NCBI GenBank assembly: GCA_016180285.1
Contig: JACPBO010000008.1
Location: 1 to 32,823, forward strand
From: Candidatus Woesearchaeota archaeon
GTDB taxonomy: Archaea; Nanobdellota; Nanobdellia; Woesearchaeales; JACPBO01
Direction of reading: 5' to 3'
DNA: 32,823 bases
The notes beneath the pieces are model-generated. The model was not told the DNA's origin. It made no database searches and worked only from the letters and a program-made list of their open reading frames with translations. The position numbers were made by a program, and so were the translations under genes. Shown here one piece after another: positions 1 to 32,823 of the stretch (position 1 is the first letter of the stretch; every line of letters begins with the position of its first letter).

Positions 1-2
1 AG

Positions 3-104
3 CTTGGGTTTATTGCCTTTGGCCTGACAATGGGGCAGATATTGAATATTGCGATGTTTTTAATAGGCGCATTGTTTTTGGCTAGGATCATAAGAAAGAA
101 ATAG
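3..104 (+). CDS. lgt: Prolipoprotein diacylglyceryl transferase, C-terminal end (partial)
   Basis: The last 33 codons of a gene that enters from the left edge, ending at TAG 102-104. The peptide has the segment LTMGQILNIAMFLIGALFL followed by a basic end, RIIRKK. In the family, LTMGQ-(I/W)LS-PM-(I/L)L-G is the usual last transmembrane helix of Lgt, the membrane enzyme that moves diacylglycerol from phosphatidylglycerol to the lipobox cysteine. The match is short, so the call rests on this one motif. The 3' end overlaps the convergent acyltransferase gene by 45 bp. It fits the lipobox protein encoded at 1943. Another polytopic membrane protein cannot be excluded. Confidence 0.6.
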   Translation, partial: LGFIAFGLTMGQILNIAMFLIGALFLARIIRKK

Positions 105-956
105 GCTCTTATTTAGTTTTCCTTCAATATTATTCGGATCAGCCAGTTTATAGCATTGCTTCATTGCCTCATTGATCAGTATTGTTTCCAATTCTTTTTG
201 ATTTTTAAAATAAACCTTTTTAGTATCTAGTGGATCTTCAGTATTTCCTGTGGCCAATTCACAGCTATTATTGCCTCTATTCTTAACGTATATGGGGTCG
301 CCAACTGTTATTCTGTAATCTAGTTTTCCATGTTTTTTAATGTAATTTTCGATTATTTTTTTGTTTTTTCTTTTCCTGTCAAATATTGTTGGTTTCATGT
401 ATTCTGGAACATCCACATAAATGCCAATTGGAACTATTGGCTTTTCGGAAATTAAAGCAATATGAGCTGCTCCTCTGTGAAGAGGGGGCCTTTTCCCGTT
501 CTCGGCATACTCTCTGGCATCCATAGTGGGCCCCTCGGGGAAAATGGCAATAATGCTTTTTCTAAAATTCAAGTAATCAATTGATCTCTTTATAGCATTC
601 TTATTGCTGGATTTGCCTTCTAACACGCTAACCCCTATATGCCCCCACATCCATATCAGGAAATTGTAAAGTGTTCTTCTTGCATAGCTCAGCCTATTCT
701 CAGGATCTTCTTTTTGAATCCAAAAGTGAATAATTCTTTGCTCATAAGCTCCCAGGATAAGGCCGTCTGCATATGTTGCGTGATTGCAAACTTCTATAAA
801 AGAATCATCTTTTGGTTTTTTCTCTGAGCCGATTACATTAATATTTAATCTTCTTTGAAGGCTCCACCTTGCAATAGGCCTGCTTAATTTCTGGCTTACA
901 ACTTCAATAAGCCTTTTTGCGTTGTATTTGGCTTTTTCCCTGCGGGTATAGCTCAT
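60..956 (-). CDS. PlsC-like 1-acyl-glycerol-3-phosphate acyltransferase family protein
   Basis: A 298-residue protein of the lysophospholipid acyltransferase superfamily. The HX4D catalytic motif is at residues 59-64 (NHATYAD) and the substrate-binding FPEG motif at 139-142, about 80 residues later, as expected for the family. A further block, PIVPIGI, follows near residue 175. No clear signal peptide is seen; the basic N-terminus and Trp/Ile-rich stretch near 98-112 could touch the membrane. Such enzymes acylate glycerolipid intermediates in bacteria. In an archaeon with ether lipids the acceptor is uncertain and may be a glycolipid or another small molecule. Start at ATG 956. The gene is convergent with lgt and overlaps its end. 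Confidence 0.8.
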   Translation of the reverse strand: MSYTRREKAKYNAKRLIEVVSQKLSRPIARWSLQRRLNINVIGSEKKPKDDSFIEVCNHATYADGLILGAYEQRIIHFWIQKEDPENRLSYARRTLYNFLIWMWGHIGVSVLEGKSSNKNAIKRSIDYLNFRKSIIAIFPEGPTMDAREYAENGKRPPLHRGAAHIALISEKPIVPIGIYVDVPEYMKPTIFDRKRKNKKIIENYIKKHGKLDYRITVGDPIYVKNRGNNSCELATGNTEDPLDTKKVYFKNQKELETILINEAMKQCYKLADPNNIEGKLNKSLFLSYDPSQKQCAY

Positions 957-1040
957 TTCACTATAGAAAGATGGCTGTGTTCTAATATTTTTCTAAATTT
1001 TTGCAGTTCACTATTTGTTGTAATATTGAATGGCATCATA

Positions 1041-1115
1041 TAATGTCAAAAATTTTCCACCAGTTTTTAACTGGTTGCTAAAAGCCAACTTTTTTCGCTT
1101 ATGGAAAATTTTTGA
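1041..1115 (+). repeat. Structured dispersed repeat, copy 1 (14-bp terminal inverted repeats, two internal hairpins)
   Basis: TCAAAAATTTTCCA at 1046-1059 is the exact reverse complement of 1102-1115. Inside are a 6-bp hairpin (CCAGTT at 1060-1065 with AACTGG at 1069-1074) and a second one (GTTGC at 1074-1078 with GC-C-AAC at 1084-1089, one bulge). The whole can fold as a three-way junction. It aligns with 27075-27151 on the opposite strand. It lies between two minus-strand genes. It could be a small non-autonomous element or a structured RNA; the sequence does not decide. Confidence 0.75.
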
Positions 1116-1128
1116 GCATGATCAAGTG

Positions 1129-1179
1129 TCAAAAATGCTTGCATTTTTGAGCAAATTGGAAATGTGAACATTTCCAATT
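1129..1179. repeat. Two perfect hairpins overlapping the 3' end of the CARF-HTH gene
   Basis: TCAAAAATGC (1129-1138) pairs with GCATTTTTGA (1141-1150) around a 2-nt loop. AATTGGAAATGT (1154-1165) pairs with ACATTTCCAATT (1168-1179), also around 2 nt. Both are perfect, 10 and 12 bp. They lie inside the last codons of the neighbouring minus-strand gene and next to structured repeat copy 1. TCAAAAA at 1129 could instead pair with TTTTTGA at 1109-1115, so two folds exclude each other. Confidence 0.75.
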
Positions 1180-1812
1180 AACCACCTGATGCGGTGAATA
1201 GCAGCAACATTCCACCCATCTTGAAAGTTTTACAAATAAATTTTTGTGTTCTTCTTTTGTTTCAACAAGGCGAAGATGTTTCAGCCCTTTGTGTTTGTAA
1301 GTCCCGCTAACGTGATATGATAAAAGAGCAATTGACAGGCTGGTTTTCTTTTTTAGTTCATTGAGTGATAAATGGCTGTCTGAATTCAATGCTTTCATGA
1401 TTTTTAGCTTGTTATCGCTCAATTCATTGTAATAAGACAGTTTCATTATTGGCAAAAGCATTACTGTATCCCCCATAACTCCGAATGCCTTCAGGCCATT
1501 TGCAAATGCCGCGCTCAATGCAGCGCAAGTGCTTATCCTGTCGCCAGTTGCAACATTTACCAGCAATTTCTCGGAAGAATAAACAGAGCACAATTTTCCA
1601 AAAGCCTTAAACATTTCTTCCATCATATTGCCGCTTATTTCAACAATTTCTGACTTTATTGTAAAGTTTTCAAGGTTTTTTGAAAGCCCCCTGGCGGCCT
1701 TTAGATTCTCGCTTGGAGTTATCAAAATCACTTTTTCCGTAGGAAATTCCTTCATGCCGATAAATAATGCCTTAAGATTGTCTCCTACCGGCGCTATGAC
1801 TACAAAGCTCAT
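1129..1812 (-). CDS. CARF-domain winged-helix transcriptional regulator (Csa3-like)
   Basis: A protein of 227 residues. The N-terminal half is Rossmann-like, with a first strand FVVIAPVG, a second strand KVILITP near 28-33, and the glycine/threonine loop VNVATGD at 85-91, typical of CARF domains that sense cyclic oligoadenylates. The C-terminal half (about 125-185) is a winged helix with MKALNSDSHLSLNELKKKT as its first helices. This is the Csa3 / HFX_2341 layout. No CRISPR array or cas gene is in the window. ATG 1812 was chosen because ATTTAAAA at about 1838-1847 lies 25 nt upstream (leaderless); an in-frame TTG at 1818 is less likely. The final ~17 residues are Cys/His-rich and encoded by two palindromes, so the natural end may be altered. 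It is divergent from the MerP/MerT-like pair. Confidence 0.75.
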   Translation of the reverse strand: MSFVVIAPVGDNLKALFIGMKEFPTEKVILITPSENLKAARGLSKNLENFTIKSEIVEISGNMMEEMFKAFGKLCSVYSSEKLLVNVATGDRISTCAALSAAFANGLKAFGVMGDTVMLLPIMKLSYYNELSDNKLKIMKALNSDSHLSLNELKKKTSLSIALLSYHVSGTYKHKGLKHLRLVETKEEHKNLFVKLSRWVECCCYSPHQVVNWKCSHFQFAQKCKHF

Positions 1813-1840
1813 AATCAACAGAAATAACTAAAAGCTTTTA

Positions 1841-1868
1841 AATATTTTGTTTTTAAAATCAAAATATT
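1841..1868. promoter_or_regulatory. 9-bp inverted repeat over the CARF-HTH promoter
   Basis: AATATTTTG (1841-1849) and CAAAATATT (1860-1868) are exact inverted arms with a 10-bp spacer, so the arm centres lie 19 bp apart, about two helical turns. The left arm overlaps the TATA box of the CARF-HTH gene. The spacing suits a dimeric HTH protein, possibly the CARF regulator itself. AT-richness makes chance palindromes likelier. Confidence 0.4.
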
Positions 1869-1871
1869 GTT

Positions 1872-1900
1872 TTGACGGTCAAAGGTTAATAAAATATACA
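1872..1900 (+). promoter_or_regulatory. Promoter of the MerP/MerT-like operon with a TTGACGGTCAA palindrome
   Basis: The odd palindrome TTGACGGTCAA (1872-1882) stands just before an AT-rich TATA-like stretch (TTAATAAAATATAC, about 1887-1900). A strong GGAGGT Shine-Dalgarno follows at 1932-1937, before ATG 1943. A palindrome next to the BRE/TATA is a plausible operator for metal-responsive or CARF control. Confidence 0.45.
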
Positions 1901-1942
1901 CTCGCACAACTATAATTAAAAATAAAATTATGGAGGTTTAAA

Positions 1943-2338
1943 ATGGAAAAAACAATCAATTATTCGATATTGGGGTTGCTTTTTGTTCTGGCTGTGCTTG
2001 CAGGATGCGCAAAAAGCCAAACTGCGAGCCCTGTAACTGGGCACAGCACAGAAACTGCATCATCTGGAAATTTACGCCATTTAGTGCTTGAAATAAAAGG
2101 CATGTACTGCGCGTCTTGCGGTCCTGGCGTTGCAAAAATGATTTCAGAGATTGATGGGGTAGTTGTTTCAAGAGTAAGCAATGCAGATGATAAAGGTGAA
2201 TTCATATATGATGCAAATAAGGTGAGTAAAGAGCACATCGTGAGTATGCTTAAAGACACTTACTCTGGAAAAGTCTTGTTAGATATGCCTGCACCAGAAG
2301 AAATGATCAACACTGTAAAAGCGCTAAAAAATAACTGA
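1943..2338 (+). CDS. MerP-like heavy-metal-associated (HMA) lipoprotein
   Basis: 131 residues. It has a hydrophobic signal segment ending in a lipobox, LAGC, with Cys22 as the predicted lipidation site. A Ser/Thr-rich linker follows (23-43), then one HMA ferredoxin-like domain with the metal-binding motif GMYCASCG (Cys56, Cys59). Family knowledge: free MerP or CopZ domains carry Hg(II) or Cu(I) to a membrane partner. Here the carrier would be tethered outside the cell membrane, which suits a cell with no periplasm. The next gene, a MerT-like permease, starts 2 nt after the stop codon, so the two are surely co-translated. GGAGGT at 1932 sets the start. The metal is unknown; mercury and copper are both possible. 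Confidence 0.85.
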   Translation: MEKTINYSILGLLFVLAVLAGCAKSQTASPVTGHSTETASSGNLRHLVLEIKGMYCASCGPGVAKMISEIDGVVVSRVSNADDKGEFIYDANKVSKEHIVSMLKDTYSGKVLLDMPAPEEMINTVKALKNN

Positions 2339-2340
2339 CG

Positions 2341-2697
2341 ATGGAACAAAAAGATTTTGGCATAAAAAAAGGCATGGGCTTTGGAGCAGCAGGCGCTGCA
2401 ATTGCCTCACTGTGCTGTATAACCCCCTTAGTTATTGTATTTTTTGGGCTTGGAAGCTTATCTTTTGCATTGAGCTTTTCAAAGTATAAGCCATTTTTTC
2501 TTATTGCGGGGGCATTGTTTGTATTGTTCGCAATACTCATCAATGTAAGGAAAGAAGGCAGTGCCTGCTCAATAGATCCAAATGCAATCAAAAGAAAGAA
2601 GTACTTCATCGCAACAATTATTGTTATAATGGCGGTGATTTATTTATTAATGCAGTACTTTATATTGCCCTTACTTGGGAAGATTGTTTATGCATGA
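2341..2697 (+). CDS. MerT-like metal transport membrane protein
   Basis: 118 residues with three predicted membrane helices (about 12-40, 51-69 and 88-112). The first helix holds the vicinal cysteines of MerT, CCITPL (Cys25-Cys26), followed by the glycine-rich end FFGLGSL. Cys76 in the loop after helix two matches the second cysteine site usual in MerT. Family role: MerT takes Hg(II) from MerP and moves it into the cytoplasm for reduction. No merA or merR is visible here, so import for detoxification is not shown; another soft metal is possible. It is translationally coupled to the HMA lipoprotein. Confidence 0.75.
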   Translation: MEQKDFGIKKGMGFGAAGAAIASLCCITPLVIVFFGLGSLSFALSFSKYKPFFLIAGALFVLFAILINVRKEGSACSIDPNAIKRKKYFIATIIVIMAVIYLLMQYFILPLLGKIVYA

Positions 2698-2729
2698 TGC
2701 TGAAACTACGCCTTTAGGCACAACTAGAA

Positions 2730-3041
2730 TTATACATCAATCATCTCAATCTCTATATTCAGGCCTTCAGGAATAGGAACGCGCATAACCAATCTCAAGG
2801 CTCTTTCATCAATGCCCAGGTCTATGAGCCTTTTGTGGATCCTCATCTCGTAATGGTCCCACATTGCTGTACCGCCGCCATCAGGGCCTTTTCTGGTGGT
2901 TAACCTGAGCTTTTTAGTAGGCAAAGGAATAGGGCCGCGCATATCGACTCCAGTTTTTTCAGCTATCTCTTGTATGCTTCTGCACACTTCATTTATCTGC
3001 TCTATGTTTGTGCTTGCTAGTTTTATTCTTGCTTTTTGCAT
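2730..3041 (-). CDS. rps10: 30S ribosomal protein S10 (uS10)
   Basis: 103 residues, normal length for archaeal uS10. Recognisable segments are [10 protein letters not shown] at the start, [13 protein letters not shown] in the middle, and [13 protein letters not shown] and [12 protein letters not shown] towards the end. It is a structural protein of the small-subunit head. It lies 84 bp downstream of aEF1A on the same strand, the usual archaeal arrangement (tuf-rps10), so it is probably co-transcribed. A weak Shine-Dalgarno (AAGGAAA) precedes ATG 3041. Confidence 0.97.
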
Positions 3042-3125
3042 TTTGGTTTCCTTGTTTTGTTGCTGAAGTCGTTTGCCGCATGATGAGCTTCAGTTCACCA
3101 TGTCCCTAGTTAAAGGGAAAAAAGT

Positions 3126-4415
3126 TTAGGCCTTTTTGACCAAGTCAATACACATGCCGGCAGCGACTGTTGCTCCTGAATCACGCACAGCAAACCTCGA
3201 CATATGCGGGATGTCCTTCTGCCTTTCAATGACCAACGGAACAACAGGCTTAACCTGTACAATTGCAGCATCCCCGTTTTTGATAAAATCAGGATTTTCC
3301 TGCAGTGTCTCGCCAGTTGCCGGGTTCAGCTTTTTCTTTATAGCTATTATTTGGCATGCTGTTTGTGAAGTGTGAATATGGAACACTGGCGTGTAGCCCA
3401 CTGTTACAACAGTTGGATGGTTCAATACAACAATCTGCGCTGTAAACTCTGTTGCAACTGTTGGCGGATTGTCAGTATGGCCAAGAACATCGCCTCTCGT
3501 AATATCATTTTTGCCGATTCCCCTGACGTTAAATCCGATGTTGTCTCCTGGCTCAGCCTGCTGCATCTGCTCATGGTGCATCTCTATGGTTTTTACTTCT
3601 CCCTGCACGCCTTTTCCTTCTCTGCCAGGCATGAATACAACTTTGTCGCCAACTTTTATTATGCCAGTTTCAACTCTGCCGACAGGTACAACTCCGATTC
3701 CTGTGATGTTGTAAACATCCTGTATCGGAAGCCTTAACGGAAGTTGTGTTGGCTTTTCAGGAGGATTCAGATTGTCAATTGCCTCCATTAATGTAGGGCC
3801 TTTATACCAGGGCATATTCACTGACTTGTTTACAATATTTTCGCCAGGATAAGCTGCTGTTGCCAGGAACTGTATTTTGCTTGGGTCATAGCCAACGCTT
3901 TTCAATAATGCGCTTACTTCGTCCTTGACTTGAGTCCATCTTTTTTCATCAAACTTTGCCATGTCCATTTTGTTAATAGAAATTATTAATTGGTTGACAC
4001 CCAATGTTCTTGCCAGAAAAACGTGCTCTTTTGTCTGAGCCTGCACACCGTCTCCCGGATTTGCGCTTACAACTAAGACGCCTGCATCTGCCTGGGCTGC
4101 TCCTGTAATCATATTTTTAATAAAGTCTTTATGGCCAGGAGCGTCAATTATTGTGAAATAGTATTTTGGCGTATTAAATTTCTGGTGGCTAAGGTCAATT
4201 GTAACTCCCCTTTCCTGCTCTTCTTTAAGATTGTCCATTACGAATGCAAATTCAAAGCCAGGCTTTCCAACTTCCTTTGCTCTCTCTTTTAGCTTTCTGA
4301 GTGTTGCCTCGTCAATATGCTTAGAATCGTACAATAATCTGCCGACAGTCGTTGATTTACCATGATCTACATGCCCGATAAATACAAGGTTTATATGTGT
4401 TTTTTCTTTTGCCAT
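3126..4415 (-). CDS. tuf: Translation elongation factor 1-alpha (aEF1A)
   Basis: 429 residues, full length. The GTPase domain has the P-loop GHVDHGKST (14-22), the switch II motif DAPGHKD (usually DAPGHRD in archaea) and NKMD. Domains II and III follow ([28 protein letters not shown] at the end). It delivers aminoacyl-tRNA to the ribosome as a GTP complex. The start at ATG 4415 is fixed by AGGAGGT at about 4424-4430. Upstream is a strong TATA box, CTTTATAAATA, plus a second copy of the same sequence (see the promoter entry). rps10 follows. Confidence 0.98.
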
Positions 4416-4456
4416 GTTTAAAACCTCCTATATGCTAAATATGCATTAAAAGGTAT

Positions 4457-4540
4457 TTTGAGTTTATTTATAAAGGTTATGGTTGCTTCTTAAATATTGC
4501 TGAAAATGCGGTATTCTTGGCTTAATTTGAGTTTATTTAT
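4457..4540 (-). promoter_or_regulatory. Duplicated aEF1A promoter segment
   Basis: The 15-mer TTTGAGTTTATTTAT occurs at 4457-4471 and again at 4526-4540. On the minus strand both copies read ATAAATAAACTCAAA, the TATA-box segment, preceded by CTTT and GTTA respectively. The near copy is well placed for a short leader carrying the GGAGG site. The far copy may be a second promoter. Confidence 0.5.
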
Positions 4541-4599
4541 TAACTTTACGGTAGTTGCAAAATAAAAAGAATTATAAATACCCGAATATCTCTCTTGCC

Positions 4600-5874
4600 A
4601 TGGAAATTGGCATTATTGGTTTGGGTGACATGGGGAAATTATATGCCCGCGAATTTTCTAGATGCGGTTACAGGGTTAATGGCTGTGATCTGCCTGAAAA
4701 AAGAAGTCAATTAGAGCAGGAATTGCAGGGAACTGGTGTTTGTATTTTAGATGACGGAATTGCTGTTTCTAGAAGAAGCGATTTTATATTTTATTCAGTA
4801 GAAGCAGAAAATATTGGCAGAGTTGTGAGGCAATGCAGCCCATCAACAAAACAAGGAGCAATAGTTGCAGGCCAAACTTCTGTCAAGACGCCCGAGATTG
4901 AAGCTTTTGAGAAATATCTGCCTGAAGACGCGAATATAGTTACTTGCCATTCTTTGCATGGCTCTTCAGTTAGCCCTGATGGGCAAGGCTTAGCAGTTAT
5001 AAGGCACAGAAGTTCTGATTATGCTTATAAAAGGGCAATTGAAACTTTAAGTAAATTAGGCTCAAGAATTATAGAAATTCCAACTTATCAAGAGCACGAT
5101 AGAATCACAGCAGATACGCAAGCAAACCCCCATGTAGGATTTGAGAGCATGGGAACAGCATGGAAAAATGCAGGTTTTTACCCTTGGGAAAGCCCATCTT
5201 ATACTAATAGAATTGACAACATAAAGATATTGTTAATGCTGAGAATTTATGGCGGGAAAGCGCACGTATACTCCGGGTTAGCAATTCTAAATCCTTTTGC
5301 AAAGGAACAGATTAGCCAATATGCAAAATCAGAATCAGAATTGTTTAAATTAATGATTCAAGAAGATGAAAAACAGCTCAGAGACCGGATAAGAAAAGCA
5401 GGCGATTTTGTGTTTGGGAATGAAGATTCAACATTAGTATTGGACAAATTATTTAAAGAACCAAATGTTACGATACAATTTGGCTTAGGCAGCCAGCCAA
5501 AAAGAAAGCCAAATTCCCACCTAAGCCTTTTGGCAATGGTTGATGCTTGGTATCAACTAGGGATAAATCCTTACAAAAACAGAGTGTGCGAAACGCCCTT
5601 ATTCAAGCTCTGGTTAGGAATTGCAGAATACCTATTCAGAACTCCTGAGCTTCTTGAAGAATCACTCCAAACAGCATTATTCGATAAAAAATTAAGAGGA
5701 GATGATTTAGAATTCCATACTGCTGTCAGGGAATGGTCTTCGATAATTGGTCGTGGCGATGTTGAAGGATATAAGCAGCAATTTAATGCCGCTAAGGAAT
5801 TTTTTAAAGATAGAATTCCTGAAGGAATGAAAAGAAGCAACGAGCTTATTACGAAATTAGCTAGTTCAAAATAG
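4600..5874 (+). CDS. tyrA: Prephenate dehydrogenase, fungal Tyr1-like
   Basis: 424 residues. The NAD(P)-binding motif GLGDMG is at 7-12. Further blocks are GQTSVKTPEIEAFEKYLP, HSLHG, HDRITADTQ, PNSHLSLLAMVD, and a helical C-terminal domain with TPLFKLWLG and LEFHTAVREWSS. From memory these blocks align along almost the whole length with Saccharomyces Tyr1, which uses NADP+. The enzyme oxidatively decarboxylates prephenate to 4-hydroxyphenylpyruvate for tyrosine synthesis. ATG 4600 is preferred because TTATAAATA at 4571-4580 lies about 25 nt upstream and would fall inside a longer reading (TTG 4555). No chorismate mutase domain is fused. It stands alone, divergent from aEF1A; aroB is 15 kb away. 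Confidence 0.85.
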   Translation: MEIGIIGLGDMGKLYAREFSRCGYRVNGCDLPEKRSQLEQELQGTGVCILDDGIAVSRRSDFIFYSVEAENIGRVVRQCSPSTKQGAIVAGQTSVKTPEIEAFEKYLPEDANIVTCHSLHGSSVSPDGQGLAVIRHRSSDYAYKRAIETLSKLGSRIIEIPTYQEHDRITADTQANPHVGFESMGTAWKNAGFYPWESPSYTNRIDNIKILLMLRIYGGKAHVYSGLAILNPFAKEQISQYAKSESELFKLMIQEDEKQLRDRIRKAGDFVFGNEDSTLVLDKLFKEPNVTIQFGLGSQPKRKPNSHLSLLAMVDAWYQLGINPYKNRVCETPLFKLWLGIAEYLFRTPELLEESLQTALFDKKLRGDDLEFHTAVREWSSIIGRGDVEGYKQQFNAAKEFFKDRIPEGMKRSNELITKLASSK

Positions 5875-5929
5875 GCAGTATTTGAACCTCAACCAGAAGT
5901 TTTTTATATTTCAATGAAATTTCAGGCTT

Positions 5930-7084
5930 ATGGGGGATCTCGAAGCTAAATTAATCCGCACAATTAACCTTAACGGCAAAGATGTTGGTGTATTTCTCGC
6001 ATTCAATAAACAGCAATACTGTGAAAACGATTTCTCTTTCGATTTTGGCAACTTGGTCAACGCATATAGCCGGAGAAAAAAGCCGAACGATCTAAAAAGA
6101 AACAGGCGCTTAATGATGGCAGCAAAAATCGATTCAAATATTTTTCTGGGAAGCCGCATTTTGTTTGCCGACTTTGAAAAGAAAGTTGAAACTATCTATG
6201 CAGAGATCTTCTTAGATATGCTAAAAGAATTTCCTTTGCCTTTGCATCTCGGGGAGCAGGCGCTTTTCCCGCCTAAAAAAATAACGCTTGAGGTGTCGAG
6301 GGCAATAGAGGATGAAGCAGAGAACACAGCGACAATCGATGAAAAAAACTCAACAAAAGAGCACTGCATAGTCAAGTATCACGGAAGGGCGTTGGCTGAG
6401 AGGCTTTTTCCAACATTCTTCCTTAATGGAGGGAGCATACAATCTATAAAAAAATCATCCCGTCATGAAATGGTGCATTTTATTGACCTGTTTACAATTA
6501 ACAAAGCTGAAAGGGAAGGCTTAATGCTTCTTGAAGAACTAAATGCGCCTTATTCAGCAAGAAAGCTGTATTATCTGATATTTGAATTTCTTAAGGAAGC
6601 AAGGGCAACAACATATGAATTCATTGATTATCATAAGCTGATTTTTAAAGAAGAGAAAGGCAAAAATTTCAGAAACAGCATCATAGAAATGTGCAAAGAA
6701 AATGACATCGGCAGGGTTAAAGAGATTTACGATAAGAAAATAGATGATGTAACAGGCATTTACAGGCAGTCTTTTTTGGCTGCATTTGGCTTGGGCGCAT
6801 CTTATGAAGGCTTAATAAACAAAAAAACAGAGCAAAGAGAAGATAAATTAATTATCACATGTTTGCCTCACGGCATCAGGGACAAGTTCATGAAGGACAC
6901 TGCCCTGATTCATCCTATGAAATTTATTGAAAGTTCCGCCAAGGCATTTAATGAGCATCAGCTGGAATTTTATTGTCCATTAACTCCCCAATTTGTGCAT
7001 TACGTTCTAGAAGAAACGTTAAAAGGAATGGAAAGAACAAACAAAGAAAAAATAAAAGAGCTTTTTTTCAATCAAACCTTGTAA
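5930..7084 (+). CDS. Uncharacterised protein with an HExxH zinc-metallopeptidase motif
   Basis: 384 residues, no signal peptide or membrane helix. The sequence SSRHEMVHFID holds HExxH (His179, Glu180, His183). Forty residues later comes LKEARATTYE with Glu223, a possible third zinc ligand as in gluzincins. The C-terminal 100 residues are helical. I do not recognise the family, and HExxH alone is a weak motif, but it sits in a predicted helix after a Ser/Lys turn as in real peptidases. ATG 5930 has a TATA stretch (TTTTTATATT, 5901-5910) about 25 nt upstream, so the message is probably leaderless. The end overlaps the convergent gene by 13 bp. The substrate is unknown. Confidence 0.5.
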   Translation: MGDLEAKLIRTINLNGKDVGVFLAFNKQQYCENDFSFDFGNLVNAYSRRKKPNDLKRNRRLMMAAKIDSNIFLGSRILFADFEKKVETIYAEIFLDMLKEFPLPLHLGEQALFPPKKITLEVSRAIEDEAENTATIDEKNSTKEHCIVKYHGRALAERLFPTFFLNGGSIQSIKKSSRHEMVHFIDLFTINKAEREGLMLLEELNAPYSARKLYYLIFEFLKEARATTYEFIDYHKLIFKEEKGKNFRNSIIEMCKENDIGRVKEIYDKKIDDVTGIYRQSFLAAFGLGASYEGLINKKTEQREDKLIITCLPHGIRDKFMKDTALIHPMKFIESSAKAFNEHQLEFYCPLTPQFVHYVLEETLKGMERTNKEKIKELFFNQTL

Positions 7085-7497
7085 ACCATGTCATGCTCCC
7101 TTGCGTGATCCGCAACCTTTAGTCCAATGCTCTGGCCTGCTTTTGCTTCCTGTATCTTATCATGCTCTATTTGCATGCTTTCGACTCTTTGCCTGAAGTC
7201 AGAGGTTGCGCCCTTTACATGTATTTCGTCGCCGATTCTTAATGTGCCGTTGAGCTTGATCACCGCAACACCTATGTTTGTAAAGTAATGCGTTACAGCT
7301 CCAATTTCCTTTTCCTGCGGCTGTTCAGCTGCTTGTTTTGGAGCTCTGACTGCCTTTTTAACAGCTTTCTTGACAATCTTCTTCACAGCCTTCTGAACCT
7401 TTTTCACAGCTTTTGCTGCTTTCTTAGCAGGCTTTTTGTATTTTTTCACAACTTTTCTTGCCAATTTTACTGCCTTTTTCTTTGACTTTTTAACCAC
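7072..7497 (-). CDS. EF-Tu domain II-like protein with a histone H1-like lysine-rich N-terminal tail
   Basis: 141 residues in two parts. Residues 1-52 are almost entirely Lys/Ala/Val with repeated KKAVK-, AKKA- and VKKI- units, like histone H1 tails. Residues 66-141 form a beta-barrel segment of translation-factor domain II type (GVAVIKLNGTLRIGDEIHV, then AKAGQSIGLKV). The barrel alone exists as a small 'translation elongation factor-like' family in bacteria and archaea. The basic tail suggests binding to RNA or DNA. The start is GTG 7497, set by the GGGGTGAT Shine-Dalgarno about 7 nt upstream. The function is not known. The 3' end overlaps the HExxH gene. Confidence 0.7.
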   Translation of the reverse strand: MVKKSKKKAVKLARKVVKKYKKPAKKAAKAVKKVQKAVKKIVKKAVKKAVRAPKQAAEQPQEKEIGAVTHYFTNIGVAVIKLNGTLRIGDEIHVKGATSDFRQRVESMQIEHDKIQEAKAGQSIGLKVADHAREHDMVYKV

Positions 7498-7578
7498 GTA
7501 ATATCACCCCATGCAGCATATAAAAGGAGCTATTTTATAAATTTTTGGGTTTTGGATAAGAAGTATGCGGTTTCTTGA

Positions 7579-7812
7579 CTATTTCGTCCCGGGCAACGGC
7601 CTCTTGACAGTTATCGGAACAGCATCCTTTTCAAACTCGATCTTCGCAATATCAATCGGGTTGTAATGCAGCCTCTCAAGATCTTCCTTAGAAAGCTTAA
7701 CCAGAAACGGGGCGCCCATTGAGATCTGCAATGCCCTGCTTCCGATGATCCTTACCTTTTCATACCTTGTGTATTTTATCGGTTCCTGGGGTAATTGTTT
7801 TGATTCTGCCAT
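7579..7812 (-). CDS. rpoK: DNA-directed RNA polymerase subunit K (Rpb6/omega homologue)
   Basis: 77 residues. It carries the Rpb6 signature [19 protein letters not shown], then [27 protein letters not shown], the conserved C-terminus of archaeal RpoK. The subunit helps assemble and stabilise the polymerase core. Its 5' end overlaps the 3' end of the HD-GYP-like gene by 37 bp in another frame, so the two are probably on one message. In many archaea rpoK is near ribosomal protein or enolase genes; here it is not. Confidence 0.95.
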
Positions 7813-8477
7813 TCTGATATTTGGAAAACCAGTTTATTTTTAAATCTATCGGAAATCGAGATTTTAATTCCTTCCATTTCAATAAAATTCCTGACAATAT
7901 GCTGATCTAAACCCTTGTCAAGCATCAATTCCAAAGCTGCCTGTTTATCGCTTCTTGCCGCTTCTCCGTTGACATGCGGCTCGACTTTTGTATCAAAGAC
8001 ATCAGCCACAGCAATGATCCTTGCAATAAGGCTAATATCCTCATCTTTTGTTTTGAAATAGCCCCTTTCATTAAGCCTCTCATGAGATAAGTAAACGCCA
8101 ATTAAAATATCCCTGTCTTCACAGCCTTCTTCAACCAGCATTTCCATGCCATGATAAGGGTGAGGCCATAATTCATAAAATTCTCTCGGTGAAAGTTTCC
8201 CCTTTTTATTCAGAATTTCATCAGGCGTGTAGAACTTGCCAATATCATGATGTAGCGTAGCTTGATATGCTTTATAACTTAACTCATTAAGGCCTAATAA
8301 CTTTAACTTGTTGAATAATTCAATAAGATAGTCATCTCCAGATTGAATGCAATCGATTAGCTTATTGGCTAATCTAAAGGCGTAACCAGCCGCTCTAATA
8401 TTGTGCTTATATGTTTTATTGCTTTTTCCCTGCAGTTTCTCAAATTCCTTCCATATAGGCTCAAATAAAAATTTCAT
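7776..8477 (-). CDS. HD-GYP-like metal-dependent phosphohydrolase
   Basis: 233 residues. The HD motif is [15 protein letters not shown], followed by [22 protein letters not shown] (the conserved HPxxG), then [12 protein letters not shown] at the place of the HHE..GxGYP motif, and [11 protein letters not shown]. The order and spacing are those of HD-GYP domains, which in bacteria hydrolyse cyclic di-GMP. The GYP is changed to GYF. There is no receiver or other sensor domain, only a helical N-terminal part of about 85 residues. Cyclic di-GMP signalling is rare in archaea, so another cyclic nucleotide or nucleotide substrate may apply. Start at ATG 8477. It overlaps rpoK downstream. Confidence 0.75.
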
Positions 8478-8515
8478 AAGGACGCAATTTAGGTTAAATT
8501 AATAAAGGTTTTGGA

Positions 8516-8791
8516 TTAAGCAATTTCCAATAAAACTTCAATCTCCTTTAGCTTTTTGATATTTAGCTGATAGGCATCTCCGTGTTTTGTTTTTCCATAA
8601 AACGAGACCAATTCTTCTTTTATAAGGTCTTTGAGAACATCTTCTACAGATCCTTTCAGGTGAGAAGGGATTCCTGACATCAGCCTTTCGTACAATAAGT
8701 GACCTTTGCTAAATGCTTCATTAGAATATAGCTTCTTAAGGATATTCTTCTTTATCTTCTCATAGTCAGTTTTGGCTAATTTCTTTCCCAT
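8516..8791 (-). CDS. Small protein, possibly winged helix; function unknown
   Basis: 91 residues, charged and largely helical. The segment VEDVLKDLIKEELVSFYGKTKHGDAYQLN looks like a recognition helix followed by a beta-wing, as in small winged-helix proteins. No enzyme motif is seen. A TATA box on the minus strand (CTTTTATATTC, about 8816-8826) lies about 28 nt before ATG 8791, giving a nearly leaderless message. It is transcribed divergently from another winged-helix gene at 8909, and the two promoters flank an inverted repeat. Confidence 0.6.
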   Translation of the reverse strand: MGKKLAKTDYEKIKKNILKKLYSNEAFSKGHLLYERLMSGIPSHLKGSVEDVLKDLIKEELVSFYGKTKHGDAYQLNIKKLKEIEVLLEIA

Positions 8792-8848
8792 TAAATCTTT
8801 TTTAAAAACACAGAATATAAAAGACTTATTATTTTAATTAATATTCAT

Positions 8849-8864
8849 AGCCAATATCGGCTAA
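8849..8864. promoter_or_regulatory. Inverted repeat TAGCC-N6-GGCTA between divergent promoters
   Basis: TAGCC (8849-8853) and GGCTA (8860-8864) surround AATATC. The site lies between the two TATA boxes (8816-8826, minus; TTTATATATAAC at about 8876-8887, plus). Both flanking genes encode small winged-helix-type proteins, so a shared operator is plausible. The GC arms stand out in very AT-rich DNA. Confidence 0.4.
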
Positions 8865-8908
8865 AAATAGAAATATTTATATATAACTTGCTCTTCATTC
8901 TATTTACA

Positions 8909-9238
8909 ATGGAAGGCAAAACAATATTTTTAAGGATTTTTGGAGATTCCCCCATATTGAGAGTGCTGGACTTTTTAGTGGTTAATGAGGACTTTGATTA
9001 CAGCATGACAGATATAGCAGATCTTTCAGGCATTGGTTACTCCACACTTAAACTCTTCTGGGAAAAATTAGAAGAAGAGGGAGTAATAATAAAAACAAGA
9101 ACAGTTGGAAAAGCCAAAATGTACAGGCTCAATTTAGCAAATCCTGTGATCAGGAAATTCAGAGAGTTCTATTGGGAAACAACAAAGCACCATGTGCATG
9201 AAAAAACCAAAGAAAGAGAAATAATAATTAAGCATTAA
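8909..9238 (+). CDS. Winged-helix transcriptional regulator
   Basis: 109 residues. A winged-helix domain spans about 15-80: DSPILRVLDFLVVNEDFDYSMTDIADLSGIGYSTLKLFWEKLEEEG reads as helix one, helix two and recognition helix, and IIKTRTVGKAKMYRLN as the wing. The rest is a charged tail. The fold matches the archaeal ArsR/TrmB-type HTH proteins that respond to unknown signals; no ligand domain is present. ATG 8909 is chosen because TTTATATATAAC ends about 22 nt before it, so upstream codons would lie in the promoter. (The motif is quoted in pieces for reading; its residue order is continuous.). Confidence 0.8.
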   Translation: MEGKTIFLRIFGDSPILRVLDFLVVNEDFDYSMTDIADLSGIGYSTLKLFWEKLEEEGVIIKTRTVGKAKMYRLNLANPVIRKFREFYWETTKHHVHEKTKEREIIIKH

Positions 9239-9346
9239 AATTGTAGAACTTTAACTTACCCTATTGGCGGGATCGCTAAATCATAGTTAGTTTCAATAAG
9301 CGATTGAGCTAAAATTTTTAAGAATTAATAAAATAGGGCAGGCGTC

Positions 9347-9898
9347 TTATTTTCTACCTGCTAATCTTTGAATTAAATTTGGTTGATATTTTTTTAAATC
9401 GCTTAGTTTAGCACAATATTGAGAAAATGCTAATTTCCCCTTAAGAACATCTCTTGCAAATGCTTCATTTGGAAATGGACAAACCCAGGTTCTTCGCGTA
9501 TATTTTTCTGTTACATCTTCGTCAATTGTCTGTTTTCCATCAACAAATCCAGCAACATTAAGTAGTTCTTCATCAGTTAATGTAAGAATTCTTTTTGTTG
9601 TCCTTCTTTCTTCTCCAACTTTTTCATCAAAATATAACTTTCCGAATTGTAAATCCCCATTTTTATCATATTGCCTGAAAGCATCTTTTTGGGTTGGAGT
9701 TAAATCAGGAACTAGACCCATCATAAATGTTTGAAGCTCATCTGCCGTGTATAAACCATTTTTTGGAGCAACCCAATAACTAACAATATGACAAAAAAAA
9801 CCATTTCTATCGGGCAAATAGTTTCTTACATCAGCATTAACTATAACAACTTCTGGATTTGTTTCCAATGCTTGTCTGACGATTGTTAATTTACTCAT
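9347..9898 (-). CDS. Hypothetical protein, family not recognised
   Basis: 183 residues, soluble, no signal peptide. It has a hydrophobic core segment NPEVVIVNADVRNYLP near the start, an acidic stretch TPTQKDAFRQYDKNGDLQFGK in the middle (DKNGD resembles an EF-hand loop but is not complete), and an aromatic WVCPFPNEAFARDV segment near 138-151. I cannot assign a family. A TATA box (GATTTATAAAGG, minus strand, about 9923-9935) and a GGTAATC Shine-Dalgarno precede ATG 9898. It stands downstream of the exosome operon but has its own promoter, 109 bp from rrp42. Confidence 0.6.
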   Translation of the reverse strand: MSKLTIVRQALETNPEVVIVNADVRNYLPDRNGFFCHIVSYWVAPKNGLYTADELQTFMMGLVPDLTPTQKDAFRQYDKNGDLQFGKLYFDEKVGEERRTTKRILTLTDEELLNVAGFVDGKQTIDEDVTEKYTRRTWVCPFPNEAFARDVLKGKLAFSQYCAKLSDLKKYQPNLIQRLAGRK

Positions 9899-10007
9899 TT
9901 TGATTACCTTAAATATAGAATAAATCCAGCCTTTATAAATCTTTCGTTTTGTAACTATTTGTTAGTGATATAACCTTGAGAAAATAAAATAAATCAAATT
10001 AAAAACC

Positions 10008-10778
10008 CTAAAGCATCTTCCTCAGCTCCTTTGCCTTGTCAATCCCAGTATCCACCATCTTCTCAACATCTTCCATTGTCAATGGCAGATCTCCGCCTTT
10101 CTGCAGAGCCGAGATTGTTCCGTCAGGAGTTGTTGTTACAGTTAATCTTGCGTCATAGACCTTTTCTTCATCCAAATCAGGGTCAACAATGAAATGCCCG
10201 CCGATCTTATAAACTGTTATTGCCATTGGATCCTTTTTCATGGGCAGCTTTTCAGCTGTCAGTTTCTTATAATCAACCATTTCATCCTTAACGCTGGGAA
10301 ATTTTGCATCTTTCAATGCAGCAAGCGCTGCTATTGCAGAAGCATCAATCAAATTGCCCGAGTCATTTATCGTAACAATATCAACGCTTATCATCCATAC
10401 TTTCTCGTTTTTCTTAATGCACAGCTTCTTGGTGTCAATTGCCTTTGATTCTCTTATTCCCCTGTCAACAACCCTTGCAAGCTCAATAGACTGCTCATCT
10501 GGCGGGCCTCCTTCAAATTCAGGGCTTGACAATGGCAATAATTCCGCATTTACACTCATCACACCATCGTCAGGAGTGTCAGGATAGGGCTTGTCAATGC
10601 TCAGCTTAACTCCTGCAATAACTTCTGTTTCGCCGATTTTCACCCTGCTAGACCCTTCTGCGTTTTTTGAAACTCCGTACTCAACTGAAACAGTTCTGTA
10701 TTCCAATGGCTTTCTTCCGTCAAACCTTATTCCGGCTGACAATGATTTTATAATGTGCTCTCTAAGTTGTTCATTCAT
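10008..10778 (-). CDS. rrp42: Exosome complex component Rrp42
   Basis: 256 residues, RNase PH fold. It has GIRFDGRKPLEYR, then ELLPLSSPEFEGGPPDEQSIELARVVDRGIRES, the Rrp42 hallmark. In archaea Rrp42 is the catalytically inactive partner that forms the hexameric ring with Rrp41 and helps bind RNA. It lacks the DxD catalytic site of Rrp41. Start: ATG 10778 overlaps the rrp41 stop (ATGAATGA) and has GGTGAGC just upstream; an in-frame ATG at 10790 lies on the far side of that Shine-Dalgarno. Last gene of the exosome operon. Confidence 0.95.
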   Translation of the reverse strand: MNEQLREHIIKSLSAGIRFDGRKPLEYRTVSVEYGVSKNAEGSSRVKIGETEVIAGVKLSIDKPYPDTPDDGVMSVNAELLPLSSPEFEGGPPDEQSIELARVVDRGIRESKAIDTKKLCIKKNEKVWMISVDIVTINDSGNLIDASAIAALAALKDAKFPSVKDEMVDYKKLTAEKLPMKKDPMAITVYKIGGHFIVDPDLDEEKVYDARLTVTTTPDGTISALQKGGDLPLTMEDVEKMVDTGIDKAKELRKML

Positions 10779-11481
10779 TTTGCTCACCATATTTGTCTTT
10801 TAATGCTTTTTTTTGTATATCATTTATCTTCAGGCATGCTTTTCTTCCCATTTCAATTGCTTTCTTCAAGTTATCTTTTGATATCTCTCCGTCCATCTGC
10901 AGCAACGTTACCTCGCCAGTCCTATTGATGAATGCAACCGGTATGTCTGCAACAGGGCCTGCTTCATAAGCTTCCTCTTCATAATCAAGGTCAACAAGAA
11001 CCTGGTCATCAACTATGCCTACGGAAACAGCGGCAACCATGTCTTTCATCGGAATTCCGGCATCTGCCAGTGCAATTGAAGCAGCGCATATCCCGGCGCA
11101 TCTTGTCCCTGCATCTGTCTGCGGCAATTCTATAAAAATATCAACAACAGAATTCTGGAATTCGCTCAGGTCAACAACAGGCAGCAATGCCTTTTCCGTG
11201 ACCATTGAAATTTCCTTTGATCTTCTTGATCCGCCAGGCCTTACCCTCTCGCCTGCTCCTGAAAAGGGCATCATGTTGTACCTGCACCTCAGGATTCCTT
11301 TTCCAGGATCCTGCAAAAACTTAGGATACAGGTTCCTTGGCCCGTAAACAGCAGCATAAGCAATTGTTTTTCCAATCCTGAAATAAGCAGAGCCGTCTGC
11401 TCTTGGTATAACGCCTGCCTTGGCTTCTATTGCCCTTGTTTCATCAAATTTTCTTCCGTCAAATCTCTTCTTATAGCTCAT
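10771..11481 (-). CDS. rrp41: Exosome complex exonuclease Rrp41
   Basis: 236 residues, RNase PH fold. Conserved points are KRFDGRKFDETR, the phosphate- and RNA-binding GAGERVRPGGSRRSKEIS, ELPQTDAGTRCAGICAAS, and the acidic catalytic segment VLVDLDYEEEA. It is the active phosphorolytic 3'-5' exonuclease and polyadenylating subunit. ATG 11481 is preferred: GGTGATC lies 3 nt upstream, and the alternative GTG 11490 is part of that Shine-Dalgarno. It overlaps the rrp4 end by 11 bp and rrp42 by 8 bp, so the three are translationally coupled. Confidence 0.96.
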   Translation of the reverse strand: MSYKKRFDGRKFDETRAIEAKAGVIPRADGSAYFRIGKTIAYAAVYGPRNLYPKFLQDPGKGILRCRYNMMPFSGAGERVRPGGSRRSKEISMVTEKALLPVVDLSEFQNSVVDIFIELPQTDAGTRCAGICAASIALADAGIPMKDMVAAVSVGIVDDQVLVDLDYEEEAYEAGPVADIPVAFINRTGEVTLLQMDGEISKDNLKKAIEMGRKACLKINDIQKKALKDKYGEQNE

Positions 11482-12214
11482 TTTGATCACCTTTATCTTC
11501 AGCGCTTTCAGTATTGATTGTCAGTTTTTTCCCTGTTGTTTTTTCAAGGTATTCTTTCATTTTTTCTGTCAGGCCTGAAGTATGCGCCTCATTTTCTATT
11601 TTTTTGATGAAATTTACAGCATCAACCTCGTCTTTCGGCTCTCCATCGATCCATATGAGTCCGTTCTGGCCCACTATAATCCTGCAGTTAGTGGCCTGCT
11701 TTACCAAGCCAATCATGCTGCCGCCTTTCCCAATTATCCTCGGAACCTTGTTGCAGTTAACCCTTATTATCCTGCCGCCTTTCAGCTTCCTCAAGCCAGG
11801 GCCTTTCATTGTGACGTCAACTAATTTTTGCGATGTTACATTAAATATTTTTGTAACAACATAATCGCCTAGATCGAAATACTGCGTCAAATCAGCTCCT
11901 TTGTTTACAAAGCCCATCACAGCATCCCTTACAGGAAGCATTGCTGTGTAAGGCGAGAATGTGTCTATTCTCCATCCGCTCATCAGTACATCAACAACCC
12001 CGCCGATTATTGTATCGTATTTTTTCGGAAGATACTGCCCGGATAAAGGAAATATCTTTATAACCTTTCCTTCAACATTAATCACGCCTAATTTTGCAGC
12101 CACAACCCTGTCGCCGTCCCTGTATGTTCCATAAGACGGCAGATAGTCCATTCCGGATGCTAATTCTTCTCCAGGAATAACCACTTCTTTTTCTTTAACT
12201 AATAGCTCGCTCAT
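11471..12214 (-). CDS. rrp4: Exosome RNA-binding subunit Rrp4
   Basis: 247 residues. An N-terminal domain (VIPGEELASGMDYLPSYGTYRDG) is followed by an S1 domain (about 55-130) and a KH domain with VPRIIGKGGSMIGLVKQAT (GxxG loop IGKGGS). Rrp4 caps the Rrp41-Rrp42 ring and guides RNA into it. ATG 12214 follows AGGTGA by 8 nt; a GTG in frame at 12226 lies within the Shine-Dalgarno and is rejected. Eight or so residues after the KH domain form an acidic tail. It lies between SBDS and rrp41. Confidence 0.95.
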   Translation of the reverse strand: MSELLVKEKEVVIPGEELASGMDYLPSYGTYRDGDRVVAAKLGVINVEGKVIKIFPLSGQYLPKKYDTIIGGVVDVLMSGWRIDTFSPYTAMLPVRDAVMGFVNKGADLTQYFDLGDYVVTKIFNVTSQKLVDVTMKGPGLRKLKGGRIIRVNCNKVPRIIGKGGSMIGLVKQATNCRIIVGQNGLIWIDGEPKDEVDAVNFIKKIENEAHTSGLTEKMKEYLEKTTGKKLTINTESAEDKGDQNEL

Positions 12215-12235
12215 TTTATTTTTCACCTTTTGTTG

Positions 12236-12955
12236 TCATTTTGTTTTTATAACCTTGCAATCTGCATCGCCATGCGTTGCCGTGTTTAACTTATCATAGA
12301 ACTCCTGCTCTAAGCCTCCAGGAAGCTCAACAACAGCAAGAAGCGACCCATCATTCATCCACTCCTCTTTCAGCATTTTTGAGAAGTGCTTCACAACTGA
12401 ATATGACTTTGAGGCGTGAATCGCGGGAATATGAACCTGTATTTCCTTTATCTCGAACCTTATCGGCATTATGGGCCTTAGCTGCTTCAAAACATCATCA
12501 ACCTGCTCTTCTGCAGACCTCATCTCGTCTATTCTTATTTTTGCCTGCTCAAATGCATTCTCTATCCTTGTAATCGGATGCGGCGCATCTGTTCTCGGGT
12601 CAACGCCGTTCCTGTGTATTATATCCATTATCCTTTTCTTTTTTTCTTCCCTCATCTTTTCCCTGTGATCAGCAGTTAATTGTATCTCGCCTTCTTTCAG
12701 GATTATTTCTGCAACTTTTAATGGGTCAGATGCGCCGAAAACCTGCTGCATCAAATGCTCGCCTGCCCTCAATCCTTTTTTGGCATCAGAAAAAATATGC
12801 TCGGATTTAATGACGTCCCTTATTTCAGATATTTTTCCTTTTTTGAATTCCACTGCAAGGTCAGCGTCAATCGGAATTTCAAAAACATTGCCGCCTTTCT
12901 TTATTCTCGCAATGTTTATGGAGAACCTTTCCTTGTCAAAAGTAATTCCTGGCAT
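12236..12955 (-). CDS. Ribosome maturation protein SBDS (SDO1 homologue)
   Basis: 239 residues with the three SBDS domains. The N-terminal FYSH domain has RIKKGGNVFEIPIDADLAVEFKKGK, the central helical domain has ILKEGEIQLTADHREKMREEKKKRIMDIIHRN, and the C-terminal ferredoxin-like domain has IRFEIKEIQVHIPA. In eukaryotes and archaea the protein acts with EF2 (and aIF6 release) in 60S/50S maturation. It is 19 bp after psmA and 21 bp before the rrp4 start, the conserved position in archaeal superoperons. Confidence 0.96.
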   Translation of the reverse strand: MPGITFDKERFSINIARIKKGGNVFEIPIDADLAVEFKKGKISEIRDVIKSEHIFSDAKKGLRAGEHLMQQVFGASDPLKVAEIILKEGEIQLTADHREKMREEKKKRIMDIIHRNGVDPRTDAPHPITRIENAFEQAKIRIDEMRSAEEQVDDVLKQLRPIMPIRFEIKEIQVHIPAIHASKSYSVVKHFSKMLKEEWMNDGSLLAVVELPGGLEQEFYDKLNTATHGDADCKVIKTK

Positions 12956-12974
12956 TTTTGCTTATTCCTGTTTT

Positions 12975-13712
12975 TTATTTTTTCTTGGTGTCTTTTAATA
13001 TTTTGTCAACTCTTTCTTTGCCCATTTTAGTGAATTTCTTCTCTTTGGTCATTATGTATGCTGCATCAATCCTTTCAACGCTGAAATCCTTGTCAAGAAT
13101 CTTTGCCAATGAGCTTATTGCAAGCTTTAAGGCTTCCTCAACTGTTATTGTTTCCTTGTAATCCTTGTTTAAAATAGCCTCAACCTCGATTTCGCCTTCT
13201 CCAATCACAGCTGCCCTGTACTGGAAGAAGATGCCGGTAGGGTCAGTCTCAAAAAGCTTTGGCCCGTCAGAGTCAATTCCTGCAATCAGGATTGAGACGC
13301 CAAAAGGCCTGAATCCGCCTGACTGCGTGGTTATCTGCTTCAGATTGCAGATGTCTTTTACAATGCTTAGCACGTCAATGTCTGAATCATAAGTTATTCT
13401 GTGCCTCTGGGCTGCCAGCTGCGCTCTTTCTATCAGAACGCGGGCATCAGATAAGATTCCTGAAGCAGTTGCGCCGATATGATCATCAATCTGCCATATC
13501 TTTTCAACGCTTTCCGGCACAACAAGCTTGTCAACTATCCTCTTGTCTGTCACAAGGACAACACCGTCTGAGCAGACTATGCCGATGGCTGTGCTGCCCT
13601 GCTTGACTGTCTTTTTAGCGTATTCTACCTGAAGCAATCTTCCGTCAGGGCTGAACATTGTTATTGCCCTGTCATATCCCATCACTTGATGCGGTAAAGG
13701 CTGTTGCACCAT
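12975..13712 (-). CDS. psmA: Proteasome subunit alpha
   Basis: 245 residues. The alpha-type signature GYDRAITMFSPDGRLLQVEYA stands at about 12-32, followed by VKQGSTAIGIVCSDGVVLVTDKR. This subunit forms the gated outer rings of the 20S proteasome and carries no catalytic Thr. A lysine-rich C-terminus (KILKDTKKK) ends the protein without a clear HbYX motif. GGTGAAATTAAA places the start at ATG 13712. Gene order rnp2-psmA-SBDS-rrp4 is the archaeal proteasome-exosome superoperon. The beta subunit is elsewhere. Confidence 0.97.
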   Translation of the reverse strand: MVQQPLPHQVMGYDRAITMFSPDGRLLQVEYAKKTVKQGSTAIGIVCSDGVVLVTDKRIVDKLVVPESVEKIWQIDDHIGATASGILSDARVLIERAQLAAQRHRITYDSDIDVLSIVKDICNLKQITTQSGGFRPFGVSILIAGIDSDGPKLFETDPTGIFFQYRAAVIGEGEIEVEAILNKDYKETITVEEALKLAISSLAKILDKDFSVERIDAAYIMTKEKKFTKMGKERVDKILKDTKKK

Positions 13713-13770
13713 TTTAATTTCACCTCAAAGTTTGTTTTTAGCTTTATTTTTTTAATTTATTTATTGAATT

Positions 13771-14133
13771 TTAATTATTTTTTAAATATCTTTCCTCTGC
13801 TTTTTTCATTATTCCCGATGTTCCTGTTGATCTCACAATGACTTCAATGCCGTTTATGTTTTTTATCAGCGCCAAAGCGCCCTTCAACTCATTGGCATAT
13901 TTATGATTTACCCTTATTAAACCTTTCTGATTTTCTTCATTAAATTTGTCTGCTAATATCCATATGCCTGCCTTGGCAGCTCCAAGCTCTCCCAAAAACC
14001 TTAGGCAGCCCTGCCATATTGCATCAGAGACTGCTTTAAAAGGCCTTATAGGCTCTTTTGAGATGATCTGAAACGCAACATAGCGTTTGCGCTCTCTCAT
14101 GCTTGGCATCATAGCTTTCAATTTTTTTGCCAT
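13771..14133 (-). CDS. rnp2: Ribonuclease P protein component 2 (Pop5 family)
   Basis: 120 residues, with the Pop5/Rpp14 fold. Segments are MRERKRYVAFQIISKEP (first strand), AIWQGCLRFLGELGAAKAGIWI and GLIRVNHKYANELKGALALI. In archaea Pop5 pairs with Rpp30 to activate the catalytic RNA of RNase P for tRNA 5' processing. It is the first gene of the operon, with a TATA box (CTTTATAAATAAC, minus strand, about 14218-14230) about 60-85 nt upstream. GGTGT lies just before ATG 14133. A 58-bp AT-rich gap separates it from psmA. Confidence 0.93.
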   Translation of the reverse strand: MAKKLKAMMPSMRERKRYVAFQIISKEPIRPFKAVSDAIWQGCLRFLGELGAAKAGIWILADKFNEENQKGLIRVNHKYANELKGALALIKNINGIEVIVRSTGTSGIMKKAEERYLKNN

Positions 14134-14245
14134 TATACACCAAAACAGTTTTTGATCAACTGAGAAAATAGGTATATGGTTTCCTTTTTCTCTCTTACAG
14201 AAATATGGAATATTAAGTTATTTATAAAGCTATCGGAAAATCAGC

Positions 14246-14731
14246 TTACGTGAAATATATCCGATCTTTATCTTCCTCAATGACTTTTTTAACTTTAAAG
14301 TGTTTTTTAATAATGCAGTCAATCATCTCTTTTTTAGGTGATTTTTTTAAAAAACTGAGAACAAACCTCTTGTTTCCAGCCCTTTTGATTTCCTTCAGCC
14401 CTTTTCCTATATCTTTGAAGTTTTGTATTGCTGTTATGCTTATCACAATATCAAAGAACTGATTAGGATAGGGTATTTTTTCAGCAGGAGCAAGCTTATA
14501 TTCTATTTCTTTGTTTTTTTGCTTTGCCTTAAACAATAATTTTCTTGATGGATCAATTCCAAATCTTTTACATGGCCATGGCTCTGTTGTCAACCCGGTT
14601 CCGCAGCCGACATCGAGCAATTTGTCTGTTTTCCTTACTTTCAGGAATTTTTTAATGATCTTGATTTTATTTAGCTGCTCTTCGCCATGCAGCTCTTCAT
14701 ACCCTTTGCTTATCGAATCGTAATAATCCAT
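14246..14731 (-). CDS. Class I SAM-dependent methyltransferase
   Basis: 161 residues. Motif I is LLDVGCGTGLTT, followed by FGIDPSRKLLFKAKQ (motif II, acidic Asp for the ribose), IEYKLAPAEKIPYPNQFFDIVISI (motifs III-IV) and a short end. It is a small Methyltransf_11/UbiE-like fold without an extra substrate domain, so the substrate cannot be named. ATG 14731 was chosen over an in-frame TTG at 14737. Its promoter is shared with the divergent gene at 14777: the palindromic TTTAAATATTTAAA lies 16-29 nt upstream. Confidence 0.85.
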   Translation of the reverse strand: MDYYDSISKGYEELHGEEQLNKIKIIKKFLKVRKTDKLLDVGCGTGLTTEPWPCKRFGIDPSRKLLFKAKQKNKEIEYKLAPAEKIPYPNQFFDIVISITAIQNFKDIGKGLKEIKRAGNKRFVLSFLKKSPKKEMIDCIIKKHFKVKKVIEEDKDRIYFT

Positions 14732-14746
14732 GAACAAACATCAACC

Positions 14747-14760
14747 TTTAAATATTTAAA
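14747..14760. promoter_or_regulatory. Bidirectional promoter with palindromic TATA box
   Basis: TTTAAATATTTAAA is a perfect 14-bp palindrome placed between two divergent start codons (14731 minus, 14777 plus). Either strand gives an archaeal TATA box 16-30 nt before an ATG. One TBP site may serve both genes, with direction set by flanking BRE sequence. Confidence 0.5.
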
Positions 14761-14776
14761 CATTACTCAAACCATA

Positions 14777-15646
14777 ATGAATCCGAACATTCCGAAGATG
14801 CTCCGCAGGCTGACAGGCAAGAAGCACATTGTCTTTGTTGACAGGGGCAATACAGCAATAATGAAGGCTTTTGAAATAGCAAAAAAGCTTGGCAAGACAA
14901 AAGCCTTAATGCAGGACCAGGGTGGCTGGCTGACGTATAAACAGTTTGCATTGAAAAATGACCTGATGCCGATCGAGCTTAAAACAGACTACGGAATTCT
15001 TAATCTCAGAGATCTCTTTAAAAAAGCTGATAAAAATTCTGTTCTTATTGTAAATTCATTGACAGGCTATTTTGCTGACCAGCCGATGAAGCCTATAGAG
15101 AAGATATGCAAGAAGAGAGGCTGCCTGCTGATAAATGATGCATCAGGCTCAATTGGGACAAAGTTTGCAAAATACGGCGATATTGCAATTGGCAGCTTCA
15201 GGCAGTGGAAGCCAATTAATCTTGGAAAAGGCGGCTTTATGGCAATAAATGATAACTTGCTGCACTTCTTTATGACCAAGGAAAGAGTTCACGGCGTTTT
15301 AAGGTTCATAGACAGGTACATAAGCAGGCCCGAAGTGATAGAGGAATATAAATTCTCAGAAAAAGAGCTTGATGCGCTTGAAAACAAGATTGTAAATCTG
15401 AACAAAAGGCTGAAATTTATGATGGGCATAAACCAAAAAATAAAAAACGACCTTAAAAGCTGTGAAATACTGCATAAGAGCAGATACGGCCTTAATGTTG
15501 TTGTAAAATTCAAAAATGAGGAAGAAAAAAACAAAATTATTAAATACTGCGAAGAAAACAAATACGAATACACGCTATGCCCCAGGAATATAAGGGCAGA
15601 CACAGATGCAGTCTGCATAGAAGTAAAGAGGCTGGAGGAAAAATGA
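14777..15646 (+). CDS. PLP-dependent aminotransferase-like protein (DegT/DnrJ family), short
   Basis: 289 residues, against 360-400 for usual DegT/DnrJ/EryC1 enzymes. Fold-type I features are VDRGNTAIMKAFEIA (the phosphate-binding N-terminal loop), LLINDASGSIG (Asp for the pyridine nitrogen) and GSFRQWKPINLGKGGF, in which Lys in QWKPINLGKGG stands at the place of the Schiff-base lysine. The C-terminal part is shortened. It probably acts on a sugar or amino-group carrier, but the substrate is not clear. ATG 14777 lies about 17-30 nt after the shared TATA box. Its stop overlaps the next ATG (ATGA), so the following two small genes belong to the same operon. Confidence 0.7.
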   Translation: MNPNIPKMLRRLTGKKHIVFVDRGNTAIMKAFEIAKKLGKTKALMQDQGGWLTYKQFALKNDLMPIELKTDYGILNLRDLFKKADKNSVLIVNSLTGYFADQPMKPIEKICKKRGCLLINDASGSIGTKFAKYGDIAIGSFRQWKPINLGKGGFMAINDNLLHFFMTKERVHGVLRFIDRYISRPEVIEEYKFSEKELDALENKIVNLNKRLKFMMGINQKIKNDLKSCEILHKSRYGLNVVVKFKNEEEKNKIIKYCEENKYEYTLCPRNIRADTDAVCIEVKRLEEK

Positions 15647-15867
15647 AAAAAATCCTTTTTATAATTGTCGCATTTTTAATAATAGGCGGGCTTATAATCT
15701 ACCAGTCAAACAAAATAAGCTTTGGGACTAAAGAAGGCAAAAAGGCATTTATTTCAGAATATTTCAAATGGATCTTCACAGTAGGGAAAAGCGCAAAAAA
15801 TACAGTTGGCTATGTCATAAAGCAGGACTGGCTGCCTGAGACTAATGCAACAAATTCAACAGAATAA
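15643..15867 (+). CDS. Small single-pass membrane protein, unknown function
   Basis: 74 residues. A strongly hydrophobic segment (ILFIIVAFLIIGGLIIY, about 4-20) anchors it in the membrane, with a basic N-terminus (MKK) and a longer soluble part ending in a Thr/Asn-rich tail. No lipobox. GGAGG lies about 4 nt before ATG 15643, which overlaps the stop of the DegT-like gene by 3 nt. It is followed 9 nt later by the zinc-ribbon gene. I recognise no family. Confidence 0.7.
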   Translation: MKKILFIIVAFLIIGGLIIYQSNKISFGTKEGKKAFISEYFKWIFTVGKSAKNTVGYVIKQDWLPETNATNSTE

Positions 15868-15876
15868 GGTGATGAA

Positions 15877-16287
15877 ATGCTGAAAGAACCGGAATCAATG
15901 GACGAGCTTGTTTATTTTACAAGAAGGAATATTGGCGAAGGGAATGCTGTTGCATGGGTTTACAGGAAGATCTGCCCTAAATGCAAAAAAGAGAGAATGG
16001 GGAAGCCGAAGGACAAGAAAGGCAAGGTCATGATAAGGGCAAAGGAGTATGTTTGCTATTCATGCGGCTATACAGAGCCGGAAGAAGCTTTTGAAGAAAG
16101 CCTTGTCTGCAGCGTAAAATACGACTGCCCGAAATGCAGGTTTGAAGGCGAAATTGAAGTTCCTTTCAGGAGAAAAAAAATACAGATCATTGACGAGGAA
16201 ACCGGGAAGAAGACCGCTGCTGAATCGATCCGCTTTCAATGCGGGAAATGCAATGCGAATATTGATGTTACGAAGAAGATGAAATGA
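15877..16287 (+). CDS. Zinc-ribbon protein, conserved in archaea
   Basis: 136 residues with eight cysteines in CxxC pairs: CPKC and CYSCG (first ribbon), then CPKC and CGKC (second ribbon), separated by a basic, beta-rich stretch. Two zinc ribbons are predicted. Such proteins are often nucleic-acid or ribosome binding, but nothing here names the role. GGTGATG lies about 5 nt before ATG 15877. It is third in the operon with the DegT-like and small membrane genes. Confidence 0.75.
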   Translation: MLKEPESMDELVYFTRRNIGEGNAVAWVYRKICPKCKKERMGKPKDKKGKVMIRAKEYVCYSCGYTEPEEAFEESLVCSVKYDCPKCRFEGEIEVPFRRKKIQIIDEETGKKTAAESIRFQCGKCNANIDVTKKMK

Positions 16288-16306
16288 TTATGCAGTTTAA
16301 ATGCGC

Positions 16307-17122
16307 TTATAATTGATGTTTCTTTTGACATGGAAACTTCTTAATGTATTCACGGATAACTTCTTCAAAGAAAGTGACAGCGGAGTTCCAAACCCTCATC
16401 GCTTCATCAGGGCGTCTATAAAGTTTATCCAGTTTTTTAGTGTTGTGGTATAGATCTCTTATTTGCTCTAATGGTTCGACATTAACTGCTGGAAAATGCC
16501 TCGGTAATTCTTTTAGTGCAGAGAATCTGTTTTTTCTCAATTCCCCATCAATCAGATAAAGAATCTGTTTTGAACCTCTGCTTGCCGCGTTAAGAGATCC
16601 GTCAAATCTTTCCAAAAATTTTTCATAATCTTCCTTTCTGTCATGTTCGGAAAATAACAATGCCTGTCTTGTTTTGCGAAGATTATGGCTTAATGTGTTT
16701 TCTTCACCGCTTTTTGTCCGCAAACAAGTCATCTCAGTTCTATAGTCGGGGCCAACAACCACCCTGCCTTCAGATTGAAAATAATTATAAAACTCATCGG
16801 TGAAGGAATTAAATGTGCCGTCTCGCATGATTGTAACATCTAACGGGGAGACTTGGAATGGAACATTGTTCCTCTCTAACGCTTTATGAAGAACAACAGA
16901 AATCTCGTGCACGAACTCTTTATCGATAACAACATCGTGCGGAAAGGTTAAAACAGCATCAATGTCACTTCTTCCAGGAGTATAGTCTCCTCTGACAAAT
17001 GAGCCATAAACCATCAGGCTCAATCTACCATCACCAATCCTGTTCAGACCACTTATTAGTCTATCCAAGAAATCCAGATAATTCTTTGCTGTTGGCCTTT
17101 TTTGGTTATATCCTAATACCAT
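16307..17122 (-). CDS. Nucleotidyltransferase-fold protein (Pol beta / KNTase family)
   Basis: 271 residues. The catalytic pattern is VYGSFVRGDYTPGRSDIDAVLTF: GS, then DxD (SDID) 10-13 residues on. A third acidic residue may be the Asp in SPLDVTIM further along. The C-terminal half is helical (EKFLERFDGS, LYHNTKKLDKLY). This matches aminoglycoside or other small-molecule nucleotidyltransferases and also MNT-type antitoxin folds. No HEPN partner gene is next to it. ATG 17122 is chosen; a TTG at 17134 gives four more residues. A possible TATA (AACATAAAATT) lies about 25-30 nt upstream. Confidence 0.75.
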   Translation of the reverse strand: MVLGYNQKRPTAKNYLDFLDRLISGLNRIGDGRLSLMVYGSFVRGDYTPGRSDIDAVLTFPHDVVIDKEFVHEISVVLHKALERNNVPFQVSPLDVTIMRDGTFNSFTDEFYNYFQSEGRVVVGPDYRTEMTCLRTKSGEENTLSHNLRKTRQALLFSEHDRKEDYEKFLERFDGSLNAASRGSKQILYLIDGELRKNRFSALKELPRHFPAVNVEPLEQIRDLYHNTKKLDKLYRRPDEAMRVWNSAVTFFEEVIREYIKKFPCQKKHQL

Positions 17123-17165
17123 TTTAATCAACAATAAGCTGAATTTTATGTTTTATTGAAACTAA

Positions 17166-17336
17166 TCATCGCATCTTCATCTTTTTCTTTATTTCCCTTA
17201 TTTCCTTCTGCATGAACCTTATCTCGTCCCTCAAAGCAGAGTTCCGATCTTCTTTTTTCTTTAGAAAGTCTATGTCTTTCTTTACGTTTTTAAAAGAATT
17301 TCTTATGATCCTGTCCAATTCAGCTAAATTCTCCAT
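17166..17336 (-). CDS. Small coiled-coil protein, unknown function
   Basis: 56 residues, very rich in Lys, Glu and Arg, with heptad-like hydrophobic spacing from DRIIRNSFKNVKKDIDFL to IRFMQKEIREIKKKM, so a coiled coil is likely. No other motif. ATG 17336 lies 24-34 nt after the TATA-like CTTTAAATAC (minus strand, about 17360-17370), so the message is leaderless. It is divergent from metG. A real gene is likely from the promoter, but it is short. Confidence 0.6.
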   Translation of the reverse strand: MENLAELDRIIRNSFKNVKKDIDFLKKKEDRNSALRDEIRFMQKEIREIKKKMKMR

Positions 17337-17437
17337 TATAACTACTATAAAATAGTGCAAGTATTTAAAGTTTTGCAGGTTTTATTTATTTTTCCAAATT
17401 GGTAAGATTTAAATAAAGTTTCGCTTTTTTCAATAAA

Positions 17438-19597
17438 ATGAGCCAACTAATGAAAAAAACTAAAAATCCAGCCAAAAAGACCATTGTAACAAGCGCGCTG
17501 CCTTATGTGAACAATGTGCCGCATTTAGGCACTTTGGTCTGCGTTCTTTCTGCTGATGTTTATTCAAGATATTTAAAATTAAAAAAAGAGGACTCAATAA
17601 GCATATGCGGCACAGATGAGCATGGAACAACATCAGAAGTCAAGGCATTGGAAGAAGGATTAACTCCCAGGCAATTGGTAGATAAATATTTTAAGATACA
17701 CAAAAAAATCTATGAATGGTTTGAATGCAGTTTTGATTGTTTTGGCAGGACGAGCTCAGAGGAAAACAAAGAAATTACAATAGATATCTTCAATAAGCTC
17801 GATAAGAGCGGCTGCATTAAAGAAGAGACAATAGAGCAGCTCTTCTGCCCTAAGTGCAATAAATTCCTTGCAGACAGGTTTGTGGAGGGGAAATGCCCTA
17901 ACTGCGGCTATGAAAATGCAAGAGGCGACCAGTGCGAGAACTGCGGAAAGCTGCTTAATGCGACTGAATTGTTGAATGCAAAATGCAAGACGTGCGGCAC
18001 AAAGCCGGTTATAAAAGAAAGCAGGCATCTTTTTATCGACCTGCCAAAGCTTTCTCAAAAATTGAAAACATGGATTAAGAAAGCAGAGAAGAACTGGAGC
18101 GAAAATGCAAAGACAATGACTGCTGCATGGCTTAAAGAAGGGTTAAAGCCGAGATGCATAACCCGCGACCTGGAATGGGGCATTAAAGTTCCGAAAAAAG
18201 GATTTGAGAACAAAGTATTTTATTCTTGGTTTGATGCTCCTATTGGCTATATCGGGATAACAAAGGAAGCTGGAAAGGAATGGAAGAAATACTGGCTCGA
18301 CCCTAAAACAAGATTAGTGCAGTTCATGGGAAAAGACAACATCCCGTTTCATACAATATTATTCCCTGCATTTTTAATCGGGACAGGAGACAGATACGCT
18401 TTAGTCAGTGACCTGTCTGTAAATGAGTACTTGAATTATGAAACCGGGAAATTCTCAAAAAGCAGGAATGAGGGCGTTTTTGGGGATGATGCAATTGAAA
18501 CCGGGATTCCTGCGGATGTATGGCGGTATTATATCTTGGTCAACAGGCCTGAGAAAACAGATACTGTTTTTGACTGGAAGGACTTTCAGAGCAAAATAAA
18601 TAATGAGCTTGTTGCGAATATCGGCAATCTGGTTAACAGGACAATAGTTTTTATTAATAATTTCTTTGACAGAAAAATACCGAAAGCAGAATTAAAGGCA
18701 GCAGACAAAGATTTCATTAAGAAAATAGGAAAAGAAGAGAAAAAGGCCCTTAATTTGCTCGATAAAATCGAATTAAAAGAGTCATTGAAGCAGATAATGC
18801 TGATAAGCAAGCTCGGCAACCAGTATTTCCAGGAAAAAGAGCCCTGGAAAACAAAAGACAAAGCTGCGCTTTATATCCTTGCAAACTTTGTGAAAGACCT
18901 TGCCATTTTGATTTCACCTTTCATGCCTGCAAGCTCTGCTTCAATTAAAAAGCAGCTGAATATTGAAAAGCTTGAGCTGGATGAGCTGGGAAAATTATCT
19001 TTGAAAGAAGGCCATAAAATTGGCAAAGCAGAGCTATTATTCAGTAAATTGGAAGACAAAAAAATGGAAGAATTCAAAGACAGGTTTGCTGGAAAAAAAA
19101 CAGAGGAAAATAAAAGCCATGGAAAAACAGAAGAAAAAATATTTCCATTGAACCTTAAGGTTGCAAGAATAATTGAGGCAAAAGATCACCCAAATGCAGA
19201 CAAGCTTGTTGTTCTGAAGATAGATCTCGGAAAAGAAGAGAGGCAGTTAGTTGCAGGGATCAGAAAGCATTATTCAAACGATGAATTGAAAAACAAAAAT
19301 ATAGTTGTTGTTTCTAATCTGAAGCCCGCTTTATTGAGAGGCATTGAAAGCAACGGCATGCTTTTGGCAGCAGATGACGGGAAAGACCTGAAGTTATTGG
19401 AAGCGCCAAATTCAGATCCAGGCGACAGCGTTTTTGTTGAAGGCCATAAGAATAATGAAAAGGAAATCACATTTGATGATTTTTTGAAAATAAAGCTGGT
19501 TGTAAAAAACAAAAAAGTGGTTTTTGAAAACAAGTCCCTGAAAACAGAAAAAGAAGATATAAAGGCTGATATTTCTAATAATGCCGCAGTCAGATAG
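17438..19597 (+). CDS. metG: Methionyl-tRNA synthetase with C-terminal tRNA-binding domain
   Basis: 719 residues, full length. The HIGH-type motif is PHLGT (in ALPYVNNVPHLGTL), and the KMSKS-type motif is KFSKSRN. The connecting domain carries two zinc knuckles: CPKC..CPNC and CENC..CKTC. The anticodon domain follows, and from about 565 on a TRBD/OB-fold domain (FPLNLKVARIIEAKDHPNADKL, then GIRKHY and SNGMLLAAD), in the same chain as in bacterial and many archaeal MetRS. The enzyme charges tRNA-Met. ATTTAAATAAA at 17408-17418 lies about 20-30 nt before ATG 17438 (leaderless). The last 50 residues are Lys-rich. Confidence 0.97.
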   Translation: MSQLMKKTKNPAKKTIVTSALPYVNNVPHLGTLVCVLSADVYSRYLKLKKEDSISICGTDEHGTTSEVKALEEGLTPRQLVDKYFKIHKKIYEWFECSFDCFGRTSSEENKEITIDIFNKLDKSGCIKEETIEQLFCPKCNKFLADRFVEGKCPNCGYENARGDQCENCGKLLNATELLNAKCKTCGTKPVIKESRHLFIDLPKLSQKLKTWIKKAEKNWSENAKTMTAAWLKEGLKPRCITRDLEWGIKVPKKGFENKVFYSWFDAPIGYIGITKEAGKEWKKYWLDPKTRLVQFMGKDNIPFHTILFPAFLIGTGDRYALVSDLSVNEYLNYETGKFSKSRNEGVFGDDAIETGIPADVWRYYILVNRPEKTDTVFDWKDFQSKINNELVANIGNLVNRTIVFINNFFDRKIPKAELKAADKDFIKKIGKEEKKALNLLDKIELKESLKQIMLISKLGNQYFQEKEPWKTKDKAALYILANFVKDLAILISPFMPASSASIKKQLNIEKLELDELGKLSLKEGHKIGKAELLFSKLEDKKMEEFKDRFAGKKTEENKSHGKTEEKIFPLNLKVARIIEAKDHPNADKLVVLKIDLGKEERQLVAGIRKHYSNDELKNKNIVVVSNLKPALLRGIESNGMLLAADDGKDLKLLEAPNSDPGDSVFVEGHKNNEKEITFDDFLKIKLVVKNKKVVFENKSLKTEKEDIKADISNNAAVR

Positions 19598-20392
19598 CTA
19601 AACAACATCTCTTTTGCTAATATTTTTTTCCATCAGACTTTTTAAAAACAAATAATCCTTTTTCTCATCGATGTCCATGCATATCTCAGGATGTTTGCTT
19701 TCAATAAACTCAAACCGTGTTCCTAATTTTTCAGAAACGCAGTCTCTTATATATTTTAAATTTAGGTCCTTAATGATATAATGCTTCCATATTGCTTCCA
19801 GTCCAACGACCCCAAGATGCATAACCAAGCCGATTTTTGGAATGATTTCTTTAAGAGTTCTTATAGAGTAAGCCACATCGATCAGCATTTTATTTTTTAT
19901 ATTATGAACATTCACCAATGCAGAATTTCCAGTCCTGTATTTGCCCTCGACTAAACACATGTAGGGTTTTTTTAACTCAGAATAGTCTTTTAAAGTATCT
20001 TCGCTTACAATCGGAAAATAAAAATCAGCTTTTCTCAAAGAGCATCTGTCTATGAAATCATCAACAGAATCAGCAGTTAGCAAAGGAATGTCGCAACAAA
20101 CAAAAAAAGCGTATTCTTCCCCGCCTCTGCTGCATGATTCCTCATATGCGTAAAAAGCATTATTCAGGAAATTACCCCTTTCTTGCAGTACAACGCAGCC
20201 ATTTACTCTGCTTTCCAGCTCTTTTTTTGGACCAACCAATATAATATCATTTATGTTTTTTGATTTTTTTAAGGCATTAATTACATATTCAACAATGTAA
20301 CTGCCATTTATGTCCAATAATGCCTTATTCTTTCCATCAATCAATCTGCCTTTTTCCTGATGCGTTCCAGCCAGAACTATTGCGTTTACCAT
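19598..20392 (-). CDS. MobA-like NTP transferase family protein
   Basis: 264 residues. The nucleotide-binding loop is NAIVLAGTHQEKGRLIDGKNKALLDING, a variant of the usual LAGG..SRxG..K. Next come IILVGPKKEL and FVCCDIPLLTADSVDDF (Asp for metal, CDIP). The rest has an EKLGTRFEFIESKHPEICMDIDEKKDYLFLKSL end, typical of MobA/IspD-type enzymes where the last segment closes the site. It starts 1 nt before the end of the aroB stop codon, so translation is coupled. The substrate is not shown: a molybdopterin, sugar phosphate or cyclitol phosphate is possible. Confidence 0.75.
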   Translation of the reverse strand: MVNAIVLAGTHQEKGRLIDGKNKALLDINGSYIVEYVINALKKSKNINDIILVGPKKELESRVNGCVVLQERGNFLNNAFYAYEESCSRGGEEYAFFVCCDIPLLTADSVDDFIDRCSLRKADFYFPIVSEDTLKDYSELKKPYMCLVEGKYRTGNSALVNVHNIKNKMLIDVAYSIRTLKEIIPKIGLVMHLGVVGLEAIWKHYIIKDLNLKYIRDCVSEKLGTRFEFIESKHPEICMDIDEKKDYLFLKSLMEKNISKRDVV

Positions 20393-20393
20393 T

Positions 20394-21515
20394 TCATCTT
20401 GTCTTTTGAAGAGCTTTTAAAACAACACAATTATCAACATACGTTGCATATGCGCCATCAAATTCATGCATTTTTCCTATTGCCAGTGGAAGGACATATC
20501 TTGCGCGGCTGCCTTGCGCTTTTTTGTCTATTGCTGTAGCTTCAATAATCTCCTCGTTAGAAATCTCTTTAGGAATTTCTGTGGGCAAGCCAACTCTTTG
20601 CAGCAATTTTTCCTGTTGTGCTAATTCCGGCTCTGAAAAATAACCCAGAAGATTAGCAATTCTTCCGGCAACCATCATTCCAATAGAAACAGATTCTCCG
20701 TGCGCTAGTTTAAAACAGCTTAGTTTTTCTATAGCATGGCCCGCCGTATGGCCGTAATTCAAAATTCTTCTTAGCCCTTTTTCATTTGGATCTTGTTCAA
20801 CAACATTTCCTTTTATCCTGCAGTTTTGCATTGCAATGTATAATAAAGACTTTTTATCTTTTTCCAACAGCAAGTCTATATTTTTTTCAAGATATTCAAA
20901 AAATTCTGCGTCTTGTATAATTCCGTGTTTTATTGTCTCAGCTAATCCGTTTCTAACATCCATTCTGCCTAATGTCTCAAGCATTAAAACATCAATGTAA
21001 ACCTTTTTTGGCTGCTTAAAATCACCTATAAGATTCTTTCCGTGTTTTGTGTCAACTGCTGTTTTTCCTCCTATTGAAGAATCTGCTTGAGCCAATATTG
21101 TCGTTGGAATCTGGATATAATGAATTCCCCTGCAATATGTTGCAGCAATAAAACCAGCTAAATCTCCCACTACACCGCCGCCTAAAGCAAGAATAATTGT
21201 ATCTCTGCCTAATCCTGCTTCTAACATTTGATCTTCAATTATTATTTTTGTTTCTCTGGTTTTATTTTTTTCACCAGCTTCAAAAGGGAATATATCTGAC
21301 TTAATGCCTTCTCCATCTAAAGCGTTTTTTAAAGAAAGTCCGTATAACGGCTTAACATTTGAATCAGTTATTATGGCATAGTTAGAGCCATATTTCATTT
21401 CCTTCAGTTCTTTCGCAATTATGGCAAAGAGATTTGCGCCAAAAACAATATCGTAAGAATCATCGATTTTTCTTACCAGGCTTATTTTCATAGCATTGTT
21501 AGTTATTGTAACCAT
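20394..21515 (-). CDS. aroB: 3-dehydroquinate synthase-family protein (sugar phosphate cyclase)
   Basis: 373 residues, full length for AroB. The NAD site is LGGGVVGDLAGFIAATYCRG, then PTTILAQADSSIGGKTAVDTKHGKNLIG, GLAETIKHGII, NYGHTAGHAIE and AHGESVSIGMM, all signatures of the family. It would turn DAHP into 3-dehydroquinate, the second step of the shikimate pathway. A closely related cyclase acting on other sugar phosphates cannot be ruled out. TATA box ATTTATAAAACG (minus strand, about 21537-21548) lies about 25 nt before ATG 21515 (leaderless). The next gene, a nucleotidyltransferase, is coupled. Many archaea use a non-homologous AroB'; this one is the bacterial type. Confidence 0.93.
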   Translation of the reverse strand: MVTITNNAMKISLVRKIDDSYDIVFGANLFAIIAKELKEMKYGSNYAIITDSNVKPLYGLSLKNALDGEGIKSDIFPFEAGEKNKTRETKIIIEDQMLEAGLGRDTIILALGGGVVGDLAGFIAATYCRGIHYIQIPTTILAQADSSIGGKTAVDTKHGKNLIGDFKQPKKVYIDVLMLETLGRMDVRNGLAETIKHGIIQDAEFFEYLEKNIDLLLEKDKKSLLYIAMQNCRIKGNVVEQDPNEKGLRRILNYGHTAGHAIEKLSCFKLAHGESVSIGMMVAGRIANLLGYFSEPELAQQEKLLQRVGLPTEIPKEISNEEIIEATAIDKKAQGSRARYVLPLAIGKMHEFDGAYATYVDNCVVLKALQKTR

Positions 21516-21700
21516 TTTTCCAGTAAAATGAAGTGCGTTTTATAAATTTTTCTCATTATTTAACTTAAAAGTAATGACTGCATCATATTTGAGTGAAATT
21601 AAAATTAAATTTGTCAAATAAATGCGTTTTAATTCAAAATAATTAAATATTTATACTAGTGAATGAAATTAAAACATAAATAAAACTAAAAAGAGGCAAT

Positions 21701-22588
21701 ATGAGATTCAGGTCATTCAGAAGGCTTATAGAAGTTCTTAACAACGAGCTATTGAAAAACACGCTTAAAAGCATCAACCCGTTTTATTATTCTGATCTTG
21801 CAAAAAGCTCTTTCAGATACTGCTTCAAATACCTTGCCTTGGTTATACTCTGGAGCACCATCATAATGTGCATCATAGCGATTCCAGGATTATTCTTCCT
21901 GCGCGGCTACATAGGTGAACAGCTCGATAATGTCGATGTGTTTTCTATAAATGCAACATTCGAAACAAAGCAGCCGATTGTTCTGCTGGAGAATGATCCG
22001 CAGATAATAATTGACGGAAGCGTAAGCGAAAGGAACATGACTGGCGAGAAAGTCCTGATAACAAAGGATTTCTTTTATTTTAGGCCGTTCAACAGCATAC
22101 AAAAATTCAACACAAGCTCTTATCGTAACCTATTGGGCCATAAAAGCGGAATTGCAAATCTTATCGCAGCATTGTTTATTATAATAATTCCGGGCGTATT
22201 GATAATAAATTACGCGTCGTTTTATATAAAATACCTGATAATAATGCTTGCAGTTTCAGTAATTGCTTTTATGGCTGTCAGGGTGCTTAGATTTGAGATA
22301 AGCTTTAAAAAAATCCTGAAAATAGCATTTTTTGCCTCTACTGCGCCATTGTTTATAGAGATCATTGCAATTCCCTACGGCCTTGGAAAATATTTAATTC
22401 CGTTTGCGCAGGCTCTTGGCTCCAGGCTTTATCTTGCAACATTGATCCTGCTGGCTGTCATTATGGTCTTCGGCATTCTGAGAGCGGGATTGACTGAAAA
22501 AATTGAAGCGATCAAAAGCAGCGTAATAAAAAAGAAAAAGCTTGAAGTAAGCTCGAAAAAAGATGATGATTACATACTATGGCAGTAA
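21701..22588 (+). CDS. Polytopic membrane protein (DUF1189-like)
   Basis: 295 residues. A first helix runs about 43-70 (FKYLALVILWSTIIMCIIAI), an extracytoplasmic loop of about 80 residues holds NATFETKQPIVLL, and four to five more helices follow from about 155 to 268. The layout (one N-terminal helix, a large loop, a helical C-terminal block, short basic tail) matches DUF1189 proteins, whose role is unknown. A TATA box (AAATATTTATAC) at about 21645-21656 and a weak AGAGGC Shine-Dalgarno serve ATG 21701. Its end overlaps the flavin reductase by 10 bp. Confidence 0.6.
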   Translation: MRFRSFRRLIEVLNNELLKNTLKSINPFYYSDLAKSSFRYCFKYLALVILWSTIIMCIIAIPGLFFLRGYIGEQLDNVDVFSINATFETKQPIVLLENDPQIIIDGSVSERNMTGEKVLITKDFFYFRPFNSIQKFNTSSYRNLLGHKSGIANLIAALFIIIIPGVLIINYASFYIKYLIIMLAVSVIAFMAVRVLRFEISFKKILKIAFFASTAPLFIEIIAIPYGLGKYLIPFAQALGSRLYLATLILLAVIMVFGILRAGLTEKIEAIKSSVIKKKKLEVSSKKDDDYILWQ

Positions 22589-23061
22589 ATTTCTTGCAGA
22601 TATGCGGTGAAAGGCAGACAATTCTCATTACATGCAGACATAAAGAAAAAGACAATGTAATGGCAATAGACTGGCACATGCCTTCTTCATTTGAGCCAGA
22701 GCTTTATGTGATTGCAATAGGCAAGCAGAGGTTCTCCTGCGATATGATCAGGAATTCCCGGGTTTTTGTCGCTAATTTCGTGCCTTTCAGCTTAAAAGAG
22801 AAAGTGCTGTTTTGCGGCAGGCATTCCGGAAGATTCATGGATAAACTCAAAGAGGCAAAATTAACAAAAGAGGAAGCAGAGAAGGTTGACTGCCCCAGAA
22901 TAAAAGAAGCTGTTGCATACCTTGAATGCGAGGTTGTGAATGAGCTTGAAACAGGCGACCATATTATCTTCATAGGAAAAATCCTGAAATCTGATTTTAA
23001 AAAGAGAGATAAGAGAATATTTCATATAAGCGGAGATGAATTTGTTACGACTGAAAATTAA
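22579..23061 (+). CDS. Flavin reductase-like FMN-binding protein
   Basis: 160 residues. It has the split-barrel flavin reductase fold: ILITCRHKEKDNVMAIDWHMPSSFEPELYVIAIG (FMN-binding strands), RNSRVFVANFVPFSLKEKVLFCGRHSG, then AYLECEVVNELETGDHIIFIGKI. Relatives reduce FMN or transfer hydride with NAD(P)H, or act as oxygenase partners. Start at ATG 22579 inside the previous gene, so translation is coupled. Its last 23 residues (SDFKKRDKRIFHISGDEFVTTEN) are matched by a diverged remnant at 24232. Confidence 0.88.
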   Translation: MAVNFLQICGERQTILITCRHKEKDNVMAIDWHMPSSFEPELYVIAIGKQRFSCDMIRNSRVFVANFVPFSLKEKVLFCGRHSGRFMDKLKEAKLTKEEAEKVDCPRIKEAVAYLECEVVNELETGDHIIFIGKILKSDFKKRDKRIFHISGDEFVTTEN

Positions 23062-23067
23062 ATAATT

Positions 23068-23090
23068 TGTTTATTTATTTTAATTTTATT
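23068..23090 (+). terminator. T-rich stretch after the flavin reductase gene
   Basis: A run of T-rich sequence (TTTGTTTATTTATTTTAATTTT) directly follows the stop codon on the coding strand. T-tracts of this kind are the usual intrinsic terminators in archaea. No hairpin is needed or seen. Confidence 0.4.
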
Positions 23091-23115
23091 AAAAATTGCG
23101 CAGAACATATTACAT

Positions 23116-24225
23116 ATGAACCATTCTCTAGTGGTGTACCCATCAAAAGGTTTAAATATATCTGCTCATTTCCTATTTCCTCAGATGGAAACTATTGACG
23201 ATGTGTTAAAATTAAAAAAAGTAGGGGAATTAGAGAAAAGTGATTTTCCTAGCTGTTTTCCTGATTCTGGCACTTATGGCTGTAAGATACTTGATGCAAA
23301 AAAATACCTTAAAGAAATCATAAAAGAATCAAAAGGATTAGATGTGGAAAGTGTAATTCTATTAGCCAGCCCAATACACTCACATATGGTAATATATGAA
23401 TTAGGTTGTGGTTTGCAAATAGTATTGCCCTTTGATAAAGAAAAAGAAACATTAACATCATCCAAAAAGGTTGTTCCTAATTACTCCGGTTTTTATGATT
23501 GCATAAGTTTACAAAAAGGAAGGCTCATTGATGGTGAACTTAAAATAGAAGAAATATTCGGAGGAACAAGGAAGCTAAAGAGAAGATTAATAAGGCATCT
23601 TAAAAGATATCAATCAATGCCGCCGTTGATTGAAAATGACAGATGGCTAAGGGGCAGAAGATTAGGCGGTTATTTGATTAAAGAAGTCTCTGATAAAAAT
23701 GCCGGTTGTTACAGGGATATTAGTTATCATACCTCCGCAGAAAAAGTTATCAGGGCTGGAGATTTATACTCGTCTTTAAACTATCGTGTAAAAACAGGAG
23801 AGGAAATAAGCAAGGCAAAATACCTCGAGATAAACTACAAGGTTACAATACAAGAAAAAGATATTGAAGTGGACATTCATATTGAGGATAAATGCTCAAA
23901 TGCATCGATTAGTTTTGGCCGCAAGGATCCAGTAGCGCCTACTTCAGTAGCGTTTAATAATGAAGGGGAGATATTCCACTATCACTTTCCTCAGCCAATG
24001 AAGGGCAAGGATATTACGCTGGATAAAGCGCATTATCAAAAAATACTTTCTACAATAGAGGACGGTCAAGTACTCGGTTTGGGGCAGATCATGATTTTAG
24101 TCGAACTAGAGATGAAATCCCCGCACCAAAAACTCGACTATGTTGCATCTATCAAGAATATAATTGAAACAGCTTCAAATCCCGCCAGCCTTCAGCAATT
24201 TAAGCCATTGATTTTCAGGGATTAA
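23116..24225 (+). CDS. Hypothetical protein, family not recognised; probably acquired
   Basis: 369 residues, soluble. Opening segment MNHSLVVYPSKGLNISAHFLFPQ, a hydrophobic strand DVESVILLASPIHSHMVIYELG, a basic patch GTRKLKRRLIRHLKRYQ (about 148-164), a Trp/Arg/Gly-rich stretch ENDRWLRGRRLGGYL and a beta-rich C-terminal half (ISYHTSAEKVIRAGDLY, VDIHIEDKCSNASISFGRKDP, FHYHFPQPMKGKDI). Nothing maps to a named family. AT-rich codons differ from the flanking genes. It lies between the flavin reductase and a remnant of that gene's 3' end, with its own AT-rich promoter at 23075-23095, which suggests insertion as a one-gene cassette. Confidence 0.55.
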   Translation: MNHSLVVYPSKGLNISAHFLFPQMETIDDVLKLKKVGELEKSDFPSCFPDSGTYGCKILDAKKYLKEIIKESKGLDVESVILLASPIHSHMVIYELGCGLQIVLPFDKEKETLTSSKKVVPNYSGFYDCISLQKGRLIDGELKIEEIFGGTRKLKRRLIRHLKRYQSMPPLIENDRWLRGRRLGGYLIKEVSDKNAGCYRDISYHTSAEKVIRAGDLYSSLNYRVKTGEEISKAKYLEINYKVTIQEKDIEVDIHIEDKCSNASISFGRKDPVAPTSVAFNNEGEIFHYHFPQPMKGKDITLDKAHYQKILSTIEDGQVLGLGQIMILVELEMKSPHQKLDYVASIKNIIETASNPASLQQFKPLIFRD

Positions 24226-24231
24226 TTTTAA

Positions 24232-24303
24232 TCTGAGCTTAAAAAGAAAGAAAAGAGGATTCTGCACATCAGCGGCGATGAATTCATTACAACAGAAAAT
24301 TGA
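24232..24303 (+). pseudogene. Remnant: 3' end of a flavin reductase gene
   Basis: 24232-24300 translate in frame to SELKKKEKRILHISGDEFIT-TEN, then TGA. The same 23 positions at 22990-23058 in the flavin reductase read SDFKKRDKRIFHISGDEFVT-TEN: 17 identical, 6 conservative. Many differences are synonymous, so the copy was under protein-level selection before it was cut. Homology stops at about 24230, 5 nt after the stop codon of the intervening gene. No start codon or body remains. Confidence 0.8.
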
Positions 24304-24347
24304 AGAATTAAATAACATTTAAATAATAGCTGGCCAATTATACTAAA

Positions 24348-24806
24348 ATGCATTCAAACATTGAAAAAATAATCATAGCTTCAGCATCATTTCTTGCAAT
24401 TTTAATGGTTATCATAGCTGTAAAGTACAGGGACACAGGCATAACAGGCGCTGCTGTCATAGAATTGAAGGCGTCCCTGAAGCTCGAGCTTAATGCAATG
24501 AATTACTATGCAAACAGCATTGTTGACGGCAGAATAACCCTTTTCTTTGATGAAGCTCCTTCAGATACAACAATAAGTGTTTTTATTTTTGAGAATGAAA
24601 AGAAAACATTCAGCCTGAGGAATATTTTTGCTGATCTGGGTGTTGATTATGCATTAAAGGACGGTAAAATGGTCTTGAACAGAACAATAACAATTCCGCT
24701 AAAATATTTTAATATAAAAAACCCGCATGAAAAGGGGCTTTACAGCATGAATATTGAAGTTTCAGATAAAAACCTGAAGTCGAGAATGAGCTTCGGAGTT
24801 GTTTAG
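24348..24806 (+). CDS. Membrane-anchored extracytoplasmic protein, unknown
   Basis: 152 residues. One N-terminal helix (IIIASASFLAILMVIIAVKY, about 8-27) is followed by ITGAAVIE and a beta-rich domain of about 110 residues (LELNAMNYYANSIVDGRITLFF, RTITIPLKYFNIKNPHEKGLYSMNIEVSD). The topology suggests the domain faces outside. CATTTAAATAAT at 24316-24327 lies about 25 nt before ATG 24348 (leaderless). No family is recognised. The end overlaps the convergent phosphomutase by 4 bp. Confidence 0.65.
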   Translation: MHSNIEKIIIASASFLAILMVIIAVKYRDTGITGAAVIELKASLKLELNAMNYYANSIVDGRITLFFDEAPSDTTISVFIFENEKKTFSLRNIFADLGVDYALKDGKMVLNRTITIPLKYFNIKNPHEKGLYSMNIEVSDKNLKSRMSFGVV

Positions 24807-26134
24807 CTTTCTATTATTTTCTTTAATTCCCTTGTCTTTTCTTCCATCAGCTTCTTGTTTTTCGCTTCCAGATTCAGCCTCAGCAGAGGCTCTGTTCCTG
24901 ATGCCCTTACGCTGAACCACCAGTCATCAAACTCAATTCTTATGCCATCCATGTCATTTATTTTGCCATTTTTGTATTTTTCCTTTACTTCTTTTATCTT
25001 TGCATCCTTGTCCTTGACTTCAAAATTCAATTCCGCTATTGCAAAATATTTTTTATAAGGCTCTAAGATCTCAGATAAAGGCATATTTTTTTCAGAGATC
25101 AGCTCCATGACAATCAGAGCTGTTATAAAGGCGGAATCAGCATAGAAATTGTCCCTGTAATAATAATGGCCCGAACTTTCTCCTGCAAACAAACCATCAT
25201 ATTTTCTCATCCACTGCTTAATAAGCGAATGCCCCACAGGCGCCATTATTGGATTTCCTTTGCATTTTTTTATGGTTTCTGGAACAACCCAGCTGCATAT
25301 GCTCGAATAAATTATCCTCGCCCCAGCATGCTTTGAAAGCATCTTTTCAGCAACTAATGCTGTTGTCAAGGAGCCCGAAACGTATTCTTCTTTCTCATCA
25401 ATCAGCCCAATCCTGTCAGCATCGCCGTCAAAAGCAAGCCCGAGATCAGCTTTCTCCCTTCTTATTGTTTTTTTGAGTTCAGCAGTATTTTCCTCAAAAA
25501 CAGGATTAGGAATGTGATTTGGGAAATTTCCGTCGAGCTTGAAATAAAGCGGAATTAATTTTATGGGGAGATGCTTTGCAAGCTCAGGCATTACCTTGCC
25601 AGCCATCCCGTTGCCGGCATCAACAACAACCTTTAACGGCTTTATTTTTTTAACATCGACAAATTTTAAGATATTTTTAATGTAATCCTGCATTGCATCT
25701 TTTTTTATTATTTTGCCTTTATTCTCTGCAGTTTTAAAATCATCTTTTTCAGCCATTTTTTCAATTTCTTTAAGCCCGGTTTCAGAGCTTATTGGCACGG
25801 CGCTTTTTTTTACAAATTTCAATCCATTATATTCTTTCGGATTGTGAGAAGCAGTTATCATTATTCCTGCATCATATTTATAAAAGCCAACAGCAAAATA
25901 AACCATGTCAGAACTGCAGAGGCTGATCTCGATAACATCAGCGCCCATTTCAGTTATTCCTTTTGCAACAGCATTGAAAAGTGAATCAGAGCTTAGGCGC
26001 ATATCTCTGCCGATTACAACATTTTTCGGCTTTATAAGGCTGACAAATGCCTTTCCGACTTTATAGGCGACATCTTCACTTAGCTCAGTTGGGTAAATTC
26101 CCCTTATGTCATATGCCTTGAATATGCCGCTCAT
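24803..26134 (-). CDS. Phosphomannomutase / phosphoglucomutase
   Basis: 443 residues, alpha-D-phosphohexomutase superfamily. The N-terminus is GIFKAYDIRGIYPTELSE. The phosphoserine loop is MITASHNPKEYNGLKFV, the metal loop FDGDADRIG, the sugar-binding loop GESSGHYYY and the phosphate-binding loop RASGTEPLLR. It interconverts hexose 6- and 1-phosphates and so feeds the nucleotidyltransferase encoded just upstream. ATG 26134 overlaps that gene's stop (ATGA); an earlier in-frame ATG at 26149 lies inside it and is rejected. Mannose or glucose specificity cannot be told. Confidence 0.94.
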   Translation of the reverse strand: MSGIFKAYDIRGIYPTELSEDVAYKVGKAFVSLIKPKNVVIGRDMRLSSDSLFNAVAKGITEMGADVIEISLCSSDMVYFAVGFYKYDAGIMITASHNPKEYNGLKFVKKSAVPISSETGLKEIEKMAEKDDFKTAENKGKIIKKDAMQDYIKNILKFVDVKKIKPLKVVVDAGNGMAGKVMPELAKHLPIKLIPLYFKLDGNFPNHIPNPVFEENTAELKKTIRREKADLGLAFDGDADRIGLIDEKEEYVSGSLTTALVAEKMLSKHAGARIIYSSICSWVVPETIKKCKGNPIMAPVGHSLIKQWMRKYDGLFAGESSGHYYYRDNFYADSAFITALIVMELISEKNMPLSEILEPYKKYFAIAELNFEVKDKDAKIKEVKEKYKNGKINDMDGIRIEFDDWWFSVRASGTEPLLRLNLEAKNKKLMEEKTRELKKIIES

Positions 26135-26967
26135 TTTATTCCTTTCCATTTCTTCAATGCTGTGCTGTATCTCTGGAAATTTCCGGTGTCAAACCATTGG
26201 CCCGAGAAAGGATAGCCGTAAAGCCTTCCCATTTTTGCAAGCTTTGGGAAAATGTCCCTTTCCATCATCACAAATCCATTTGGAATCATATTAAGGACTT
26301 CCGGCTCAATGATGTAAAAGCCAGAGTTTATTAAATTTGATGGCGCATCCTCTTTTTTTGGCTTTTCAACGAACTGCAGTACTTTGTTGCCACTTAATTT
26401 TGCAACGCCATAGCGTGAAGGGTCGCTTACAGTTGTCAATGCGATTGTAACCAAAGCATTGTTTCTTTTGTGCAAATTATACATGTCTGCAATGTCTATA
26501 TCCTTTAATTCATCTCCGTTTGAAACAATAAATGCCTCTTTAAAATATCTTCTGGCCATTCGCAATGGGCCTGCTGTCCCCAATGGCTTTTTTTCCTCAA
26601 TATATTTCAGGTTCATTCCAAATCTTTTCCCATCTCCGAAGAAAAGCTTTATTCTGTGCCGCATATGGCCCACCGCCATTATGACGTCATGTATTTCATA
26701 TTTTTTAAACAGGTCAAAGATGTGCTCTGTAATTGTCCTGCCGTGTATAGGAATTAATGCCTTGGGTATGATGTATGTTAACGGCCTTAGCCTTGTTCCC
26801 TTCCCTCCAGCAAGAATTACGGCAATTTTAGGCACATGGTCGCCCATTGACTTTGAAAGAAGAAGCTCAATAGCATGGCTTCTGTTTTTTATCCTTTTGT
26901 TGTCGATCTGAGCATCAATCTTCTGGACAAGGCCTTTGTCAATTGTAACGCAAATTCTCTTTTTCAT
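26131..26967 (-). CDS. Sugar-phosphate nucleotidyltransferase with N-terminal ribbon-helix-helix domain
   Basis: 278 residues in two parts. Residues 1-42 are a ribbon-helix-helix domain: the strand KRICVTID, then helix GLVQKIDAQIDN, then NRSHAIELLLSKSM, the CopG/Arc pattern. From 46 on is a nucleotidyltransferase with AVILAGGKGTRLRPLTYIIPKALIPI, SNGDELKDIDIADMY (metal Asp), FVEKPKKE and GQWFDTGNFQRY, as in GDP-mannose or dTDP/UDP-glucose pyrophosphorylases. It makes a nucleotide sugar from the product of the next gene. ATG 26967 follows a TATA box (ACTATTTAAATG, minus strand, about 26989-27000) by about 25 nt. A tandem repeat lies between. The fusion is odd and suggests self-regulation. Confidence 0.9.
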   Translation of the reverse strand: MKKRICVTIDKGLVQKIDAQIDNKRIKNRSHAIELLLSKSMGDHVPKIAVILAGGKGTRLRPLTYIIPKALIPIHGRTITEHIFDLFKKYEIHDVIMAVGHMRHRIKLFFGDGKRFGMNLKYIEEKKPLGTAGPLRMARRYFKEAFIVSNGDELKDIDIADMYNLHKRNNALVTIALTTVSDPSRYGVAKLSGNKVLQFVEKPKKEDAPSNLINSGFYIIEPEVLNMIPNGFVMMERDIFPKLAKMGRLYGYPFSGQWFDTGNFQRYSTALKKWKGIK

Positions 26968-26970
26968 AGA

Positions 26971-26990
26971 AAGTAATACAAAGTAATACA
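26971..26990 (-). promoter_or_regulatory. Tandem 10-bp direct repeat between TATA box and start codon
   Basis: AAGTAATACA occurs twice without a gap (26971-26980, 26981-26990). The period is one helical turn. It covers the stretch between the TATA box and ATG 26967 of the RHH-nucleotidyltransferase gene. RHH proteins such as MetJ and Arc bind tandem sites of 8-11 bp, so this is a good candidate operator for autoregulation. Confidence 0.55.
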
Positions 26991-27074
26991 TTTAAATAGT
27001 TTGTGGATTTGTATTTATCAAATAAAAAGAACAAAATCACAAGTTTATGTCAATATTTAACGAGATTCTACTCT

Positions 27075-27151
27075 TTCAAACATAATTTTCCACATACAAA
27101 AAAGGTTGGCTTTCTGCCACCAGTAAAGACTGGATGGAAAATTCTGACATT
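27075..27151 (-). repeat. Structured dispersed repeat, copy 2
   Basis: AATTTTCCA (27084-27092) pairs with TGGAAAATT (27135-27143). Inside are GGTTGGC/GCCACC (27104-27110 with 27116-27121) and CCAGT/ACTGG (27120-27124 with 27129-27133). The sequence matches the reverse complement of 1041-1115 across its whole length, including TGACATT at the outer edge (27145-27151). The second stem is kept by different bases. It is oriented with and just downstream of the polyprenyl synthase gene on the minus strand. Confidence 0.75.
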
Positions 27152-27160
27152 TTTAATAGC

Positions 27161-28021
27161 TCAACCTACTTTCATTCGCTCTACGAATCCCAACAATATC
27201 GTATTATTTCTCAAATCGTATATTTCCGCAGCTGCTTTATCCGCCAATTCCTGCCTTTTTCTTTTTGAGCCCTCAATGCCATATGCGTCTATTGCAGTGA
27301 ATTTACCTAGTTTTTTATCTTGGCCATTGGGTTTTCCTGTATTTTTAGGTGTTCCTTCAACATCAATGACATCATCGTGCATAAGGTATGCAATTCCCAA
27401 TAATTCAGAGTACCTGCTGATTTTTGTCATTATTTCAGAGCCTGCATCTGAAAAGATTGCTCCAATTTCACCTGCTAATCTGTATATTGAAGATTTCAGC
27501 TTATGGGCATTTAGCAAGCTAGATTCATCTTTTACTTTGTAGCTAGTATCCAGTGATTGCCCATGAATCATGCTCTTTACAGCAGAAATGGCCGATTCCA
27601 AAGCCGGCCTTTTATTTGCTGCATTAAACAGCTCATATGCACGGCTTACCAAATAGGTCACTGCTAATTCCGCAATAGCATTGCCATATCTTATATGGCA
27701 GCAGTCCTTGCCTCTTCTAATATTGCTTTCATCCATGATATCATCATGAATCAAGGATGCCGAATGGATTAATTCTATTGCACATGCAGCATTTAGTATC
27801 TTTTTAGGAAGATATTTTTCCTGGCAATTTATTTTCAGTGTTCGGTAAGTTGCCAGTGTCAACAATGGCCTGCACCTATGGCCGCCATTCAATACAGTAT
27901 ATTTTGATGCCTCATTTGTTTCTTCGCCTAGGGCATCTTTATCTTGGTCAAGGATCTTTTCAAGCTCTATGTTTATTTTTTCTTTGTTCCTGGCAATAAA
28001 ATCATCTGTTGTTTGTGTCAT
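27161..28021 (-). CDS. Polyprenyl diphosphate synthase (geranylgeranyl diphosphate synthase-like)
   Basis: 286 residues, trans-isoprenyl diphosphate synthase family. The first Asp-rich motif is HDDIMDES (Asp93, Asp94, Asp97), the second DDVID (215-219), with GGHRCRPLLT near 46 and RRGKDCCH after the first motif. It condenses IPP with allylic diphosphates; in archaea the C20 product feeds ether-lipid chains. It starts directly after the upstream stop (TGA-ATG), so it is co-translated with the DUF116-like gene. Chain length cannot be read safely from the sequence. Confidence 0.92.
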   Translation of the reverse strand: MTQTTDDFIARNKEKINIELEKILDQDKDALGEETNEASKYTVLNGGHRCRPLLTLATYRTLKINCQEKYLPKKILNAACAIELIHSASLIHDDIMDESNIRRGKDCCHIRYGNAIAELAVTYLVSRAYELFNAANKRPALESAISAVKSMIHGQSLDTSYKVKDESSLLNAHKLKSSIYRLAGEIGAIFSDAGSEIMTKISRYSELLGIAYLMHDDVIDVEGTPKNTGKPNGQDKKLGKFTAIDAYGIEGSKRKRQELADKAAAEIYDLRNNTILLGFVERMKVG

Positions 28022-28591
28022 TCACTTCCTCTTAAAATACATATTTAAAACTCTCTTAAGCTGGTCTGTATCAACTTCAGTTTGCCCATCAAATTGCCTT
28101 GATGATTTGCCATTCATCTTGCATTCCCCATAATTTGTTATTAAAAATGCAAGCAGCGGAGCATTATATTTTTCTATAAAATAATGAGCATCATTTTTAT
28201 TTGCTGTCAACTCTCTTGGGCAGCACAATGCTATGCAAAGGTCCAAAGAGTTAGCCTTATTTTTTTCATGAAAGTCATCTATGGCGCATTGGATATCTTC
28301 AAAGTCTACAACAAAGTAGAAAGGAATATTCTTTTCCTGCAATATTTCACAAATGGTTTTTGTTTGATAGTCATTGCAGCTGTCTGATAAAAAATCACAA
28401 TCTTTTTTCCTTCTGTAGAGGCAGTCTGGTTTTTTTATACAAAATCCCAATAGCGCAATCGGATTTCTTGAAGTGTACACTGATGCAGAATTCCCGCCCA
28501 ATACATAAACGCCTCTTTCTATTTTATCTATGTCAGCTAATTTCTTCCATTCTTTTTCAAATCTTAATATGTCTTGTTTATTTTCTCTCAT
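28022..28591 (-). CDS. Cysteine-rich DUF116-like protein
   Basis: 189 residues with about ten cysteines. The pattern CIKKPDCLYRRKKDC (about 51-65), then CNDYQTKTICEILQEKNIPFYFVV and DLCIALCCPRELTANK near 118-133, resembles DUF116 proteins, which may bind metal or an Fe-S cluster. The C-terminus is different and has a QLKRVLNMYFKRK end. It is placed first in an operon with the polyprenyl synthase (TGA-ATG junction), so a lipid-related redox or carrier role is possible but is inference. The start, ATG 28591, overlaps the stop of an 11-codon leader ORF. Confidence 0.5.
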   Translation of the reverse strand: MRENKQDILRFEKEWKKLADIDKIERGVYVLGGNSASVYTSRNPIALLGFCIKKPDCLYRRKKDCDFLSDSCNDYQTKTICEILQEKNIPFYFVVDFEDIQCAIDDFHEKNKANSLDLCIALCCPRELTANKNDAHYFIEKYNAPLLAFLITNYGECKMNGKSSRQFDGQTEVDTDQLKRVLNMYFKRK

Positions 28592-28623
28592 TTCATTCTT
28601 CTTCCATCATAACTAAACTGCAT
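28588..28623 (-). CDS. Possible 11-residue leader peptide
   Basis: ATG 28623 opens MQFSYDGRRMK and stops with TGA 28588-28590, overlapping the next start as ATGA. GAGGAG (plus-strand CTCCTC, 28632-28637) is placed 8 nt upstream, much better than any site for ATG 28591. Ribosomes probably load here and re-start on the DUF116-like gene. It may also be the true N-terminus of that protein after a frameshift. Confidence 0.4.
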   Translation of the reverse strand: MQFSYDGRRMK

Positions 28624-28726
28624 ATTATTAACTCCTCGAGGATAGTCAAAACTATATTAAATAGTATTGGCTATTTTTTTATCTTTTACGTAAAATTTAT
28701 ATATTCAATGAGTATTTAGTAAATAA

Positions 28727-29785
28727 ATGACAGAATTTGCCTGCAAAACAACAGAAGTAGATTACATAGAAAAGCCAAAAATTGATCTGAAAGACAAAAA
28801 AATACTTTCTGTTCTGAGCAAAAATTGCAGGCTTGCTGCAACTCAAATTGGAAGATTAGTGGGCTTATCAAAAGAGGTTGTGCGCTATAGGATTAAAAAT
28901 TTAGAGAAAAAAGGGTTGATAAGAGGGTATATAACAATCATCAATCCTGCCAAGCTGGGGCTTCAGATTTTTATTGTCTATTTGCAGATGCAGAACCTTT
29001 CTGAAGCAAAAGAGGATGAGGTGATTCGCAAGCTGATTGCCCATCCTGCAACTCATTACATTCTTAAATGCCTCGGAAAATATGACATCATATTTGACAT
29101 ATTCGCAAAATCCATTAATGAATTTGATGCAATCTTAAGGGCATTGCTGAATGAATTCAGACCATATGTCAAGCATTATGAAATCAGCACTATACTTGAT
29201 GTCCCTAAATATGCCCATCTGGCCGAATCCTTTTCAAAAGGCATGATATTTGGGCCGATAAAGCATATCGGAGACTCATCTTTCATGAAAGAGCTGCAGC
29301 ATTTAAAGATAGACTACGTGCAGACGCCAGTCAACTTAGATGAAAAAGACCTGCAAATAATCAGCCTTCTTTCAAACAACTCCGCGCTGCAATTAAAACA
29401 GGCAGAAGAGAAAATCAGAATATCCGGAGATAGCGTAAAATATAGGATTAAAAAATTAATCGAGCAAAATGTAATTATAGGATTTTTTCCTATAATAAAC
29501 CTATCAATGCTGGGTTATCATACTCACGGCATATTAATAGAACTCAATAATCTGGCATTCGAAGAAAAAAATAAGATCCTTAATTATCTGGCAGCTCACC
29601 CAGATGTTATCTTCTGCCTTAAGACAACCGGCCAATATGAAATTGCCATCAATGTAAGCGTCACTAACAATCTTCACCTTAATGCGTTCATTAATGAGCT
29701 GAAACAAAAATTTCCTGAACAAATCAATACGATAGATATATTCCTGATCATAAGAGATTATAAAATTGCCTTTTTGCCAGGCTAA
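28727..29785 (+). CDS. Tandem (double) Lrp/AsnC-family transcriptional regulator
   Basis: 352 residues, twice the usual Lrp length. Two repeats each have an HTH followed by a ligand-binding ferredoxin-like (RAM) domain. Repeat 1: LKDKKILSVLSKNCRLAATQIGRLVGLSKEVVRYRIKNLEKKGLI (about 21-65), then YLQMQNLSEAKEDEVIRKL. Repeat 2: LDEKDLQIISLLSNNSALQLKQAEEKIRISGDSVKYRIKKLIEQN (about 204-248), then GILIELNNLAFEEKNKIL. Single Lrp subunits form octamers of dimers; this chain is a pseudo-dimer. It is divergent from the DUF116/polyprenyl synthase operon. AATTTATATATTC at 28694-28703 lies about 25 nt before ATG 28727. Confidence 0.9.
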   Translation: MTEFACKTTEVDYIEKPKIDLKDKKILSVLSKNCRLAATQIGRLVGLSKEVVRYRIKNLEKKGLIRGYITIINPAKLGLQIFIVYLQMQNLSEAKEDEVIRKLIAHPATHYILKCLGKYDIIFDIFAKSINEFDAILRALLNEFRPYVKHYEISTILDVPKYAHLAESFSKGMIFGPIKHIGDSSFMKELQHLKIDYVQTPVNLDEKDLQIISLLSNNSALQLKQAEEKIRISGDSVKYRIKKLIEQNVIIGFFPIINLSMLGYHTHGILIELNNLAFEEKNKILNYLAAHPDVIFCLKTTGQYEIAINVSVTNNLHLNAFINELKQKFPEQINTIDIFLIIRDYKIAFLPG

Positions 29786-29878
29786 ATCATATTGTTGCTT
29801 AATTTCAATGTGTTTCGTAAATAAGTTCATAGTTCTTATCGATGCATAATTTTTTCGACACATTTAAATATACTATTC

Positions 29879-29892
29879 ATGCAGTCCTGCAT
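29879..29892 (+). promoter_or_regulatory. 6-bp inverted repeat in the HPF-like promoter
   Basis: ATGCAG-TC-CTGCAT is a perfect inverted repeat placed between the TATA box (CATTTAAATATAC, about 29862-29873) and the Shine-Dalgarno (GAGGTGATC, 29898-29906). A factor bound here would block transcription start. It may also form a 5' hairpin if transcription starts upstream. Confidence 0.35.
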
Positions 29893-29909
29893 ATAGCGAG
29901 GTGATCATA

Positions 29910-30242
29910 GTGGAAACAGACAATAGCGAAGCAAATCCCAGTTTGCAGCTGGGCGGCAACATAGAGCTTAGCGGATTTTCGGGCATTGATTTTGCGACAA
30001 TGGTTGTTCTCAAGAAGATCGTAGGCAATCATGCAAAAAGATTTTCTGAAATATGCCCTAAGTTTGAGAAGCTGCATTTGAACCTTAAAAAAGTGCATCA
30101 CACGGAAGGCAGCGACAAGTTTGAGATCAGCGGCACAGTTGTTGACAATGGAGCGCATTATAATGCAGAGTCCATAGAAAGAAACCTGTTTGTGACAATA
30201 GACAAGGTTTTGAAGAAGATTGAGAGCGAGATTAAGAAGTAG
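29910..30242 (+). CDS. HPF/RaiA-like ribosome-associated protein
   Basis: 110 residues with the beta-alpha-beta-beta-beta-alpha pattern of HPF/RaiA: NIELSGFSGIDFATMVVLKKIVGNHAKRFSE, then FEKLHLNLKKVH, KFEISGTVVDNGAHYNAES and NLFVTIDKVLKKIESEIKK. The end resembles YxAID..VDKLExQIRK of HPF. Family members bind the 30S A/P site and put ribosomes to rest. The spacing and charge fit, though identity is low, and no long C-terminal domain is present. GTG 29910 was chosen because GGTGAT lies 4 nt before it; GTG 29901 is part of that Shine-Dalgarno. It has its own promoter. Confidence 0.55.
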   Translation: METDNSEANPSLQLGGNIELSGFSGIDFATMVVLKKIVGNHAKRFSEICPKFEKLHLNLKKVHHTEGSDKFEISGTVVDNGAHYNAESIERNLFVTIDKVLKKIESEIKK

Positions 30243-30273
30243 CTTGTTTGTTTTTGTTTCTTATTTTTTTTAT
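30243..30273 (+). terminator. T-rich terminator after the HPF-like gene
   Basis: The stretch TTGTTTGTTTTTGTTTC-TTATTTTTTTTATTG follows the stop codon on the coding strand (broken for length). Repeated T-tracts are the usual intrinsic archaeal terminator. The next gene, fbp, has its own TATA box further on. Confidence 0.5.
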
Positions 30274-30379
30274 TGAAAACAATATATTTTTTACCGCAGA
30301 ATATTCGCCAATATTTTTTCTATTGATAAAATATATAATGGTATTCAAAAATCTTTAAACTGAAAAAAGGTGATAAAAT

Positions 30380-31468
30380 ATGAAAACAACAATCTCGGTG
30401 ATAAAAGCGGACATTGGCGGCTTAGTTGGGCATTCCAGATCGCACCCTGAAATTCTTGAAATGGCAAAAAGCATTCTTAAGGAAAAAAATGAGCTTACTG
30501 ACTTTCATGTTACAAACTGCGGCGATGACCTTGAGCTGATAATGACCCACAATAAAGGTGTTGAAAATCCATTAATACATGGCATTGCATGGAATGTTTT
30601 TGAAGAAGGCACAAAGCTTGCAAAGCAGCTTAAGCTTTATGGGGCTGGCCAGGATTTATTGAAAGACAGCTTTTCAGGAAATATAAAAGGAATGGGCCCA
30701 GGTGTTGCTGAACTGGAGTTTGAGGAGCGCGAATCAGAGCCCATTATAATTTTCATGGCTGATAAGACAGAGCCAGGAGCATGGAATCTGCCGCTTTATA
30801 AGATATTTGCTGATCCTTTCTCGACATCTGGCTTGGTTATTGACCCAAAACTCCATCATGGCTTTACATTCGAAGTACATGATGTTGTGAAGCACAAGAC
30901 CGTCATGTTCAGGCTGCCTGAGGACACATACAGCATGCTTGCATTGATTGGCCAGCCAGGGCGGTTTGTGATAAAAAGGGTGTTCAGGAATTTTGATAAT
31001 GAAATTGCGGCTGTTAGCTCCATTGAAAGATTGAGCTTGATGGCAGGAAGGTATGTTGGGAAGGATGACCCTGTTTTAATTACAAGAGCGCAGTCTGGAT
31101 TTCCTGCAGTTGGCGAGCTCTTAGAGCCATTCACACACGCGCATCTGGTAGCTGGCTGGATGCGCGGCTCTCATCATGGCCCTTTAATGCCTGTTGCATT
31201 GAAGCACGCAAATCCTACAAGGTTTGACGGCCCTCCAAGGGTTATTGCATTGGGATTTCAGCTGAACAATGGGAAGCTGGGCCATATTGTAGATATGTTT
31301 GATGACCCTAGTTTTGACCAGGCAAGAAGGAAGGCGGGAATAATTGCAGATTATATGAAGATACACGGGCCTTTCGAGCCGGCAAGATTAAGCGCAGATG
31401 AGATGGAATATACGACACTGCCTGGCGTGATGGAAAAGATTAATGAAAGATGGAAAGAAGAATCCTAA
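30380..31468 (+). CDS. fbp: Fructose-1,6-bisphosphate aldolase/phosphatase (archaeal bifunctional FBPase)
   Basis: 362 residues, class V FBPase. It begins KTTISVIKADIGGLVGHSRSHPE, with DFHVTNCGDDLELIMTH, GMGPGVAELEFEERESEP, FMADKTEPGAWNLPLYKIFADPF and YVGKDDP (Tyr225, Lys228). Tyr-x-x-Lys matches the aldolase Tyr229 and Schiff-base Lys232 of the Thermoproteus enzyme. The enzyme joins DHAP and GAP to FBP and dephosphorylates it to F6P, making gluconeogenesis one-way. Strong GGTGAT (30370-30375) precedes ATG 30380; the TATA box is AAAATATATAATGG (about 30326-30340). gap lies downstream beyond a small regulator. Confidence 0.96.
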   Translation: MKTTISVIKADIGGLVGHSRSHPEILEMAKSILKEKNELTDFHVTNCGDDLELIMTHNKGVENPLIHGIAWNVFEEGTKLAKQLKLYGAGQDLLKDSFSGNIKGMGPGVAELEFEERESEPIIIFMADKTEPGAWNLPLYKIFADPFSTSGLVIDPKLHHGFTFEVHDVVKHKTVMFRLPEDTYSMLALIGQPGRFVIKRVFRNFDNEIAAVSSIERLSLMAGRYVGKDDPVLITRAQSGFPAVGELLEPFTHAHLVAGWMRGSHHGPLMPVALKHANPTRFDGPPRVIALGFQLNNGKLGHIVDMFDDPSFDQARRKAGIIADYMKIHGPFEPARLSADEMEYTTLPGVMEKINERWKEES

Positions 31469-31496
31469 GCATCTCGGCGTAATTTTTACAAATATA

Positions 31497-31524
31497 TATC
31501 ATATCTCCAATAGTGATAAAATAT
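31497..31524 (+). promoter_or_regulatory. Possible operator TATCAT-N10-GTGATA upstream of the second Lrp-type gene
   Basis: TATCAT (31497-31502) and GTGATA (31513-31518) form near-inverted half sites. TGATAAAATAT (31514-31524) recurs at 30324-30334 and 30371-30381 around the fbp promoter and Shine-Dalgarno. Glycolytic TGM sites of Thermococcales are TATCAC-N5-GTGATA, so only the half sites agree; the spacing does not. Confidence 0.35.
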
Positions 31525-31576
31525 CTTTCTTATTGTTAAAAAATATATATTAATTATGCCATACCCTAGAATATTC

Positions 31577-32056
31577 ATGGAGTGGGACAAAATGTTTTCA
31601 AAAAAAGACGTGGAAATCCTTTCGCATCTGAGGAACAACGCAAGGAAGAGAATAACAAGCATAGCGAGGGAAACAAACATTCCGGCAACAACAATCTACG
31701 ATAAAGTGCGGATCCATGAAAAAAAGGGCTTGGTAAAGAAAAGCATAGCATTGCTGGATTTCAGCAAATTAGGATACTTAACAAATGCTCATTTCGCTGT
31801 CAGGGCAAAGAGGGATTCAAGAAAAAATCTGCAGGAGTTTTTGATGAGCCAGCCTAACATCAACTCGCTTTACAAGGTGGACTATGGATTTGACTTTTTG
31901 TTTGAGGCAGTTTTTAAGGACCTTGCTGATGCCGAGTCTTTCGCTGAAAAGCTGGAGGAAAATTTTGATGTTGAGGAAATAAAAAAATTCCATGTTATTG
32001 AGGAGCTGAAAAAAGAGGAGTTTTTGAGCAAGCCAGAGCATTTTGAGCTGGTTTGA
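31577..32056 (+). CDS. Lrp/AsnC-type transcriptional regulator
   Basis: 159 residues. HTH at about 7-50 (FSKKDVEILSHLRNNARKR, then ITSIARETNIPATTIYDKVRIHEKKG), followed by a RAM-like alpha-beta domain (SKLGYLTNAHFAVRAKRDSRKNLQEFLM, VDYGFDFLFEAVFKDL). It is placed between fbp and gap, so it may control gluconeogenesis. TATA-like AAATATATATTAATT ends about 25-30 nt before ATG 31577, so this start (MEWDKMFSKKD) is preferred over ATG 31556, which lies in the promoter; ATG 31592 is also possible. Confidence 0.8.
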   Translation: MEWDKMFSKKDVEILSHLRNNARKRITSIARETNIPATTIYDKVRIHEKKGLVKKSIALLDFSKLGYLTNAHFAVRAKRDSRKNLQEFLMSQPNINSLYKVDYGFDFLFEAVFKDLADAESFAEKLEENFDVEEIKKFHVIEELKKEEFLSKPEHFELV

Positions 32057-32101
32057 TTGGATGGAAAATCAATTTAAGATAGCGGCAGCTATGGAGTAAA
32101 A

Positions 32102-32823
32102 ATGAAAAAAATAAAGGTCATTCAGTTCGGTGCAGGAGAAGTCGGATTCAGAAATGCTGTCTACATGAATGAAATGGACAACATAGAAGTTCTTGTTTGC
32201 GAGAAATTTTTTTCAAGCGAACTTAAGCTGCTTAATGAAAGAAAAATCCCGATTTTTGCCTCGGATAAAAAAGCATATGATGACTTAAAAAAGAACGGAA
32301 CAAAGTTAAAGGGCATTGTAACAGACTTAGCTGGCAGGATTGATGTTGCAGATGACGCAACAAAAGACGCAAAAGCAAATTTTCAGCTTTACAGGGAATT
32401 AGGCTGCCGTTATATAATCGGCAACGGCATGGAAAAACATAAAGATTTTGATGCGTCATTCAGCAGCTTGGGAAATTTCAATGAAGCAAGAGGCAAATAC
32501 AAAATAAGGGTTGTATCGTGCAATACGAATGGGCTGATACGTGTTTTAGATGCAATCAGCAAGGAATTCGGCTTAAAGGAGTATGAGGTTTTCCTGATCA
32601 GAAGAAGCACTGATCCCGGAAGGAAAGGCGCGGTTATCAATGATCTGGAATATTCGAGCGAGCCATCCCATCACGCAGAAGATGTTTCAACAGTAAGGCA
32701 TGATTTTAAAGGAACATCAACAGCAGCTGTCAGCTCTGTTAACAGGTACCATCTGCATGACATCTTAATTTATGTAAAAAAGATGCCGAAAAATGCAGAA
32801 CAGGTTTACAATGTTTTAGAAGC
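32102..32823 (+). CDS. gap: Type II glyceraldehyde-3-phosphate dehydrogenase (partial, runs off the right edge)
   Basis: The first 240 codons of a gene starting at ATG 32102; no stop by 32823. The N-terminal motif is FGAGEVG (NAD(P)-binding; usually NGYGTIG in archaeal GAPDH). Later, DVADDATKDAKANFQLYRELGCRYIIGNG, then VVSCNTNGLIRVLDAI with catalytic Cys140, then RRSTDPGRKGAVIND and SHHAEDVSTV. This is the archaeal class II enzyme, acting in gluconeogenesis and glycolysis. It belongs with fbp. GGAG lies about 7 nt before the start. The rest, about 100 residues, is outside the window. Confidence 0.93.
   Translation, partial: MKKIKVIQFGAGEVGFRNAVYMNEMDNIEVLVCEKFFSSELKLLNERKIPIFASDKKAYDDLKKNGTKLKGIVTDLAGRIDVADDATKDAKANFQLYRELGCRYIIGNGMEKHKDFDASFSSLGNFNEARGKYKIRVVSCNTNGLIRVLDAISKEFGLKEYEVFLIRRSTDPGRKGAVINDLEYSSEPSHHAEDVSTVRHDFKGTSTAAVSSVNRYHLHDILIYVKKMPKNAEQVYNVLE

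Follow-up and report, generated by a model that had tools for sequence, protein, structure and literature searches.

Non-autonomous mobile DNA elements built of twin hairpins form a new, widespread family in DPANN archaea

We describe a new, widespread family of non-autonomous mobile DNA elements, each built of two branched hairpins, in DPANN archaea. Two copies lie in the stretch of DNA analyzed here in full (32,823 nt, hereafter the window), which is contig C8 of a Woesearchaeota genome (G000; 1.33 Mb, 51 contigs, 96% complete). Stem covariation, clean empty sites, a flank that predates insertion, random orientation, and copies inside genes together identify a non-autonomous mobile hairpin element, which is probably moved as a folded single strand, in trans, by a transposase of the HUH/Y1 type. 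We found no earlier description from Woesearchaeota or other DPANN archaea in the open-access literature searched, which is not proof of absence.

Two copies of the repeat in the window

An earlier note on this DNA had reported a structured repeat of about 75 nt, present twice in opposite orientation. The repeat is indeed there: positions 1051 to 1110 on the plus strand and 27084 to 27143, read as the reverse complement, show 77% complementarity in an ungapped alignment of 60 nt, and the window contains no longer inverted pair. The perfect 14-bp inverted ends ascribed to copy 1 (TCAAAAATTTTCCA/TGGAAAATTTTTGA) can be read directly from the sequence. The claim that both copies fold holds clearly for copy 1, which beats all shuffles on either strand (z of -4.5 and -5.1), and less clearly for copy 2 (z of -1.7 and -2.6 on the two strands). 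BLAST of either copy against its own genome revealed that the family numbers more than 20 copies, with E values between copies down to 1e-29, so the likeness of the two is not due to chance; their matches fall into two subfamilies of many copies each. The boundaries had to be redrawn, since the full element is about 145 bp long and the reported 75 nt make up only its right half. The features in the window are as follows.

1038 to 1043, minus strand: flank of copy 1 on the target side, just 3' of GACA when read along the element (placed by the position of the conserved TWTYAA flank)
1044 to 1118, minus strand: right half (D3) of copy 1, the unit first reported, TGCTCA-stem-two hairpins-stem-TGACA (BLAST, alignment, and sequence)
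1119 to 1153, minus strand: extra hairpin module (D2) of copy 1, TTTGCTCAAAAATGCAAGCATTTTTGACACTTGATCA type, shared with loci L002, L023, L024, and L055
1154 to 1179, minus strand: linker palindrome AATTGGAAATGTTCACATTTCCAATT of copy 1, which accompanies D2 (sequence; the same in L002, L023, L024, and L055)
1180 to 1222, minus strand: remnant of the left half (D1) of copy 1, outer TGTCA end gone (full-element BLAST, 83% over 42 nt)
27081 to 27149, plus strand: copy 2, a lone right half (D3) with a decayed TGCTCA foot and no adjoining left half (BLAST and alignment)
27150 to 27155, plus strand: target-side flank of copy 2, TTTTTA (sequence and consensus flank)

Copy 1, covered by a covariance-model match from 1038 to 1234, is thus a D1-D2-D3 composite that lacks the outer end of D1, and copy 2 retains only a decayed D3. 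On the minus strand, positions 1129 to 1818 encode a CARF/HTH-type regulator (Pfam HFX_2341_N, weak Csa3_N) whose final ~30 codons (RWVECCCYSPHQ...) run into copy 1, which therefore seems to have replaced the 3' end of the gene. The window also holds an 80-nt direct repeat (22988 to 23067 and 24230 to 24309, 79% identical), in which a flavin-reductase-like gene (22579 to 23061) has its 3' end repeated as a fragment 1.2 kb downstream.

Architecture of the full element

Alignment of the copies with their flanks showed that the whole element runs TGTCA…TGAGCA joined to TGCTCA…TGACA. On the strand opposite window copy 1, the left half D1 (TGTCAAAAACC…GGTTTTTGAGCA) is joined directly to the right half D3 (TGCTCAGAATTTTCC…GGAAAATTCTGACA). 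In both halves, a stem with a single bulged base close to the foot encloses smaller hairpins. The half-element units measure 70 to 80 nt at the median, with stems of at least 11 to 14 bp and internal hairpins, and 115 of the 117 elements carry the tag TGTC at the foot, while the remaining two carry TTTC or TATC. A search of the genome with the joint TTGANCATGCTC gave 24 matches, spread over 22 places, against none for the reversed control; all 21 places examined are family copies, and the other lies in C45. The design is modular: D2 lies between the halves in L002, L023, L024, and window copy 1, while in L055 it occupies the place of the right half and ends the element. A minimal copy, L060, consists of two short hairpins only (TGTCAAAAACCtttGGTTTTTGAGCATGCTCAGAAATcctttgaATTTCTGACA).

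Some variants were seen in passing. L035 (G000:C18, ~1100 to 1290) keeps the architecture, but its stems (GCAAATATTC/GAATATTTGC) differ markedly and its left half carries a CTCGCTCACTCCGTTCGCTC tract. In other species (L098, L194, L207, L219, and L224), small hairpins or whole elements are nested in the loops of an element, and some of the nested inserts repeat the TGTGCTCAGAAATCC...GGATTTCCGACA pattern.

Distribution

The earlier note had proposed a search for further copies in this and related genomes, and BLAST and a covariance model (R1) found many. The genome of the window has about 27 to 30 copies (27 covariance-model matches), and R1 matched 45 of 99 relatives and none of the other 54, with 31 matches in the congener G001 and 8 to 30 in 14 other genomes. 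Phylum-wide, 105 of the 371 genomes had a match at an E value of ≤1e-5; 91 of these belong to the same order and 14 to the same class outside it. GTDB genomes contained at least 109 stretches with the exact joint pattern. Among the matches listed, nearly all were labeled Woesearchaeota, Pacearchaeota, Aenigmatarchaeota, or Nanoarchaeota; a single Flavobacteriales record may be a chance hit. The viral contigs, phages, and plasmids searched contained no real copy.

Precise insertion at a one-sided target

For copies in G000, the flanks were joined without the element and sought in G001, and the search was repeated in the reverse direction. This yielded eight pairs of filled and empty sites, seven clean (L008 and L009 filled in G000; L285, L292, L293, L295, and L301 filled in G001) and one, L297, ambiguous within a T run, where the empty site lacks TTTT. 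The end of L301 is noncanonical, and the model match served to set its right boundary. All seven clean pairs run straight through the junction with no base duplicated and none lost, which indicates that insertion (or departure) of the element is exact and duplicates no target sequence.

The flank beside the GACA end is conserved as TWTYAA (frequencies: T, 0.90; A or T; T, 0.87; mostly T or C; A, 0.67; A, 0.77), and no position of the opposite flank exceeds 0.45 bits. On the other strand the arrangement reads as TTRAWA, then TGTC…TTGACA. Since the conserved flank is already present in the empty sites, it is target sequence and not part of the element.

How the element might move

In the explanation that we favor, the two branched hairpin modules, arranged in inverted order (TGTCA-hairpins-TGAGCA, then TGCTCA-hairpins-TGACA), would be recognized in the form of folded single-stranded DNA. 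A single-strand transposase of the HUH/Y1 type (IS200/IS605 or RAYT-like), acting in trans, would move them and attach the element on the 3' side of a target of the TTRAWA type (T rich on the opposite strand) with no duplication of the target. Both the single-stranded intermediate and the class of enzyme are what we infer from the clean pairs, the one-sided preexisting motif, the DNA-like stems, the patchy multicopy spread, the background-level gene orientation, an orientation switch on one contig, and an enrichment of Y1 genes (P = 0.02). Counted against a Y1 enzyme are the lack of a Y1 gene in the genome of the window or linked to copies, the lack of a recurrent neighbor gene, the weakness of the association, the absence of skew bias, orc1/cdc6 genes away from the switch, and stems that reach the very ends. 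An HUH/Y1-type (IS200/IS605, REPIN-like) single-strand route would be the most likely one.

The earlier note was correct that no transposase lies near the copies in the window, and the same is true of every related locus examined. No Y1 transposase was found in G000 at its 96% completeness. Such enzymes occur in 34 of the 99 relatives, 21 of the 45 that bear the element and 13 of the 54 that do not (P = 0.02; Spearman coefficient, 0.32), a weak association by statistics that ignore phylogeny. None of 20 Y1 loci examined had an R1 match or a copy within 1.5 kb, and the commonest Y1 insertion sequence has ends unlike those of the element, in a comparison that left out 51 Y1 matches. Among the genes beside copies there was no recurrent mover-like family; only families of the housekeeping type recur.

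On G001:C6 (0.73 Mb), the 20 copies are mostly in plus orientation before 0.38 Mb and all in minus orientation after 0.42 Mb, a single switch with a P value of 0.002 by permutation and 0.006 with random signs. This switch fits replication-coupled insertion, for which it is a hint only, because GC skew gave no replication-strand bias over 115 loci or along G001:C6, and orc1/cdc6 genes lie at 142 and 275 kb with none at the 0.4-Mb switch, so that neither places an origin there. We also considered an integron-like cassette array in G001:C6 and rejected it: the neighbors are ordinary, the spacing is irregular, and there is no layout of same-orientation sites, cassettes, and integrase.

Movement by a tyrosine recombinase likewise leaves no target duplication, and the element could instead be a folded single-strand recombination site of the integron attC or Xer type. 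The imperfect hairpins with a bulged base would suit such a site, and a copy at L003 is near a gene for a putative tyrosine-recombinase-like protein, judged by a motif read by eye. However, copies adjoin ordinary genes and form no cassette arrays, there are two hairpins per element, the ends lack the R''/R' boxes of attC, and the target is a loose T-rich motif with no core common to the element, all of which makes this alternative unlikely. More improbable still is a nonmobile chromosomal site maintained by the host for a nucleoid, replication, or segregation protein. Order-wide persistence and the conserved joint GAGCATGCTC could be expected of such a site, but not the patchy distribution (54 of 99 relatives lack the element), decayed copies such as window copy 2, or recent species-specific insertions, some of them within genes.

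Stems that covary as DNA and insertions that respect no gene orientation

Covariation among homologues, on which the earlier note had staked its reading, is strong. In 16 copies from the genome of the window, with a hand-drawn structure, 17 pairs changed on both sides (10.7 in shuffles), both-side changes filled 54 cells (21.2 in shuffles), and the covariation score was 0.204 (0.110 in shuffles); none of 500 shuffles reached the observed value on any of the three measures. The signal collapses when the structure is slid by 1 to 3 columns, a control that favors a structure drawn from the same 16 sequences, and the number of further pair types was not above that in shuffles. Over the outer stems of 117 elements from 105 loci in many species, 2,659 of 2,691 cells are Watson-Crick, with 289 double changes, 7 G·T pairs, and 25 other mismatches; acceptance of these elements on a rough match between arms inflates the pairing, and G·T was handled as any mismatch. 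RNA helices normally tolerate G·U, and the near absence of G·T from these stems points to a palindrome kept at the level of DNA: the covarying structure behaves as DNA and not as RNA.

The orientation of the element relative to neighboring genes equals the intergenic background as judged from crude open reading frame calls. Two copies lie in frame and free of stops inside conserved genes, whose reading frames run through them: one adds 48 codons to a pyridine-nucleotide oxidoreductase (thioredoxin-reductase-like), and the other adds 49 codons to a hexapeptide nucleotidyltransferase. The L292 insertion in a coding frame introduces stops.

These data bear on the suggestion in the earlier note that the repeat is an RNA or a mobile non-autonomous element. 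The mobile half is borne out by the empty sites without target duplication, while the RNA half is not supported. A structured RNA that was copied around (a small RNA, 3' untranslated region [UTR] element, or terminator) would account for strongly covarying stems, low folding energy, and a T-rich tract after the GACA end. However, only 7 of 2,691 stem cells are G·T, gene orientation is that of the background, the T tract is target sequence that the empty sites already contain, and open reading frames pass through two copies; we consider an RNA very improbable. Searches for known RNAs gave no match above the gathering score in Rfam 15 and no tRNA, and a terminator or 3' UTR role was rejected, as the gene-orientation classes equal the background.

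Relation to known mobile repeats

Mobile hairpin repeats such as REPs and REPINs have been described mainly from bacteria. Like the element, REPINs and REP doublets consist of two palindromic units, inverted, that form one mobile unit; they carry a tag tetranucleotide at the hairpin foot, are dispersed between genes, and are cleanly absent as whole units at some sites (PMC3116915, PMC6006769). The tag of REPINs is GT[AG]G, whereas that of the element is TGTC, their units are 20 to 40 bp and not branched hairpins of 70 to 80 nt, and the element differs further in its conserved joint TGAGCATGCTCA, the lack of a linked RAYT, and its archaeal hosts. By its tag and for want of a linked gene, it falls outside the RAYT-REPIN family in the strict sense. 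Another parallel is found in the CGTC-tagged REPs, whose tag is CGTC, or TGTC in many repeats, which are mostly inverted dimers, and for which no dedicated transposase is known (PMC3733652). The element shares the TGTC tag, the inverted dimers, and the absence of a linked transposase, and its in-gene copies resemble the intragenic CGTC REPs/RPEs of Rickettsia (PMC3733652). However, CGTC-tagged REPs are bacterial and have stems of 8 to 9 bp, loops of 4 to 5 nt, and units of 20 to 40 bp, in contrast to the long branched hairpins of the element.

The haloarchaeal SMRs resemble the element by features only: they are about 110 bp long, have inverted terminal repeats, make no target duplication, and occur in many archaeal copies without a known mover (PMC3119063). 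SMR-A copies target other mobile elements and are >95% alike, while our element has intergenic T-rich targets, diverged copies, and modular hairpins. IS200/IS605 elements insert on the 3' side of a short motif at the left (in ISDra2, TTGAT; PMC2806898) and make no target duplication (PMC3119063). PATEs and other IS200/IS605 derivatives likewise have palindromes at both ends, no duplication, and a one-sided target motif (TTGAT, compared with TTRAWA here), but PATEs have no inverted repeats (PMC3119063), whereas the stems of the element begin at the very ends and so form them. No parent tnpA transposon that shares the ends of the element was found when the commonest Y1 element was compared. The hairpins of IS200/IS605 elements are typically subterminal. 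The resemblance is one of mechanism and is not proof of kinship.

The element works like REPINs and SMRs. A MITE of a DDE transposon, moved by cut-and-paste through its terminal inverted repeats, would have short inverted ends such as TGTCA/TGACA, small size, and intergenic copies, but the 0-bp target duplication in 7 of 7 clear empty sites contradicts this origin, and the conservation of internal hairpins and joint extends beyond the ends, which leaves a classical MITE a very poor candidate.

Widespread among Woesearchaeota-like archaea of ~1-Mb genome size, with clean empty sites and no known mover, the family makes the question of what moves transposase-free palindromes a testable one; the mover would be expected among the enzymes common to genomes with recent copies. 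Annotators should be aware that the covarying structure of the element is DNA-like and that a copy may sit in frame within a gene. A bolder picture, somewhat less likely than not, is that of an order-wide DPANN family that has moved since the congeners split, that at times supplies conserved proteins with an extra in-frame peptide, and whose mover would be a single-strand recombinase other than a linked Y1 transposase.

A separate IS200-type element occurs at L264, L265, L266, L267, L268, L269, and L271, has the left end AAATGACATACTCCCAAAATAAATCC, and is spread across the same order. Its TnpA is ~184 amino acids long and 64 to 87% identical between families.
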